The notes under the pieces are model-generated. The model was not told where the DNA came from, did no database searches, and saw only the letters and a list, made by a program, of their open reading frames with translations. Made by a program: the position numbers and the translations under genes. Below are positions 1 to 64,000 of a stretch of 64,000 nt of DNA, piece by piece. Origin of the DNA: Anaerotignum propionicum DSM 1682. Lineage in GTDB: Bacteria > Bacillota > Clostridia > Lachnospirales > Anaerotignaceae. How positions within the stretch are numbered: position 1 is the first letter of the stretch; every line of letters begins with the position of its first letter. The stretch is from contig NZ_CP014223.1 in NCBI RefSeq assembly GCF_001561955.1, positions 2,790,001 to 2,854,000 of the forward strand, written 5' to 3'.

Positions 1-162
1 TGGAAATAACTTTCCCTGTTATTTTAGACTTATCTTTATCAAAAAAGTTCCAAAAAAAACTTCCGTCCCATCAATCTTTTTTTGACAGAAAAGAAATGAC
101 TGATTTACAATGAAATAGAATTCCGTTATCCCTATTCTTGGACTTTTTTGATTCTTGTTTTT

Positions 163-3100
163 TCACTCTTTGTATTTCTTCAACAACATTAATAACACAC
201 TCATATCAATGGGCTTAGGAATATGCTCAGTCATTCCCGCCGCCATGGTCTCTCCAATATCTGATGGAAACGCATTGGCAGACATGGCTAAAATGGGTAT
301 GGTTTTTGCATCCTGCCGTTCCAATTTACGTATTTCTCTACTTGCTTCATAACCGTTCATAACAGGCATTTGTATATCCATCAAAATGGCAAGATATGCA
401 TTTTCTGGGGATTGTTCAAAAAGAGCGAGGCACTCCCTTCCATCTCCCGCTACATCTACAATTAAGCCGCACATCTCCAAAAGAGTTTTGGCAATCTCCA
501 CGTTTATTTCATTATCCTCTGCCAAAAGAACTCTGGAGTTTTCCAGCTCTGCAAGAAGCCCCGTCTCCACTACCACCAACTTCTCTTGGGGTTCAGTTTG
601 CTTTGGAATACTGTTGTTTGTTTTTTTCTTTAAGGGAAGCTCAAAGCGAAATACACTGCCCTTACCTTCCTCACTTTCCACATAAATATGTCCTCCCATA
701 AGCATGGCTAGATTCTGAGAGATTGCTAAGCCAAGCCCGGTGCCTCCGGATACCAAACCGCCCTCCCCTTGTTCGAATGGAAGAAAAATTCTTTGCAAAA
801 AGCTCTTTTCTATTCCTATTCCGTTATCCCGTACTTCTATTTGAAGCAGACTCCTGTTGTCATCTAAATTTCGTCCTCTCACAGACAAAAGGATCTCCCC
901 TCTGGGTGGCGTATATTTAAACGCATTGCTTAACAGGTTAATCAAAATCTGATTCAATCTCAACGGGTCTCCTTCAAAAATACCCTCTGTCCCTTCTTTT
1001 AACAGCACTGAAAACCTTTGATCCTTGAGTTGCCCTTGAGTATAGCCATAGACAACTGCCTCCTGAAGCAAATCATGAATATCAAATTCCTTTATGTTAA
1101 GGGGCATTTTCCCGCTTTCTATTTTACTCATTTCTAAAATATCATTAATCAATGCCAAGAGATATTTTGAAGAGGAATTGATTTTTTTTAAGCAATCCGA
1201 CATTGTTTCCTTTTGTTCCAAGTTCGCCTGCGCGATGGAAGTCATCCCCATAATGGCGTTCAAAGGGGTTCTGATATCATGAGACATGCGAGATAAAAAA
1301 TCACCCTTCGCCGCATTTGCTTGCTCTGCCAATTTTAACGCATCCTTCAAAGCATTTTGCTGCTGGGCATCTCTTGACTTTTGTTCATCGATATCTTTAA
1401 AATATAGCATAACACGCAGACTATCTGCACTTTCCTCCAATAGCTGAACTTGAAGGCGATGCCAGCGATAAGTGCCTTTGCTGTTTCCTACAGGCATCTC
1501 CATCATAATCTCACTTTTCCCTTGGTGAAACTCTTTTACTAAAACTTCAGGCATAAATGTATTTCTTGCCCCTTCACGATACTCCCATTGAACCAAATCA
1601 AAGCAATCATTCAGCAAAAAGTCATACAACTGCTCATCTTTGGGCAAGAACATGCCATATTCATCAGAGTCCTTCCAAATGTGGGTTTCTCTGCTTTTCA
1701 AATCTACTTCAATAATCAAATCGTAAAGCTGATTGACCGCCCGTAGGAATCTTTGATTAGACATTCGGCTTTGCCTTTGCTCTCGCTGCAGCTTTTCCTC
1801 CGCCTGCTGTTGTTCCCTCTTGCTTTCATCTATGGAGCGTAGTGTTCCAACAACTTTTTTTAAAGTTCCATCCTCAAAAATAGGGTTTCCCTGACAAAAA
1901 AACCATTCATAACGCTTATTTCGTTCCACATATATTTCTATCTCCGCCCCAGTGATTTGTCCTTGCAAAATTTCTAAGAAAGTTGCTGTATGCTCCTTAG
2001 AAAGCATTGTGGACTTCTTCATCTTCTCCATGTAATTCCATATCTTTGTAGAACCCTTCTTATCTCGTTCCGAAGGATAGTAAGCAAAATAATCATCCCT
2101 AACGTAATATTCGAAGATACCAACCGCCATATCTACCACTGCCAAACGGTAACGTTCCCTTTCCTTTAATAACTGCATTTGGGTTAGCTTGTTGGCGTGA
2201 ATATCCAATAAAATCATCAAATAAACCGGGTATCCATTTTGATAGTCCACAAGCCGACCCTCACACTGAACCCAAACAGATTTCCCGGTTTTATCACACA
2301 CCCTGCATTCAAAGGAGATTGGTAGTCCTTTTTTCCCCTTTTGCATGATTAGAGATATTACAAACTCCCTATCCTCAACAAAAACGTTATCCCCAACCTG
2401 ATATCTTCTATCTATCACCCCAAAAAAATTGTAAAACGTTTTGCTGGCCTCCAAAAAAATGATTTCATCAGCCACAGCTATCTTTAAAACATACCCGGGA
2501 AGGCTATTAAATAGCGCTTCCTGCTCCGTAAGAAGCTGTTGGGCTATGCCCTTCTCAGTCTGAATTTCTTTCCAGAGCATCACCGCCATCCTATCGCCGG
2601 CATTAGTATTTTGGGGGATTATCACGCTCCCTCTAACCCAGCGATATAATCCTTCCTTATTTTGAAGCAGGTAATCATGGCTAATTCTTTGGATTCCCTC
2701 ATTGCAGTCCAATAAAAGCTGTTCCCTGCTATAAACGTGTCTTATCTCAGACTCATGCAAGGGATGAATACACTGATAAAAGTGCTCAGTCATTTCATCA
2801 TAGCTTGTCCCAATAAAAAAAACATTTCTCTCATAACAATCAGGTAATAGATTGACATACTCATCCTTCGTTAAATTCACCAAACAGCTGTGTACATATC
2901 CTTCCGATAAGATAATATCAATATTTTCAAGAAGGTTTAAATGCACTGCCGCATTTTCCCCTTGTACAACGGGGGTAATCACCACAGAAAATGCAGGGGT
3001 GTTTTCTTCTCCCCATTTTATGCTCGTGACCATTATCCGCAAGATTTTCTCCGAAACATCATCAAATATTATTTTTGTAAAAGATTCATTTTCCTTTATA

Positions 3101-3294
3101 TTTTTCTTTACACATTGGTGGCACTGTTTCTCCCATATTTCACGAAGCCTTCTGCAAAAGATATTCCCCTCTTGCCTTTTTCCCTCATTATTGCAGCATA
3201 GCACTTCATGGGTATCCTGTTGCACAACAAATACTGCCACTTCCCCCATGGCATTCAATAATTGTTCATAATTGTCTTCCCATTTTGAACTCAT
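163..3294 (-). CDS. Multi-PAS hybrid sensor histidine kinase/response regulator
   Basis: Predicted signalling kinase that autophosphorylates on His and passes the phosphate to its own receiver domain. The N-terminal two thirds looks like several PAS-type sensor segments separated by short coiled linkers, with no clear membrane segment, so it is probably cytoplasmic. HisKA motif SHDIRTPLNAIMG lies near residue 670, followed by N box (NQILINLLSNAFKYTP), G1 (DNGIGI) and G2 (GTGLGLAIS); a C-terminal REC domain has RVLLAEDNE and the phospho-acceptor Asp in MDIQMPVMNG. The N-terminal 70 residues are rich in Cys (CC, FC, CHQC), which could be redox or metal related; this is inference. I chose the ATG at 3294 because GGAAGGGG precedes it by 8 bases and a consensus promoter at 3344-3373 would start transcription at about 3337, inside any longer reading. 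Ligand and output are unknown; no partner regulator is adjacent. Confidence 0.9.
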   Translation of the reverse strand: MSSKWEDNYEQLLNAMGEVAVFVVQQDTHEVLCCNNEGKRQEGNIFCRRLREIWEKQCHQCVKKNIKENESFTKIIFDDVSEKILRIMVTSIKWGEENTPAFSVVITPVVQGENAAVHLNLLENIDIILSEGYVHSCLVNLTKDEYVNLLPDCYERNVFFIGTSYDEMTEHFYQCIHPLHESEIRHVYSREQLLLDCNEGIQRISHDYLLQNKEGLYRWVRGSVIIPQNTNAGDRMAVMLWKEIQTEKGIAQQLLTEQEALFNSLPGYVLKIAVADEIIFLEASKTFYNFFGVIDRRYQVGDNVFVEDREFVISLIMQKGKKGLPISFECRVCDKTGKSVWVQCEGRLVDYQNGYPVYLMILLDIHANKLTQMQLLKERERYRLAVVDMAVGIFEYYVRDDYFAYYPSERDKKGSTKIWNYMEKMKKSTMLSKEHTATFLEILQGQITGAEIEIYVERNKRYEWFFCQGNPIFEDGTLKKVVGTLRSIDESKREQQQAEEKLQREQRQSRMSNQRFLRAVNQLYDLIIEVDLKSRETHIWKDSDEYGMFLPKDEQLYDFLLNDCFDLVQWEYREGARNTFMPEVLVKEFHQGKSEIMMEMPVGNSKGTYRWHRLQVQLLEESADSLRVMLYFKDIDEQKSRDAQQQNALKDALKLAEQANAAKGDFLSRMSHDIRTPLNAIMGMTSIAQANLEQKETMSDCLKKINSSSKYLLALINDILEMSKIESGKMPLNIKEFDIHDLLQEAVVYGYTQGQLKDQRFSVLLKEGTEGIFEGDPLRLNQILINLLSNAFKYTPPRGEILLSVRGRNLDDNRSLLQIEVRDNGIGIEKSFLQRIFLPFEQGEGGLVSGGTGLGLAISQNLAMLMGGHIYVESEEGKGSVFRFELPLKKKTNNSIPKQTEPQEKLVVVETGLLAELENSRVLLAEDNEINVEIAKTLLEMCGLIVDVAGDGRECLALFEQSPENAYLAILMDIQMPVMNGYEASREIRKLERQDAKTIPILAMSANAFPSDIGETMAAGMTEHIPKPIDMSVLLMLLKKYKE

Positions 3295-3343
3295 TGCGGA
3301 TACCCCTTCCCAGTTTAAGGCCAACACTTCCATTTCTTTCACA

Positions 3344-3373
3344 AGTATAATTTCTCATCTATTTCATTGTCAA
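3344..3373 (-). promoter_or_regulatory. Sigma-A-type promoter of the hybrid kinase
   Basis: On the minus strand TTGACA (3368-3373) is followed after 18 bases by TATACT (3344-3349). The predicted start of transcription is near 3337, about 40 bases before the chosen ATG. Confidence 0.65.
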
Positions 3374-3487
3374 CATGATTTCAATGAGCTTTCCACTCTA
3401 TCCCAGGGCAAGCAAATGACAGCTGTATATCCTTTTAGTGGAATACCTAACATTCCATATCAAAAAGAGTAATCTCAGAAAAACGTC

Positions 3488-3532
3488 AAAAAAGGGTATC
3501 CTATAATCTGTTTAAGACCATTGGGATACCCC
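3488..3532 (-). terminator. Terminator after the dehydratase activase gene
   Basis: Minus-strand stem GGGGTATCC / GGATACCC with a loop of about 20 bases followed by TTTTTT, just after the stop codon of the activase gene. Confidence 0.65.
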
Positions 3533-3544
3533 TAAAAACTTCAT

Positions 3545-6500
3545 TTAATAACTTCTTTCATCCTCTTTCACCCGAAATGCCGCCTGTTCCAAAGAATGGG
3601 CTTTGCTCAAGGTGTTGGAACGAACTGCCTCCAGATTTTTATTTGCACTTGCCAGCATCAGCTTAATCCGATTCAGCTGATTGATTTCGCTCGCACCTGG
3701 ATCATAGTCAATGGCAACCACATTAGACAGAGGATACTGCTTGCGTAATTCCTTAATTACCCCTTTGCCCACAACATGGTTTGGTAAACACCCAAAGGGC
3801 TGTGTGCAAACAATATTTGCAACACCGGTATGAATCAGTTCTATCATTTCTGCCGTTAAGAACCAGCCTTCCCCTGTTTGGTTACACAGAGAAACTACCT
3901 TTTCTGCATATTTTCCCAGTTCACGAATATCCTGAGGAGAATCGAAGCGCTTGCTCACTTTTAGGGCACTAATCATAGGTTTTTGATATTGCTCTATGAC
4001 CTTTGCCACCATATCCGCAATGATTCTGCTTTTTGCAGAGCCTCCCAGATATTTTTCCTTCTGTGTTGCATTATAACAGCAATATAAACCAAAGGTAAGC
4101 AAATCAGGCACAACGGCTTCGGCACCCTCTCTCTCCAAGAGATTTACCAAATCGTTATTTGCGGTGGGGTGGAATTTTACCAAAATTTCTCCTACCACAC
4201 CTACTCTTGGCTTTTTCACATCAATCAATTCCAACTCATCAAACGCTCGGATGATTCCACGAATATTTTCTGCGTATGTACGGAATTTTCCAGTGGCAAC
4301 ATCCTTCTTCACTTTTTCATTCCATTTTTCGTAAAGTGCGTTGGCAGAGCCTTTCACCTTTTCATAGGGGCGTGTGCGATATAATACCCTCATAAACACG
4401 TCACCGTAAACCAAGGCCTGTATCGCCTTATTCATCATGCCTAAGCCAATTTGAAATCCCGGGTTTTTCTCCAATCCAACTGGATTAATGGAGATAACGG
4501 GAATGTTCGGCATACCCGCATTCTCCAAAGCCTTACGTATGAGGGCAATATAATTTGTTGCTCTGCATCCGCCGCCGGTTTGAGAAATCAATAGCGCTGT
4601 CCTATTTAAGTCATACTTGCCAGAAAACAGTCCGTTCATCAATTGCCCTATGGTGATCAGTGCAGGATAGCAAGCATCATTGTTTACATATTTCAGTCCT
4701 GTATCAATGGCACTTCTGTCCATGGCCTCCATAATCTCCAGATTATAGCCACAAGCTTGCATTGCCGGCTGCAAAATATTGAAGTGTATTGGCGACATCT
4801 GAGGGCAAAGTATGGTGTACTTTTCTTTCATTTCCTTTGTAAACAACACTCTGTGCAGGCTGGCATCCCCCTCTTTCAGGCTGACACCTTTTTCTCTTCT
4901 GTCCTCCAACGCAGCAATTAAGGAACGAATCCGAATACGGGCAGCCCCAAGGTTATTTACCTCGTCAATTTTCAGCACAGTATAGATTTTCCCCGAGGCA
5001 TTCAAAATTGCCTTTACCTCATCCGTAGTAACAGCATCCAACCCACAGCCAAAGGAATTTAGCTGAACATATTCAAGGTTTTCCTGGGTTGTTGCAAAAG
5101 CCGCCGATTCATACAGCCTGGAGTGATAAGTCCATTGATCCCGCACGACAGTGGGGCGTTTTGCCTTCCCAAGATGGGCAACGCTGTCTTCTGTCAATAC
5201 TGCAATGTTGTAGCCCGCAATCAGCTCTGGAATGCCATGGTTAATTTCAGGGTCGGCATGGTAGGGACGTCCCCCAAGAATGATGCCTATCATGCCCTTT
5301 TCTTTCATATATTGCAGGGTTTCTTCACCTTTATCATGCATATCTCGACGGAACTGAGACCATTCGTTCCACCCATCGTAAACCGCTTCTTTGATTTCCT
5401 TTTTATCGCAGCCAAGGGGCTCAAATTCCTCCGTCAGACGCTTCAAAACCGTCTCAATTTTATCCATAGCTAGGAAGGGATTCATAAAAACGATATCCTT
5501 TTCTTGAAGCTCTTCCATATTGTTTTTAATGTTTTCGTTATATGAGGCTACAATAGGGCAATTATAGTTATTGTCTGCCGCAATGCTGTCTCTTCTTTCA
5601 TAAACCACCCCTGGGTAGAAAATCATATCCACGCCCTGTTCAATCAAATACATGATATGCCCATGTACCAACTTAGCAGGATAGCAAACAGATTCACTGG
5701 GGATGGATTCCATACCCTTTTCAAAAATACCCTTTGAGGAATTGGGGGAGAGTACCACCCTGTATCCCAGCTTTGTAAAGAAGGTATACCAGAACGGATA
5801 ATCCTCCCACATATTCAAAACACGGGGTATTCCCACCGTGCCACGCTTTGCTTCCTCAACTGATAAAGGCTCATAGTCAAACAATCTGTGGCGCTTATAT
5901 TCATAAAGATTAGGCGCAGGATTTTGATTTTTCTCCTTACCCAAGCCTCTTTCGCAACGGTTTCCTGTAATAAAGCGTCTGTCTCCATTGAATCTGTTAA
6001 TGGTTAAAAGGCAATGGTTGGTGCAAGCCTGACATCTTGCCATAGAAGAATGCACCTCAAGGGTATTCATAGCCTCTTGACTAATCAGCGTGGTTTGGAA
6101 ACCTGTTTCATATTTATCCCTTGCAATCAAACCGGCACCAAAGGCACCCATAATGCCTGCAATGTCAGGGCGAACAGCTTGCTTGCCGCTAATCATTTCA
6201 AAGCTTTTCAAAACCGCATCGTTATAAAAGGTTCCCCCTTGCACAACCATAGATTTTCCCATGGATTGAGGGTCGGCAATTTTAATTACTTTCAACAACG
6301 CATTTTTAATAACAGAGTATGCTAAGCCTGCGGAGATATCTGATACATCCGCACCCTCTTTTTGTGCCTGCTTTACCCTTGAGTTCATAAACACAGTACA
6401 GCGGGAACCCAAGTCTATGGGGTGTTTTGCAAACAAAGCTATTTTTGCGAAATCAGCCACTCCATAATTCAGAGATTTTGCAAAGGTTTCAATAAAGGAA

Positions 6501-7870
6501 CCACAGCCTGAGGAGCAGGCCTCATTGAGCAACACACTATCAATCACATGATCCTTAATGCGGATACACTTCATATCCTGTCCACCAATATCCAAAATAA
6601 AATCTACATCGGGACGGAAAAACTGTGCCGCTTTATAATGTGCCACTGTTTCAATATACCCTAAATCAATCATAAGGGCTTCCTTCAAAAGTCCCTCTCC
6701 GTAACCTGTAACACAGGAATTGCGAATCACAACATCCTCAGGCATCAAGTCATACATTTCATTCAAGCTTTTGGTAACAACGCCTAAAGGGTTTCCTTCA
6801 TTTCCTGCATAAAAGGAATACAGTAAGCTTCCATCCTCGGCAACCAAAGCAACCTTTGTTGTGGTGGAGCCTGCATCAATTCCTAAAAATGCATCTCCAT
6901 GATATGTAGAAATTGGAGTTCTTTTTACTTTGTTCTGGTCGTGTCTTTCCTTAAAAATATCATATTCTCTTTCATTGTAAAATAAAGGTTCCAAGCGGCC
7001 TACCTCTGCCGACATTTCCCCTTTTTCATATAATTTTTTCAGAATCGAGGTAAAGTTGAAATTCGCCTCACCTTTGCAGGAAACTGCCGTACCATATGCT
7101 GCAAACAAATGAGAATTCTCAGGTATAATGGCCGTCTCCTCTGTCAGTTTCAGGGTTTCAATAAATCTGCCTCTGAGTTCAGATAAAAAGTGAAGAGGGC
7201 CTCCCAAAAAAGCAACATGGCCACGTATGGGCTTACCACATGCCAAACCTGCAATGGTCTGATTCACTACAGCCTGAAAAATAGATGCTGCCAAGTCCTC
7301 CCGCTTTGCTCCCTCATTAATGAGAGGCTGTATATCTGTTTTTGCAAACACACCACAACGAGAAGCAATAGGATAAATCACCGTCTGCCCTTTTGCCAAT
7401 TCGTTTAAGCCCGTTGCATCTGTTTGTAAAAGGCTTGCCATTTGGTCAATAAAGGAGCCTGTGCCACCTGCACACACTCCGTTCATTCTTTGCTCAACGT
7501 TGCCGTTATCAAAATATATTATTTTTGCGTCCTCACCACCAAGCTCAATGGCAACATCTGTTAAAGGCGCCATTGTTTCAAGGGCTCTTGCTGTAGCAAC
7601 AACTTCTTGAATAAATTCCACTTCAATGCTTTTTGCCAGGGATACGCCACCGCTTCCGGTAATCATAACAGAAAAAGAAGCCTCGCCCAGCTCTTCCTTT
7701 GCCTCCTTTATGATCGTCATTACCGTTTTTTTGATTTCCGAAAAATGCCTGCGGTAGCAGCAAAATACCATTTCCATCTCTTGGTCAACCAATACAACCT
7801 TAACGGTTGTAGAGCCGATGTCAATGCCCATTTTATATGTATTGCCCATGCTTCCATCATGATACTTCAC
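3545..7870 (-). CDS. Giant 2-hydroxyacyl-CoA dehydratase activase-like protein (BcrA/BadF ATPase x2 + DUF2229)
   Basis: A protein of about 1440 residues with two ASKHA/BcrAD-BadFG ATPase modules: GIDIGSTT near residue 15 and [10 protein letters not shown] near residue 325. Each carries a Cys-Gly loop ([22 protein letters not shown]) of the kind that holds the shared [4Fe-4S] cluster in activator proteins. A Cys cluster CQACTNHC lies near residue 610, followed by a DUF2229-like segment and a long C-terminal part. Family members use ATP to drive low-potential electron transfer to radical 2-hydroxyacyl-CoA dehydratases or related reductases; this large fused form is common in Clostridia but its partner is often unknown. 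No dehydratase subunit is next to it here. The GTG at 7870 has AAGGGGG 8 bases upstream; ATG 7849 is an alternative. Monocistronic, with promoter and terminator visible. Confidence 0.88.
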
Positions 7871-8256
7871 TTGTAAAACCCCCTTCAATATACTTCTGCT
7901 TTCAGCCTTTCAACCGATGCACTTCCATATATGTTTTTATATCAATCCTAATTCGGTGTGTAAAATTTCGCCAAATTATCTTTCTCAAATACAATAGTTC
8001 TAAAAAACACAATTCATTGTGCTCTCTTCCACCCTCTGGTTAAGAACTGCTTTTTAAAAATCCATATGGCCTAAATGATTCATTGCCACAAATCATTTCT
8101 TACTGAAATTGACTCTTTCTGTTCACTTCACAAAATTTCATTAGTGACTTTACTTAATTTCATTATATGCACAATCCTAGTAAATTCAATATTTTTGGCC
8201 GCTAAAATCCCGTTAAAATTTTTATTCCATCCTTATTTTAGGGGATTTTTGCAACG
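7871..8256. other. Non-coding leader region upstream of the activase gene
   Basis: AT-rich stretch without a credible gene. It holds the probable activase promoter (8162-8189), which leaves a 5' leader of nearly 300 bases. I saw no recognisable riboswitch in that leader. Confidence 0.5.
8162..8189 (-). promoter_or_regulatory. Probable promoter of the activase gene
   Basis: Minus strand TTGAAT (8184-8189), 16-base spacer, TATAAT (8162-8167). The -10 is perfect; the -35 matches four of six. Confidence 0.5.
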
Positions 8257-8294
8257 AAAAAGGCTATCTCCTTGGAGGGGAAATAGCCTTTTTT
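8257..8294. terminator. Bidirectional hairpin terminator
   Basis: Stem of about 10 bp (AAGGCTATCT with AAATAGCCTT) flanked by an A run on the left and a T run on the right. It abuts the stop codon of the minus-strand gene at 8295 and can act on both strands. Confidence 0.75.
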
Positions 8295-8678
8295 TCATTC
8301 TAAAATAATAATTTCTTCAATTTTTTCAATCTGATGTGCAACGATCTGATTGTGGGTACGTATACAAATGAGATTAATTCTATTGATCCCAATCAATTCT
8401 CCTTCAATAATCTTCTTCTGGATTGTAGTCACCTTAATACGCATTCCACGGGTAAACTCCCTCCCATGAAATGTAAGGCTTTGTATTGGAAACAACTCTT
8501 TGCATTTTTCATAAACCTCAACCATGTCCATGTTTTTCACTTTGAAGCTTAATTCTTCCTCTTGCTTCCCAAAAAGCCTTTGGAAAAGTCGTATTGCAGA
8601 AAAAATAATGTATGCAATACACGCTGCAAGCAACACATCTCTCCAGCCTAACGCCAAAAAGCCTTCCAGCATCTTCAT
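8295..8678 (-). CDS. Small membrane-anchored protein of unknown function
   Basis: 127 residues. One hydrophobic helix (residues about 12-35, DVLLAACIAYIIFSAIRLF) is followed by a charged linker and a roughly 75-residue soluble domain rich in alternating hydrophobic residues (IQSLTFHGREF, RGMRIKVTTI, GELIGINRINLICI), which suggests a small beta-rich domain. A ribosome-binding site (GAGGTAAGAGGTA) directly precedes the ATG. It is flanked by its own terminator and separated by about 200 bases from the rsmI operon, so it is probably a single-gene unit. I do not recognise the family. Confidence 0.65.
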   Translation of the reverse strand: MKMLEGFLALGWRDVLLAACIAYIIFSAIRLFQRLFGKQEEELSFKVKNMDMVEVYEKCKELFPIQSLTFHGREFTRGMRIKVTTIQKKIIEGELIGINRINLICIRTHNQIVAHQIEKIEEIIILE

Positions 8679-8883
8679 TACCTCTTACCTCTTTTCTATC
8701 TTTCTTAATCTCAGCTAAGCTGCAGTCTGCCTGCTCTATGTTTCAAACACTTCAAAATAAGCCTTTGTAAAAGACAAACAGAATATTTTTCTTTTATTCT
8801 GCCCCATGACGGAAGAATAAAACCGCAACCGAGACTTACAGATTTGTCAAAATCTCTTTTCTATTTATGTTTCAAATACCAAT

Positions 8884-9744
8884 TTATTCATTGGTTTTAT
8901 ATTCTTTATAAATATCTCTCTTTGACACCCCTCTGTCCTTGGCAGCCTGCTTCATAGCATCTTTTTCCGTCAAACCCTGCTGCAAATACCGCTGGATATG
9001 CTCTGGTATGGAAACTTCTTCCCAACTAGCCTGAGCCTCTTTTTTTTGCGTTTCCAAAGAAAGCCCCTCTATAACCAGAACAAATTCCCCTTTTGGTGTA
9101 TTTTCTTTAAAATATGCTATCTGATTTTCTAAGGACTCTCGACGTACTTCCTCAAATTTTTTGGTTAATTCCCGAATCGCAGCACTTTCTCGATTACTGC
9201 CAAACACTCGGGCAAGCTCTTCCAACGTATCCAATAGTCGATGGGGCGCCTCATAAAATATCATAGTGCGGTGCTCTTTTTCCAAAGTGTCCAGCACCAA
9301 CCGACGCTCTTTTTTATCCGATGGCAAAAAACCTTCAAATACAAATCTTCTGGTATCCAAACCCGAAAGCACCAACGCAACCACTGCCGCCGAAGCCCCT
9401 GGAGCTACCGTTACAGACACCCCCGCTTCATAGCAAAGCTTCACCAAATCCGCACCGGGGTCTGAAATTCCCGGCATTCCTGCATCCGTAACTAAGGCAA
9501 TGTTCTCACCACTTAAGAGCTTCTCCACCAAAAAAGGCCCTTTGCCAATTTTATTGTGCTCATGATAGCTTGTCATGGGTGTTTTTATCTCATAACGATT
9601 TAAAAGCTTTAATGTGTTTCTTGTATCCTCAGCGGCAATTACATCCACACTTTCCAGAAGCTTTAATGTTCTTAGCGTGATATCCTCTAAATTTCCAATG
9701 GGCGTTGCGCAAAGGTATAATGTTCCTGCTGTATCCTGTTTCAT
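8884..9744 (-). CDS. rsmI: 16S rRNA (cytidine1402-2'-O)-methyltransferase
   Basis: 286 residues, the usual length. RsmI methylates the ribose of C1402 in the decoding centre using S-adenosylmethionine. The tetrapyrrole-methylase fold is clear: GTLYLCATPIGNLEDITLRT at the N-terminus, AAEDTRNT, YHEHN, and VTDAGMPGISDPGADL near residues 85-100. The C-terminus contains the lysine-rich tail typical of the family. The start overlaps the end of the upstream trmN6-like gene by 4 bases (ATGA), so the two are translationally coupled. It is the last gene of the tmk-darA-holB-ricT-trmN6-rsmI operon, an order conserved in Firmicutes. Confidence 0.95.
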   Translation of the reverse strand: MKQDTAGTLYLCATPIGNLEDITLRTLKLLESVDVIAAEDTRNTLKLLNRYEIKTPMTSYHEHNKIGKGPFLVEKLLSGENIALVTDAGMPGISDPGADLVKLCYEAGVSVTVAPGASAAVVALVLSGLDTRRFVFEGFLPSDKKERRLVLDTLEKEHRTMIFYEAPHRLLDTLEELARVFGSNRESAAIRELTKKFEEVRRESLENQIAYFKENTPKGEFVLVIEGLSLETQKKEAQASWEEVSIPEHIQRYLQQGLTEKDAMKQAAKDRGVSKRDIYKEYKTNE

Positions 9745-10496
9745 GCCTGCCCCTCTCCATAATAAATATCAAATGCTTCTTGGGTATACTTCCCTGCTTC
9801 GCTATAAATAATCAGCGGTGGTTCTACCTTAACCATTGGGTTTCCACCCTTTATTCCTTCTACAAGAACCATAGTTGGTGCCTTGTCCTGAAAGGGATGA
9901 ATAAAACGCAATCTTTTTGGCTCCAGCTTATATTGACGCATCAACACCAAAATATCCGTCAGCCTATGGGGGCGGTGAATCATATAAAACCTGCCGCCCT
10001 TATTCAATACCTTGTCAGCCGCCGCCACAATATCCTCTAAGGAACAAAGAATTTCATGCCTTGCAATTGCTTTGGCACTGTGGGGATTCACTAGGCCACC
10101 TCCTTCATTCATATAAGGAGGATTGGAGGTCACAACATCAAAAGTTTGCTTGTGAAAAAGAGTGGCAACTTCTTTGATATCTCCATGCAAAATAGAAACC
10201 TGTTCCTCTAACTCGTTTAAGGCCACACTGCGCAGTGCCATTTCTACGCTTTCTTCCTGAATTTCAAGACCGGTAAATTGCTGTCCCTTAGTTTTTGCGG
10301 CAAGCAAGATAGGGATAATTCCAGTACCTGTCCCCAAATCCAAAACACACTCCCCTTTTTTTACTCTGGCAAAGCTGCTGAGTAGTACTGCATCTACGCC
10401 AAAACAAAAACGGCTGGGATCTTGAATGATTTGATAACCATCACGGTGTAAATCATCCACCCGTTCATAGTCGTTGATTTTAATATCAGTCCTCAT
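9741..10496 (-). CDS. tRNA1(Val) (adenine37-N6)-methyltransferase family protein
   Basis: 251-residue class I SAM methyltransferase. Motif I is VLDLGTGTGIIPILLA near residues 50-65 and the catalytic N6-adenine motif is NPPYMN in VTSNPPYMNEGG near residue 125. The N-terminal DRFCFGVDAVLLSSF-like segment (here DPSRFCFGVDAVLL) is typical of the TrmN6/YabB family, which modifies A37 of tRNA-Val in E. coli. Genes of this kind sit between ricT and rsmI in many Firmicutes, as here. It overlaps ricT by 11 bases upstream and rsmI by 4 bases downstream. The family is confident; the exact tRNA target is inferred. Confidence 0.9.
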   Translation of the reverse strand: MRTDIKINDYERVDDLHRDGYQIIQDPSRFCFGVDAVLLSSFARVKKGECVLDLGTGTGIIPILLAAKTKGQQFTGLEIQEESVEMALRSVALNELEEQVSILHGDIKEVATLFHKQTFDVVTSNPPYMNEGGGLVNPHSAKAIARHEILCSLEDIVAAADKVLNKGGRFYMIHRPHRLTDILVLMRQYKLEPKRLRFIHPFQDKAPTMVLVEGIKGGNPMVKVEPPLIIYSEAGKYTQEAFDIYYGEGQA

Positions 10497-11355
10497 ATGC
10501 CTTTAATTCCTCAGGGATTACCTCTTTTTTCTTTTTCTTTGACTTGATTACCTTGATTTCATCTGCGTGATAAAAAGCAATGGTCGGTGGGTCATTTTCT
10601 TTCTTTCTCACTGCCGCTTTTACTTGTTGAAGCAACACATTGGTGGACAGAATTTCTCCTGTTCCTTCCGGTGTGGAAATAATATCCCCAACCTTAGGCA
10701 TTTTTCTGTTTAATTCTTCGTAAACATCCTCTTCATATTTTAAGCAGCACATCAAACGTCCGCAGATGCCGCTGATTTTCGTAGGATTCAAAGAAAGACT
10801 CTGTTCCTTTGCCATTTTAATGGAAACGGGCTGAAAATCACCCAAAAACGTAGCACAGCACAACGTTCTTCCGCAGATGCCAATGCCATTGAGCATTTTT
10901 GCCTCATCACGTACGCCAATTTGGCGCAATTCAATACGGGTACGGAAAGCCGCCGCCAATTCCTTTACCAGCTCTCTGAAATCCACTCTACCATCAGAGG
11001 TAAAGTAAAAAATCAGCTTATTTCGGTCAAAGGTCATCTCAACATCTACCAGCTTCATATCCAAGCCTAAATGGGCAATATGCCCTAAGCAAATTTGAAA
11101 GGCTTCAGCCTCTTTTTTCTCATTATTCTCCACCGTGCGCGCATCATCCTTTGTGGCCTTGCGCAGTACCTTTTTCAGGGGAGGCACAATAGTCTCCTCT
11201 GGCACATGGGTATTTTCTTTGATTACTTGTCCATATTCCACGCCACGGGCAGTTTCCACAATGGCGTAATCTTCTTTGGTTAGTGTCATTCCATCGGGAT
11301 CGAAATAATACATCTTTCCTGCTTTTTTAAATCGAATTCCTACCACTTCTATCAT
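10486..11355 (-). CDS. ricT: PSP1-domain protein RicT (YaaT)
   Basis: 289 residues. In Bacillus, RicT (YaaT) joins RicA and RicF in an [4Fe-4S]-bearing complex that controls RNase Y-dependent mRNA maturation, sporulation and competence. The PSP1 core is present with conserved Cys pairs (CGRTLCCATFLGDF and ISGICGRLMCCLKYE, residues about 160-215), the presumed metal ligands. The C-terminus ends in a Lys-rich tail (KSKKKKKE). It overlaps holB by 4 bases and trmN6 by 11, inside the tmk operon. ricA and ricF homologues are not in this window. Confidence 0.93.
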   Translation of the reverse strand: MIEVVGIRFKKAGKMYYFDPDGMTLTKEDYAIVETARGVEYGQVIKENTHVPEETIVPPLKKVLRKATKDDARTVENNEKKEAEAFQICLGHIAHLGLDMKLVDVEMTFDRNKLIFYFTSDGRVDFRELVKELAAAFRTRIELRQIGVRDEAKMLNGIGICGRTLCCATFLGDFQPVSIKMAKEQSLSLNPTKISGICGRLMCCLKYEEDVYEELNRKMPKVGDIISTPEGTGEILSTNVLLQQVKAAVRKKENDPPTIAFYHADEIKVIKSKKKKKEVIPEELKAYED

Positions 11356-12341
11356 TGGGCTCCATTCTCCTTTAGCTCCATTAGCATAACCTCTATGGTC
11401 AGCCTGAAATTTCCATTCTGTATTAAACGCTCTTTCGCCTTTGTCACAGCCGCCGATTTTTTAGCCAAAATTTCTGTTGGCTCTTTTGCCGCTGAATATA
11501 ATAAATCTTTTTTATCCTTTTGAATAATAAATCGTTCGTCCCTTAAGGACTTTGCCGCCATTAAATCTCGATACCATAACGCGATGATATCTAAAAAACG
11601 GGTATCATTTTTAAATATTTCCCATTCCTTTGCCAAAAGCAATGCCTCTGATAATCGCATAGACTGCAATTGGCTCATTTGTGTTAAAATATCCTCACGC
11701 ATCTGCCGAAAAGCAGTATCCTCTATCAGTTCTAGCGCATGTCCAATTCTGCCCTGAGCATAAGCCGCAAAAAATCCGCCTTCTTCTGGGGCTACCAATT
11801 TTTTGCCGACCAAATATCTATGAATCTCTTCCTCTGAAAGAGGGCTGATTTTCAAAGTAACCATTCTTGATAAAACTGTAGGCAAAAAGGCCTCTGTTTT
11901 TTCCGCCAAAAGCAAAAAAACTACATATTCCGGCGGTTCTTCCAAGGTTTTCAACAATGCATTTTGCGCCTGTACCGTCATAGTATGGGCATGTTGAATG
12001 ATATATATTTTTTTATTATAATGGTAAGGCTTGATATCAACCGTTTCCAATATCTGCCCACGAATTTCATCTACCCCCAGCGTTTTTTTCTGAGAGGTCA
12101 CATAAATAACATCGGGATGATTCCCACTTTCAAATACCCTACAACTCTCACAGGTATCACAAGGCTCATCCTGATTGGTGGCACATAAAAGATATTTTGC
12201 AAAAGTATTTGCAATCATCTTTTTACCTGACCCTGATCCTCCTATAAACAAATAGGCATGGGAGGTTTTTTGATTTTTCACCGCCATGCGCAAATGACTG
12301 AGCAGGCGCTGATTGCCCCAAATTTCCTCGAAGCGATACAA
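11352..12341 (-). CDS. holB: DNA polymerase III subunit delta'
   Basis: 329 residues. Clamp-loader subunit that helps place the beta clamp on DNA. The N-terminus has the AAA+ P-loop-like GGSGSGKK (residues about 34-41), a four-Cys zinc site (LLCATNQDEPCDTCESCR) and the sensor/arginine-finger region (LLKTLEEPPEYVVFLL). It follows darA after about 100 bases and overlaps ricT by 4. The position in tmk-darA-holB-ricT is the conserved Firmicute arrangement; yaaR, often between darA and holB in Bacillus, is missing here. Confidence 0.93.
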   Translation of the reverse strand: MYRFEEIWGNQRLLSHLRMAVKNQKTSHAYLFIGGSGSGKKMIANTFAKYLLCATNQDEPCDTCESCRVFESGNHPDVIYVTSQKKTLGVDEIRGQILETVDIKPYHYNKKIYIIQHAHTMTVQAQNALLKTLEEPPEYVVFLLLAEKTEAFLPTVLSRMVTLKISPLSEEEIHRYLVGKKLVAPEEGGFFAAYAQGRIGHALELIEDTAFRQMREDILTQMSQLQSMRLSEALLLAKEWEIFKNDTRFLDIIALWYRDLMAAKSLRDERFIIQKDKKDLLYSAAKEPTEILAKKSAAVTKAKERLIQNGNFRLTIEVMLMELKENGAQ

Positions 12342-12440
12342 AGCGCCCCCTCCTTTCTTAATACATCAGTTCTTGGATTCTGACTTGAATATCAAAAAAC
12401 AGACTTTTTTCCAGAATGAGATGTATCAAATTCCCAAACA

Positions 12441-12767
12441 TTAAAACTTTTTAAATTGTTCCACATCTACCACAAACACTGTGGCACCGCCAATATTTAC
12501 CTCTATGGGTGCCAAAATAAAGCCATGCATTGCACCGCAAGAAGAAGGCAGAGTGGCATACTGGGTACGGGACTTACTGTTTTCTTCAATAATCCCCATA
12601 GCTTCTTCTACCTTGTCATCCTCAACACCGGTTAAGAGAGTCGTATTTCCGGCTCTTAAAAAGCCGCCCTTTGTTGCCAGTCTTGTTACCTGAAAGTTCG
12701 CTTTATTGAGATTGGAAATAACCTCACCTGCGTCTTCATCTTGAATAATGGCAATAATTAGCTTCAT
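12441..12767 (-). CDS. darA: Cyclic-di-AMP receptor (PII-like)
   Basis: DarA/PstA/YaaQ family, about 108 residues, a PII-like trimer that binds cyclic di-AMP. It begins MKLIIAIIQDEDAGEVI and carries the signature TRLATKGGFLRAGNTTLLTG with the loop Gly and Thr residues of the nucleotide pocket; the C-terminal strand AIVFVV-like segment (GGATVFVVDVEQF) is present. The ATG at 12767 is preceded by GGGAGGAG 6 bases upstream; the longer reading would translate through that ribosome-binding site. It lies between tmk and holB in the conserved operon. The downstream effector is unknown in most species. Confidence 0.94.
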   Translation of the reverse strand: MKLIIAIIQDEDAGEVISNLNKANFQVTRLATKGGFLRAGNTTLLTGVEDDKVEEAMGIIEENSKSRTQYATLPSSCGAMHGFILAPIEVNIGGATVFVVDVEQFKKF

Positions 12768-12854
12768 AGAAACTCCTCCCATCCTATATACTCCATTTGA
12801 CTTGAAACAATATTTGTACGAATAATATTGAACACACGCTAGTAAAAAAGCGCT

Positions 12855-13481
12855 TTAAAAACCAAACAACTTATCTAGCTCAACCTTTATTTGAGAGAAA
12901 ACAGCTTCAATTCCCTCACTTGCATCAATGGGGCAAATACGCTGTCCCTCCAAATTACTTAAGGTTTTGTAACCATTATAAACCCTATGATGGAATTCCT
13001 GCTTTTCCTGCTCCAACCGATCCATCTCATGGTTTTCCTCTGATTTTTTTCTGGAAATCCCCGTTTCCGGAGAAACCTCCAAGAAAAACGTAATGTCCGG
13101 AGAAATCCCCCCCGTTGCAATACGGTTTACCTCAGCAACAATCTCACCCAAGCCGCGGCCGAAGCCCTGATAGGCAATGCTGGAATCTGTAAAACGATCT
13201 GTCAATACATGCTTCCCTTCCTGCAAGTTGGGCAATATGAATTCCTCCAAATGCTGGGCTCTTGCGGCTGCATATAAAAGCATTTCTGTTTTGGCTTTCA
13301 TTTCTTTATGAGAAGGATCCAATAACAATTCTCGTATTTTTTCAGAAATTACAGTTCCCCCTGGTTCTCTGGTTAGTAGAACTTCCTGACTTTTACTTTT
13401 CAAATATGCATCTATTTTTTTAATCTGTGTGGATTTTCCGCTGCCATCGCTTCCCTCCACCGAAATAAAGAATCCTCTCAT
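12855..13481 (-). CDS. tmk: Thymidylate kinase
   Basis: About 208 residues. Phosphorylates dTMP to dTDP. The P-loop VEGSDGSGKSTQI is at the N-terminus, followed by LTREPGGT (DR/E-P-G motif), the DRFTDSSIAYQGFGRGLG substrate loop and a short lid region. The ATG at 13481 has GAGGTG shortly upstream and is preferred over an upstream TTG that would overlap this site. It is the first gene of the tmk-darA-holB-ricT-trmN6-rsmI operon, probably read from the extended -10 element at 13610-13615. Confidence 0.95.
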   Translation of the reverse strand: MRGFFISVEGSDGSGKSTQIKKIDAYLKSKSQEVLLTREPGGTVISEKIRELLLDPSHKEMKAKTEMLLYAAARAQHLEEFILPNLQEGKHVLTDRFTDSSIAYQGFGRGLGEIVAEVNRIATGGISPDITFFLEVSPETGISRKKSEENHEMDRLEQEKQEFHHRVYNGYKTLSNLEGQRICPIDASEGIEAVFSQIKVELDKLFGF

Positions 13482-13914
13482 TTGACACCTCAAAAATCTC
13501 TAAAATTCATCGAAAACATGAAACACCTTTCAAAGAGCAGCATGCTTTAGTCTTTCCAATTACTTTTCAATCTTTTTCAAGGAAAAGAATAGAAAATAAT
13601 TGTTGTTTTATTATACCACAAAACCAAATTTGTGCCTATTTTTTTACTTTGGTAAGACCCGATCATTCTTTATGTCTAAATTTCACTACAAGTTCATAGA
13701 AAAGCTGCATTGAATGGATGTCAACCTCTAACGATGGAAGTTCCACTATCCAATAAGCACTATCCTTCCAATGTGAATTGTTCCCATTTTTCCAATCCAT
13801 TTTGCAATTGTATGATTATTTTGACAACTTTTCAAAAAATTTTCCTTAGACCTATTGCAGCAAAAAGGAACGTCAGCTTTATAATGCCAAACGTTCCCTT
13901 CCCATAAATAGAAC
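13482..13914. other. Intergenic region upstream of tmk
   Basis: Over 400 bases with no credible gene; short open frames here lack ribosome-binding sites and family features. It contains the tmk promoter candidate and the 3' end region of the helicase-loader transcript. Confidence 0.5.
13610..13615 (-). promoter_or_regulatory. Extended -10 element, probable tmk operon promoter
   Basis: Minus strand TGTGGTATAAT: a perfect TATAAT with a TG a few bases upstream. No good -35 hexamer is visible. It lies about 130 bases before tmk. Confidence 0.45.
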
Positions 13915-14913
13915 TTATTTTTTTTGATATTTTTTAATGATACGAATATCATCACCAAAAAACTTCATTTGCTCAAACTCACCAAAAAATCGAGAAGTAA
14001 CACGATCAGAATAATGAGTCATCAATTCTGTTGGACCTAAGTTAGTTGAAATCACAACAGCCCTTTTTGCTAATTTTCTGTCATTTACAATGCGAAAAAG
14101 CTCCGAAGTAGTAAATATTGTGGAAAACTCTGTGCCTAAGTCATCAATAATCAAAAGCTCTGCTTCCAAAAGCTCTTGATCCCACTCCTTCGCCTCCTCC
14201 TCATCGTCCTCTCTATGGAACCTTTGCTCCTCCAGCTTTCTAAATAATTGCCCCGCTGTAAGGTATAAAACGGTATGACCCTTTGCCAATAAATCCTTGG
14301 CTATACAGTTACATAGAAAGGTCTTCCCTAAGCCGGTTCCGCCGTAAATCAAAAGGTTTGCCCCATTGCCAAACTCCTCAACAAACGCCAAAGCTCTTCG
14401 GTAAAGCTTTTCTGCATTTGCTTTCGGAGATATTCCTTCTTCCTTTAACGGTGTGGAGCTATATAAAGAAAAATTGAAGTTATCGAAGTTTTCGACTTTT
14501 ATCATATCCCGCACATTTGACTGGTCATAAAGTTTGTCCATCAACCGTCTTTTCATGCAAAGGCACTGTTCTGTGCCGATATATCCGGTGTCCTTACATT
14601 TGGGACATGCATATTCCATTTCAAGAAGCTGGGGAGTTAAATTGTGGACAGCTAAAATTCGGCTGCGCTCCTCTTCCAAAACCTTTTGCCCCATTTTTAA
14701 CTGATCCATAATATCTTTGACGTCTACCTTGCCTTGCAAAACCATTCTAGCGGTTTTTGTTCCCAACAGTGCCATTTCCTGCTCTATTTCTCCTAAGCGG
14801 GGCAATCTTTCAAAAAGCACAGCCTTTCTCTCCCGCAGCTCCGCCGCCTTTTTCGTACGCAAGCTATCGTACTCCCGTAATATTTCACGAAATATCTGTG
14901 TTCTCGTTGCCAA
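13915..14913 (-). CDS. DnaI/DnaC-type replicative helicase loader (AAA+ ATPase)
   Basis: About 332 residues. Loads the replicative helicase DnaB/DnaC at origins and restart sites. A zinc-binding segment (YACPKCKDTGYIGTEQCLC, near residue 125) precedes the AAA+ core with Walker A LLIYGGTGLGKTFLC (about residue 190), Walker B LLIIDDLGTE and sensor I VVISTNL. The upstream dnaD gene's stop is at 14928; the TTG at 14913 has AGGAGG 8 bases upstream, whereas the ATG at 14934 overlaps the dnaD stop without its own site, so I prefer TTG. The pair dnaD-dnaI is typical of Clostridia. Confidence 0.88.
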   Translation of the reverse strand: MATRTQIFREILREYDSLRTKKAAELRERKAVLFERLPRLGEIEQEMALLGTKTARMVLQGKVDVKDIMDQLKMGQKVLEEERSRILAVHNLTPQLLEMEYACPKCKDTGYIGTEQCLCMKRRLMDKLYDQSNVRDMIKVENFDNFNFSLYSSTPLKEEGISPKANAEKLYRRALAFVEEFGNGANLLIYGGTGLGKTFLCNCIAKDLLAKGHTVLYLTAGQLFRKLEEQRFHREDDEEEAKEWDQELLEAELLIIDDLGTEFSTIFTTSELFRIVNDRKLAKRAVVISTNLGPTELMTHYSDRVTSRFFGEFEQMKFFGDDIRIIKKYQKK

Positions 14914-14927
14914 AGCGCCCGCCTCCT

Positions 14928-15854
14928 TTACCATTTATCTCTTTCTTCTCGCTGTAGCTTCTCTAATTTTTCAAAATCCCATTGCCTCTGGGGATAATTG
15001 ATAAACCGATTTTGCTTAGGCTGTGTAGCCACAACCTTTGGCTCGCCAGTTCTTACCGTCTTTTTTGCGGCAAAAGCCCGATCCAAAGTCTCTATATCAG
15101 CAGGGGTTTTCACTCCTGCATCTTTCCATTTTTTTAAAATGCTATCGGCATAAGCAAAACTCACTTTTCCCGTCTGCATGACCGTTCTTTCGCAAGCCAC
15201 CTTAATGACATCAATGGACATCTCATACTCTCTCAACCATTTTTTCATATAGGTCTCTTCACCTTCCACAGGCATTCTGCCGCTTTGCCCAAAGGCACGC
15301 ATAATGGTATGAAAGCTTGTTTTTCTCATTTCTATGTATTCAACTGCCTTGTCCACAGTTTGGATCCCCTCTTCTGCCCAAGCCATAGCCACTTTTTCCA
15401 CATAGCGCATTCCCTTAAATCCATCGGAAACACAGTAGGAAAGCAACACCTCAATTAAATCTATTGAGAACCCAAGCCAATCATACAAACCAAATATCAT
15501 ACTGATATCCTGCTGGGTTAACGGCTTGCCTAATTTGCGCTGAGCCGTTTGCAACAGGGCTTTCATTTCACCATGTTTCATATATTCGGATAACTCTGCC
15601 ATGCTATATTCAGGCTTTTGCTCCATAAAAACCCTTGTGGAAACCTGTTCAACTGGTTTTGTTCGTTCTCGTTCCTGCCAATATTGCCAAGCCCGAACCA
15701 CATCACTTTCCAAAACATTCAGCCTTTGGGCAATGGTTGCCGCATCAGCATCCTCCAAGGCTTTTGTCATCAGATAGACAGAAACATACAGCGGGGGCGC
15801 CAAAGGCAGTTCTTTTTCAATAAATTCACTTGAGATACAAATTTCCCGCGCCAT
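14928..15854 (-). CDS. DnaD-domain replication initiation protein
   Basis: 308 residues. DnaD/DnaB-type primosomal protein that remodels DNA and recruits the helicase loader. The N-terminal part resembles a winged-helix (ADAATIAQRLNVLESDVVRAWQYW); two helical DnaD/DnaB_2 segments follow (about residues 85-150 and 180-255) with the YxxxxxG-type motif in LGFSIDLIEVLLSYCVSDG. The C-terminus is basic and ends FEKLEKLQREERDKW. GAGGAGG stands 7 bases before the ATG. It overlaps the loader gene region, consistent with a two-gene operon. Confidence 0.87.
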   Translation of the reverse strand: MAREICISSEFIEKELPLAPPLYVSVYLMTKALEDADAATIAQRLNVLESDVVRAWQYWQERERTKPVEQVSTRVFMEQKPEYSMAELSEYMKHGEMKALLQTAQRKLGKPLTQQDISMIFGLYDWLGFSIDLIEVLLSYCVSDGFKGMRYVEKVAMAWAEEGIQTVDKAVEYIEMRKTSFHTIMRAFGQSGRMPVEGEETYMKKWLREYEMSIDVIKVACERTVMQTGKVSFAYADSILKKWKDAGVKTPADIETLDRAFAAKKTVRTGEPKVVATQPKQNRFINYPQRQWDFEKLEKLQREERDKW

Positions 15855-15911
15855 TCGCAGCCTCCTCTCTATCCTGATATTTTCGTACCTTTTAGTATAT
15901 CATAGCTTGCC

Positions 15912-15960
15912 AGTTAAGAAAAGACTGCCATCGACAAAATGCGTCTATGGACAGCCTTTT
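15912..15960 (-). terminator. Probable terminator after the tagO-like gene
   Basis: Minus-strand imperfect stem GGCTGTCCAT / ATGGCAGTC followed by TTTTCTT; on the other strand the same stem is followed by seven T. It lies directly after the stop of the gene at 15962. Confidence 0.5.
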
Positions 15961-15961
15961 T

Positions 15962-16999
15962 TTATTTACTCTTATGTTTTATGTGAACATTAAAATAATA
16001 AATAATAAAGCTTAACAAAATGACAGTGAGCAATACCACCACTATAATTCTTGAATCCTTAAAAGAAATAAAAATTGCCAAACACCCTAAACAAAAGCTG
16101 ATTGCATACAAAATCAACACCGCCTGCTTTTGAGAAAATCCACGGTCAATAAGACGATGATGCAAATGCCCTCGATCAGGCTGCATAATGGACTGATGCT
16201 TCGCCATTCTGCGCAGCATGGCAAAAATTGTATCAAATACAGGCAGCCCAAGGCACAAAACACTGACACTTACTGCCAAAAGAGCATATCCCTTAAACAC
16301 ACCAAGAATACTGGTTACAGATAAAACAAACCCAAGGAATGTAGAACCCGTATCCCCCATGAAAATTTCCGCCGGATTAAAGTTTCTGGGCAAAAATCCT
16401 AGGCAAGCACCTGCCAAGGCAGCAGTTAAAACCACGGCAGTATTACTTCCTGTCATAATGCACAGAACCATAAGGCTTAAAGCGGCAATAGAGGATACCC
16501 CTGCCGCTAGACCATCTAAACCGTCAATTAAATTCACCGCATTGGTTACCCCTACAATCCAAACTAGGGTAATGGGAATGCTGAATTTCTGCAAAGCTGC
16601 GGTTACAGGCCAAAGCACCACATTAATTTGTATTCCGGAGAAAATGACAATCAGTGCCGCCACAATCTGTACACAGAATTTTAGCTTCGCAGGCAAATTT
16701 TTCATATCATCCAAAACACCTAGAGCCGCAATCAACAGTGCTCCGCTCAAAAAGCCAATAAACTGTTTGGTGCTCATACCTTTGTCAAAAAAGAAAACCA
16801 TCAAAACAGTCACGGTAAAGCCCAATACAATGGCTACACCACCCATTCTGGGCATAGGCTTTTTATGAACACCTCTGTCCTTTGGATAATCGATGGCGCC
16901 GCATTTTATGGAAATCCATTTAGCAAAGGGGGTTGCAACCAGTGTAATCGCAAAGGCACTAGCGAAAGCCGCTATATATAATAACCAATTATGTTGCAT
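15962..16999 (-). CDS. Undecaprenyl-phosphate GlcNAc-1-phosphate transferase (TagO/WecA/MraY family)
   Basis: 345 residues, about ten membrane helices. Transfers a sugar-1-phosphate from a UDP-sugar to undecaprenyl phosphate, the first lipid step of wall teichoic acid or other surface glycans. Family motifs: DYPKDRGVHKKPMPRMGG (residues about 37-54), GVLDDMKNLPAK with the catalytic Asp pair, TNAVNLIDGLDGLAAG, FMGDTGSTFLGF and a C-terminal DRGHLHHRLIDRG histidine motif. It is WecA/TagO-like rather than MraY proper. It lies 125 bases downstream of upp with a structured leader in between. The acceptor polymer cannot be told from the sequence. Confidence 0.9.
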   Translation of the reverse strand: MQHNWLLYIAAFASAFAITLVATPFAKWISIKCGAIDYPKDRGVHKKPMPRMGGVAIVLGFTVTVLMVFFFDKGMSTKQFIGFLSGALLIAALGVLDDMKNLPAKLKFCVQIVAALIVIFSGIQINVVLWPVTAALQKFSIPITLVWIVGVTNAVNLIDGLDGLAAGVSSIAALSLMVLCIMTGSNTAVVLTAALAGACLGFLPRNFNPAEIFMGDTGSTFLGFVLSVTSILGVFKGYALLAVSVSVLCLGLPVFDTIFAMLRRMAKHQSIMQPDRGHLHHRLIDRGFSQKQAVLILYAISFCLGCLAIFISFKDSRIIVVVLLTVILLSFIIYYFNVHIKHKSK

Positions 17000-17048
17000 T
17001 CAAAAATCCTCTCCTAACAGTGGGGGGAAACTCCCTATACAGGAAAAT

Positions 17049-17110
17049 GGGGATAGTCGTGTCTCAGTCTGCCAAGCAGTTCTCGCCTCTAAAAAAGGAG
17101 GCATATCCCC
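17049..17110 (-). ncRNA. Structured leader candidate between upp and the tagO-like gene
   Basis: Minus-strand RNA could close a 7-bp outer stem (GGGGATA with TATCCCC) around two inner hairpins, GCCTC/GAGGC and CTGC/GCAG, giving a three-way junction. A further hairpin GGGAG/CTCCC-type segment follows before the ribosome-binding site of the tagO-like gene. I do not recognise a known riboswitch class. Confidence 0.35.
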
Positions 17111-17123
17111 TTAACTTTACGAT

Positions 17124-17750
17124 TTATTTTGTTCCGAATATTCTGTCGCCTGCATCACCCAAGCCGGGAACAATATACCCATGATCATTCAACATTCCGT
17201 CATACGCCGCCGCATAAATATCAACATCAGGGTGAGTCTCCTGAATTTTTTTAACACCGTCGGGAGCAGCAAGAATGCAAAGCATAACAATGTTCTTAAC
17301 GCCTCTGTCCTTCAAAAATCCGATTGCCGCCTCTGCGGTACCACCTGTTGCCAGCATAGGGTCAGTTAAGAATACAATTCTTTCTTCAACATCGCTGGGA
17401 AGCTTGCAGTAATATTCCACAGGGTTTAAAGTTTCAGGATCACGATACAAACCAATGTGACCGATTTTCGCAGTAGGCATCAAATTGATAAGCCCGTCTG
17501 TCATACCAATTCCAGCTCTCAAAATTGGCACAATGGCCAGTTTTGCATCAATCACACGACATTGCGCCATAGCCACAGGTGTTTCTACCTCAATGTCTGC
17601 CAAAGGCAACTCTCTTGTTGCTTCGTAGCATAAAAGCATTGCTACCTCTCCGATTATTTCACGGAATTCCTTTGAACCGGTTTCTTTGTTTCTCAGCATC
17701 GCCATTTTGCTTTGAATCATGGGGTGTTCAGATACGAACAGTTTACTCAT
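17124..17750 (-). CDS. upp: Uracil phosphoribosyltransferase
   Basis: 208 residues, the family length. Converts uracil and PRPP to UMP (pyrimidine salvage). Motifs: [18 protein letters not shown], the PRPP loop [12 protein letters not shown] and the uracil-binding [18 protein letters not shown]-terminus. I set the start at the ATG at 17750 because GAAGGAAC precedes it and the protein then begins [16 protein letters not shown] as in homologues; a longer reading overlaps rpiB. It follows rpiB and ywlC-like in one leftward transcription unit. A uracil permease gene lies elsewhere in this window (49650-50906). Confidence 0.96.
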
Positions 17751-17781
17751 TTTCGTTCCTTCTTTCTTGTCAGTCTCTTCT

Positions 17782-18219
17782 TCAGTCTTCAATTTGTTTA
17801 ATTCTTCTTATATGACGTTCATCATTGGAAAACGGCGTCTCCAAAAAAGCCTTCACAATTTCCAAAGCCAGTCCCGCACCGGTTACTCTAGCGCCCAAAG
17901 CAAGAATATTGGCATCATTATGCTCTCTTGTTGCTTTTGCGGAAAAAACATCACCACATAGGGCAGCGCGAATTCCTTTTACTTTGTTTGCAGCAATAGA
18001 AATACCAATCCCTGTTCCACAAATTAATATACCTTGTTCGCACTCGCCATCAGCAACTGCATGGGCTACCAGCTTGCCGAACTCAGGATAGTCCACGGAT
18101 TCCTCAGAAAAGGTTCCGAAATTTTTATAAGGAATTTTGTTATCTTCCAAATATTTAATTACCTCTGCCATCAACGGAAAACCGCCATGGTCACAACCTA
18201 ATGCTAACATCCTGCTCAC
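17782..18219 (-). CDS. rpiB: Ribose-5-phosphate isomerase B
   Basis: 145 residues. Interconverts ribose-5-phosphate and ribulose-5-phosphate (non-oxidative pentose phosphate pathway), supplying PRPP for the neighbouring upp. LacA/RpiB motifs: [18 protein letters not shown] at the N-terminus, the catalytic Cys in [17 protein letters not shown] and the [14 protein letters not shown] loop. The start may be the first ATG or that of MLALGCDH three codons later. It lies between the threonylcarbamoyl-AMP synthase gene and upp. Confidence 0.95.
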
Positions 18220-18230
18220 TCCCTATTTTT

Positions 18231-19286
18231 TTATTCTGCGTCAATTCGGCTGTAGCCTGCCGCCTTATTCAAGCGGTTCATAATGGCCAAGCCTTCTCCC
18301 TCCTCAGGGAACACCTCGGAATAAACCGTATCAACTCCAAGAAAATCAAATTTTCGTAAAACCCTAAATAGGTTTGCACCAATCTCCTCGGGCTTCTCCC
18401 TCTTTCCAAGAGAGAGCACCGCATCAGCCTGATAGAAACTTTTTGTTTCTTCTGTGGCCATAACCCCTGTCTTTTTGCCCTGCTCACCATCAGCGGCACA
18501 AAGCTGGTTAATCTTGCAAATCACAGCCTTTGTATCCCCTTTTACTAAGGTTACCTTTGCAACAGGAGAATAATGTGTATATTTCATTCCTGGGGCTTTC
18601 GGCCGCAAATCATCCGAAGGCTTTGATAAAATAGCGGGGTCAATCAGAACCTGATCCACCACCGTTTCCATCATTTCCTTCGTAATGGCACCAGGGCGTA
18701 AAATAATAGGGATCTCTCCCGATACATCAACAATGGTAGACTCCAGACCCCATTCAGCCGCACCACCATCTACAATCATATCAATTTTACCGGATAAATC
18801 AAAGGCTACATGAGACGCCCTTGTGGGACTGGGTTTCCCTGATGAATTTGCACTTGGCCCAGCAATAGGCAAGCCTGATGCACGAATGATTGCCATGGCA
18901 ACAGGGTGGGATGGGAAGCGTACTGCAACCGTATCCAAACCGCCTGTGGTGGTCAAAGGGACAATATCGGATTTCGGAAAAATCATGGTAAGAGGACCCG
19001 GCCAAAAAGCATCCATCAGCTTTTGCGCCTCCGGGGGAATTTCCCGTACAATGGGACGCAACTCACTGATTTGGGAAATATGCAAAATCAAGGGGTTGTC
19101 CGATGGACGCCCCTTGGCAAAATATATTTTTTTACAAGCCTCGCTATCCAGCCCATTTCCACCCAAGCCATAAACCGTTTCAGTAGGAAAGGCCACAAGT
19201 CCGCCTTCTCGCAAAACACGGGCGGCTTCCTCAACTAAGTCAGCTTCTGGGTTTTCTGTGCTGATTTTAATCAGTCTTGTTTCCAT
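18231..19286 (-). CDS. Threonylcarbamoyl-AMP synthase (Sua5/YwlC)
   Basis: About 351 residues. Makes threonylcarbamoyl-AMP from Thr, bicarbonate and ATP for the t6A37 modification of tRNA. The YrdC-like catalytic domain covers about residues 1-200 (GLVAFPTETVYGLGGNG, KGRPSDNPLILHI, SANSSGKPSPTRASHV) and a Sua5 C-terminal domain follows, so this is the long two-domain type. I placed the start at the ATG of METRLIKI at 19286, three bases beyond the stop of the upstream SEC-C gene, with GTGGGG upstream. It is followed closely by rpiB and upp. Confidence 0.95.
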   Translation of the reverse strand: METRLIKISTENPEADLVEEAARVLREGGLVAFPTETVYGLGGNGLDSEACKKIYFAKGRPSDNPLILHISQISELRPIVREIPPEAQKLMDAFWPGPLTMIFPKSDIVPLTTTGGLDTVAVRFPSHPVAMAIIRASGLPIAGPSANSSGKPSPTRASHVAFDLSGKIDMIVDGGAAEWGLESTIVDVSGEIPIILRPGAITKEMMETVVDQVLIDPAILSKPSDDLRPKAPGMKYTHYSPVAKVTLVKGDTKAVICKINQLCAADGEQGKKTGVMATEETKSFYQADAVLSLGKREKPEEIGANLFRVLRKFDFLGVDTVYSEVFPEEGEGLAIMNRLNKAAGYSRIDAE

Positions 19287-19288
19287 TT

Positions 19289-19789
19289 TTATTGGTTTGC
19301 CCCACAGCATTTTTTGTATTTTTTGCCGCTTCCGCAAGGGCAGGGATCGTTGCGTCCGATTTTCTCTCCTTTGATTACTGTACGGGAATTTTTCTGTTCC
19401 AACATCATTTTCTTACGTGCTTCACTATCAAAAATTCCATTCCACTGTGGCAGATTGTAAAGATGCTCTGCCTTATATTCAACCATTTTCTTGTAAAGCT
19501 TTTCAAAATCAATCTGCAAAGAAATCTGAGAAGCCTCTGTCAAATCTTCCATTTCATATTTTTCGGGCAGGGCTTCGTTAATGCCGTCCACAAAAGCCAC
19601 AATTTCTTCTGTGCTCATATTGAAACGAGCCGCCAATTCTGCAACGGTACCTTCTAAGGATTTTACCTTTTCACCGATAATATATTCATAAATACGCTGT
19701 TCTTTTGGCAAATAACTATCCCAAACCGCATCCACACTTCTGCCCTCTTGAGAAAATGCCTTTTCCATCCAGCTTTCATATAAACTCAT
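19289..19789 (-). CDS. SEC-C zinc-motif protein of unknown role
   Basis: 166 residues. Mostly helical with a C-terminal SEC-C metal-binding motif ([21 protein letters not shown]), the zinc module first seen at the end of SecA and in UPF0225/YecA-type proteins. The rest ([14 protein letters not shown] and the [22 protein letters not shown] segment) resembles no family I can name. It sits directly upstream of the threonylcarbamoyl-AMP synthase gene and is probably co-transcribed. Zinc binding is a family inference; the cellular role is unknown. Confidence 0.8.
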
Positions 19790-19970
19790 TTTTTTCTCTC
19801 TCCTTTAATTCTATATCTTTATCGAGAAATACGTTACAAAAATACAAACAACACTCTCTTTTTATCAACGAAAGAGAACTATTTTGTTACAGATTTCTCC
19901 ACTCTTTGCAATGATAATATAATTCTTGTCTGATTGCAACAAAAAATCAAAATTACCTGAATAATCCGTA

Positions 19971-19995
19971 AAAAAGAGAGCCGATTTTTCGGCTC
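19971..19995 (-). terminator. Intrinsic terminator
   Basis: Minus-strand 7-bp stem GAGCCGA / TCGGCTC with a loop of four A, followed by CTTTTTT. It would end transcripts coming leftwards through pyrG and the UspA-like gene. Confidence 0.75.
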
Positions 19996-20000
19996 CCCCA

Positions 20001-20110
20001 AACTGTCAAAAACAATTTTATAAACGGTAGGGCTTGGGAAACGCAGCGTTTCCAAAGGATTCCCCATGACAAGCTTTGCCCATCCGAGGAAAATTCAAGT
20101 CCATTTAGTC
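20001..20110. repeat. Dispersed intergenic element, copy A
   Basis: From ACTGTC-AAAAAC through TAAACGG, CTTGG and GCTTTGC to AGGAAAAT, the order of short identical blocks matches the element near 56743-56850 in the same orientation. Copy A has an extra small hairpin (GGAAACG/CGTTTCC). By-eye alignment only. Confidence 0.4.
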
Positions 20111-20203
20111 GCCAGAGCACATTGATTTGCCCTAGGTTCACTTGAAAAAAACGTGAAGGAACTAAGCCTTTTCAAAGGATGTCGATTTCTCGGGTTCCCT
20201 TTT

Positions 20204-20629
20204 TTATACAATCATACGCTGAAGCTTTGTTTCTTCTCTTACCACCACGTGCAGCATAACTTCCTCCGGGATAATATCAATAATTCGATCCCACTCGCCT
20301 AGGGCTTTATCCTGCTTAGTTGTAGGGCCCTCACCTAAAATCACACGGGTAATTTTCTCTTTTTCTACAAATTGACCTACATATCCAGCTACATCGTTAT
20401 CACACTGAACATGAATGCAGGCACCCAATCTACTGCCGTAATCTATCAGCTCTTGTAACCGCTTTAAAGTATCCAATCCATCAAAAACACTGTTTCCCTT
20501 TTGCACATGCAAAATATGTAACTCTCCATCGTTTGCCAGTGACATGGAAAAACCATAGTCAATCAATCGTAAGGCATTCTTTTGTGCGGTAACCAGTACC
20601 AATACCTTTTCTTTTTTTTCTGAATTCAT
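20204..20629 (-). CDS. UspA-like small nucleotide-binding protein
   Basis: 141 residues. The pattern fits a universal stress protein fold: first strand KVLVLVTAQKNALRLIDYG, second strand ELHILHVQKG, then a long helix, VQCDNDVAGYVGQFVEKEKITRVILGEG and a final strand VMLHVVVREE. The classical ATP loop G-2x-G-9x-G(S/T) is not clearly present (GEGPTTKQDKALGEWDR instead), so nucleotide binding is uncertain. It has a good site (AAAGGAGGAG) and lies about 100 bases downstream of pyrG, so it may be co-transcribed with it. Comparable to the USP-like domains of KdpD; a distinct role is unknown. Confidence 0.65.
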   Translation of the reverse strand: MNSEKKEKVLVLVTAQKNALRLIDYGFSMSLANDGELHILHVQKGNSVFDGLDTLKRLQELIDYGSRLGACIHVQCDNDVAGYVGQFVEKEKITRVILGEGPTTKQDKALGEWDRIIDIIPEEVMLHVVVREETKLQRMIV

Positions 20630-20727
20630 TTCGGAACTCCTCCTTTATAATTAGAGTATTTCCCCCTTACATGTTTCATTCTAACAGAAAAATCTTAGAA
20701 AACGGCTATTTTTTGTTTAAGATTTTC

Positions 20728-22353
<1,626 letters not shown>

Positions 22354-22455
22354 TCATCCTAATCCCACGGAGCCTAAAACCCCTTTTCCATTTTATGAAA
22401 GACCAAGGTGGCTAAAATTACCTTTTCTTTTTTAATCCTTTTCAAATTCACCAAT

Positions 22456-22500
22456 AAAAAGAGAGACTGCAAGCCCGGTTTTATCCCATCTTGCAGTCTC
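22456..22500 (-). terminator. Strong terminator after the lipoprotein genes
   Basis: Minus-strand perfect 11-bp stem GAGACTGCAAG / CTTGCAGTCTC with a 16-base loop, followed by TCTTTTTATT. It ends the cyclophilin-lipoprotein unit before pyrG. Confidence 0.85.
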
Positions 22501-22515
22501 CATTGACTCCAACTC

Positions 22516-22956
22516 TTATTCTGTTACATTACCCGTATTTGAAGTCTTGTCAGCTTCCTCACTGGCTTCTATTTTCACCACAGGCAATCCGTTTTCATAG
22601 GAAAAAACCGCAGTTGTATTATCCTCCAAAACAATGCCTTGCCATACTTCCTCTGTTCCATTTAAAAATTTCATTTCTACCTGCCAGCCATCCTCAGGCT
22701 TGGGCAGCTCACCACTCAAAGACACAGGCATTTCATAATTTTGCTTCCATGCCTCTTCCTGAAGAAGATTCTCAGACCAATCATCCTTATCGTTGGGACG
22801 AATTCTCAAAATTCCCACATCCGCACCCGTTTGGTTAATAAAATCAATAGTAATGCTCTCACCTTCATCGGCAGAACTTTCCTTTTTCTCACTGCAAGCT
22901 GTCAAACCCAGAGCCATGGCAATCATCATTACTCCAAGCCACAATTTCTTTTTCAT
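22516..22956 (-). CDS. Small lipoprotein of unknown function
   Basis: 146 residues. Signal peptide with lipobox (MKKKLWLGVMMIAMALGLTAC; Cys 21 would be lipidated), followed by an acidic linker and a single beta-rich domain of about 100 residues (SITIDFINQTGADVGILRI, DDWSENLL, WQGIVLEDNTTAVFSYENG). The F-x-N-x-T-G ... DDW-x-x-N-L-L pattern recurs in secreted clostridial proteins as far as I remember, but I cannot name the family. It lies 24 bases downstream of the cyclophilin lipoprotein gene and shares its terminator, so the two are probably made together and sit on the outer face of the membrane. Confidence 0.75.
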   Translation of the reverse strand: MKKKLWLGVMMIAMALGLTACSEKKESSADEGESITIDFINQTGADVGILRIRPNDKDDWSENLLQEEAWKQNYEMPVSLSGELPKPEDGWQVEMKFLNGTEEVWQGIVLEDNTTAVFSYENGLPVVKIEASEEADKTSNTGNVTE

Positions 22957-22980
22957 CTCTTCTTCTCCTTGCCACAGAAC

Positions 22981-23760
22981 TCATTCACTCTGTGGTGCAT
23001 ATTTCGTAATTTCAACCTTTTCAATTTTAATATCTTTTAAGGGTTTGTCGTTTTCTGCATTTACTTCGGTGGCTGCAATTTTATCCACCACATCCATACC
23101 CTCAAATGCCTGACCAAATATAGTATAAGGCTTTCCGAAAATATATTCAAGCTCAACACTGCCGCCATGCTTGGTATAATAATCCAATACAGAATCAGGG
23201 AATAGTTCATTTAACGTATAGAACTTTTCGCCAATGGTAATGCCCAATTCCTCGTTGCTATCTCTTGTTTCTCGGATGGACTGAATCCCCTGCTCTGTTA
23301 CCTTATCATTCTGCACAATAAAAAACTGACTCCCGTTGGTATTTGGGCCTTTGTTTGCCATAGCCAATGCACCACGATAAAAATGGAGATTGGGCGAAAC
23401 TTCATCTTCAAAATCCTTGCCGAAACTGCTTTCTCCACCGGTGCCCGTTCCTGTAGGGTCACCACCTTGAATCATAAATCCATCAATGACACGATGGAAG
23501 ATAATGCCGTCATAGTAACCGGACTTTGCCAAAGCCTTAAAATTTTCCACTGCCTTTGGTGCTTCATTGGGATAAAATTGCAGCTTTATCACCCCTTCTG
23601 AGGTAGTAACTACGGCAATTTCGTCGCCTTCTTTAGGCAGTTCTGATTGTAAAATTGTATCTGTTTTCTCCGAATTATTTCCGTTATCCGTCTTTGTGGA
23701 ACAGCCTGCTGCAAAAAGCATCAACGAAGCCGCAACAAGCAATGCAGCATATTTTTTCAT
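22981..23760 (-). CDS. Cyclophilin-type peptidyl-prolyl cis-trans isomerase lipoprotein
   Basis: 259 residues. Signal peptide and lipobox (LMLFAAGC, Cys 20), then a cyclophilin domain (about residues 50-255): [34 protein letters not shown] with the catalytic Arg, [29 protein letters not shown]. An insert of about 45 residues after QND ([18 protein letters not shown]...) separates it from the final [15 protein letters not shown] block. Lipid-anchored cyclophilins of this kind help fold exported proteins in Gram-positive bacteria. A consensus promoter lies at 23819-23847. Confidence 0.94.
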
Positions 23761-23818
23761 GGCGTATCCTCCTTAATAAATCTACCATTGCGATTTACAC
23801 CACAAATCACATTTTAGC

Positions 23819-23847
23819 ATTTTATATTTTTTCTTGACATGTGTCAA
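23819..23847 (-). promoter_or_regulatory. Consensus promoter for the cyclophilin-lipoprotein unit
   Basis: Minus strand TTGACA (23842-23847), 17-base spacer, TAAAAT (23819-23824). The -35 is part of a palindrome TTGACA-TG-TGTCAA (23834-23847), so a regulator could bind there, though half of it is simply the -35. Confidence 0.65.
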
Positions 23848-23868
23848 TTTATTTTTCTTAATTATTTA

Positions 23869-24927
23869 TTAAAACTTGCGAATTTGGGACAAAACACCCT
23901 TTGTTCCATCAGATAACCCGCTTTTTTCCATTTTTTCTATATATTTGTACCTATTTTCATACAAAGTATTAATATTCTCCATGAGTGATTCAGGTGTCAT
24001 TTCCTCCTCAGGCAGAACTCTTGCAAAACCTTGTTTTGCAAAAGAAGCCGCATTCAAAATCTGATCCCCACGGCTGGCATTCTTTGAAAGAGGAATGAGC
24101 AAATGGGGTTTTTTCAATGCCAAAAACTCGCAAATGGAATTACTCCCTGCACGAGATACAATAACATCTGCCGCGGCAAATAAATCTGCCAGCCCTGCGG
24201 AAACATACTCAAACTGCTTATATCCCTTTTGTTTCAACAAATCTGTTTCTAAATTACCCTTTCCGCATAGATGGATAATATCAAACTTTTGCAAAAGCGC
24301 TGGAAGCTCCGCCCTAAGGCATTGATTCAGCTTCACTGCCCCCAAGGAACCCCCCATCATCAAAAGCACAGGCTTATTACCGTCAAAACCACATGTTTCA
24401 AGGCCCTTTTGCCGATTTCCGTCAAACAGTTCCTTGCGGATGGGTGAACCTGTATGCATACCCTTTTGCTTTGAAATATGTCCTAGGGTTTCGGGAAATG
24501 TTGTACAAATTACCTTTGCAAAGGGCATTGCAATTTTATTTGCCAATCCCGGGGTAATATCTGACTCATGGATAATTACAGGAACCCCATTTGCCTTTGC
24601 CGCTAAAACTACAGGCACCGCAACAAAGCCTCCTTTGGAAAATACCAAATCAGGCTTAATCTCTTTGATTCTCTTTTTTGCTTCTGCCACACCCTTTACC
24701 ACACGAAACATATCACTGAAATTCTCTTTTGAGAGGTAGCGTCGAAGCTTCCCCGTAGGAATACTGTAATATGGTATTCCTTCCGCCTCAATCAAACTTC
24801 GCTCTATCCCTTTTTCCGATCCAATATAAATAACCTCCCAACCGTCTTCTTTTAAAAACGGAATCAGCGCCAAATTCGGCGTTACATGCCCTGCCGTGCC
24901 GCCACCGGTTAAAACAATCTTTTTCAT
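23869..24927 (-). CDS. murG: UDP-GlcNAc:lipid I transferase MurG
   Basis: 352 residues. Adds GlcNAc to undecaprenyl-PP-MurNAc-pentapeptide (lipid I) to give lipid II at the inner membrane face. N-terminal [15 protein letters not shown] loop, [30 protein letters not shown], then the C-terminal [14 protein letters not shown] and [31 protein letters not shown]-sugar site. Here murG stands alone, not in the dcw cluster, divergent from the GTPTMx-ferritin-like gene. Confidence 0.97.
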
Positions 24928-25077
24928 GGTTTTCCCACCTCTAAATTTTACCTAATTTTATTTACTTATAGCTTATCAGAAATCCTCATTGGTATCCACA
25001 CTTATTTTATGCTCTTTCAGTCAAGAAAACAAACTTTTTTGCATAAGATGATAGAAAAAAGAAAAGGAGCCTGACCA

Positions 25078-25977
25078 ATGTATCCATATAACAGAAATAC
25101 ACGAAATAATAACCATTCCCTTGAAATAAAAGAACGAGGTACTGGGTCGCCTGGAACATCGGGAACACCCACTATGCAGGGCACTCCTACTATGAATGGC
25201 ACCCCTACTATGGGGGGTACTCCTACTATGCAGGGCACACCCACTATGAATGGTACTCCTACTATGCAGGGTACTCCTACTATGCGAGGTACACCTACTA
25301 TGGGAGGTACACCTACTATGCAGGGTACTCCTACTATGCGAGGTACGCCTACTATGGGAGGTACCCCTACTATGCAGGGTACTCCTACTATGCGTGGTAC
25401 GCCTACTATGGGAGGTACACCTACTATGCAAGGTACTCCTACTATGCGAGGTACACCTACTATGTCTGGTACACCCACTATGCGGGGCACCCCTACTATA
25501 TCTGGTAACAACGGTACAAATGGAATAAATGGGGTACTCACAGAAAATCAAAAGGCTGCCTTAGCTGAAGATCATCATTTGATGGAGATATTATACATGG
25601 CACAGCAGGATAGTGCCGATATGGCAGAGCGTTACGCGAATCTAATGACCGACCCAAATATGGCATCGTCAGCCAATGTTTTAAAAACAATGTATCTGGA
25701 TGAATTAAAACATATCAATCAGTTAAAAGAAGCATATTATTTGATTACCGGCACTAGAGACACCAATGAGATAACCGGCACCACGCCAGACACCTTGGGC
25801 CAAGAACTGTTGGAGGATACTCTCCTTCTGGAAATTGATAACGGTGATTTTTACCGCTCTTTATTTTTATCCATGCCCAGCCAAGATTTAAGAGATATTT
25901 TCTTTGAAATCTCCGCAGATAAGATGAGTCACGGCAATGCCTTAAGCTATCTGTTTGCCAAATATTATGCTGGATAA
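25078..25977 (+). CDS. GTPTMx-repeat protein with C-terminal ferritin-like domain
   Basis: 299 residues, no signal peptide. Residues 1-28 are polar (MYPYNRNTRNNNHSLEIKER). Residues 29-142 are 19 tandem hexapeptides Gly-Thr-Pro-Thr-Met-X, where X is Gln, Asn, Gly, Arg or Ser (the last unit has Ile for Met). A linker rich in Gly and Asn leads to a helical domain (about residues 155-298) that looks ferritin-like: AEDHHLMEIL in helix 1, DELKHINQL (E-x-x-H) in helix 2, an acidic third helix (LLEDTLLLEIDNGDFY) and FFEISADKMSHGNAL in the fourth. Such domains occur in clostridial coat and rubrerythrin-like proteins. AAAGGAG stands before the ATG. Function unknown; a spore-coat or surface role is inference from the repeat style and sporulating host. 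The opposite strand is also open across the repeat, an effect of the 18-base period. Confidence 0.85.
   Translation: MYPYNRNTRNNNHSLEIKERGTGSPGTSGTPTMQGTPTMNGTPTMGGTPTMQGTPTMNGTPTMQGTPTMRGTPTMGGTPTMQGTPTMRGTPTMGGTPTMQGTPTMRGTPTMGGTPTMQGTPTMRGTPTMSGTPTMRGTPTISGNNGTNGINGVLTENQKAALAEDHHLMEILYMAQQDSADMAERYANLMTDPNMASSANVLKTMYLDELKHINQLKEAYYLITGTRDTNEITGTTPDTLGQELLEDTLLLEIDNGDFYRSLFLSMPSQDLRDIFFEISADKMSHGNALSYLFAKYYAG
25162..25503 (+). repeat. 18-bp tandem repeat coding GTPTMx (19 units), with a 54-bp higher-order period
   Basis: Nineteen uninterrupted 18-base units, no spacer. In the second half (from unit 6) the sixth residue cycles Gln-Arg-Gly, so three-unit blocks of 54 bases have been duplicated several times; codon choice is also shared between blocks. 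Units 17-19 break the cycle (Ser, Arg, Ser). Confidence 0.95.
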
Positions 25978-25987
25978 TGCTGTGCAA

Positions 25988-26034
25988 GTCCATCCTTTCG
26001 TGTTATACTGAAAAGAAAAACCGAAAGGATGGAC
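25988..26034 (+). promoter_or_regulatory. Shine-Dalgarno-hiding hairpin with an internal promoter -10
   Basis: A 13-bp perfect inverted repeat (GTCCATCCTTTCG at 25988-26000, complement at 26022-26034) covers the ribosome-binding site AAAGGA of the HIT gene. The loop holds TGTTATACT, an extended -10 (26001-26009). A transcript started from it would begin after the left arm and leave the site free; read-through RNA from the upstream gene would fold it away. Confidence 0.55.
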
Positions 26035-26038
26035 TGCT

Positions 26039-26449
26039 ATGAGCGACTGTATTTTTTGTAAAATCTTAAACGGAGATATTCCGTCTGCCACCATATATGA
26101 AGACGAGGAATTCAAAGCAATTTTGGATCGGTTTCCCGCAAACGAAGGCCATGTATTAATATTGCCCAAGGAACATTCTGCAAATATTTTTGAAATTGAT
26201 CCTCAGTTAGCAGGTCGCCTTTTTACCCTTGCCACAAAAATCGCTAGGGAAATGAAACGTATTTTAGGTTTTGAGCATATGAATGTCATGCAGAATAATG
26301 GCACCGTTGCAGGCCAAACGGTATATCATTTTCATCTGCATTTGATTCCTCGCTATGAAAACGACAGCATTACCATTGCATATCAGCCAATGGATTTGAC
26401 AGATGAGCAAATTTCTATCATGCGCAAAAAGCTGGAGCTGTCGCTGTAA
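26039..26449 (+). CDS. HIT family nucleotide hydrolase
   Basis: 136 residues. Histidine-triad proteins of this Hit/HinT type hydrolyse nucleoside phosphoramidates and related dinucleotides. Zinc-type N-terminus MSDCIFCKILNGDIPS with CxxC, then FPANEGHVLILPKEH and the triad HFHLHLIPR near residue 100. The ribosome-binding site is embedded in the inverted repeat at 25988-26034. It lies 60 bases after the ferritin-like gene and is followed by its own terminator. Confidence 0.95.
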   Translation: MSDCIFCKILNGDIPSATIYEDEEFKAILDRFPANEGHVLILPKEHSANIFEIDPQLAGRLFTLATKIAREMKRILGFEHMNVMQNNGTVAGQTVYHFHLHLIPRYENDSITIAYQPMDLTDEQISIMRKKLELSL

Positions 26450-26513
26450 ATTTTTCATCTAATGAGTAACCTTTGTTGAATCAGTTGGCTGCATCATAGG
26501 TTACACAAAGGAG

Positions 26514-26604
26514 CATGCTTGCGAAATTAAAGAAATAGAACAACACAATAGGCAGGACTTATGGAACAATTCTCTTGATTTAATAAGAATCCTGCAAGCA
26601 TTTC
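26514..26604 (+). ncRNA. Possible structured RNA downstream of the HIT gene
   Basis: TGCTTGC near 26517 can pair with GCAAGCA near 26594, and inside it AGGACTTA with TAAGAATCCT. This gives a long interrupted stem of about 90 bases just before the terminator at 26613. It may be only the 3' untranslated region of the HIT message. Confidence 0.2.
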
Positions 26605-26612
26605 TGAACTCT

Positions 26613-26646
26613 AGGACATTCTTTTTTTGGAATGTCCTTTCTTTTT
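26613..26646 (+). terminator. Terminator after the HIT gene
   Basis: Perfect 9-bp stem AGGACATTC / GAATGTCCT with a T-rich loop, followed by TTTCTTTTT. Its position also argues that the next gene starts at 26675 and not upstream. Confidence 0.8.
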
Positions 26647-26674
26647 AGGGCAAGCTAAAAAAGAGGTGTTCACA

Positions 26675-27268
26675 ATGGACAAAACAGATTACAGTGTATT
26701 GGTTGTTTTTCTTTTCCTATATGTGTTTATAACCTTTTGCGGACAGTGCCCCTATATTAATGCTGTACGTTTTTCTGTTATTTGCCTATGTCTGATTCCT
26801 GCTATGCGTTACGGCGTTCCTATGGCGGCAGCCTTTACCCTCCTCAGTGATGGTTTTCTACTGTTTTCCTCCTATGAAAAAATGGGGGTTTTTTTCTTCT
26901 GCCTTGTACAGCTTTTTTATATCTCTTTTTTTCTGGATAAACGCCCCTCTCCTTGGTGTTTTTTCTTCTGTCTACCCCTCATACTTCTTCCTTTACCTGT
27001 ATTGGGGGGAGTTTATGCTCTTCTATTTTTATTGCATGCCTTTATCGCCTTTTCCCTCTGGAAACAAAAAAAGGCAAAGCCCTTCTTCGGGCTATACCTT
27101 TTGGGTCTTTTTCTGTTCATTTGTTGTGATATCTCCGTGGCAATCGGTTATTTTAGTGCGCCGAATCCCATTCTTATTTGGATATTCTATGCACCCTCAC
27201 AAATTCTCTTGGCTTTTACTGCCAAAGCGTTGCCACCTCTGCCAAGACCGTTTGTTCTTTATCCTTGA
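26675..27268 (+). CDS. Polytopic membrane protein, possibly YhhN/TMEM86-like
   Basis: 197 residues with seven or eight hydrophobic helices and very few charged residues. The spacing of LLSDGFLLF, CLVQLFYISFFLDKR, LFICCDISVAIGYF and IFYAPSQILLAFTAKAL recalls the YhhN/TMEM86 (lysoplasmalogenase-like) family, whose members carry Asp residues in matching helices; this is a weak resemblance and I would not call an activity. GAGGTG stands 7 bases before the ATG at 26675; an earlier ATG lies within the upstream terminator. The last 53 bases overlap the end of the convergent acyl-ACP thioesterase gene. Confidence 0.6.
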   Translation: MDKTDYSVLVVFLFLYVFITFCGQCPYINAVRFSVICLCLIPAMRYGVPMAAAFTLLSDGFLLFSSYEKMGVFFFCLVQLFYISFFLDKRPSPWCFFFCLPLILLPLPVLGGVYALLFLLHAFIAFSLWKQKKAKPFFGLYLLGLFLFICCDISVAIGYFSAPNPILIWIFYAPSQILLAFTAKALPPLPRPFVLYP

Positions 27269-27964
27269 GGAAAGTTAATATTTCCTTGCCATTCTCCGTG
27301 GTGTTGAAATACGTTTTCATTATGACTTGATCTCCCCGCAAACACTCCTTGCGGTAAACAATGCGAACATCCTTCAGTTGCATATTGTCATAAATTTCAT
27401 CGGGAACGTCGTCCATGGCCCATTCTAAATATTTCACATTATTCGCATGACCGTTAGAATCTGTATCCCTTCTGGTAATTTCTAAGGAACGGCTAACAGC
27501 ATCTTCCTCTTTCGCCTCCTTGGGCATGAGAAACTTCTCTCCCGGAATTGAAGATTCCTGTCCGGAATGGTATTTCTGAACCATTTCATCAGGAATATTT
27601 CCGGGTTTTCTCTTTTCCAAATCCATATAAATCCAACGAGAAATCCCCTTAATTATAATTTCTTTTTTTCATCTAAAACATGAAAGCATCTGATCGCCTG
27701 CATCCTGCGGCATTTTTCACACCAAGTTTGAACGGTAATCGTCTCTCCCAGCTTTGGCATTCTATCCACTTCCAGATGCCAGTTAATTACGGCCCAGCCT
27801 GTCTGTTTTTCCGTTAAATACTCCACAGAATACCCCAAGAAATCTGAATGATTGATGGCAGCCTCCTGCAAATCGGAAAACAGTGCGGCTGGCGTCATCA
27901 GCCTATTCACATCCACCTGAAAATAAGAAATTTTTCGGCTTTCCTCATGACCAACTTGTCTCAT
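27216..27964 (-). pseudogene. Acyl-ACP thioesterase, broken by a one-base frameshift
   Basis: Double-hotdog acyl-ACP thioesterase (FatA-like) that would release free fatty acids from acyl carrier protein. The N-terminal half (residues 1-103) ends in HVLDEKKKL-stop; the C-terminal half resumes in another frame with ISRWIYMDLEKRKP, a block that normally follows directly. A run of seven T on the plus strand (27663-27669; seven A in the message) is one base short: an eighth A would join DEKK to EIIIKGISRWIYMD and give a normal protein of about 249 residues. Catalytic-type DSNGHANNVKYLEW is intact in the second half. Assembly error, slippage or true decay cannot be told apart here. Confidence 0.85.
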
Positions 27965-27981
27965 TTTTACTTCCTCCGTTC

Positions 27982-29454
27982 CTAAAGCATGGGCGAAACC
28001 AATCTTGCCACAGCTTCCTTTACCTTAAACCACCATTTTCTTCTGTCATACCACTCCTTTGTTATTTCAATGCAATTATCCAAATCTTTCAAAAAATCTG
28101 CTTCCAACGCTTTGGTCAGCTCCGTGTCAAACATAAAAGCATTTACTTCAAAATTCAGTGCAAAGCTGCGCACGTCCATATTTGCTGTACCAACAGAGGC
28201 AACCAACCCATCAATGCAAAGAGTTTTTGCATGGATAAACCCTTTTTCGTATTGATAACAACGTACCCCTGCCTCTAGTAGTTCCCCTAAATAGGACATG
28301 CTGGCCCAATAAACCAAAATATGATCGGGGTTTCCGGGAATCATAATGCGCACATCAATCCCTGAAAGAGCGGCAACTCGCAAAGAATCAAAAATGCCGT
28401 CATCTGGTACAAAATAAGGCGTCGTCAAATAAATATGATCCTCAGCCTCATTCATCATTTTAAAATAGCCGTTACGGATATTTTTCCATTGTGTATCAGG
28501 CCCGCTGGAAACAATCTGGGTCTCCACACCGTCATATTGCTCTCTTTCGGGAAAATACTTGTCCTCCAGAGGAACGGCTCCTTCTTTTGCAGTAAAATTC
28601 CAATCCATAATAAAGCGAATCTGCATCTGATCCACCGCATCCCCCTCAAAACGAAGGTGGGTGTCTCTCCATGGACCATAACGTTTCACAATGCCCAGAT
28701 ATTCATCTCCCACATTGAAACCACCAATATATCCAATCTCTCCATCAATGATGCAGAGCTTTCTATGATTGCGATAATTAATTCTTACAAAAAACGGCGG
28801 TAAAAAAGCAGCCGAATGCCCTCCCGCCTGATGCAATTGGTGAAAAAAATCCTTAGGTAGAGAAGAATTTCCCATTCCGTCATAAAGAAGGCGAACTTCA
28901 ACCCCTTCCTTTGCCTTTTTTGTCAGCTCATCCAACAAACGTGCTCCAAGCTTGTCTCCCCGCCAAATATAATACTCTAAATGAATAAACTTTTTCGCTC
29001 TGCGAATATCCCTAACCAAGGCCTCAAATTTATCCTTACCCGTATTGAAAACAGCCACCTTGTTGTTGAAGGTCATCCAATTACCCGAATTCAAATGCAA
29101 ATAAGCCAAATCTGTTAAGTACTCTGCCTCAACCAAACGCCCCCTGTTTTCAATGAGTGATTTTTGCCGCTGAATTTTTTCAATGGAATGGCGGTCATGG
29201 AATAAGTACTTATAATAGACCTTTTGATCATAAGCTTCTTTCTCATAAAACATCTTTTCTCGTTTACCGTTTTTTCCAAAAATTAAATAACTTAAAAATC
29301 CAATAATGGGAATAAAAAACAGCACCAGGAGCCACGCCCAAGTGCTAGCGGGATTTCTGCGTTCAAAAAAGACCACCAACCCTGCCAAAAATACGTTGAT
29401 AAATAAGAGAACCACAATAAAATACGCTAATATTGTAAAAACCTGTGTATGCAT
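27982..29454 (-). CDS. cls: Cardiolipin synthase (phospholipase D type)
   Basis: 490 residues. Joins two phosphatidylglycerol molecules to cardiolipin in the membrane. Two N-terminal helices with the family loop FFERRNPASTWAWLLVL, then two PLD HxKxxxxD motifs: HRKLCIIDGEIGYIGGFN and HAKTLCIDGLVASVGTANMD. The ATG at 29454 (MHTQVF) has AAGGGGG upstream and gives the usual length; a longer reading begins 23 codons earlier without a site. It lies 17 bases upstream of the acyl-ACP thioesterase gene, which may be co-transcribed with it in a lipid-related unit. Confidence 0.95.
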   Translation of the reverse strand: MHTQVFTILAYFIVVLLFINVFLAGLVVFFERRNPASTWAWLLVLFFIPIIGFLSYLIFGKNGKREKMFYEKEAYDQKVYYKYLFHDRHSIEKIQRQKSLIENRGRLVEAEYLTDLAYLHLNSGNWMTFNNKVAVFNTGKDKFEALVRDIRRAKKFIHLEYYIWRGDKLGARLLDELTKKAKEGVEVRLLYDGMGNSSLPKDFFHQLHQAGGHSAAFLPPFFVRINYRNHRKLCIIDGEIGYIGGFNVGDEYLGIVKRYGPWRDTHLRFEGDAVDQMQIRFIMDWNFTAKEGAVPLEDKYFPEREQYDGVETQIVSSGPDTQWKNIRNGYFKMMNEAEDHIYLTTPYFVPDDGIFDSLRVAALSGIDVRIMIPGNPDHILVYWASMSYLGELLEAGVRCYQYEKGFIHAKTLCIDGLVASVGTANMDVRSFALNFEVNAFMFDTELTKALEADFLKDLDNCIEITKEWYDRRKWWFKVKEAVARLVSPML

Positions 29455-29654
29455 GAAAGTCGCCCCCTTTGATACCCAAGCTCCCTGTAGTATACTATAT
29501 TCTTCCAGACATATGCAAGACATGTTCCATTTAAAAAAAGTTAATTTTTCTTTTTTCCTACTTCCCTAAAAACAAAATCAATGTTAGAATAGAACAAGTA
29601 TGAATTGCACATACGTGAACTTTTGTTTACGTAAAAATTAAGGAGGAACTTTTA

Positions 29655-30121
29655 GTGAATGCTTCAAATGTGAATTTTTCAGATGTATTGATCATTATTA
29701 TTGTGGTATTAGCCATTATCTTAGCCCTTCTGTACTATTTCAATAAGGTTAGTATGCGTAAAATGGTGCAGGCACAGGACTTTATAGACAATAACCGTAC
29801 AACTGTACAAATTTTTATCATAGATAAAAAACAGGAAAAGCCTTCTCCTTCTAATTTACCGAAAGCCGTTTACGAGCAAATGCCTAAAACCTCTAAAATG
29901 CGTAAAGCCAATCTGGTTAGAGCAAAAGTTGGCCCCCAGATTGTGACCCTGATTTGTGATAAACCCGTTTACAATGTTCTTCCTGTGAAAAAAATGTCAA
30001 GGTTGACTTAGCGGGAATCTATATCATAGGCATTACAGGCATGAAGCTTGAGGATAAAAAGAAAAAGACGCTTACAGAGAAAATGACGCTCAACCTGAAT
30101 AATAAAGTATCTAAAAAGTAA
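29655..30121 (+). pseudogene. Single-pass membrane protein of unknown function, with a one-base frameshift
   Basis: N-terminal helix (VLIIIIVVLAIILALLYYF, residues about 12-30) then a basic soluble part (FIDNNRTTVQIFIIDKKQEKPS, KMRKANLVRAKVGPQIVTLICDKPVYNVLPVKK). The frame stops at 30011, but with one extra A in the A7 run at 29988-29994 it continues as NVKVDLAGIYIIGITGMKLE...NNKVSKK to 30121, giving about 156 residues. The continued part has a plausible strand pattern and ends just before a terminator, which supports the longer product. GTG start with AGGAGG 8 bases upstream. Family not recognised. Confidence 0.65.
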
Positions 30122-30133
30122 TATTGTATTCTA

Positions 30134-30166
30134 AAACCTCCTTGCCAAAGCAAAGAGGTTTTTGTT
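30134..30166 (+). terminator. Terminator after the 29655 gene
   Basis: Stem AAACCTC / GAGGTTT followed by TTGTTTTTTG, 13 bases after the stop codon of the frame-restored gene. Confidence 0.8.
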
Positions 30167-30296
30167 TTTTGTTTTTGTCACCCTTCCACCATTTAAATAT
30201 CCCCAAAAACCCTTTCTTTGAAACCGTTAAAATTCCATATAATAAAAAGCTTTACCTTTAAACACAGATTTTTAAAATTCATTGAAACTTTTTTCT

Positions 30297-30348
30297 AACA
30301 AAGAACCGATGCATGGAGCAAAACTCCATTATGCATCGGTTCTTTGTT
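30297..30348. repeat. Long near-perfect inverted repeat
   Basis: An 18-bp arm (AACAAAGAACCGATGCAT) pairs with its complement, and after a 3-base bulge a further GGAG/CTCC pair closes a 5-base loop. No T run follows on either strand, so it is not a typical terminator; it lies between two convergent genes. Confidence 0.7.
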
Positions 30349-30409
30349 ATCTTATCAGTTCAAAAAATTAACAGGTCTATGTATGGTTGTTCCAACCACC
30401 TTGAAATTT

Positions 30410-30883
30410 TCAGCGGTTGAGCCACCATACACCCAAATTTAAATATCCAGCAAAACAAAGCCATAAAATATAGGGAATTTGCAGTTTCGCCGCTAATGGA
30501 GAAACCTTGCTAAAAGCTTTTGTCATTGCCAAAACCAAAAGCAGAAGTATGATCAGCCAAACAAATGCAAACAAACGCCATTCAAACGTAAAGAAAAAGA
30601 AGCTCCAGCAGAAGTTAAAGGCAAGCTGGATGAAAAACAGCGTCAGGGCTTCCTTTTTCCCTTCTTTATCGGAACAGCATACTATTGCCGCACCAATCCC
30701 CATCAAAAGGTATAGCACCGTCCATGCCACAGGAAAAAGCCATGCCGGAGGGGCAAGGGGTGGTTGATTTAACACCTGATATTGGCTCATAGCCTCCATG
30801 TTTAAATACCCCGATAATCCGCCCACTATCAACGGCAATAGTACTAAAAACAAACAACGTAATTTTTTTTGCACATGATCCAT
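30410..30883 (-). CDS. tspO: TspO/MBR family membrane protein
   Basis: 157 residues with five membrane helices. TspO proteins bind tetrapyrroles and affect porphyrin handling. Recognised by PPLAPPAWLFPVAWTVLYLLMGIGA (Trp and Pro-rich loop), LFFIQLAFNFCWSFFFF, and the C-terminal IPYILWLCFAGYLNLGVWWLN. A single gene with no heme genes nearby; its ligand in an anaerobe is unclear. Confidence 0.92.
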   Translation of the reverse strand: MDHVQKKLRCLFLVLLPLIVGGLSGYLNMEAMSQYQVLNQPPLAPPAWLFPVAWTVLYLLMGIGAAIVCCSDKEGKKEALTLFFIQLAFNFCWSFFFFTFEWRLFAFVWLIILLLLVLAMTKAFSKVSPLAAKLQIPYILWLCFAGYLNLGVWWLNR

Positions 30884-31011
30884 CTCCTTTGCTAAAAAGA
30901 TACCGATTCATTCTAATTATATTGCTCGGTTCTATTTTCCATACTAAAAAACCATACAATGTGATGGTAATTTTTAGAAATCGAAATGGACTTTGGGCTA
31001 TCATTTCTATT

Positions 31012-32034
31012 TTATTTTTTTTTGCAGGCTAAAATTCTTTCTTTCAAATCTGCTTTCTCAGCCTCCTCTAAAAAAGCGGCTTCCGCAGAGTAGATGAGCA
31101 TTTGTATCAAATCATCCTCAGTAAAGCCCATATCATGGATACAATGGTCATATTCCTTGTCTAAAGTTAAACCGAACAATGTCATATTGTCTGTGTTAAT
31201 GGTAACCCGCATGCCCAAATCATACATTTTCTTTACATAGTGATCTCCATAACTCATGGTGCTTTGACAACAAACATTACTGGTGGGACAAATCTCAAAG
31301 GTAGCGCCTTCTCGAATAGCTCTTTGGCATAGGGCCGGATCTTCATAAACATGATGCCCATGACCCAGTCTCTTTGCACCAAAATTCAAGGCATCCTCAA
31401 CAGTTTCAGGGCCTTGACTATCTCCAGCATGGCAAGTAAAGGGAAGTTCTAGCTCTCTTGCTAAATCAAATATCGGCGCAAAATTGGAAAGGGGCACAAT
31501 TCCCTCGGCGCCTGCTAAATCAAGGGCCACCACACCTTTGCCCAAATACTCCTTTGTCAGGCGAACGGTCTCCAAATTCTCCGTCATATTTACAGTTTCC
31601 GGCCCAATACTCATGGCACACAAAATGATACCAATTCCAATTTCAGGATGCTCTCTAAGCCCAACTTCTTTTCCTTCTAACACTGCATCAATGGCATCCC
31701 TCTGGGTCAACCCCTTTTGGGTGTGCAACTGAGGTGCAAAACGAATTTCTGCATAGGCAACATCCTCTTTTTCTAACCATGCGATTAATTCTCGAGTGAC
31801 TCTGGTTAAAGAGGTCTTGTCCTGCAAAATTTTCACAGGTATTTCAAATCGTTCTAAGCACTCGTTCACATCCTTGCAATCCTCAGGCACCATAATCAAA
31901 GGAACAAAACTCTCATAATCTTTGGCCGGTACCTCTATCCCCTGTTCCTGAACCAATTCCCATGCAGTTTCGGGCAAAATGGAACCATCCAAATGTAAAT
32001 GCAAATCAATTTTCGGCAAATTGTATTTTCCCAT
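31012..32034 (-). CDS. add: Adenosine deaminase
   Basis: 340 residues. Deaminates adenosine to inosine with a zinc centre. Metal ligands and catalytic motifs: PKIDLHLHLDGSI at the N-terminus, FTCHAGDSQGPETV (His), GHGHHVYEDP and SNVCCQSTMSYG, TINTDNMTLFG (Asp). The start carries a typical ribosome-binding site (AAAAGGAGG). It is flanked by gaps of more than 100 bases, so probably a single-gene unit. Complements hpt at 59527 in purine salvage. Confidence 0.95.
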   Translation of the reverse strand: MGKYNLPKIDLHLHLDGSILPETAWELVQEQGIEVPAKDYESFVPLIMVPEDCKDVNECLERFEIPVKILQDKTSLTRVTRELIAWLEKEDVAYAEIRFAPQLHTQKGLTQRDAIDAVLEGKEVGLREHPEIGIGIILCAMSIGPETVNMTENLETVRLTKEYLGKGVVALDLAGAEGIVPLSNFAPIFDLARELELPFTCHAGDSQGPETVEDALNFGAKRLGHGHHVYEDPALCQRAIREGATFEICPTSNVCCQSTMSYGDHYVKKMYDLGMRVTINTDNMTLFGLTLDKEYDHCIHDMGFTEDDLIQMLIYSAEAAFLEEAEKADLKERILACKKK

Positions 32035-32182
32035 ATAAAAAACCTCCTTTTCGTTCTGTTACAATTAGTATATCATAACCGAAATTTTACCTTTTTGTCA
32101 AAAATTATCCCCTTTTGAAAACGGCTTTTTGCCTAACAAAAGGGGATGTTATTTCTTATAAAAAAGATTGCTTCTTCGATTC

Positions 32183-33673
32183 TTATTTCTTTCCGTGGAA
32201 CAGTTTTTTCGTCTGATACTTGGGCTCACAGGTCAAATTTACACCCAGCTTGTGGAACATACTCTCATCCACATTTGATAAAATAACAGAAGAATGTACC
32301 TCTGCGCATTTCAATTTTTCTAACTGCTGTAACGCCAAGCTGGCTTTTTCTTCCGTTGATGCACTGATACACAGAGCAATCAGCACCTCATCAGTATGCA
32401 AACGAGGGTTATGGTTACCAAGATTGTTTACCTTGAGCTTCTGTATCGGTTCAATAACGGTAGGAGAAATAATCTTCTCTTCCTTCGGTATTCCAGCCAA
32501 CTGTTTCAAGGCATTCAGTAGCATTGCAGAAGATGCACCCAATAAGGGTGTGGTTTTTCCTGTCACAATGGCGCCATCTGGCAATTCAATTGCCGCACAG
32601 GGTGCCTGGGTTTCTTCCGCCCGCTTCAATGCAGCCGCAACCACAGGGCGGTCAGCTACAGATACACCTACCTGCTTCATTAACAATTCCAGTCTAAAAA
32701 TAACATCCTCTTCGATATTACCCTTTCTGTGATCGCAAAGAGCATTGTAATATCTACGAATAATCTCATTGCGAGAAGCCGCCTGCACTGCTTCATCATC
32801 AATGATACAATTACCAACCATATTTACACCCATATCCGTGGGGGATTTATAGGGAGACATTCCAAAAATTTGTTCAAACATAGCATTTAAAACAGGGAAA
32901 ACCTCTACGTCTCTGTTATAGTTGATGGTGGTTTGTCCATAAGCCTCCAGATGGAAAGGGTCAATCATATTCACGTCGTTCAAATCTGCTGTAGCCGCTT
33001 CATAAGCCACATTTACAGGATGGCGCAAAGGCACATTCCATATTGGGAAGGTTTCAAACTTTGCATAACCCGCCTTTATCCCTCTTTTATGCTCATGATA
33101 CAATTGAGATAGACAAGTTGCCATTTTTCCACTGCCGGGGCCCGGAGCAGTAATGACTACCAAAGACCTTTCCGTTTCAATATAATCATTTTTTCCATAT
33201 CCCTCATCACTTACAATCAGTGGAATATTTGCAGGGTAGCCCGCAATGGGATAATGCTTATAAACCTTAAGACCCAAGGCTTCCAGTTTCTTTTCATAAG
33301 CCATTGCTGCCGCTTGTCCATTAAACTGTGCCAAAACAACACTGCCAACATATAAACCGTAACCACGGAAGGCATCAATCAGGCGCAATACATCCATATC
33401 ATAGGTAATTCCCAGATCACCACGAATTTTATTCTTTTCAATATCTCCTGCGTTGATGACAATAACAATCTCCGCATCATCCTTCAACTGCAACAGCATA
33501 TTTACCTTGCTGTCCGGCTTAAAACCAGGAAGTACACGGGAAGCATGATAATCATCAAACAGCTTTCCGCCAAACTCTAGGTACAGCTTTCCGCCAAACT
33601 GACCAATCCGTTCTTTAATTCTTTCAGACTGCATTTTTAAATATTTTTCATTGTCAAAACCTATCTGCACCAT
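32183..33673 (-). CDS. DUF1846 family protein
   Basis: 496 residues. The signature of this family is present: MVQIGFDNEKYLKMQSERI at the start, LYLEFGGKLFDDYHASRVLPGF, ITAPGPGSGKMATCLSQLYHE with a P-loop-like GPGSGK (residues about 175-185) and a C-terminal domain. Homologues occur widely in Firmicutes as stand-alone genes with structures known but no settled function; ATP or another nucleotide is the likely ligand. It lies alone between add and comF. Confidence 0.93.
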   Translation of the reverse strand: MVQIGFDNEKYLKMQSERIKERIGQFGGKLYLEFGGKLFDDYHASRVLPGFKPDSKVNMLLQLKDDAEIVIVINAGDIEKNKIRGDLGITYDMDVLRLIDAFRGYGLYVGSVVLAQFNGQAAAMAYEKKLEALGLKVYKHYPIAGYPANIPLIVSDEGYGKNDYIETERSLVVITAPGPGSGKMATCLSQLYHEHKRGIKAGYAKFETFPIWNVPLRHPVNVAYEAATADLNDVNMIDPFHLEAYGQTTINYNRDVEVFPVLNAMFEQIFGMSPYKSPTDMGVNMVGNCIIDDEAVQAASRNEIIRRYYNALCDHRKGNIEEDVIFRLELLMKQVGVSVADRPVVAAALKRAEETQAPCAAIELPDGAIVTGKTTPLLGASSAMLLNALKQLAGIPKEEKIISPTVIEPIQKLKVNNLGNHNPRLHTDEVLIALCISASTEEKASLALQQLEKLKCAEVHSSVILSNVDESMFHKLGVNLTCEPKYQTKKLFHGKK

Positions 33674-33901
33674 TGCATGATCCCCCGTATTTCTCGTCCA
33701 TTTTTTTCACTACGGTATTCAATTATACTATTTTTTTCACTACAATACAAATATAAATTAGAATTCGGCAAAATATTTCAACCCAAAAAATTTAACACAA
33801 CTAGAAAGGGAATGGGTTTACTCCACCTTTTCCAAAAAAGTACTCGTCTGGCTTTATTATGTACAGTCCCAGAAAAATCACACACCAAAATTTCAAGTCT
33901 T

Positions 33902-34609
33902 TTACTCTGTCACAGAAAGACAAAAAACCTCTACTTTTTTCGCCCCTTCCCGATATAAGGCACGACTGCATTCATTCAGTGTTGCTCCCGTTGTCAGGAT
34001 ATCATCAACCAAAAGGACACATTTATCTGAACAATGTTGCGCAATAAAAACATTTTTGATATTTTTATGCCTTTCCTTTGCAGACAACTTGCTTTGAGGA
34101 ATGGTCTCCTTTGTTCTGGTGAGAATGTCTTTTTCATAAGGAATTCCTGTATAAAGACTGATGCTTTGACAAAGAATTTCTGCTTGATTAAATCCTCGTT
34201 CTTTCTGTTTATGGGCATGTAAGGGAACCCCTGTTAGAAAATCGATTTCCTCTATCCAATCCCCATGGTAGGAGAGCAAAAAATCTGCCATCAAACGACC
34301 AAATACCTTTCCATCCTCCCTAGACCCATCAAATTTAAACCGAGCTATTCCATCTCGCAATACTTCGTAATCAAAAGCGGAAATGCCTCGTTCAAATACA
34401 GGTCTGTTCTCCAAACAAGAATGGCAAATGTCTCCCCATTCCAGCTCTCTGCCGCAAAATCCACATCGGTTCCCCGTCAAATAAGGAGTACTTTCAGCAC
34501 AAGACTTGCAAAGGCCATCCTTCCAGTCTTCCATTGGCAACAACTGGCCACACAAAACACAATAAGGAGGATACAGCACATTCAAAAAACCTTGTATGAA
34601 GTCTTTCAC
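33902..34609 (-). CDS. comF: ComF family phosphoribosyltransferase-like protein
   Basis: 235 residues. ComF assists DNA uptake during competence and is found in most Firmicutes. Four to eight Cys in zinc-like pairs (CVLCGQLL, LCKSCAES, CGFCGREL, ICHSCLEN) stand in the first 65 residues; a PRTase domain with KCVLLVDDILTTGATLNEC closes the protein. Its ATG overlaps the stop of recD2 by 4 bases (ATGA), so the two are coupled. The canonical helicase comFA is not here; the neighbour is recD2. Confidence 0.9.
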   Translation of the reverse strand: MKDFIQGFLNVLYPPYCVLCGQLLPMEDWKDGLCKSCAESTPYLTGNRCGFCGRELEWGDICHSCLENRPVFERGISAFDYEVLRDGIARFKFDGSREDGKVFGRLMADFLLSYHGDWIEEIDFLTGVPLHAHKQKERGFNQAEILCQSISLYTGIPYEKDILTRTKETIPQSKLSAKERHKNIKNVFIAQHCSDKCVLLVDDILTTGATLNECSRALYREGAKKVEVFCLSVTE

Positions 34610-36864
34610 GGCTGTACCTCCAGTTCATTCATAAAATCGTATAAATTCCGTATGCGCTCTGCCAATGCCGTATAACGTCCAACCTCCCTATTGTTTGCAA
34701 TCATGCTGTTTACCGTTTCTCGAAGACCCACAAGGACTACCAGCTCTTTGGCTCGGGTCACCGCAGTATAAAGCAAATTTCTGGTCATTAGCATAGGCGG
34801 GCCGCTGTAAACGGGCAAGATTACCACAGGGTATTCACTACCCTGAGATTTGTGAATGGTGATGGCATAGGCAAGCTCCAGCTCCTCTAACTGGGTAAAG
34901 TCATAATCAACCACCTTTCCATCATCAAAGGAAACCCGAACCATTTCATTCTCCTCGTCAATCTTTAAAATACGTCCGGCATCCCCATTATAAACTCCCA
35001 GACCTTCATCTGTCCGTTTGCCTTGACAGCTGAAGCAGCGCCAAACGATGTTATAATTGTTTTTAATCTGCATCACCTTATCTCCCTCGCGGAAGGTGGT
35101 TTGACGAAACTCCTTTTCTTTTTTATTAGGGGAGGGTGGGTTCAGGGTCTGCTGTAATACCTGATTTAGACTTTGTACCCCAAGCATTCCCTTGCGCATA
35201 GGCGTCAGCACCTGCATATCCGCCAATCCATCATGTCCAGTATATTTGGGCAAACGACTTTTCACCAGCTCCTGAACTGTAGATAAAACCTCCTGTCCAT
35301 AAGCACGACGCATGAAAAAGAAATCAGTGCCACCTTCGTTCAAAACAGGCTCTTCCCCCTGATTGATACGATGGGCATTCATGATTATTGCACTCTCCTG
35401 GGCTTGACGGAATACATGCTGCAGGCGAACCACCCGCAAACGCTCACTGCGAATCATATCCTTTAATACATTCCCTGCCCCAACAGAGGGAAGCTGATCC
35501 ATATCCCCTACAAAAATCACAGATGTACCGTTTTCTATGGCTCGAAGAAGTGCATGCATCAAATGCAAATCCACCATAGAGGTTTCATCAATAATCAACA
35601 CGTCGGCTTCAATAGGATCATCCTCATTTTTATCAAAAACCTGCCTACGATTGTCATCGCTGACAAAGGTTGTGCCTAACAGCCTATGAATGGTTTTTGC
35701 CTCAACCCCTGTTGCATCAGTCATTCGTTTTGCGGCACGGCCTGTGGGTGCGGCAAGAACCACTTCCTTCTCTTCCTTTTCCAATAAACGTAGAATGGTG
35801 TTTATGGTAGTGGTCTTTCCTGTACCGGGGCCACCTGTAATAATCAAAACACCGCCGCTCATAGCCTCCCGCACAGCCTGCCGTTGCTCCGGTGCCAACT
35901 GCACACCCGTCTCTTTTTCCATTTGGCTAATTTGTCTCTCAAGGATTTCAGGGTCTGTTTCCTCACAATCCATGGATAGTTCAATAAAACGCTTTGCCAC
36001 TGCCATTTCAGCATAATAATAAAAATTGAGGTAAACAACGTCCAATCCTGCCAAATTTTCCTGCCAGATTTGACTTTCCACCTGCAATTCCCTGATGGCA
36101 TTTTCAACGGCTAGAGGATGTAATTCCAAAAGTTCTACAGACTCTGCAATCAGCTTATCCTTTGGCAAAAAGCAATCTCCGTTTGAAGCTGCCTGATTTA
36201 GAACATATTTCACCGCCGCCTTAATTCGGTTAGGGTTATCCTCAGCGATTCCTGCATTTGCCGCCATTTTATCCGCCATTTTAAAGCCGATTCCAAAAAT
36301 ATCATCTGCCAAGCGATAGGGATTTGTTTTCACGATATCAAAGGTTCTGCCTTTGTACCGTTTGTAAATCCGCATGGTATAGGCTGGAGAAACCTCAAAG
36401 CCTTGTAAAAACATCATAACCTTTCGCAATTCATGCTGTTCTCTGAATATTTCCGAAATCCGCTGTGCCTTTTCATGGGTAATTCCCTTTATTTCTGTAA
36501 GTAAATCTGGTTTTTCCTCAATTACATAAAAAGCGGCGTCACCAAAACGCTCCACAATTTTTCTTGATGTTTTTGGCCCCAGCCCTTTAATTAAGCCCGA
36601 GGACAAATATTTCTCCATACCATTTTGAGAGGTGGGCATGAATTTTTCATAAAACTGAACCTGCAATTGCTTTCCATAAACAGGATGATTAATCCAGCTA
36701 CCTCTGACTGAAAGGCTTTCTCCCGAATGAATCAGCGGAACCACGCCAACACAGGTGATTTCTTCCTCCTGTATCTCCATCGTAAAAACCGTATATCCGT
36801 TTTCCTTATTTTGAAAAATAATGTCTCCAACCTCACCCTTTAAAAGAATATCCTCCATACGCAC
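34606..36864 (-). CDS. recD2: RecD2-type SF1B helicase
   Basis: 752 residues. 5'-3' DNA helicase that acts without RecBC, in repair and replication restart. N-terminal OB-like and helix-hairpin-helix segment (GLIKGLGPKTSRKIVERFG, residues about 88-107), Walker A VLIITGGPGTGKTTTINTIL near residue 340, Walker B VLIIDETSMVD, motif III GDMDQLPSVGAGNVL, and C-terminal YAITIHKSQGSEYPVVI with VTRAKELVVLVG. It precedes comF in a coupled pair. Confidence 0.96.
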   Translation of the reverse strand: MRMEDILLKGEVGDIIFQNKENGYTVFTMEIQEEEITCVGVVPLIHSGESLSVRGSWINHPVYGKQLQVQFYEKFMPTSQNGMEKYLSSGLIKGLGPKTSRKIVERFGDAAFYVIEEKPDLLTEIKGITHEKAQRISEIFREQHELRKVMMFLQGFEVSPAYTMRIYKRYKGRTFDIVKTNPYRLADDIFGIGFKMADKMAANAGIAEDNPNRIKAAVKYVLNQAASNGDCFLPKDKLIAESVELLELHPLAVENAIRELQVESQIWQENLAGLDVVYLNFYYYAEMAVAKRFIELSMDCEETDPEILERQISQMEKETGVQLAPEQRQAVREAMSGGVLIITGGPGTGKTTTINTILRLLEKEEKEVVLAAPTGRAAKRMTDATGVEAKTIHRLLGTTFVSDDNRRQVFDKNEDDPIEADVLIIDETSMVDLHLMHALLRAIENGTSVIFVGDMDQLPSVGAGNVLKDMIRSERLRVVRLQHVFRQAQESAIIMNAHRINQGEEPVLNEGGTDFFFMRRAYGQEVLSTVQELVKSRLPKYTGHDGLADMQVLTPMRKGMLGVQSLNQVLQQTLNPPSPNKKEKEFRQTTFREGDKVMQIKNNYNIVWRCFSCQGKRTDEGLGVYNGDAGRILKIDEENEMVRVSFDDGKVVDYDFTQLEELELAYAITIHKSQGSEYPVVILPVYSGPPMLMTRNLLYTAVTRAKELVVLVGLRETVNSMIANNREVGRYTALAERIRNLYDFMNELEVQP

Positions 36865-37092
36865 CCCTCCTTTCTGTGAAATGAAGTTTAAATTTCAGAA
36901 TTCTATCCCAACCTTGCAAGTATTTTGCTCTGCAAAAGCTGTAAGTTCGCAACCACCCTGCCTTTAGTGGTATCATTTTGAAAGTGCTTCAGAACCTTAT
37001 TTTATTTTTTAGGTTTATTGAATCAGATTAACGCTCAACTTCCACGCCTATAATGCAGTTTTACATTACATCTTAAACATTCGATTATATTA

Positions 37093-37108
37093 ATTTCAAA
37101 TTTGAAAT
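37093..37108. promoter_or_regulatory. Perfect 16-bp palindrome in a possible promoter
   Basis: ATTTCAAATTTGAAAT reads the same on both strands. On the minus strand TATAAT follows it after a few bases and TTGAGG precedes it, so it sits in the spacer of a leftward promoter candidate for recD2-comF. Confidence 0.4.
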
Positions 37109-37204
37109 CCTCAAATACTTTTTCTGAAGAAATTATTTTACAAATATCTTTTAGTATATCACACCAAAAATAAAAAGGGAACTTCCGTTCCTACATTTTT
37201 CCAT

Positions 37205-37235
37205 AAAAAAGGATGCCGTTTTTGTCAGCATCCTT
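37205..37235 (-). terminator. Probable terminator of the metK transcript
   Basis: Minus-strand 8-bp stem AAGGATGC / GCATCCTT followed by TTTTTTA, about 165 bases after the metK stop codon. Confidence 0.65.
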
Positions 37236-37399
37236 TAGAACATAACTATTTTCATTCCTTACAACATCCATGCCCAACCAAATTAACAGAATGTGGTGAA
37301 GCGTTTTTAATAATCCAACCTTAATAAATATAAAGCAAGTGGATTTTCATGTAGGAAACCCTTTGAAGTTATAGGATTAACCCTTAAAATCTTAATTTA

Positions 37400-38578
37400 T
37401 TAAAACTTATCTTTGAAAACCCCAACCTTATCCAACTGTTCCCAAGGAAGGTCTAAATCGGTACGACCAAAATGACCGTAAGCCGCTACCTGCTTATAAA
37501 TAGGTCTTTTTAAATCAAAATTTTTGATGATTGCCGCAGGGCGCAAATCAAAGTTTTTGTGAACAATTTCTGTAATTTCTTCATCAGAAATTTTACCTGT
37601 TCCGTAGGTATTCACAAGAACGGATACAGGCTTTGCCACGCCAATTGCATAAGCAAGCTGAACCTCGCATTTTTTCGCAATACCGCTAGCAACAATATTT
37701 TTTGCAACGTGTCTTGCTGCGTAGCAAGCGGAACGGTCTACCTTTGTGGGGTCCTTACCGCTAAATGCGCCGCCGCCGTGTGCTGCATAACCGCCGTAGG
37801 TATCCACAATGATTTTTCTGCCTGTCAAACCGCTATCACCCATGGGGCCGCCAATTACGAAACGACCTGTAGGGTTAATATAGTATTTTGTCTTCTCATC
37901 CAAAAGCTCAGCAGGAATTACCTTATTCACAACATGAGCAATAATATCCTCACGAATCTGCTCGTTGGTTGCTTCAGGGTCATGCTGAGAGGAAATAACC
38001 ACTGTATCAACTCTAGCAGGCTTATCATCAATATATTCCACGGTAACCTGAGATTTTCCATCAGGACGTAAATACTTCAACGTTCCATTTTTTCTTACCT
38101 CTGTTAATCTTCTTGTCAGCTTATGTGCCAAAGAGATGGGCAAAGGCATCAATTCCTCTGTTTCATCACAAGCAAAACCGAACATCATGCCCTGATCACC
38201 GGCACCAGTGTCAAATTCGCTGTCATCTTCGCCTGTTTTTTGCTCCAAAGCCTTGTCAACACCCATTGCAATGTCAGGGGATTGACCATGGATAGAGGTA
38301 ACTACCGCACAGGTTTCACTGTCAAAACCAAACTTTGCACGGTTATAACCAATTTCATTCAAGGTCTCCCGAACAATTTTTTCTACATCAACATATGCAC
38401 TTGTGGTGATTTCACCCATTACAAAAACGATACCTGTTGTTGTTGCTGTTTCGCAGGCAACTCTGGCATTAGGATCCTTTGCCAACAGCGTATCCAAAAC
38501 ACCATCGGAAATCTGATCACAAATTTTATCGGGATGCCCTTCCGTAACTGATTCGGATGTAAATAATCTTCTACTCAT
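37400..38578 (-). CDS. metK: S-adenosylmethionine synthetase
   Basis: 392 residues. Makes SAM from methionine and ATP. Family signatures: [49 protein letters not shown] and [18 protein letters not shown]. Upstream lies a SAM-I riboswitch with terminator, and a consensus promoter at 38858-38886, so expression should fall when SAM is plentiful. Single-gene unit. Confidence 0.98.
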
Positions 38579-38696
38579 TTCTATTCCCTCCTGTTAAATA
38601 TGAATAATTGTCTTTGTGAATAGAGTGCAGGGAGAGATGCTTGGCTATACAAACAATCGTTCAACAAAAGTCGCATGCCTTACCAAATTTTTGGTA

Positions 38697-38850
38697 TAAA
38701 AAAAACCCTAAACAGGGTTTGTGATTACATTCTCATCTTCCGTTTGAACCAAACGGGGGAATTGGCACCGATGCGTCGAAACGCCGGTTGCCGGGTGTCA
38801 TAGGGCCCTGTCCCTCAACCACTCTTGATAAGTTCTCTATTCACTTATGT
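38697..38850 (-). promoter_or_regulatory. SAM-I (S-box) riboswitch with terminator, metK leader
   Basis: The minus strand has the S-box signature in order: CTTATCAAGAGTGG, TGAGGGA, GGGCCCTATGA, CCCGGCAACC, GGTGCCAATTCC, a variable hairpin (CCGTTTG/CAAACGG) and GATGAGAA. An intrinsic terminator follows (AAACCCTG / CAGGGTTT region, then eight T at 38698-38705). SAM binding favours the terminator in this class. Confidence 0.95.
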
Positions 38851-38857
38851 AATCCGG

Positions 38858-38886
38858 ATTATAGCATCCTTTTTAACATATGTCAA
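38858..38886 (-). promoter_or_regulatory. Consensus promoter of metK
   Basis: Minus strand TTGACA (38881-38886), 17-base spacer, TATAAT (38858-38863). Both hexamers are perfect; transcription would begin just before the SAM-I aptamer. Confidence 0.85.
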
Positions 38887-38932
38887 TAAGAATGAGACCA
38901 TAAAATTAAATTTCCTATCATTTTGATATGAA

Positions 38933-39439
38933 TTACAGAAATACCTGCAATTCCTTCCCCCAAGCTTCTATTAATCGCTCCAAATTCCAAGTTGCATTGG
39001 CAGGGCTGGTGGATGGTAATTGAACCATTGGAATCCCTGTTATTTTCTGCTGATGCTTCTGATATAAACGAAAAGCTGTCCCTCCATTCCCAAATATAGG
39101 AATCTTTCCTGTAGTTTGGAAAATGGTGCTCAAATCCGTAGGAACAACGTTGCGTATGGAGCTGTCACTGCTCCCCTGAATATCGCAGCTTAGAATTACA
39201 TCATAAAGGGCAATTCCCTGTGCTAACAAGAAAGCCTTTTTCTCTTCATTACTTTGAGGGAGCGCAACTCCCGTTACCCCTGCTAAAACCTTCCAAAAAC
39301 GATTTTGAGGATGCCCATAATAAAATTGATTTTCCCGAGATTTCAAAGAAGGTGCCGTTCCAAGAATCAGTACCTTGCTGTTTTGATTGCAAACAGGTAA
39401 AAATTTTTGAGTTACCCGCTCCCACGGAATTTCTTTCAT
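38933..39439 (-). CDS. DNA-deoxyinosine glycosylase / uracil-DNA glycosylase superfamily
   Basis: About 168 residues. The fold and motifs match the deoxyinosine glycosylase branch of the UDG superfamily: VLILGTAPSLKSRENQFYYGHPQNRFW at the active-site loop, IALYDVILSCDIQGSSDSSIRN and the C-terminal VQLPSTSPANATWNLERL. Removes deaminated bases; which base is preferred is inferred. The ATG at 39439 has GGGAGG upstream; earlier ATGs would overlap the alkD-like gene. It lies 14 bases after that gene, suggesting a two-gene base-repair unit. Confidence 0.88.
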   Translation of the reverse strand: MKEIPWERVTQKFLPVCNQNSKVLILGTAPSLKSRENQFYYGHPQNRFWKVLAGVTGVALPQSNEEKKAFLLAQGIALYDVILSCDIQGSSDSSIRNVVPTDLSTIFQTTGKIPIFGNGGTAFRLYQKHQQKITGIPMVQLPSTSPANATWNLERLIEAWGKELQVFL

Positions 39440-39453
39440 TTGCCTGCCTCCCT

Positions 39454-40176
39454 TTACACCTGTGCTTTTTTCCATTCTCGTAACCATGCTTTATCCTCAG
39501 GGGAAACCCGAAAAGACTCGCAGGCCTTCTGTACAAATTTCGCCTTAACTGAAAAAGATAGTTTCGTATCCCCCAGATATTGCCGTACCCTTTCTGGATT
39601 CTTTGCCCATGCCGTTGCCAATAGCCAAGCCTGTGCCATCTCTATATAATAGAAATCAGAAGTCACAGCATCCACTAACTGTAAAACCTCCTGCAAATAA
39701 GGCTCTTTTAAATAATAATTCAGCATGATAATCAGCCCCACCCGTACAACCCAAGGATTTTCTGCTAAAAAATATCCTTTTGCATGAGCAAACAAGGCCT
39801 CTTCATTTTTCCTTGCAATTTTCTTTAAGGAAACACAAAATCCATCACAATGAGCCCAGTTTTCCACAAATTCATAGGAAAAGGTGTCACAATAGCCCAA
39901 AAACTCCTCAAACTCCATGGGAATTTCCGTTGCTACTGCTCCATATAACATGCGCTCTTCATAAGTATTCTTCCCACATGTGTCAAAAAAATTCCTTCCC
40001 GCCACTTTTGCCACTTCCTTTGCTTTTTGACGTAAAAGGGGAGTACGTATTCCAATAACAGGCAAAGAAGTGCGCAGGAGCTTTTCTTGAAACAAACGAT
40101 ATTTATCATCCTGCAATTCCAATAACTCCTTGTAAAAAGCCTCATAATTTTCAATTGTCCATTTTGTTTCAGTCAT
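39454..40176 (-). CDS. DNA alkylation repair protein (AlkD-like)
   Basis: About 240 residues, all-helical. AlkC/AlkD family glycosylases built of HEAT-like repeats excise bulky or cationic alkylated bases without base flipping. Characteristic stretches: GIRTPLLRQKAKEVAK, FVENWAHCDGFC with the Trp and Asp of the active site, and WVVRVGLIIMLNYYL. The ATG at 40176 has AAGGGTGG 8 bases upstream. It is transcribed with the deoxyinosine-glycosylase gene; a 14-bp hairpin (40213-40246) lies in its leader. Confidence 0.85.
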   Translation of the reverse strand: MTETKWTIENYEAFYKELLELQDDKYRLFQEKLLRTSLPVIGIRTPLLRQKAKEVAKVAGRNFFDTCGKNTYEERMLYGAVATEIPMEFEEFLGYCDTFSYEFVENWAHCDGFCVSLKKIARKNEEALFAHAKGYFLAENPWVVRVGLIIMLNYYLKEPYLQEVLQLVDAVTSDFYYIEMAQAWLLATAWAKNPERVRQYLGDTKLSFSVKAKFVQKACESFRVSPEDKAWLREWKKAQV

Positions 40177-40212
40177 AAAACCACCCTTTCCGTTTATTTT
40201 TTTATACAAAGA

Positions 40213-40460
40213 ACAAGCGGCTTTCTTGTGGGAGAAAGCCGCTTGTCCTTAAGGGTCGTCATTGCCATATAACGAAAACAATTGGGGGGCGTTTTCGCTA
40301 TATTCGGTAAGGCAACAACAAGAAGAGATGAAAAGTTTGATTCAAAATAGTTTGACGTTAGGAGAAAGCATCAAACTACAGAAGCAAGCAAACCAATTTT
40401 TGCCAAAAACGGCAAACTATCTAAAAAAGGCGTCAAAACATATTATTGTCTTGCGACGCC
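40213..40460. repeat. Cluster of at least four hairpins upstream of the alkD-like gene
   Basis: A 14-bp stem (ACAAGCGGCTTTCT with its complement, 40213-40246) is followed by TGCC..GAAAAC/GTTTTC..GGCA (40263-40314), TTTGCC..GGCAAA (near 40400) and GGCGTC/GACGCC (40439-40460). The region has no convincing coding sequence. Confidence 0.55.
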
Positions 40461-40625
40461 CTAGTCGTAGCCACACATTTATATTGCCTCATTTTTCCGT
40501 TCTTGTCAATGAAAAATTTTTCAAATTAAATTTTTTTACAATAATTAGGCGAATTTACTAAAACCATTGTCAATTTTCTTTTTTTTTGTTACCATAATAA
40601 AAAACAGCTTAGGGAGGAGATCCAT

Positions 40626-41003
40626 TTGAAGGTTCAAGAATCAATGGAAGACTATCTAGAAACAATTTATGTGTTGGAAAAGCAAACAGGTTATGTACGC
40701 TCAATCGATATCGCTACCGCCCTAGGTTTTAGCAAACCCAGTATCAGTAACGCTATGAAAAAATTAAAATCTAACGGATATATTGAAATGGAAGAGCGGG
40801 GCAGCATCAGGTTGACAGAAAAAGGGAAAGAAGTTGCAATGGGCACCTATGCCAGACATTGTGTTATTTCCGAATTACTGGTCTCTTTTGGGGTTTCAAA
40901 GGAAGCCGCTTTGGAGGATGCCTGCCGCATTGAGCACGTCATTAGCGAGGAAACCTTTCACTGCCTAAAGAATTACCTAAAATCAAAAAACACGAACAAA
41001 TAG
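40626..41003 (+). CDS. DtxR/MntR family metal-dependent repressor
   Basis: 125 residues. Iron- or manganese-responsive transcriptional repressor. The N-terminal winged helix is clear (SMEDYLETIYVLEKQTGYVRSIDIATALGFSKPSISNAMKKLKSNGYI) and the dimerisation/metal domain follows (AMGTYARHCVISELLVSFGVSKEAALEDACRIEHVISEE) with the His-Glu-Cys type ligands. It lacks the C-terminal SH3/FeoA-like domain, so it is MntR-sized. TTG start with AGGGAGGAG upstream. It is followed by feoA, suggesting an iron role; the metal is not settled by the sequence. Confidence 0.9.
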   Translation: MKVQESMEDYLETIYVLEKQTGYVRSIDIATALGFSKPSISNAMKKLKSNGYIEMEERGSIRLTEKGKEVAMGTYARHCVISELLVSFGVSKEAALEDACRIEHVISEETFHCLKNYLKSKNTNK

Positions 41004-41054
41004 GTTTTTCAATCCCAAATGAAAAGAACTACACTTTGGGACAACCAATAGATG

Positions 41055-41085
41055 TAAAGGGTGCCAAATACATTGGCACCCTTTA
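41055..41085. terminator. Hairpin terminator after the DtxR-type gene
   Basis: A 13-bp stem TAAAGGGTGCCAA / TTGGCACCCTTTA with a 5-base loop. A weaker hairpin (TCCCAAA/TTTGGGA) lies just upstream. Only a short T stretch follows. Confidence 0.6.
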
Positions 41086-41260
41086 CTATTTCTCGTAAAT
41101 CGTATCTCTTCAGACTCTTCCCCCTCACTTTTTGTCTGATCTCTTCTTTTTTAGGCGACTTTAATTTTAACTTAGCACAACGAAAGCAAAAAAATATTTT
41201 GGTTATTATAGGAAATCTTCTCTTGAATATTATAAAGCGGCGTGATACAATTGCCTATGA

Positions 41261-41278
41261 AGTTAGTATAAACTAACT
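41261..41278. promoter_or_regulatory. Palindromic operator upstream of feoA
   Basis: AGTTAGTATAAACTAACT: 7-bp arms around four bases, 23 bases before the feoA ATG. The TTAGT...ACTAA half sites recall DtxR/IdeR boxes, and the regulator gene sits just upstream. Binding is inferred. Confidence 0.6.
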
Positions 41279-41300
41279 AATAATCAGTAGGAGGGGTATT

Positions 41301-41513
41301 ATGCCGTTACTTTTAGCAGAAATCGATATTCCTTACATAATTGTACGCATTGCAGGAAGGGAAAAGGAACGCCACCATTTGGAAAGCTTAGGACTTATCC
41401 CCAATACTGTGATTACAGTTGTATCTAAATTTAACAATTACATTTTAATCAACGTAAAAGATTCCCGTATCGGAATTGGAGAAGACTTGGCAAAGAAAGT
41501 TATTTTAAAGTGA
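41301..41513 (+). CDS. feoA: FeoA domain protein
   Basis: 70 residues, the full SH3-like FeoA domain: IVRIAGREKERHHLESLGLIPNTVITVVSK, then ILINVKDSRIGIGEDLAKKVIL. FeoA modulates the ferrous iron pump FeoB or acts as a separate signalling domain. No feoB is near. GTAGGAGG stands before the ATG, and a palindromic operator lies 23 bases upstream. The next gene begins 9 bases after its stop, so they are probably one transcription unit. Confidence 0.9.
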   Translation: MPLLLAEIDIPYIIVRIAGREKERHHLESLGLIPNTVITVVSKFNNYILINVKDSRIGIGEDLAKKVILK

Positions 41514-41522
41514 GGTTATCCC

Positions 41523-43565
41523 ATGAATAAGAAACGTATTGTTATTTTATCATATATAAACGCTGCCATCATTGTCCTCATTGGTGCCGTGGAACTTTAT
41601 ATTTTACTGGAAAATGCCACCCTTTCAAGGCAAAACAATATTCTTAAATGGAATAGCCTCTCCTACCGCAGCCACGTAGCCGCTCTGATTTTAGCACTGA
41701 CGGCAATTATCATTTTCTTCTTCCAGTTAGGTGTAAATCGAATGCTCAAGAAAAATGCTTATACAGACATCACGGGAATTATGAACAAGCATGCTTGTTT
41801 GGAGCAAATGAGCATATTAGATTGTCGGGATAGCACCTTACATATTGGCCTTGCCATGTTTGACTTAAATAACTTGAAAAAAGTAAACGATTTTTACGGC
41901 CATGAGAAAGGAGATCGGCTTATCCAGCAATTTGTAATACTATTGCGTCAAAGTGCGGAGAAAAAATTCTTTTTAGGCCGTTTTGGCGGTGACGAATTTA
42001 TCGTAATTATACAAAACTGCAATGTGAAGCTGATGGAAGCATTTTTAGAACGCATTCGTTCCGCGACGGAAGCCTTAAATAAGCTTGCAGATATTCAAAT
42101 TAGCTATGCCCAGGGGTACGCCATCAGTACCCGAGAAAATTATTACCTAATGGACGAGCTCCTACAGGAGGCGGACAAACGAATGTATGAAAACAAACGT
42201 ATGATAAAATCGGGTAATTTATTAGAGATAGAACAAATTAGTAAAATGCTGGATTTAGAAAGAGTAGGCCTTGGGGAAAGGGATTCCTTGACAGGGATGC
42301 TAACCTTTGACGCCTTTCTTGCAACCGTGGAAAAGGTTCTACGCCTTTACAAAGAAAAAACCCACCTTGCCCTTGTCTGCACAGGAATGAATCATTTCAG
42401 GTACATCAACGACTTATATGGTCATAAAGAAGGGGATAATATCCTGAAACAATTTGCCTATGCGTTGGGCAAAGAACCTTTTTGCCTATGCTCCTGCCGG
42501 CTTTATTCAGATAACTTTGCTTTTCTGGCAGATTTATCTGAATATTCTGAGGAAGAGGCAGAAAAGGTTATCCAAAACTGGAACACAGAATTTTCCCAAC
42601 AGCTTAACAGCGCTTATTCAGGAAGCAGATTTGTACTAAAAAGCGGAATTTATTTTATTCGCAATACCAATATGTCGGTGGAGGAAATGCTTACAAATGC
42701 GGATTGTGCCCGAAAGTCCTCCTTCCCGCCCTACCACAATATTGTAGTATTTTCCCATGAAATCAATCAATCCATAAAAAAGCGCTGGGAAATTATCCAT
42801 TCGTTCCAGTCAGCGTTAGAAAATCAGGAATTCCATGTATATATTCAGCCAAAAGTTCTCCATGCTGACAAAAAAATTTGCAGCGCAGAGGCACTGATTC
42901 GCTGGAAAAATGCCGATGGAACATTCCTTTCCCCTGATGCCTTCATTCCTATTTTAGAGGAAACAGGGGATATTGTTGAGATGGATCATTATGTATATGA
43001 TAAGGTATTCGCCTACCTTCATGAAAGAAAGCTTGCAGGTAAATCCTACCTTCCTATTTCTGTCAACGTTTCTCGTTTGCATCTTTATGACTTGGATTTA
43101 TTTTGGAGAAAATTACACAGCCTAGAGGAAGCTTATCCCATTCCACCCTCCCTCATTACTTTTGAGCTAACGGAAAGTGCTTACATCCAAGAAATTGATG
43201 CCGCCGAAAAGTTTGTGGTTGGTCTCCACGAAAAGGGCTATCGTGTTTCTCTGGATGACTTTGGTAGTGGTTATTCCTCATTAAAGGCACTTTCTCCTAT
43301 GATATTTGATGAAATAAAGTTCGACCGGGCTTTCTTAAAAACAGATATCACAAAAAAAGAAGCCACGCTCTTGCTCCAACTCATTAAATTAGTGAAAAGT
43401 TTGAATACTGCTGTGGTTTGCGAGGGCGTGGAAACCGCCGAAAACGTAGCATTGTTAGATCAATCCCAGTGCGATATTTTCCAAGGCTATTTCTATCACA
43501 AGCCTTTCCCCATTGAGGAATTGGAATCTGTTTATTTATCCCAACAGGCTGCCCCAAGCCTATAA
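41523..43565 (+). CDS. GGDEF-GGDEF(degenerate)-EAL cyclic-di-GMP protein
   Basis: 680 residues. Two N-terminal helices (IVILSYINAAIIVLIGAVELYILL; HVAALILALTAIIIFFFQLG) anchor it in the membrane. A first GGDEF domain has an intact GRFGGDEF near residue 155, a second GGDEF-like domain is degenerate (YSDNF near residue 328), and an EAL domain follows with EALIRW near 455, SVNVSR, FELTES, DDFGSGYSSL, FDRAF, CEGVET and QGY, i.e. the catalytic set is intact. It could make or break cyclic di-GMP; likely a phosphodiesterase regulated by GGDEF. It sits directly after feoA, which ties it to metal signalling by context only. Confidence 0.9.
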   Translation: MNKKRIVILSYINAAIIVLIGAVELYILLENATLSRQNNILKWNSLSYRSHVAALILALTAIIIFFFQLGVNRMLKKNAYTDITGIMNKHACLEQMSILDCRDSTLHIGLAMFDLNNLKKVNDFYGHEKGDRLIQQFVILLRQSAEKKFFLGRFGGDEFIVIIQNCNVKLMEAFLERIRSATEALNKLADIQISYAQGYAISTRENYYLMDELLQEADKRMYENKRMIKSGNLLEIEQISKMLDLERVGLGERDSLTGMLTFDAFLATVEKVLRLYKEKTHLALVCTGMNHFRYINDLYGHKEGDNILKQFAYALGKEPFCLCSCRLYSDNFAFLADLSEYSEEEAEKVIQNWNTEFSQQLNSAYSGSRFVLKSGIYFIRNTNMSVEEMLTNADCARKSSFPPYHNIVVFSHEINQSIKKRWEIIHSFQSALENQEFHVYIQPKVLHADKKICSAEALIRWKNADGTFLSPDAFIPILEETGDIVEMDHYVYDKVFAYLHERKLAGKSYLPISVNVSRLHLYDLDLFWRKLHSLEEAYPIPPSLITFELTESAYIQEIDAAEKFVVGLHEKGYRVSLDDFGSGYSSLKALSPMIFDEIKFDRAFLKTDITKKEATLLLQLIKLVKSLNTAVVCEGVETAENVALLDQSQCDIFQGYFYHKPFPIEELESVYLSQQAAPSL

Positions 43566-43630
43566 GCTTCATCCATGGTTCTCTTTCCCGAAAAAACACA
43601 TAGGAAAACATCGTCATTTTTGAATACTTT

Positions 43631-43654
43631 GGGTGTCGATAAAATCGACACCCT
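43631..43654 (+). terminator. Repeated hairpin GGGTGTCGAT-type, copy 1
   Basis: GGGTGTCGAT-AAA-ATCGACACCC: 10-bp stem, then TTTG. The same stem with a slightly different loop occurs at 52688-52710. Probably terminates the GGDEF-EAL transcript. Confidence 0.6.
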
Positions 43655-43816
43655 TTGAAAATAACTCAGCTCTTACGGTCAAATAATATGTTTCTACCCT
43701 AAAAGGCGTTAAATCACCATATTTGCCTGAGATAAACAAATTTCATCCTAGAATTCCATTGGAAAGCCTCTCTTTTCCTAAACCTTCCGTTATAAAAAAC
43801 TCTCTTTTGACAGACT

Positions 43817-43852
43817 AAAAGCCTCAATCCTATATTAGAATTGAGGCTTTTT
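43817..43852. terminator. Bidirectional terminator before the nitroreductase gene
   Basis: Stem AAAAGCCTCAAT / ATTGAGGCTTTT with an 11-base loop; T runs follow on both strands. Confidence 0.75.
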
Positions 43853-43865
43853 CCCTAATTAAATA

Positions 43866-44438
43866 CTATCTTACTATTTTTACTCTTTTAGAGATATCTT
43901 CTTTTTCTTTCTGTGCAGGTTCCTCACCAATGCCACCAAAAGGCATTTGGGCAATCAACAAATAACTTTCAGGTAAATCAAACAGTTCACGCATTTTTTG
44001 GTCAATAACAGGATTATAATGCTGTAAAGATGCACCGATCCCCATCTCCCGCAACTCGCTCCAAATGCTAATTTGAAGCATGGCACTGGCTTGCATTGCC
44101 CATGAAGGGAAGTTTGCTGCATACAAGGGGAATTTTTCCTGAAGCCCCTTCACCACCTCTTGGTCGTAAAAATAAAGAATTGTACCGGCGCCTGCTTTAA
44201 AACTATCAATTTTTTCTCTGGGAACCTTACCTTCAAAAACATCATAGATTGTATCCCACAATAAATTCTGTTTCTCTTCTAAGGCTACCACCACTCGAGA
44301 GCTCTTCATATTAAATGCATCGGGCACCAGCTCTGTTAAAGTTTCAATTGTTTGAATTACTTTTCCACTATCAACGGGAAGTTCTTTATTGATGTTGTAA
44401 TAACTTCTTCTTTTTTCCAATGCTTGCATCATACTCAT
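43866..44438 (-). CDS. Nitroreductase family protein
   Basis: About 190 residues. FMN-dependent NAD(P)H oxidoreductase of the nitroreductase fold: MQALEKRRSYYNINKELPV at the N-terminus (FMN-binding Arg-Arg), SRVVVALEEK, and the C-terminal GIGASLQHYNPVIDQKMRE and QMPFGGIGEEPA. The ATG at 44438 has AAGGAGGAATTGAC before it and clears the pirin gene, whose stop is at 44467. Last gene of a marR-pirin-nitroreductase unit, a typical redox/electrophile-stress set. Confidence 0.9.
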   Translation of the reverse strand: MSMMQALEKRRSYYNINKELPVDSGKVIQTIETLTELVPDAFNMKSSRVVVALEEKQNLLWDTIYDVFEGKVPREKIDSFKAGAGTILYFYDQEVVKGLQEKFPLYAANFPSWAMQASAMLQISIWSELREMGIGASLQHYNPVIDQKMRELFDLPESYLLIAQMPFGGIGEEPAQKEKEDISKRVKIVR

Positions 44439-44466
44439 GTCAATTCCTCCTTGGTTTTCTAATATC

Positions 44467-45315
44467 TTATTTTTTGTCATATTTCATTTCTTGTTGCAAA
44501 AAAGTTCCTTGTCTTAATTCTGCAAATGCTTTTTGCAATTCATCCTTTGTATTCATTACAATAGGACCACCCCAAGCGATGGGTTCTTCCAATGCCTTTG
44601 AACTGATAAATAATACTTGGGCGTCCTTGTCGACGCTTTTTATTTCTACGTTGTCGCCAGAGGTAAGTTTTGCCGCTGTTTTCTCCTTCACCAACTCACC
44701 GCCTATTGTAACCTCTCCCACTAATGTAAAAACCAAAACCGAGCGGTCTGTTTCAGTATCAATGGATATAGAAGCATTGGGAGAAAGATGAATATCATAA
44801 TAATCTATAGGTAAATGTTTACTGCTGAAACCTTGTTTGCCTTTGAATTGCCCTGCAAGGAGCCTCAGCTTTCCATTTTCAATTGCAATTTCCTCAATCT
44901 CATGACTCTTGATGCTTTGATAGGCTGGAGCTGTCATTTTATCCTTTACAGGTAAGTTCAGCCATAGCTGTACCCCGAGCATTCTCTCCGAGGCTGGCAA
45001 CCTTTCTTCGTGAAGAATACCTGAGCCTGCTGTCATCCACTGAACCTCTCCGTCAGAAATAGAGTCTTCGTTTCCTAAGCTATCTTTATGCACCATCTTC
45101 CCACGATATATGTAGCTGATGGTTTCAATTCCTCTATGTGGATGCATGGGGAATCCGGCAATATAATCCTGGGGATTTGTGCTATCAAAGGAATCTAACA
45201 TCAAAATAGGGTCATATTCCGCTGTTGTCTCTAAACCCAAAACCCGAACCAACTTCACCCCAGCTCCATCCTGTGTTGGAAACCCTGTAATCTGTCTCTT
45301 AACTTTTCTCTCCAT
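44467..45315 (-). CDS. Pirin family (bicupin) protein
   Basis: About 283 residues. Bicupin whose N-terminal half holds the metal site: HPHRGIETISYIYRGKMVHKDS, then GSGILHEE. Bacterial pirins act as redox-linked regulators or quercetin-type dioxygenases; the role here is unknown. The ATG at 45315 (MERKVKRQ) has GGAG about 10 bases upstream; earlier starts are possible and overlap the MarR gene more. It overlaps the end of marR by 17 bases. Confidence 0.87.
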   Translation of the reverse strand: MERKVKRQITGFPTQDGAGVKLVRVLGLETTAEYDPILMLDSFDSTNPQDYIAGFPMHPHRGIETISYIYRGKMVHKDSLGNEDSISDGEVQWMTAGSGILHEERLPASERMLGVQLWLNLPVKDKMTAPAYQSIKSHEIEEIAIENGKLRLLAGQFKGKQGFSSKHLPIDYYDIHLSPNASISIDTETDRSVLVFTLVGEVTIGGELVKEKTAAKLTSGDNVEIKSVDKDAQVLFISSKALEEPIAWGGPIVMNTKDELQKAFAELRQGTFLQQEMKYDKK

Positions 45316-45733
45316 TGATCTCATCTCCAAACTTTTTTAATAAAGTGACCAATTGGTCCTTTTCTGCTTCCGTCCAGTAGGACATTATCTCAAAAATTTT
45401 GGCCTCATTTTTTGGGTAAACCTCACAAATGAGTTCCTCTCCTTGAGGAGTAATATGAAGGATGCATCGTCTTTTATCTTTCCTATCTGTTTCTCGAATA
45501 AGGTAACCCCTTTTTTCAAGATTATTTATAATAAGAGGCATGGTTCCACTGGAACTCAATATTCTCTCCTGAATTTCTCCAACCGTTGCATCACCTTTGT
45601 GGTATAAAGCCTCCAATACGGCAAACTGCCCCATGGAAAGCTTATACTCTGTGAAAATCTTAGCGGATTGGCGGTCAATATAGTTTACTGCCCGATGAAG
45701 ACCGATTAAGATTTTCAACTCTGCTTTTGCCAT
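45299..45733 (-). CDS. MarR family transcriptional regulator
   Basis: 144 residues. Winged-helix repressor: FAVLEALYHKGDATVGEIQERILSSSGTMPLIINNLEKRGYLIR with the recognition helix and the wing DRKDKRRCILHITPQG. No conserved peroxide-sensing Cys at the N-terminus (OhrR type) is evident; Cys occur only at CILHIT and LICEV. It heads the marR-pirin-nitroreductase unit and two near-identical palindromes sit just upstream, so autorepression is likely. Confidence 0.9.
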   Translation of the reverse strand: MAKAELKILIGLHRAVNYIDRQSAKIFTEYKLSMGQFAVLEALYHKGDATVGEIQERILSSSGTMPLIINNLEKRGYLIRETDRKDKRRCILHITPQGEELICEVYPKNEAKIFEIMSYWTEAEKDQLVTLLKKFGDEINGEKS

Positions 45734-45747
45734 TTTCTCACCTCTAA

Positions 45748-45785
45748 TATCTCTATGTAGATATATAATACTCTATGTAGAGATA
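45748..45785 (-). promoter_or_regulatory. Double MarR-type operator
   Basis: TATCTCTATGTAGATAT (45748-45764) and TACTCTATGTAGAGATA (from 45769) share CTCTATGTAGA; the cores begin exactly 20 bases apart, i.e. about two helical turns, so both lie on the same DNA face. They stand 15 to 52 bases upstream of the marR start. Confidence 0.65.
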
Positions 45786-45843
45786 ATTTGCAATACCTTT
45801 TTATATTTATCTCTATTTTTATTTAGATTATCCATCTATATAA

Positions 45844-45869
45844 AAATAACCGCCTTACGGCGGCTATTT
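45844..45869 (-). terminator. Terminator after the polysaccharide deacetylase gene
   Basis: Minus-strand stem AAATAGCCGCC / GGCGGTTATTT (one G-T pair) with a 4-base loop, followed by TTTA. Confidence 0.7.
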
Positions 45870-45890
45870 CATCTATATTATCTCTTCTGC

Positions 45891-47374
45891 CTATTGAAAA
45901 TAGGAATATCCATAGAGCTTACCGTCCTCCAGCTTACCATCATGGCGATATTTAGCCATTTCAGAAACTGTCACAAGTTGATATCCCTGTTTTATTAAAT
46001 AGGGCACAAGCTTTTCTGTGGCCTCGGCACTGGTTTCATAAATCCCATGCATTAAAATAACCTTTCCATCTAAGTTCCCTTCACTGCGGATTAACTTCAT
46101 AATTGCATCTGGGCTCTTTGTTTTCCAATCCAGTGTATCAATAGACCAAGTTACCATGGCCATAGGAATATGCTTCTTCACAGTATCGTTGCAATTGCCA
46201 TAGGGAGGGCGGAATAAGGTAGGTTCAAAGCCCACGGCTTTTTGAAATGCTGCTGCTGTCTTCTTTACATCCTCATTTATCGCCTCTGGGGATAGCGTAT
46301 TGAAGTTCTTGTGGGAGTAGGAATGACTCCCCACCTCGCACCCCAATGCCAGCTCCCTTTTTACCGTATCTGGGTATGCCTCAACAAGTTTGCCCAAATC
46401 GAAAAATGTAGCTACGGCATGGTTTTTTTCCAAGGCGTCTAATATCCGTTCGGTAGAACTCGGTTTGGGGCCATCGTCAAAGGTCAATGCAACCATAGGC
46501 TTGGTAGGATCAATAACCCGATCAATCTTTTCTGTGGGCTCCTTTACCTCAGGTTCCTTTTCCTCCACCACAGGCGGTGCCTCTATGCCAACTCCGTTCA
46601 GCAAACCTGCCAGCTCACTGTAGGGAACCAAAAGCTCAACTCTACCAAGACTCCCTGGAAAAATGTCGTAACGTTCAAAGAACAATAACACACCTTTATC
46701 ATTTAAGGCAAAGCGATTAAAACGCCCAGCATCCGGTGCCAAGGTTTTTCTATAATCGCCAAAAATTCTGTCTTTGTAAGGCTCATTCTCTGTAAAATAT
46801 CGTATGACATATGCAGAAACGGCTTCTAAAAATCCATCTTTTCTCAAAGAATCCTCACTAATCCGTTCTCCTGTTTTGGTATTAAAATGGAAAATGTGAA
46901 CACGCTCTACCGTATTGGTTTTCTGTTCTGTGGGAGAAATCTTCTGCTCCAACTCTTGTGTTTCATAAAAAATAATACAGATTTTATCTTCACTGACTAT
47001 GTAACTATCATAATCCAAATACAAAAAGGAATTACAGTCTTCCTGTGATAGTCTCTTTTTTCCTTCTCATCCTTCAGGTCATACTTCTGTGCAAAATCCG
47101 TCTTAAGCCCATCAATAAATTGTAGAATCTGATTATCAATGACTTCATTAGACAAATGAGGATATGCTAAAACATAAGCAAGGGGTGCTGCATATTCAAT
47201 TGTCGATTCCTTCTCACCAATAAGTTGAGACCTTTTGGGTTCCACAGGCTGTATCGGCCCGGCCTGTAACATCAGCGGTTCGGCTGCCGCAACAGTATTT
47301 CCACGTCCACAGCCACTTACCCCTAGGGCAACCGCCATTGCCAAAAGGCAAATTGTCCATTTTCTTCTCTTCAT
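45891..47374 (-). pseudogene. Polysaccharide deacetylase lipoprotein, broken by a one-base frameshift
   Basis: A lipoprotein signal (MKRRKWTICLLAMAVALGVSGC) starts the gene, a domain of about 120 residues follows, then a NodB domain with all five motifs: ALTFDDGPK, GSHSYSH, FRPPYGN, WSIDTLDW and LMHG. Such enzymes deacetylate peptidoglycan or other wall glycans on the cell surface. The first frame stops near 47000 after an odd VIPFCIWIMIVT tail; the second frame carries on with NSFLYLDYDSYIVSEDKICI. One extra A in the poly-A run at 47056-47061 (six A in the message) would join EKKRLSQEDCNSFLYLDYD smoothly. The restored protein would have about 494 residues. Confidence 0.85.
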
Positions 47375-47396
47375 TTTTCATTCTCCCATCTAAACT

Positions 47397-48164
47397 TTAT
47401 TTCCAGCAAGGGTGAACATACTGTCCTTTATCTTTTGTCTTTTTGCCATATTGAATGGCACCATTTGGACATCGATTCACACAAGCCAAACACATATTGC
47501 ATTGCGCTTTCGTCCATTGAGGAATCCCATTGATTAATTCAATACAATTTGCTGTACATATTTTTTCACAAAGGCCACAGTGAATACAATCATCGGTGGC
47601 ATAAAAAGGTTTTGTCTTTGTTCCATAACGCTGAAAGCTTGGATTAACCAATACAGTTAAAAGTCTGCTTACCTTACCCCTTTTTATACGATAGAACTTT
47701 CGTTTTTGTTGTATCACCGAATCTAAAATTCGCTCCATGGTTTTTTGTGCTTCTTGCAAAAAAGCATTCTGCTTTGCCAAGGAGTCTACTTTAAACATAA
47801 TCACAAAATTATCCGGCATAACCACGGAATATCCACTATCCATGGTTATGCCCTTTTGGCTTAAAGCATCCTCTAAAATATCCATGGTATTCCCAGCTGT
47901 ACCACCACAGGTACATATCCCATAGGTATAAGGCAGCTTGTCACAATTGATTACCAACTTCTTTATAAAATCAAGGACCATTTTGGGCGGTGCCCACGCA
48001 TACACAGGAAACACAAACCCCAGCTTCTCATCCTCTCGCAACTGAAATTCTGTTTCTTTATTCTTCATGGCCTGAGCAATATCAACCAAATCCTCATTCA
48101 AATGATCGGAAAAAAAACGAGCAACTGCATAGGAATTTCCTGTTCCGCTGAAATAAAAAATCAT
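47397..48164 (-). CDS. EFR1-type flavodoxin/ferredoxin protein
   Basis: About 255 residues. A flavodoxin-like N-terminal domain (MIFYFSGTGNSYAVARFF; FPVYAWAPPKMVLDFI) is fused to a C-terminal 2[4Fe-4S] ferredoxin (CIHCGLCEKICTANCI; CNMCLACVNRCPNGAI). This EFR1 arrangement is common in gut Clostridia, but the electron partners are unknown. The ATG at 48164 has GGGGGCAAGG upstream; the longer reading begins 11 codons earlier. Divergent from the HD-domain gene. Confidence 0.93.
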   Translation of the reverse strand: MIFYFSGTGNSYAVARFFSDHLNEDLVDIAQAMKNKETEFQLREDEKLGFVFPVYAWAPPKMVLDFIKKLVINCDKLPYTYGICTCGGTAGNTMDILEDALSQKGITMDSGYSVVMPDNFVIMFKVDSLAKQNAFLQEAQKTMERILDSVIQQKRKFYRIKRGKVSRLLTVLVNPSFQRYGTKTKPFYATDDCIHCGLCEKICTANCIELINGIPQWTKAQCNMCLACVNRCPNGAIQYGKKTKDKGQYVHPCWK

Positions 48165-48347
48165 TTCCTTGCCCCCTTTTGTTGTTTGTTTTATCATAAC
48201 ATATTTTTATAAGGAGTAATTGAAGATTTTATTAAATTTTGTAACATTTCGCTGACGATTTTTTCCATTTTATGCTTGGTTTTATTGTTTTCTTTTGTTC
48301 CTTATGTTACACTTTTTTTAACCAAAATTACAAAAAGGAGACATATT

Positions 48348-48791
48348 ATGCTTGAAAAAGCAATGATCCTAGCTGCAACGGCCCATATGGGTCAGCTTGA
48401 TAAAGGCGGAAATCCATACATTCTGCATCCTGTACGTGTTATGCTTCGATGTAATAGCCTCACGGAAAAAACTGTGGCAATGCTTCATGATACCTTAGAA
48501 GATAGCAATTTAACGGCTGATGATCTTTTAAAGGAAGGCTTCCCAAGAGAAGTTGTTGATGCTGTAGTTTGTCTTACCAGAAAAATAGGGCAAGACTATA
48601 TGGAACACATTAAGGAGGTTGCAAAAAACCCTCTGGCTACCACTGTTAAGCTTTCCGATTTGGCGGATAATATGGACTTAAACCGCCTGCCAGGCTTAAC
48701 CCCTAAAGATTTTCAAAGATTGGAGCGATATTTGCGTGCTAAGCTGATTTTGGAGGAAGCCCAGAAAAACTGGGCCTTGAATGACATCTGA
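48348..48791 (+). CDS. HD-domain hydrolase, MESH1/SpoT-like
   Basis: 147 residues. Stand-alone HD domain of the SpoT/RelA hydrolase branch: MLEKAMILAATAHMGQLDKGGNPYILHPVRVML, then the HD pair with ED in MLHDTLEDS, and VKLSDLADNMDLNR in the VKLADRxxN position. Such small proteins may hydrolyse (p)ppGpp (small alarmone hydrolases), though NADPH or other substrates are known for MESH1 homologues. The metal ligands look intact. The ATG at 48348 has AAAGGAGAC upstream; a longer reading lacks a site. Confidence 0.87.
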   Translation: MLEKAMILAATAHMGQLDKGGNPYILHPVRVMLRCNSLTEKTVAMLHDTLEDSNLTADDLLKEGFPREVVDAVVCLTRKIGQDYMEHIKEVAKNPLATTVKLSDLADNMDLNRLPGLTPKDFQRLERYLRAKLILEEAQKNWALNDI

Positions 48792-48862
48792 AGCATTGAA
48801 GAAATTAGACTCTTCAATTTAGGTTTAGCGTAATATCACTAGCTTATGACTTTTTTGATGAA

Positions 48863-48898
48863 AAAAGGATTACTGTCTGTTTGGCATTTAATCCTTTT
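48863..48898 (+). terminator. Terminator after the HD-domain gene
   Basis: 10-bp stem AAAAGGATTA / TAATCCTTTT with a 16-base loop, ending in TTTT; about 70 bases after the stop. Confidence 0.65.
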
Positions 48899-49035
48899 AT
48901 GCAGTTAATATACCCCCTTTTCGATGCTTTGGGCATGATTCAATTTGATCTATTTTTACTCTCTGAAAATTTCTCAGAAAACCGACTTTACTTATATATT
49001 TATTATGTTAAGATATGGAGACAAGGAGGGATTTT

Positions 49036-49506
49036 ATGAGAAAAGAAATGCGTCGTAAAGACAGATTAGTTACAGAAGATATCGCAAGAGAAATTATGCA
49101 GAAAAGCGAATATGGCATGCTGTGTACCGTAGGTTCCGACGGGTATCCCTATGCAATTGCTGTCAGTCATGTTGTGCATGAAAACTGTATTTATTTTCAC
49201 TGTGCATTGGAAGGACGAAAGCTTGAAAATATAAAAGACAACCCTAAGGTCTCCATGAGCTTCGTCAGTAAAGCCGATGTTGAACAAGAGCATTATACCG
49301 TTCGATTTGAAAGCGCTGTTGCGGAAGGAATGGCCAAAATGATTGAAGATGAAGACGAAAAACTGTTTGCTCTGAAATTAATTTGCCAGCGTTACAGCCC
49401 TGATATGCTTGAAAATCATCTAGACTACATCCAACCCAGACTAAAGCGCACCGGTGTATGCCGCATTGATATTGAACATATTTCAGGAAAAGTAAATAGC
49501 AGATAG
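49036..49506 (+). CDS. Pyridoxamine 5'-phosphate oxidase-like flavin-binding protein
   Basis: 156 residues. The split-barrel fold of the PNPOx family: GMLCTVGSDGYPYAIAVSHVVHENCIYFHCALEGRKLENIKDNPKVSMSF, followed by SAVAEGMAKMI and GVCRIDIEHISGK. Close to the NimA-type subgroup with a phosphate/flavin-binding pattern. The substrate is unknown. ACAAGGAGGG stands 6 bases before the ATG at 49036. Single-gene unit with its own terminator. Confidence 0.87.
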   Translation: MRKEMRRKDRLVTEDIAREIMQKSEYGMLCTVGSDGYPYAIAVSHVVHENCIYFHCALEGRKLENIKDNPKVSMSFVSKADVEQEHYTVRFESAVAEGMAKMIEDEDEKLFALKLICQRYSPDMLENHLDYIQPRLKRTGVCRIDIEHISGKVNSR

Positions 49507-49525
49507 TACTTAATTATATGAAAAG

Positions 49526-49562
49526 AAACCGGCGGCTTCCATCAAAGAAACCGCCGGTTTTT
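49526..49562 (+). terminator. Terminator after the PNPOx-like gene
   Basis: Perfect 10-bp stem AAACCGGCGG / CCGCCGGTTT followed by TTATA. Confidence 0.8.
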
Positions 49563-49649
49563 ATATTCGAGATTCAATCACTACAAATGAATAAAGACCT
49601 AAATTTATACATTTTATATGCATAGATACTTGCTAAATTCCCTCTGTAA

Positions 49650-50906
49650 TTAATTATCGTTCATTATACCCATTTTGTCAAAAACATAGAAGAGTAAGCT
49701 TAATGCCATAGCAACCAAAGCCGCAAGAGACATCCCTCTTAATGCAATTGTGCCTAGATTAATTGAAATTCCGGATAAACCAACCACAAAGATAACGGAT
49801 GTTAAAGCAATATTTTTGGATTTATCAAAATCAACCTTAGAGTCAACAAGAATTCTCAAACCGGATGTACCAATCATACCGTAAAGCAAGAAGGAAATTC
49901 CCCCAATGACCGCACCGGGTATTGTGCCGATTAGTACAGTCAGTTTCCCAATAAAGGAACAAATGACAGAAAGAACTGCCGCACCTGCAATAACACGAAC
50001 ACTGTACACCTTCGTAATTGCCATAACACCAATATTTTCGCCGTAGGTTGTTGTTGGAACGGAACCAATAAACCCTGAAAGCATAGTGGAGAAGTTGTCC
50101 GCAAATAAGGAACGATGTAAACCGGGATCCTTTAATAAGTCACGACCAATAATTTTGCTTGTAACAATCTGATGACCAATATGTTCAGAAATGATAACCA
50201 AAAGAGCGGGAAGCATAATTAAGATTGCCTCTGGACTAAACTTGGGAGTAGAGAAATTAGGAAGTGCAAACCAGCCTGCCTCTGCAACAGCGCCGAAATC
50301 TACAAGTCCCACAAAATAGGATGTAATGTAACCGCAAACAACGGCAATCAAGATGGGAATAACCGCAAAAAACTTACGGAATAATACAGAACCGAAAACA
50401 GCTACGCCTAAAGTAACCATAAATACAGTAACATCTGCACTGGAGGGGCCGCCTTCCGCCAAAAGTCCCGCTGTATTTGCTGCAGTGCCCGCCAATTCCA
50501 AACCAATTAAAGCAACCACAGGGCCCATTGCCGCAGGAGGAAGGATGATATTAATCCAATCAGAACCAAATTTCTTGATGATTAAGGCAACAATGCAGCC
50601 GCAAAAGCCAACAGCGACAAAACCGCCTAATGCATAGGCATAACCAAATCTCTCTATAATCAAAAGTCCCGGTGCTAGGAACGCAAAACTGGATCCTAAA
50701 TAAGCCGGGGCTTTACCTTTTGTAATGAAAATAAAGAGTAGTGTGCCGAAACCATTCATAAAAAGAACAACAGCTGAATTGATGCCAAAAAGGAATGGAA
50801 CCAGCACCGTTGCGCCAAACATAGCGAACATATGCTGTAAAGATAGGGGTGCAAGAAGAGAAAAAGGTACCTTTTCATCCACTTGAATAATCTTACGGTT
50901 TTCCAA
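49650..50906 (-). CDS. uraA: Uracil/xanthine permease (NCS2 family)
   Basis: 418 residues with about 14 membrane segments. UraA-type proton symporter for uracil: MFAMFGATVLVPFLFGINSAVVLFMNG, FAFLAPGLLII, LPPAAMGPVVALIGLELAG, LVIISEHIGHQIVTSKIIGRDL with the substrate Glu-His, and GSVPTTTYGENIGVMAITKVYS. Uracil is the likely substrate, partnered by upp; family paralogues carry xanthine. TTG start with GGAGG 8 bases upstream. A compact attenuator-like leader precedes it (50976-51006). Confidence 0.93.
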   Translation of the reverse strand: MENRKIIQVDEKVPFSLLAPLSLQHMFAMFGATVLVPFLFGINSAVVLFMNGFGTLLFIFITKGKAPAYLGSSFAFLAPGLLIIERFGYAYALGGFVAVGFCGCIVALIIKKFGSDWINIILPPAAMGPVVALIGLELAGTAANTAGLLAEGGPSSADVTVFMVTLGVAVFGSVLFRKFFAVIPILIAVVCGYITSYFVGLVDFGAVAEAGWFALPNFSTPKFSPEAILIMLPALLVIISEHIGHQIVTSKIIGRDLLKDPGLHRSLFADNFSTMLSGFIGSVPTTTYGENIGVMAITKVYSVRVIAGAAVLSVICSFIGKLTVLIGTIPGAVIGGISFLLYGMIGTSGLRILVDSKVDFDKSKNIALTSVIFVVGLSGISINLGTIALRGMSLAALVAMALSLLFYVFDKMGIMNDN

Positions 50907-50975
50907 AATAATGACCTCCTTTAGTAATAATGAAATGAATCATAACAGTATAATGACCTTTCGGTACAAAACTCC

Positions 50976-51006
50976 AAAAAAAATTATTGGTCGGAAACCA
51001 ATAATT
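50976..51006 (-). terminator. Leader terminator (attenuator candidate) of uraA
   Basis: On the minus strand AATTATTGGT pairs with ACCAATAATT over a 5-base loop (50982-51006) and is followed by eight T (50976-50983). It stands about 13 bases from the predicted transcription start and about 70 bases before the uraA start codon. Confidence 0.7.
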
Positions 51007-51025
51007 AGAATTTAGCACCTGAAAG

Positions 51026-51054
51026 ATTATAGCACTCTCTTTTTTCCCTTGCAA
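51026..51054 (-). promoter_or_regulatory. Promoter of uraA
   Basis: Minus strand TTGCAA (51049-51054), 17-base spacer, TATAAT (51026-51031). Confidence 0.75.
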
Positions 51055-51567
51055 TGAAAAGAATTGAAATACATGCGAAATTGTCGATATGCTGTAAAAT
51101 CTCAAAAAAAATACAAAGATATGGTGATTTTTCTACAACAATTTTATAAGCAAATATTTATAAACTTCATAGCAAAGATAAACATTTACCTAATCTTGGT
51201 ACTTCACTTCCTAATTTATTATAAAAAAACAAACCCTTTTCTAACAAAAAAGACCATTCAAAAAAGGGAGCTCCTATTTTCTATTGTTCCCATTAAAACA
51301 ACAACACATAGTTTGCCGTTATACCGCTTTTTCCCTCAGGAAGCCTCTTTTCAGGTCTAACTCTTCCTTGGAAAGTGGATAAGAAATAATCTGTTTGATG
51401 ATGTACTGCTTTTATCCCATTCATACTCAATTTTAAAAACGTTGAATAAACACTGTTTCTAAATCGGCTCTATTATCTTGAATACCCATAAAAAATCCAA
51501 AAATCCTTTTTACTGTTCCCAGTTCATTCCCAAACGTATATCTTCTTGATATCCTCAATTCTACAGA

Positions 51568-52539
51568 TCACTGTTCTCCAAATTTCTTTAAATATTCCTT
51601 TAGCAGGCTTTCCATTTCATTCAAACTCTCCGTATAATTTAACTTCCCTCTGAACTCCGCAGCACCGGGCAACCCCTTTAAATACCATGCCATATGCTTA
51701 CGCATTTCTCTGATGCCCACATATTCCCCTTTATAATCAATCAGCATTTTGCCATGACGCAAGGCCTTTTCAACCCGTTCCTTTGCAGTAGGTTCTGGTA
51801 GCAGCTCCCCTGTTTTCAGATAGTGAAGAATTCTTTGGAAAATCCAAGGGTTACCTTGAGCCCCCCGTCCTACCATTATGGCATCACAACCGGTATGCTC
51901 AAATAAGCTTTTTGCATCCTCAGGAGTAAATACATCCCCATTTCCAATTACAGGAATAGACACAGACTCCTTTACCTGACGAATGATATCCCAATCAGCC
52001 TTGCCACTGTAATATTGCTCTCTGGTTCTCCCGTGTACTGCCACCGCAGAAGCACCGTTTACCTCAGCAATTTTTGCAATTTCAGGTGCATTAATATGCA
52101 TATCATCGAAACCTTTGCGAAATTTAATGGTAACAGGTTTTTTCTGCCCTTCCACCAAAGCTTTCACGATTTCACCCACCCGAAGGGGATCTTTTGTCAG
52201 CGCACTGCCTTCACCATTTTTCACTATTTTGGGGGCAGGACAGCCCATATTAACATCAATAATATCAAATGGGTACTCTTCAATTTTCCGCCCCATCTCC
52301 CCTAAAATTTGAGGATCCGAACCAAAAAGCTGTATTGCCGTGGGACGTTCTGCCGCTTCCACCGTCAATAGCTCCGTTGTGTTTTTATTGTCATATAAAA
52401 TGCCTTTGGCGCTTACCATTTCGGAATAGACTAAGCCACAGCCCATTTCTTTGCACAGCAAGCGAAAGGGCAAATCTGTCACCCCTGCCATTGGCGCTAA
52501 AAAGACATTATTCATAAGTTCCACATTTCCAATTTTCAC
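51568..52539 (-). CDS. dusB: tRNA-dihydrouridine synthase
   Basis: 323 residues. FMN enzyme that reduces uridines in the tRNA D-loop. Motifs: VFLAPMAGVTDLPFR, DVNMGCPAPKIVKNGEGSAL with the catalytic Cys, VAVHGRTREQYYSGKADWD and VIGNGDVFTPEDA, plus the C-terminal helical tail. GTG at 52539 has GAGGTG 6 bases upstream and the usual KIGNVEL start; a longer reading precedes it. Mostly single-gene, DusB-like by motif; tRNA position is not established. Confidence 0.93.
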   Translation of the reverse strand: MKIGNVELMNNVFLAPMAGVTDLPFRLLCKEMGCGLVYSEMVSAKGILYDNKNTTELLTVEAAERPTAIQLFGSDPQILGEMGRKIEEYPFDIIDVNMGCPAPKIVKNGEGSALTKDPLRVGEIVKALVEGQKKPVTIKFRKGFDDMHINAPEIAKIAEVNGASAVAVHGRTREQYYSGKADWDIIRQVKESVSIPVIGNGDVFTPEDAKSLFEHTGCDAIMVGRGAQGNPWIFQRILHYLKTGELLPEPTAKERVEKALRHGKMLIDYKGEYVGIREMRKHMAWYLKGLPGAAEFRGKLNYTESLNEMESLLKEYLKKFGEQ

Positions 52540-52663
52540 GATAAACACCTCAAATCCTTCTCGGTTTATTATCATACCAAACATTTATATTTGTTGCAAG
52601 GAAAACTATTCTTAGGGTTTGTTCCAGTTATCATGAAAGTAAAGCCCATGGTTTATATGCAAT

Positions 52664-52683
52664 AAAAAAACGGGCAAGCCCGT
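52664..52683 (-). terminator. Terminator after the coaX genes
   Basis: Minus-strand 6-bp stem ACGGGC / GCCCGT with a 2-base loop, followed by seven T. Confidence 0.8.
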
Positions 52684-52687
52684 GTTA

Positions 52688-52710
52688 GGGTGTCGATAAA
52701 CTCGACACCC
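52688..52710 (-). repeat. Repeated hairpin GGGTGTCGAT-type, copy 2
   Basis: GGGTGTCGA-TAAAC-TCGACACCC: the stem matches the hairpin at 43631-43654, followed by T. It stands just upstream of the terminator of the coaX transcript. Confidence 0.6.
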
Positions 52711-52876
52711 TTTTATTGCTTAATTAAATAAGCTTTTGCATATTACAATGAATGGCATCTGTCACCAAAGGTCTTGAGATACTCTAGAAGCTAGCGGGAC
52801 CTTTTCAATAGGAACGAAATATCCTTGGTACCTTTCCCAGTAATTCGTCTTTAAAATGGGGTTCTCGCCGCTGAAA

Positions 52877-53644
52877 TTATTTATTCTTCTGATATAAAAT
52901 TTTCAGCCCCTTTAGGGTCAAAACAGGGTCAAGAATATCGAATATTTCCTTATTGGGGTCAATCACTCTAGCCAACCCCCCTGTTGCAACCACTTTCATG
53001 TCAGGAATGCCTAGCTGTTCTCTTAATTGCTGAATGATATATTTTGTTTGCCCGATGTGCCCAATGACCAATCCCGCCTGAATACTTCCCACAGTATTCT
53101 TCACAATAATTGATTTGGGCTTTTTGATTTCTATTTTGGGAAGCTGTGCCGCCCTTTGATATAATGCCTCAGCACAGATAGAAATGCCTGGCGTAATTAA
53201 TCCTGTGATAAATTCTGATTTTTCGTTAATTACATCAAAGGTATTGGCAGTTCCATAATCAATGACTACCGCAGGGCCCCCGTAAATCTCATTTGCCGCA
53301 ACCAAATTTACAATACGATCTGCCCCTACCGCTTTAGGGTTGTCCCGTTTAATGACAATACCCGTTTTCATACCGGCAGTGACAATCATCGGTTCAATAT
53401 TAAAATATTTTCGAATTCCCTGTGTCAGAGAATACATAATATCTGGCACAACAGAGGAAATAATCACAGCTTCAATGCGACTCACGTCAAAACCTGATGC
53501 TTCAAAAAGATTATACAAGAAAATTCCTGTCTCATCGGCGGTTTTATTACTGCCTGTTGCCATACGCCAGCATTTCACCAGCTTTTCACCATGATATACT
53601 CCCAAAACATAATTCGTATTCCCAACATCAATTACTAAAAGCAT
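52877..53644 (-). CDS. coaX: Type III pantothenate kinase, canonical copy
   Basis: 255 residues. First step of CoA synthesis: ATP-dependent phosphorylation of pantothenate. ASKHA-fold motifs intact: LLVIDVGNTN at the N-terminus, GADRIVNLVAA near residue 100 and VIDYGTANTFDVI near 125; the C-terminal MKVVATGGLARVI is also present. The start overlaps the upstream paralogue by 10 bases. Together with the neighbouring paralogue and ECF S component it forms a pantothenate/CoA unit. Confidence 0.95.
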   Translation of the reverse strand: MLLVIDVGNTNYVLGVYHGEKLVKCWRMATGSNKTADETGIFLYNLFEASGFDVSRIEAVIISSVVPDIMYSLTQGIRKYFNIEPMIVTAGMKTGIVIKRDNPKAVGADRIVNLVAANEIYGGPAVVIDYGTANTFDVINEKSEFITGLITPGISICAEALYQRAAQLPKIEIKKPKSIIVKNTVGSIQAGLVIGHIGQTKYIIQQLREQLGIPDMKVVATGGLARVIDPNKEIFDILDPVLTLKGLKILYQKNK

Positions 53645-54432
53645 TTACTTTCCCCCTGTCGCCTATTCTTGTTCTTTTCGTAAATGAGCCGTAACCCATG
53701 CAGTGCAAGAACAGGGTCATAAACATCAAATATCTCTTCCTTTTCATCAATGATTCTTGCAAGACCACCTGTGGCAATCACCTTTAAATCGGGAAATCCC
53801 AACTCCTCACGGATACATTCAATCATGTAGATGGTTTCGCCAATATGACTAATCACAAGGCCTGCTTGCATACTCTCAATCGTTGTTTTGGTAATGATGC
53901 TATCGGGGGCGATAATTTCAAACTTAGGCAAGTTTGCTGCCCTTTGGTACAAGGCCTCGGCACAAACCTGAAGCCCCGGTGCTGTAATACCTGTTACAAA
54001 TTCGCCGTTTTCATTCACCACATCATAGGTTGTAGCCGTACTGTAATCTATTACAATGGCGGGGCCACCATATCTCTCATAGGCCGCAACCAAATTCACA
54101 ATACGATCTGTACCCATTTCTTTGGGATTTTCCATGCGAAGGTTAATTCCGGTTTTCATCCCCGAACGAACAATCATGGCTTCTCGCTTTAAATATTTGC
54201 GTATACCGTTTGTCAGGGAATACATTACATTTGGAACAACAGAAGAAACAACCACTGCTTCAATCTCAATCACCGAAATTCCGGAATGCTGAAATAAAGA
54301 GCGGATGAGTATTCCTGTTTCATCAGAAGTTCGAGTGCTTAACGTGGATAATCTCCAATTCGCCACAAGGGCTTCTCCATCAAAAACACCCATTATTGTA
54401 TTGGTATTGCTCACATCAATTACTAATATCAT
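53635..54432 (-). CDS. Type III pantothenate kinase paralogue with altered phosphate loops
   Basis: 265 residues, the same fold and order as the coaX copy just downstream, with long identical blocks (VSSVVPN(V)MYSLT, ATGGLAR). Differences fall at key points: LVIDVSNTN for DVGNTN in the phosphate-1 loop, GTDRIVN for GADRIVN and VIDYSTATTYDVV for DYGTANT in the phosphate-2 loop. The catalytic Asp residues are kept, but both loop glycines are Ser. This copy may be a slower kinase, accept another substrate, or serve in a heteromer. The first gene of the pair; a hairpin separates it from the ECF gene. Confidence 0.9.
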   Translation of the reverse strand: MILVIDVSNTNTIMGVFDGEALVANWRLSTLSTRTSDETGILIRSLFQHSGISVIEIEAVVVSSVVPNVMYSLTNGIRKYLKREAMIVRSGMKTGINLRMENPKEMGTDRIVNLVAAYERYGGPAIVIDYSTATTYDVVNENGEFVTGITAPGLQVCAEALYQRAANLPKFEIIAPDSIITKTTIESMQAGLVISHIGETIYMIECIREELGFPDLKVIATGGLARIIDEKEEIFDVYDPVLALHGLRLIYEKNKNRRQGESKCF

Positions 54433-54458
54433 TTTGCCCTCTCCTCAAAACCAAAGCC

Positions 54459-54487
54459 TAAAAGGGTACGGGATAACCCGTACCCTT
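54459..54487 (-). terminator. Hairpin between the ECF gene and the coaX pair
   Basis: Minus-strand 11-bp stem AAGGGTACGGG / CCCGTACCCTT with a 4-base loop, followed by only TTTT. It may attenuate or process the transcript rather than end it. Confidence 0.55.
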
Positions 54488-54497
54488 GTGATTTCCC

Positions 54498-55142
54498 TTA
54501 GTTTGATCGAATCTTCTTATATAATACTTTTCTCAGTGTCTTAGAAACCACGCCACCTACAATACAGGTTGCCGGCATTTCCAACAAACCATTCACACCA
54601 ACAAAAGTAAGTACAAACGCAAAAATGCTCAAATTGCCGATGCCGGCATTAATAGACTGAATATATTCCGTATTCCAGAAAAACAGCATCAATGCCCCCA
54701 TAAACAATAACGTATTTAATATTGCGGCAATGATACCGCCTACAAAAAAGCAAATTGTTTTAGAACGATCCAGCTTTTCAACTGCAATAAATAAGATACC
54801 TGTAAGCCATCCCATAATGGCTCTTGTAGGCACACAAACAAGAAATGTCAAAAAAGGATTGATTCCCAAAAGAGCCGCACCAAAAGGGCTCATCCCAAAG
54901 CATTGATAAAAGCTGGTTAATCCAAAAACTGTGCCTAATAGCAATCCAGCTCTGGGCCCGATAATCATTGCACCTATGGCAACGGGAATGGTAATCAAAG
55001 AAACCTCCAGTCCTGCCGTTCGCAGATATCCCAAAGGGGTAAAGGACATCAGCAAAATAATGCCGATCATCATCCCTGTGGTGGTTAAATCCTTTACTGA
55101 AAGCCTTTCTCCGCTTTTTACTGCCACTGCTTGTTCACTCAT
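54498..55142 (-). CDS. ECF transporter S component, possibly for pantothenate
   Basis: 214 residues with six membrane helices: GMMIGIILLMSFTPLGYL, LITIPVAIGAMIIGPRAGLLLGTVFGL (the ECF signature), PTRAIMGWLTGILFIAV and GGIIAAILNTLLFMGALML. S components bind the vitamin; energising EcfA/A'/T units are elsewhere. Position just before two pantothenate kinase genes suggests pantothenate as the ligand, a context inference as in PanT. The ATG at 55142 has AAAGGAG upstream; earlier ATGs lack a site. Confidence 0.88.
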   Translation of the reverse strand: MSEQAVAVKSGERLSVKDLTTTGMMIGIILLMSFTPLGYLRTAGLEVSLITIPVAIGAMIIGPRAGLLLGTVFGLTSFYQCFGMSPFGAALLGINPFLTFLVCVPTRAIMGWLTGILFIAVEKLDRSKTICFFVGGIIAAILNTLLFMGALMLFFWNTEYIQSINAGIGNLSIFAFVLTFVGVNGLLEMPATCIVGGVVSKTLRKVLYKKIRSN

Positions 55143-55298
55143 TGTAATTGCTCCTTTCATTCTCACTCTTATGCCCCGCATTGCGGAAGATATAAGATTA
55201 CTAGGTTTTCATTTGGCAGACTCTCCAAGCATTCAAGTATATCTGGCTTTTTACCATGACATCTTTAATGGCTTTTCCCAGAAAGGTTGCCATGCACC

Positions 55299-55326
55299 AT
55301 TATATCAGTTAATGAGAGAATTACAA
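55299..55326 (-). promoter_or_regulatory. Promoter of the ECF-coaX unit
   Basis: Minus strand TTGTAA (55321-55326), 16-base spacer, TATAAT (55299-55304). It leaves a leader of about 150 bases with several short hairpins (for example CCGC-AAT-GCGG) before the ECF start. Confidence 0.6.
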
Positions 55327-55374
55327 TATATTTTTGTGATTTTCGTTAATTTTTGTACAATGTTTCGTCATTTT

Positions 55375-55725
55375 TTACCCATTCAGGAGTGTATCTTTTA
55401 ATTGTTCCCCGTCTTCTGTAAAAAACACAGTATACCATACCTTTAATGCGCCAATCAGCTCTTTTTGGGTACGAATAATTTCTTTAATCTCCAACTCTGC
55501 ACCAATCTCGTCAAAATTGAAATCATCTTCCTGTTTTACCGTTTCAAAGTAAATTTCCCCGTCCTGATGAAAACCCATTAAAAAAGTACAGCCAAGCTTT
55601 TGTGCCGTTGTAACGCAAATGATACGCACATCTTCCTGAATCGCCTCAGGAAGTGCCTGAAATTTCTGTTCCAAATAGTATTTCTGCTTTTCATAGCTAG
55701 CCGCCGCCAAAATCAAATCATTCAC
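55375..55725 (-). CDS. DUF6145-like protein
   Basis: 116 residues when started at the GTG at 55725, which has GAGGAAAG upstream; it overlaps the end of birA by 8 bases. Pattern of the family: LAAASYEKQKYYLEQKFQ, IQEDVRIICVTTAQKLGCTFLMGF and FNFDEIGAELEIKEI, ending with ALKVWYTVFFTED. Found in Lachnospiraceae genomes, often downstream of birA as far as I recall; no function is known. Likely translated by coupling to birA. Confidence 0.7.
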   Translation of the reverse strand: MNDLILAAASYEKQKYYLEQKFQALPEAIQEDVRIICVTTAQKLGCTFLMGFHQDGEIYFETVKQEDDFNFDEIGAELEIKEIIRTQKELIGALKVWYTVFFTEDGEQLKDTLLNG

Positions 55726-56704
55726 TGGTCTTTCCTCCTCTGATAGATACTTCTCCGGAAAAAACAACCTCTTTTTTTCCATTGTCCTTTCTAATTACAA
55801 CCAATTCTCCTTCAGGAGTGATATCCACCGCTTGGGCAAAAAAGGTTTCCTTCCCCAAAACCTTAACCTCCTGATGAATGGTAGAACATTTTTCTTTGTA
55901 CCGATCAAGGAAAGGGGCAAAACTGCAATGGGAATCCAAAAGCTCCATATACAGCTTTTCAAAGTTTAACAACACCCGTTGCAAAATATTCTTTCTGGAA
56001 AAGGTTCGTCCACTTTCCAAATAAAGAGATGTGGCAACATCCATAAGTCCTTCTGGAAATTCTGTAGTATTGACATTAATTCCAATACCTACAATGACAA
56101 AATGGGTCTGTTGCATCTCGCACTCCATTTCTGTTAAAATGCCAACCAGTTTTTTTCCATTGAGCATAATATCATTGGGCCATTTTATGGAAGGGGTAAG
56201 ACCTGTTTCCTCCTCAATGCTCTGACAAACGGCTAGTCCCGCCAAAAGAGTTAAAACCGATGCCTGGGAAGGAAAAATATTGGGGCGTAATAATATACTC
56301 ATCCAGATGCCGGAACCTGCCGGTGCTTCCCAAGGTCGCCCCCGTCTCCCCCGTCCCGCAGTCATTTGCTCCGCAACGGCAATGGCACCCTCAGTTTCAC
56401 CCCCTGCGGCAATATCCCGCAGACGACCATTGGTAGTATCTGTTTCCTTAAAAAAGTATACAGGATACCCCAGCTTCTTTGTAGCCAGCCCTTGGGCGAT
56501 CTCTTTTTCATTATACATGGTATCATGTAAAATCAAACGGTATCCCTTATTGGTGACCGCCTCAATGACATAGCCCTCTTCCCTTAGCTTTTTAATGCCT
56601 TTCCAGACTGCCGCCCGACTAATATCCAATCTCTTTCCAATTTCCTCACCGGATATAAAACCTTTTTCTTGACGTAAAAATTCTAAAATTCGATACATAA
56701 TCAT
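55718..56704 (-). CDS. birA: Biotin-[acetyl-CoA carboxylase] ligase / biotin repressor
   Basis: 328 residues. Bifunctional: an N-terminal winged helix (RILEFLRQEKGFISGEEIGKRLDISRAAVWKGIKKLREEGYVIEAVTN) that can repress biotin genes, a central biotinyl-AMP domain (TMTAGRGRRGRPWEAPAGSGIWMS; the GRGRRGR loop; KWPNDIMLNGKKLVGILTE) and a C-terminal SH3-like domain. Both domains are complete. No biotin synthesis genes are in the window, and no BirA operator was recognised. Confidence 0.96.
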   Translation of the reverse strand: MIMYRILEFLRQEKGFISGEEIGKRLDISRAAVWKGIKKLREEGYVIEAVTNKGYRLILHDTMYNEKEIAQGLATKKLGYPVYFFKETDTTNGRLRDIAAGGETEGAIAVAEQMTAGRGRRGRPWEAPAGSGIWMSILLRPNIFPSQASVLTLLAGLAVCQSIEEETGLTPSIKWPNDIMLNGKKLVGILTEMECEMQQTHFVIVGIGINVNTTEFPEGLMDVATSLYLESGRTFSRKNILQRVLLNFEKLYMELLDSHCSFAPFLDRYKEKCSTIHQEVKVLGKETFFAQAVDITPEGELVVIRKDNGKKEVVFSGEVSIRGGKTSE

Positions 56705-56712
56705 AGCCTCCG

Positions 56713-56742
56713 CTAAAAAAAGAGCGCCTGTGAGACGCTCTT
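56713..56742 (-). terminator. Terminator after the ftsH-thioesterase unit
   Basis: Minus-strand 7-bp stem AAGAGCG / CGCTCTT with a 9-base loop followed by eight T, immediately upstream of birA. Confidence 0.8.
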
Positions 56743-56850
56743 AGACTGTCGAAAAACCTATTTTTAAAACGGAAGGTCTTGGTTCCCCAAGCAAAATCCT
56801 TCAGAATAGGCTTTGCTCATTCAAGGAAAATAGGACGTTTCATGACCTTT
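56743..56850. repeat. Dispersed intergenic element, copy B
   Basis: Shares the ordered blocks ACTGTC, AAAAAC, TAAAACGG, TCTTGG, GCTTTGC and AAGGAAAAT with the element near 20001-20110. The gene-free stretch 56743-57007 that contains it has no other recognised feature. Confidence 0.4.
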
Positions 56851-57007
56851 TGGTCACAAGAACGTATCTATTTATCCTATGCTTAAAGATAAGTCAAAAT
56901 CTTGGACTTGCCCACAAATACCCACAATGGCAAAATTCAGCGAACACAAGGCTGAAAAGCTAGTGGGTTGGACAACCACTAAGGTTTGCTTACGCTCTAA
57001 GTTAATT

Positions 57008-57409
57008 TTATCCTTTTGACTTACTATTTACACGGCTCATAAATTTTTTCAAATCAATGATTGCACGGCCATGGGTTCCTTCACAAATTTTATCCACTTC
57101 ATCATAAGCCTTAATCTGGAAGGTTAAAAGTTTACCGTTTACCTCTGTCACCTCAACAACTACCCGAACCTTCATTCCAACGGGAGTTGCTGCCATATGT
57201 TTAAAGTCAAAAGAAGTACCAACTGTTTCCCAACCTTCGGGTAGAAAGGGCTTCACCGCACCAATAGAGGTGCCTTCAATCCAAGATAATAACCTGGGGG
57301 AGGCAAAAACAGGAACGTTGTCGTTACCGAATACTGTGGCTGTATCTGCCTCCTCTACGAAATATTCTCTCTCAAAGGTAATGCCGGGTACAATATTGTT
57401 AAACTCCAT
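57008..57409 (-). CDS. Hotdog thioesterase, fluoroacetyl-CoA thioesterase (FlK)-like
   Basis: 133 residues, single hotdog domain. Pattern as in FlK: VPVFASPRLLSWIEGTSIGAV (the FlK Thr position is a Ser here, the Glu is kept) and FDFKHMAATPVGMKVRVVVEV with the catalytic-type His. Members hydrolyse small or unusual acyl-CoAs; the true substrate is unknown. The start is 36 bases after the ftsH stop, with GAGGAG upstream, so the two are probably one transcript. Confidence 0.87.
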   Translation of the reverse strand: MEFNNIVPGITFEREYFVEEADTATVFGNDNVPVFASPRLLSWIEGTSIGAVKPFLPEGWETVGTSFDFKHMAATPVGMKVRVVVEVTEVNGKLLTFQIKAYDEVDKICEGTHGRAIIDLKKFMSRVNSKSKG

Positions 57410-57444
57410 TATACTTACTCCTCTCTATTTTCTCTTATGTTTTA

Positions 57445-59337
57445 TCAATCAATAAATCCCTTTGTTACATCATTTGAGATGCCTAAAACCTCGTTACGCA
57501 CCTCTTGATCAAACAATTTGCGGAATTCTTCCCCTGTAACCTTCTCTTTTTCTACAAGAAGCTTGGAAGAAGCATGCAAAACTTCAATATTTTCTTTCAA
57601 AATACGTATCGCCTCTTCATATGCTTGGGTCACAATACGGTTTACTTCTTTATCAATGGTTGTGGCAACAGCCTCGCTGTAATTGCGCTGATGTCCCCAG
57701 TCTCTGCCGATAAATACTTCATTGCCCTCTTCTCCACCAAACTGAATAGGACCCAAAATATCGCTCATGCCATACTTGGTAACCATATTCCTTGCCATTG
57801 CCGTTGCCCGTTCAATATCGTTAGAGGCACCTGTGGTAATATCTTTAATTACAATGAACTCGGCAGCACGACCACCCAGTAAGCTGATAATTTCTTGCTC
57901 CATAAAAAGCTTTGTGTAATACATTTTATCCTCGCCAGGTAAAGGCATGGTATAACCACCTGCCATTCCTGTGGGAATTATGGAAATGCTATGCACAGGA
58001 TCCAACTCGCTTAAAACTTCAAACAAAATTGCATGACCGCTTTCATGGTAAGCAGTGATATATTTTTCCTTATCGGAAATAACTCTCGTCTTTTTCTCCG
58101 TTCCTACGCCAATTTTTATCAACGCTTTTTGGATTTCTTCCATATCAATTTCCGTTTTATTCACTCTTGCAGTCAATAAAGCAGCCTCGTTCAAAAGGTT
58201 CGCCAAGTCAGCCCCGGTAAAGCCGGCTGTTGTCTGAGCAACCACCTTCAGATCTACCTCCGGAGATAAGATTTTGCCCTTGGAATGTACGCGCAAAATT
58301 GCCTCTCTACCCCTAACATCTGGTCTGCCAACATAAACCTGTCTATCAAAACGACCGGGACGTAAAAGAGCAGGGTCTAAAATATCTGCACGGTTGGTAG
58401 CCGCTATAATAATAACACTATCATTAATCCCAAAACCGTCCATCTCAACTAACAACTGATTCAAGGTTTGCTCCCTTTCGTCATGCCCGCCACCAAGACC
58501 AGCACCTCTGCGGCGACCTACGGCATCAATTTCATCTATAAAAACAATACTTGGCGCATGCTTTTTTGCCTGATCAAACAAATCTCTTACACGCGACGCA
58601 CCCACACCAACAAACATTTCAACGAAATCGGAACCGGAAATGCTAAAGAAAGGAACGCCAGCCTCGCCGGCAACTGCCTTTGCAAGCAACGTTTTACCTG
58701 TTCCCGGAGGGCCTACCAAAAGCACACCCTTAGGAATTCTTGCACCTAAATTTGTAAACTTCTGTGGTGTACGAAGAAATTGCACAAGTTCTTCCAGCTC
58801 CGCTTTTTCCTCATCACAGCCCGCTACGTTCTCAAAGGTGATTTTATTTTCCCCTTCAACGCTCATCTTTGCCTTGCTCTTACCGAAGGATGCCATCTTT
58901 CCGCCGCCACCCTGAAGTTTGTTAAACAGCAGGATAAAGAACAGAACCATAACAACCATCATAATCAGAGAAGGAAGTATTGTGGAAAGCAAGCTTTCCT
59001 TCTGCACATCCTTCGTTGTAACCTCAATCTTACTGCCCTGGGCTATTTTTTCATCTACAAGCTTCTGGAATGTAGAAACGCTGGGAAGATTTATGGTAAT
59101 CACACTTCCATCACTCAACGTCGCCTCTGCAGAACCAAAATCTCCAACTTCTTTACTTCTGGTAATTTCCAGCTCTTTAATATTGTCATTTTCTAGCTCA
59201 TTATACAAATTAGTATAATTATACGCCTTTTGCTCCTTCTGGGGAGCGGTGATTGCCTCGCTATTGAAGGCCAGTACAGCCAAAATCAGAACAAAAATCA
59301 TCGCATACAGCCCAATGGCCTTCCAGTATTTATTCAA
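57445..59337 (-). CDS. ftsH: ATP-dependent zinc metalloprotease FtsH
   Basis: 630 residues. Membrane-anchored AAA+ protease that degrades unneeded membrane and regulatory proteins. Two N-terminal helices ([39 protein letters not shown]) flank an extracellular loop. AAA+ core: [13 protein letters not shown] near 209, [18 protein letters not shown]-region [21 protein letters not shown]; zinc site HESGH near residue 431 with the third ligand in the C-terminal part. Promoter candidate TTGCCT-17-TAAAAT at 59406-59434. Sits downstream of hpt in the conserved tilS-hpt-ftsH order. Confidence 0.98.
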
Positions 59338-59405
59338 TCGATTCCCTCCTGTTGATTCATAATTCAGTCATAAATTTTCACCTAATTAATTCGTATCAGT
59401 TTATA

Positions 59406-59434
59406 ATTTTATCACATTTCCACAGAAAAGGCAA
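59406..59434 (-). promoter_or_regulatory. Promoter candidate of ftsH
   Basis: Minus strand TTGCCT (59429-59434), 17-base spacer, TAAAAT (59406-59411) with TGTGA just before it. Confidence 0.5.
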
Positions 59435-59478
59435 CGCAGGATTAGAAAAGATTAATCAAAAACACTGCCTTTTCCTAC

Positions 59479-59515
59479 AAAAAAGAAGAAGAATTCCTTA
59501 CTAGAACTCCTCCTC
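59479..59515 (-). terminator. Terminator after hpt
   Basis: Minus-strand 12-bp stem with G-U pairs (GAGGAGGAGTTC / GAATTCTTCTTC), followed by TTTTTT. It separates hpt from ftsH. Confidence 0.65.
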
Positions 59516-59526
59516 ATTCTTTCATT

Positions 59527-60057
59527 CTATTCTTCGTCAAAGTGTAATACGCCTACATAATTCAAATTACGGTATCTTTGTGCATAATCTAAGCCATAAC
59601 CTACCACAAAAGCGTCAGGAATGGTAAAACCAACATAATCTACAGGAACATCTGCAACACGTCTGTCGGGTTTATCCAACAGCGTGCAAATTTTGAAGGC
59701 TTTTGGTTCTCTTTTCAATAAAAGGTCTCTCAAATGGCTCAGTGTTCTTCCGCTGTCAATAATATCTTCAATTAAAAGGACATTCTTTCCTGAAATATCT
59801 TCATCCAAATCCCGTAAAATTTTGATTTTTCCGGTGCTTTCTGTGCCATTCCCATAACTGGAAACATCCATAAAGCTCATTGTAACGGGCATTTTCAATC
59901 TTTTGGAAAGCTCTGTTAAGGTCATTACCGCGCCCTTTAAAACACAAACCAGCTCAACCTGTTCTCCACCAAAATCTTCATAAATCTGCTCTGCCATTTC
60001 TTCCAATCTTTTGCTGATTGCATCAGCGCTGATCATTACCTCTACTCTTTCTTTCAT
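59527..60057 (-). CDS. hpt: Hypoxanthine phosphoribosyltransferase
   Basis: 176 residues. Converts hypoxanthine or guanine with PRPP to IMP or GMP (purine salvage). LVCVLKGAVMTLTELSKRL, MSFMDVSSYGNGTES and the PRPP loop VLLIEDIIDSGRTLSHL, then LLDKPDRR and YVGFTIPDAFVVGYGLDYAQRYRNL. The ATG overlaps the tilS stop by one base (TAATG), a translational coupling arrangement. Confidence 0.96.
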   Translation of the reverse strand: MKERVEVMISADAISKRLEEMAEQIYEDFGGEQVELVCVLKGAVMTLTELSKRLKMPVTMSFMDVSSYGNGTESTGKIKILRDLDEDISGKNVLLIEDIIDSGRTLSHLRDLLLKREPKAFKICTLLDKPDRRVADVPVDYVGFTIPDAFVVGYGLDYAQRYRNLNYVGVLHFDEE

Positions 60058-61424
60058 TATTCAATGAACCTCCGTATCTGAACTGTTAAAAATTTTTTCG
60101 TATTTTCATCCGGCAGATATGCCGCAGAAACCCGCTGATTCACCACCCAAAGAACATCGTCCTCGGTGGCAATTAGGGGCAGCCTGTCCCGCTCTTCCCT
60201 TGGAATTTTTTCATCAATCAAAAAATCCTTCAGCTTTTTTCGTCCGTTTTTAATGGCAAGGCGATCTCCATTTTGTCTGGTTCGACAAAAAAGTGCACAG
60301 CCTATTTTATCATAATCAAATACTTTCGTACAGCTATCTTGGCTTTTTTGTGTTCTTTTTTTTGTACAAAGATAGGTTCCTACAAAAAGCTTTGCTTCAG
60401 GAACGTAAATTTCCTGATTCAAAGGCAAGGGATAGGAAAAATGGCTGCTCATTTCACGTACCTTTTTCAGAATGAGTGCACCATAGCTTAATTCAGCTAT
60501 AATATGATTGGGTAAATACAAGCTTTTTCCGCTTTCTTGCCCCAACAAACCTACCAACAATTCATAATGAACAGAGCCTATATCTTTCTTTCCTTCCAAC
60601 GCATCAAAAGCCATTGCCAATACTCTTTTTCCCATAGCCCGATGCATGCTCTTTAAGCATTCCGCATCCAGAACGATTTCATTCTCATCAGATTTTTTCA
60701 AAGCCTTGATAAATAACACTCTTGCCTGTTCTTGCAGAAATTCTTCTTCTTCTGTCATAATCTCCGCTGTTTGGGCAATATGCTCCGTGGCTTTTGGATA
60801 GATTTCCTCAAGCAGAGGTAAAACCTGATTTCTAATGCGATTTCTGGTATAGTTGTTTTCCCGATTTGTGCTGTCCTCACAATAGGAAAGCCCCTTATCT
60901 TGGCAATACTCTTCAATTTCTTTTCTTGTGCAAAATAATAAAGGGCGAATAATAAACTCTCTTACAGGGCGTATGCCTGTTAATCCCGAAACACCTGCTC
61001 CACGGCAAAGGCGCATTAATACGGTTTCGCCTTGGTCATTTTTGTTGTGGGCGACGGCAATCATGCCTCCCTGTCTTTCCTGCTCAAAAGCCTCATACCG
61101 CAACAGTCGACCAGCTTCCTCCGTTCCCAATCGGCGGGCTTTGGCTTCTTTTGACACATCAAAATAATAAACCTTGCAGGGAATTTTCCATTCTTGACAA
61201 ATCTCCTGTACAAAGTTTCTGTCTCTATCAGCTTCTTCTCCCCGCAAACCATGATGCACATGGACAGCGGTAATGCTCCAGCCTTGCTCACCGGCAAACC
61301 CATTTAATAAGTGCAGTAATGCCATAGAATCCGCACCACCGGAAACCCCTACCACAATATGAGCGCCTTGTGGGCACATATGATATTTTTCAATGGTCTG
61401 CCAAACCTTACTTTGCATATGCAA
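60057..61424 (-). CDS. tilS: tRNA(Ile)-lysidine synthetase
   Basis: 455 residues. ATP-dependent modification of C34 in tRNA-Ile(CAU) to lysidine, essential for reading AUA codons. PP-loop VVGVSGGADSMALLHLL near residues 25-40, AVHVHHGLRGEEADRD, the VAHNKNDQGETVLMRLCRG zone and RENNYTRNRIRNQVLPLL; a C-terminal TilS domain follows. Same transcription unit as spoIIE-side and hpt. The start ATG at 61424 may be two codons later (MQSK). Confidence 0.96.
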   Translation of the reverse strand: MHMQSKVWQTIEKYHMCPQGAHIVVGVSGGADSMALLHLLNGFAGEQGWSITAVHVHHGLRGEEADRDRNFVQEICQEWKIPCKVYYFDVSKEAKARRLGTEEAGRLLRYEAFEQERQGGMIAVAHNKNDQGETVLMRLCRGAGVSGLTGIRPVREFIIRPLLFCTRKEIEEYCQDKGLSYCEDSTNRENNYTRNRIRNQVLPLLEEIYPKATEHIAQTAEIMTEEEEFLQEQARVLFIKALKKSDENEIVLDAECLKSMHRAMGKRVLAMAFDALEGKKDIGSVHYELLVGLLGQESGKSLYLPNHIIAELSYGALILKKVREMSSHFSYPLPLNQEIYVPEAKLFVGTYLCTKKRTQKSQDSCTKVFDYDKIGCALFCRTRQNGDRLAIKNGRKKLKDFLIDEKIPREERDRLPLIATEDDVLWVVNQRVSAAYLPDENTKKFLTVQIRRFIE

Positions 61425-61602
61425 CGCTCCAATTCAAAACTATTGCTATTATGAGCCCCTATATCAAGGGGAAACTAATCTATGAAATATACCTTGTAAT
61501 TCTTGTATCAAAAACAAATATGTATTCACTTTACACGAAATTTTATGTAATAGCAATATCCACACGATAGATTACACAATTCTTCTATTGCAATCATCAA
61601 TC

Positions 61603-61643
61603 AAAAAAGAACCTTCCCAGCTTTTTAAGCTAAGGAAGGTTCT
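61603..61643 (-). terminator. Terminator after spoIIE
   Basis: Minus-strand perfect 10-bp stem AGAACCTTCC / GGAAGGTTCT with a loop containing AGCTT..AAGCT, followed by TTTTTTG. The remaining stretch 61425-61602 is AT-rich and I see no gene in it. Confidence 0.85.
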
Positions 61644-61722
61644 GCATCTTCTTTGATGCCCATTTCTGTTTACCTATCTTCTCCCATTTCTCCTTCATAT
61701 CTATACCAAGCTACAGCCATTT

Positions 61723-64000
61723 TTATGCAGTTTTCCTCTTTTTCCAAAAGCGCCCTGCAACCACAGTCATATCATCCTTCGGGACATCCTTTATTTCTTT
61801 TTGAGCTTCTTTGAGAATATAATCCGCCGCATCCTGAGGATTTGAGAGAGCCATACTCTCCAATTTATCTTTTAACCATCCTCCTGCAATATTTTCCCCA
61901 CCCAAAGCCTCCGTGATGCCATCGCTGAGCAAAAATACCATATCCCCATCCTTTAATAGCATTTCATTTTTTACAATCTGAACTTGCTGTAATATTCCTG
62001 CCGGTAAGGTGTGGGAGGTGATTGTTAAAATACGTCCGCCACGACTTATATAAGATGAAACTGCACCAAGCTTTATAAATTCCGCTCGTCCATCAAATAA
62101 GTCCACAGCACAAATGTCCAGGGTCGCATAGGTTTCTGCTCCCTTTCGTAACAGCAAGGCGGAATTAATCATTTTCACCGCTAAATCCCGTTCAAACCCC
62201 GCTTCTGTAAATTGCTCTAAGAGCTCAATGGCAGTTCGACTTTCCTCAGCAGCACCCTTGCCTTGTCCCATGCCGTCAGACAGTGCCATCATGGCAATTC
62301 CCTTATCCGTTTCCAAAAATGCCGTGCTATCTCCAATGGGTTGATCCTCTTCGGCTGAAGAAAAGGCAGTTGCCGTTGTCAAACTAAAAGAGGGTACTTC
62401 CACAAAGCAAAGGGTACAAATACCGTCTTTCTGGCAATGACAGGTATTTGGCTCCTTTAAAATCATGGGACGATTCATGGTACGTTTCACTAATGGCAAT
62501 AGCTTGCTTTTGCAAACACCCCGACAACCGCATCCACGAAAGGAAAGTTGAACCTGTCTGCCATATCGATTCTTCTCTTCCACGACACGCGCATCCCGTA
62601 AGCGAATGCCCTCTTTTGCACATTCCTCCTTCAACAATTGCGCTGCCTGCTCCAAAAAGACGCAACCTACTTCAAGCTGACCGGAAAGACCCATTAAAAT
62701 ATCGCTTACCGCTGTCATTTGCTGGCTGACCAGCTCCCTGCACTCTGCTAAGCGCCCCAGCCAAAGGCGATCTCTACGGTAACCCTCATAGGATTGGTTT
62801 ACCGCATCCACAAAAGTTTCTTTTCTAGCACACATCTGACAAAAATAATCAGGAAGCTGTGCCGATGTAATGTGCCCCCGTTCCTCACAATAGGACAATG
62901 CAGAGAATGTCATGCTATATGTACGATATAACTCCTCATTCCAGCAATAATGAGCCATACCGCATCCCTGACAAGCTTTTTCCGCAATGGAGTCCACCAA
63001 TTTAGAAACATCCTTCTTATCCTGTACTTCCTCCTGTTGAACAAAAGTCTTTGATAAAGCCGCAAAGGCCTGAGAAAAACCAAGCAGTCGCTCTTCCAGC
63101 AGTTCTTTCTTTCTGATGTATTTGTCTTTGCTTCCCTCCTGCTCACGTAAACCGCCTGATAACCAAACGAGACAGCTTTTTGGAGTAAGTAAAAATGTGG
63201 TGGCTCCTAATGCCCACCCCGCTGCCCATAAAGGCACGATTAAAGAAGCATCCGTATAAAACAAAAACAGCAAAGGAGATAAAATCAGCGCAAGCACCAG
63301 GGGAAACCTACCAATATCCTTCAGGCACCCTGCAATCAGCCCGCTAACACCAAGAACCGTAAAAAGCAACAAATCAATACCTCCACAAAGATAAAGCAAA
63401 AAACCAAACAGCGTCCCTGCTGCGGCTCCGCCTCCCATTCCATCACGCCATGCACAGGCGGCTAAAAAGAACGCTATAAAAAACGGAAGCAGACCTTGTC
63501 GTAAATATGGCATCTCCATACCCGAAAGACCGGCTAAGGCTCCCCCTAAGAGCAGTACCATCCCTAAGGTTTCCTCTCTACTAGGCACCGGAACTCGCCT
63601 TTTCTCCCATAAAAACATAGCTCCCTTTTGTGCCAATAAAGAAATTCCAATGACCAGAGCACTTTCCACACCGGCGACAACATAATAAAATGTCAAACCA
63701 CCTTTACTGATTGCATAAAAAACACCGGCCAACGCCATGGCAAAAGCGCCAAGAATAGCTTTTTTCAGCATTTCCTCCCGCTCTGTAAATCTTCCCAAGG
63801 TCAACTGAATCGCACATGCGGCCGCCAGTGCTGCCCCTGCCTTCAAAGGCATATCCACAATACAGGCCGCTGCCACAGATATCAATGCGCCCCAGAATAA
63901 AATTCCTTCGCCAAAAAACAAAGAAATATATGCTATGCCCATGGGGCGTAAAAACTGCAGCATTTCTGCTTTACCCCAGCAAACACCCATTCCACATAAG
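61723..64000 (-). CDS. spoIIE: Stage II sporulation protein E (partial, 5' end beyond the window)
   Basis: At least 755 residues; the frame is open to the window edge. SpoIIE is a membrane PP2C phosphatase that activates sigma-F by dephosphorylating SpoIIAA and helps asymmetric division. About ten N-terminal helices (residues about 1-280), a central coiled region with Cys-rich patches (ACQGCGMAHYCWNE; GCGCRGVC; CHCQKDGICTLCFVE), then the phosphatase: MALSDGMGQGKGAAEESRTAIE and MVFLLSDGITEAL with metal-binding Asp. The usual family length is about 800, so some 50-60 residues probably lie past the edge. Its presence indicates a spore former. Confidence 0.93.
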   Translation of the reverse strand, partial: LCGMGVCWGKAEMLQFLRPMGIAYISLFFGEGILFWGALISVAAACIVDMPLKAGAALAAACAIQLTLGRFTEREEMLKKAILGAFAMALAGVFYAISKGGLTFYYVVAGVESALVIGISLLAQKGAMFLWEKRRVPVPSREETLGMVLLLGGALAGLSGMEMPYLRQGLLPFFIAFFLAACAWRDGMGGGAAAGTLFGFLLYLCGGIDLLLFTVLGVSGLIAGCLKDIGRFPLVLALILSPLLFLFYTDASLIVPLWAAGWALGATTFLLTPKSCLVWLSGGLREQEGSKDKYIRKKELLEERLLGFSQAFAALSKTFVQQEEVQDKKDVSKLVDSIAEKACQGCGMAHYCWNEELYRTYSMTFSALSYCEERGHITSAQLPDYFCQMCARKETFVDAVNQSYEGYRRDRLWLGRLAECRELVSQQMTAVSDILMGLSGQLEVGCVFLEQAAQLLKEECAKEGIRLRDARVVEEKNRYGRQVQLSFRGCGCRGVCKSKLLPLVKRTMNRPMILKEPNTCHCQKDGICTLCFVEVPSFSLTTATAFSSAEEDQPIGDSTAFLETDKGIAMMALSDGMGQGKGAAEESRTAIELLEQFTEAGFERDLAVKMINSALLLRKGAETYATLDICAVDLFDGRAEFIKLGAVSSYISRGGRILTITSHTLPAGILQQVQIVKNEMLLKDGDMVFLLSDGITEALGGENIAGGWLKDKLESMALSNPQDAADYILKEAQKEIKDVPKDDMTVVAGRFWKKRKTA

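Follow-up and report, generated by a model that had tools for sequence, protein, structure and literature searches.

Different repeat arrays at one site of a ferritin-like protein family with a probable spore-layer role in Anaerotignum propionicum and its relatives

The window analysed here, a stretch of 64,000 nucleotides from Anaerotignum propionicum DSM 1682, encodes a protein (25078-25977, plus strand; 299 amino acids plus stop) in which an array of hexapeptides precedes a ferritin-like domain. We suggest, with a probability of roughly 0.6, that it is a spore-layer protein of coat, crust or exosporium type, made by the mother cell, in which a ferritin-like core is joined to a spacer prone to repeat formation. 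The GTPTM array by itself is a species-level curiosity. The point is rather that several lineages acquired repeats at this one site, and that these repeats differ.

The reading frame is preceded by AGGAG (25065-25069) and opens with a conserved motif, MYPYNRNT (25078-25101, plus strand); 28 of the 29 related loci L002 to L030 share the MYPY start. Further along the same strand lie the array (25162-25503, amino acids 29-142), the linker GNNGTNGINGV (25504-25536, amino acids 143-153), which resembles the N-G-T-rich junction of the congener G001 (UBA1042, locus L006), and the ferritin-like four-helix domain (25537-25974, amino acids 154-299). The first-pass annotation described the repeat as a tail, but it is an internal insert between the N-terminal motif and the domain. 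No signal peptide was seen when the sequence of the whole protein was read by eye. The genome (G000, 3.12 Mb in one contig, grouping with Anaerotignum) holds one copy of the gene, and the family was found in 59 of 98 relatives (E 0.001). The gene occupies a conserved locus: a divergent murG-like gene (23869-24927, minus strand) and a downstream HIT-family gene (26039-26449, plus strand), both named by sequence reading, accompany it in 29 of the 30 loci L002 to L031, L029 being the exception.

A link to sporulation, which the first-pass annotation had raised among other possibilities, is likely, and two indirect lines of evidence favor it. The first is the upstream region. There, GCATAAGAT (25041-25049, plus strand) resembles the -10 element of sigma-E and sigma-K promoters. 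Of 29 close loci, window included, 27 have GCATA between -75 and -25 relative to the start (mean 3.2 and largest value 8 in 500 shuffles), and 23 have it between -37 and -51; because these loci are related, the 27 occurrences represent conservation and not 27 events. In C. difficile, the -35 element is reported to be AC for sigma-K and ATA for sigma-E, with -10 boxes such as CATATTAT and CATATAAT (PMC3789822, available part). The close loci speak against our reading in this respect: AC 16 to 18 bases 5´ of the -10 box occurs in none of the 29, window included (null mean 4.1), and ATA in three (null 4.2), the latter exceeding its null in neither the close nor the distant set. The distant set comprises 18 loci whose proteins begin with MYPY or MFYFP; five of these loci belong to the window's own family. 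CATA was found in 14 of these (null 5.7) and the sigma-K-type arrangement AC-N16-18-CATA in 10 (null mean 1.7, reached by none of 500 shuffles), among them the repeat-bearing L059, L060, L062 and L063; the spacing was taken from the C. difficile paper, and several upstream sequences had been inspected by eye beforehand. CATA-N2-AT is enriched in the close set (16/29, null 3.9) and shows no excess in the distant one (4/18, null 3.6). A further pattern, C[AT]-N16-18-CATA, was set aside, having been chosen after inspection of the sequences. The region upstream of the genome's own spoIVA contains CATAATAAT. Elsewhere in the window, at 27184-27211 on the minus strand, there is a second match to CAAG-N15-GCATANNNT, which makes two matches where shuffles give 0.2.

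The second line is co-occurrence with SpoIVA. A search of 245 genomes of the order, each at least 90% complete, was positive at E 1e-8 in 75. The family is present in 74 of the 182 genomes with SpoIVA and in one of the 63 without it (Fisher p 8e-11, phylogeny ignored); thus 74 of the 75 positive genomes have SpoIVA, which is also present in the window genome. The association has to be weighed against its lack of correction for phylogeny, against 108 SpoIVA-positive genomes that lack the family, and against the proportions in the 98-genome set, where not every genome is complete (54 of 82 with SpoIVA, 5 of 16 without). Four of these last five are less than 90% complete and one is at least 90% complete. 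The window genome also has a CotH-family gene (G000:C1:1563616-1564767, minus strand); CotH is a coat kinase family in B. subtilis.

The spore-layer reading is further supported by the absence of a readable signal peptide, by the differing repeats at one site described below, and by the occurrence of rubrerythrins in clostridial spore layers or extracts. The available parts of the respective reports place rubrerythrins among the exosporium or coat proteins of C. difficile and also report them from C. sordellii and Moorella, in extracts of spores or of their outer parts. Against it stand the assignment of a C. difficile rubrerythrin to sigma-G, a forespore factor (PMC3789822, available part), an exosporium study of C. 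sporogenes whose available portion names neither rubrerythrin nor ferritin, and the absence of an array from six of the eight genomes of the genus. Other papers cited, again through the portions available, are PMC4942563, PMC8745062 and PMC5927469. The literature search found no spore proteome of this clade and, among titles and starts of abstracts, with most subscription journals outside its scope, no paper describing this ferritin-like family.

The C-terminal domain of 146 residues is modeled by AlphaFold2 as a four-helix bundle (pLDDT 93.3, pTM 0.87), and by fold it belongs to the ferritin-like superfamily (Foldseek probability 1.00, best E 4e-3). The first-pass annotation had read both a helical domain with E-x-x-H type motifs and a ferritin-like fold from the letters alone, and the model bears it out; the motifs in question are DELKH and DKMSH. 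Bacterioferritin and Dps-like chains are the closest PDB structures (TM about 0.6-0.7), none of them matching at E 0.001 or better. A single-sequence search of solved structures gave one match at chance level (E 0.77), and the window domain alone matched nothing in Pfam at E 0.01. At that threshold PF02915 (Rubrerythrin) was matched by 16 of 27 aligned close members, and two distant repeat-bearing relatives exceed the Pfam cut-off. In the relatives G100 and G088 (loci L064 and L065), an additional, similar region extends C-terminally beyond the domain.

These matches also fit an alternative that we consider unlikely: a soluble rubrerythrin-like protein of the vegetative cell, serving in oxidative stress or iron handling, in which the array would have expanded almost neutrally because the linker tolerates it. 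The fold suits it, as do the short or missing linkers of most of the 74 ORFs surveyed and the murG-like and HIT genes at the same locus. The sporulation-type upstream elements and the frozen codon positions of the array argue against it, and so does the metal site. The canonical set of six di-iron ligands consists of E in helix A, E-x-x-H in helix B, E in helix C and E-x-x-H in helix D. The corresponding positions (26, 56, 59, 99, 129 and 132 in domain numbering), read by eye from profile alignments to 2fzf, 8w1d and 3e2c, hold S26, E56, H59, E99, K129 and H132 in the window, so that two of the six ligands of a di-iron ferroxidase or rubrerythrin are replaced. Replacement is general in the close family: in 27 members Glu occurs once at position 26 and twice at 129, whereas 23 retain E56 and every one retains H59, E99 and H132. 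A metal-handling core, as proposed in the first-pass annotation, is weakened by this, although four ligands remain. Moreover, the residues adjoining the changed ones stay acidic (position 25 in 25 of 27, D128 in 27 of 27), which leaves room for another kind of metal site. Of 55 distant relatives, 40 have Glu and 5 have Lys at position 129; on an unrooted comparison, this distribution suggests that Lys129 is derived within the close clade. Changed sites occur outside that clade too, His132 being present in 38 of the 55. In a MAFFT alignment in which column 26 is apparently shifted by one residue in some rows, all six ligands were found in five of the 55 distant rows and in one of the 27 close ones; helix A of the distant relatives is left out of the comparison for that reason.

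The array itself contains 19 GTPT units, all in register. It had been described as 19 perfect hexapeptides; the number and register stand, while the units are 18 GTPTMx and a final GTPTIS, with one M replaced by I. Unit by unit, the sixth residue is Q N G Q N Q R G Q R G Q R G Q R S R S; the supposed Q-R-G cycle is confined to the middle of the array. Across the 19 units, none of the ten first and second positions of codons 1 to 5 varies. Four of the five third positions do, three synonymously and one by a change of ATG to ATA in a single unit. Such frozen first and second positions point to constraint on the array peptide and make recent slippage or an assembly artefact less likely. The exact DNA pattern of GTPTM-x-GTP occurs 18 times in the genome, always within 25162-25503. 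The exact pattern of two adjacent GTPTM units was found in one of 391 genomes of the class, the window's own, and was absent from the viral contigs searched. Matches of the array to the SclB adhesin (16.4 bits, cut-off 325) and to collagen (below the Pfam cut-off) were rejected as reflecting composition only. Antisense to the array, 25017-25541 (minus strand) is an open frame of 174 amino acids with IVGVPx repeats and an elastin-like look, most simply a mechanical by-product of a repeat free of stops.

It is improbable, in our view, that the array folds into a beta-solenoid with three hexapeptides per 18-residue coil and so forms a rod or filament. AlphaFold2 does build strands with an 18-residue period over the array of the full protein (block pLDDT 63-83), and TRF gives the DNA repeat its highest score with a 54-bp unit (441, against 350 for an 18-bp unit). 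We discount the modeled solenoid, since the five models disagree with one another (mean pLDDT 78.3 to 60.9) and solenoids of this kind are a reported artefact (PMC11795689, available part). Amplification of a 54-bp unit would explain the DNA period as well, and the repeat of the congener G001 has a period of 8.

That congener leads to the comparison with relatives. In the eight genomes of the genus the linker is short in six; the window has the GTPTMx array and G001 an octapeptide array of NGVPNGT(I/T) type, interrupted by an assembly gap, in which Met is confined to the ragged flanks. The order-wide survey took the 75 matches and one genome of the 98-genome set (G091), 76 in all, of which 74 gave readable ORFs; the first 14 loci were chosen partly for long frames and the remainder added later. 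For distant members, "family" denotes a homologous domain of unproven orthology: 18 of 55 start with MYPY or MFYFP, and many lack the MYPY start. Most of the 74 linkers are short or absent. Seven (window, G001, G199, G214, G142, G170 and G091, from five genera and four families) exceed 100 residues and have a periodicity reached by none of 200 shuffles; the value of G001 is inflated by N, but its octapeptide is plain in the sequence. In G074 the linker is likewise long, but its periodicity is weak (reached by 1 of 200 shuffles). The units in other relatives are Asn/Gly/Tyr/Thr-rich, Asn-rich, NNQPLNNRRPMD, NEPLNNRRPMD or GVQPPVNGVPGVQP, and L059, L060, L062, L063 and L067, from other families of the order, each carry their own long, differing repeat at the same linker position. 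The array thus arose locally, on a protein that is conserved and in other respects fairly ordinary. A tree of 17 domain sequences leaves the genus as an open fork, equally compatible with the two repeat-bearing congeners being sisters or not. Their N-G-T-rich junctions and common LTE-Q residues give a hint that both might go back to an older common insert.

Since seven of 74 ORFs hold long repeat linkers of differing sequence, the Met array is not the function of the family. Binding of soft metals, for instance Cu(I) or Ag(I), which the first-pass annotation had raised as one possibility, is very improbable. It could draw on 18 regularly spaced Met residues and on the Met of the distant RRPMD-type repeat (L062, L063), but the repeat-free genus members and the Met-free units of G001 are homologues of just the sort that the annotation itself had named as evidence against it. 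That the protein is a ferritin-like cargo of an encapsulin can be practically dismissed: six of 27 close members match EncB_fam weakly (best E 2e-4) and one matches EncFtn-like (E 3e-6), but the encapsulin family PF04454 was found in none of the 20 genomes searched, the window's own included.

Returning to the spore-layer protein, we propose the following course of events. During sporulation the mother cell would synthesize the protein, which has no readable signal peptide and would join the layers surrounding the forespore by means of the MYPYNRNT motif and its ferritin-like bundle. Between these two parts lies a stretch that would act as a slot in which repeats readily form, filled in different species by different arrays rich in Gly, Pro, Thr or Asn, here by GTPTMx. 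Such an array would most likely be extended and hydrated, a spacer on which the thickness or the chemistry of the spore surface depends, and its Thr residues may be glycosylated or phosphorylated. If this is right, then spore-forming Clostridia other than the model species have turned a ferritin-like scaffold to a structural use in the spore and quickly alter its spacer by repeat expansion, and the little-known spore surface of Anaerotignum-type anaerobes gains a concrete candidate. A bolder version, which we put forward tentatively, sees an undescribed spore-surface family spread over the whole clade, in which the ferritin-like fold holds a hypervariable display array in place; in one clade, part of the fold's metal site has been replaced. 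Repeats particular to each species (periods of 6, 8, 11, 12, 13 or 14 residues) would then occupy one slot, as a counterpart of the BclA-type nap without collagen.

How does this protein compare with known systems? With the rubrerythrin, bacterioferritin and Dps-like superfamily (PF02915, PF00210; 1bcf, 8w1d) it has the four-helix bundle in common, together with E-x-x-H of helix B, Glu of helix C and His of helix D; it departs in Ser26 for Glu of helix A and Lys129 for Glu of helix D, these Glu being missing in 26 and 25 of the 27 close members. The hexapeptide of the left-handed beta-helix is [LIV]-[GAED]-X2-[STAV]-X, with three per coil. The modeled array strands have the corresponding 18-residue period, in a type of model reported as artefact (PMC11795689, available part). 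The CotB and CotG proteins of B. subtilis also carry a repeat region within the protein, and the window genome has a CotH-family gene; the repeats of CotB are Ser-rich according to the available text (PMC7821199), unlike GTPTM, and a coat role is presumed here. Finally, the collagen-like exosporium glycoproteins of BclA type, as described in the sources available in part, resemble our protein in their Gly/Pro/Thr repeats and in a spore-surface setting, which for our protein is presumed. The Pfam Collagen match of the array (E 0.0018) scores 18.4, below the curated cut-off of 27.2. Gly occupies every sixth position of GTPTMx and not every third, Thr standing at the place of the second Gly, so that uninterrupted Gly-X-Y triplets are absent, and the partner domain is ferritin-like.
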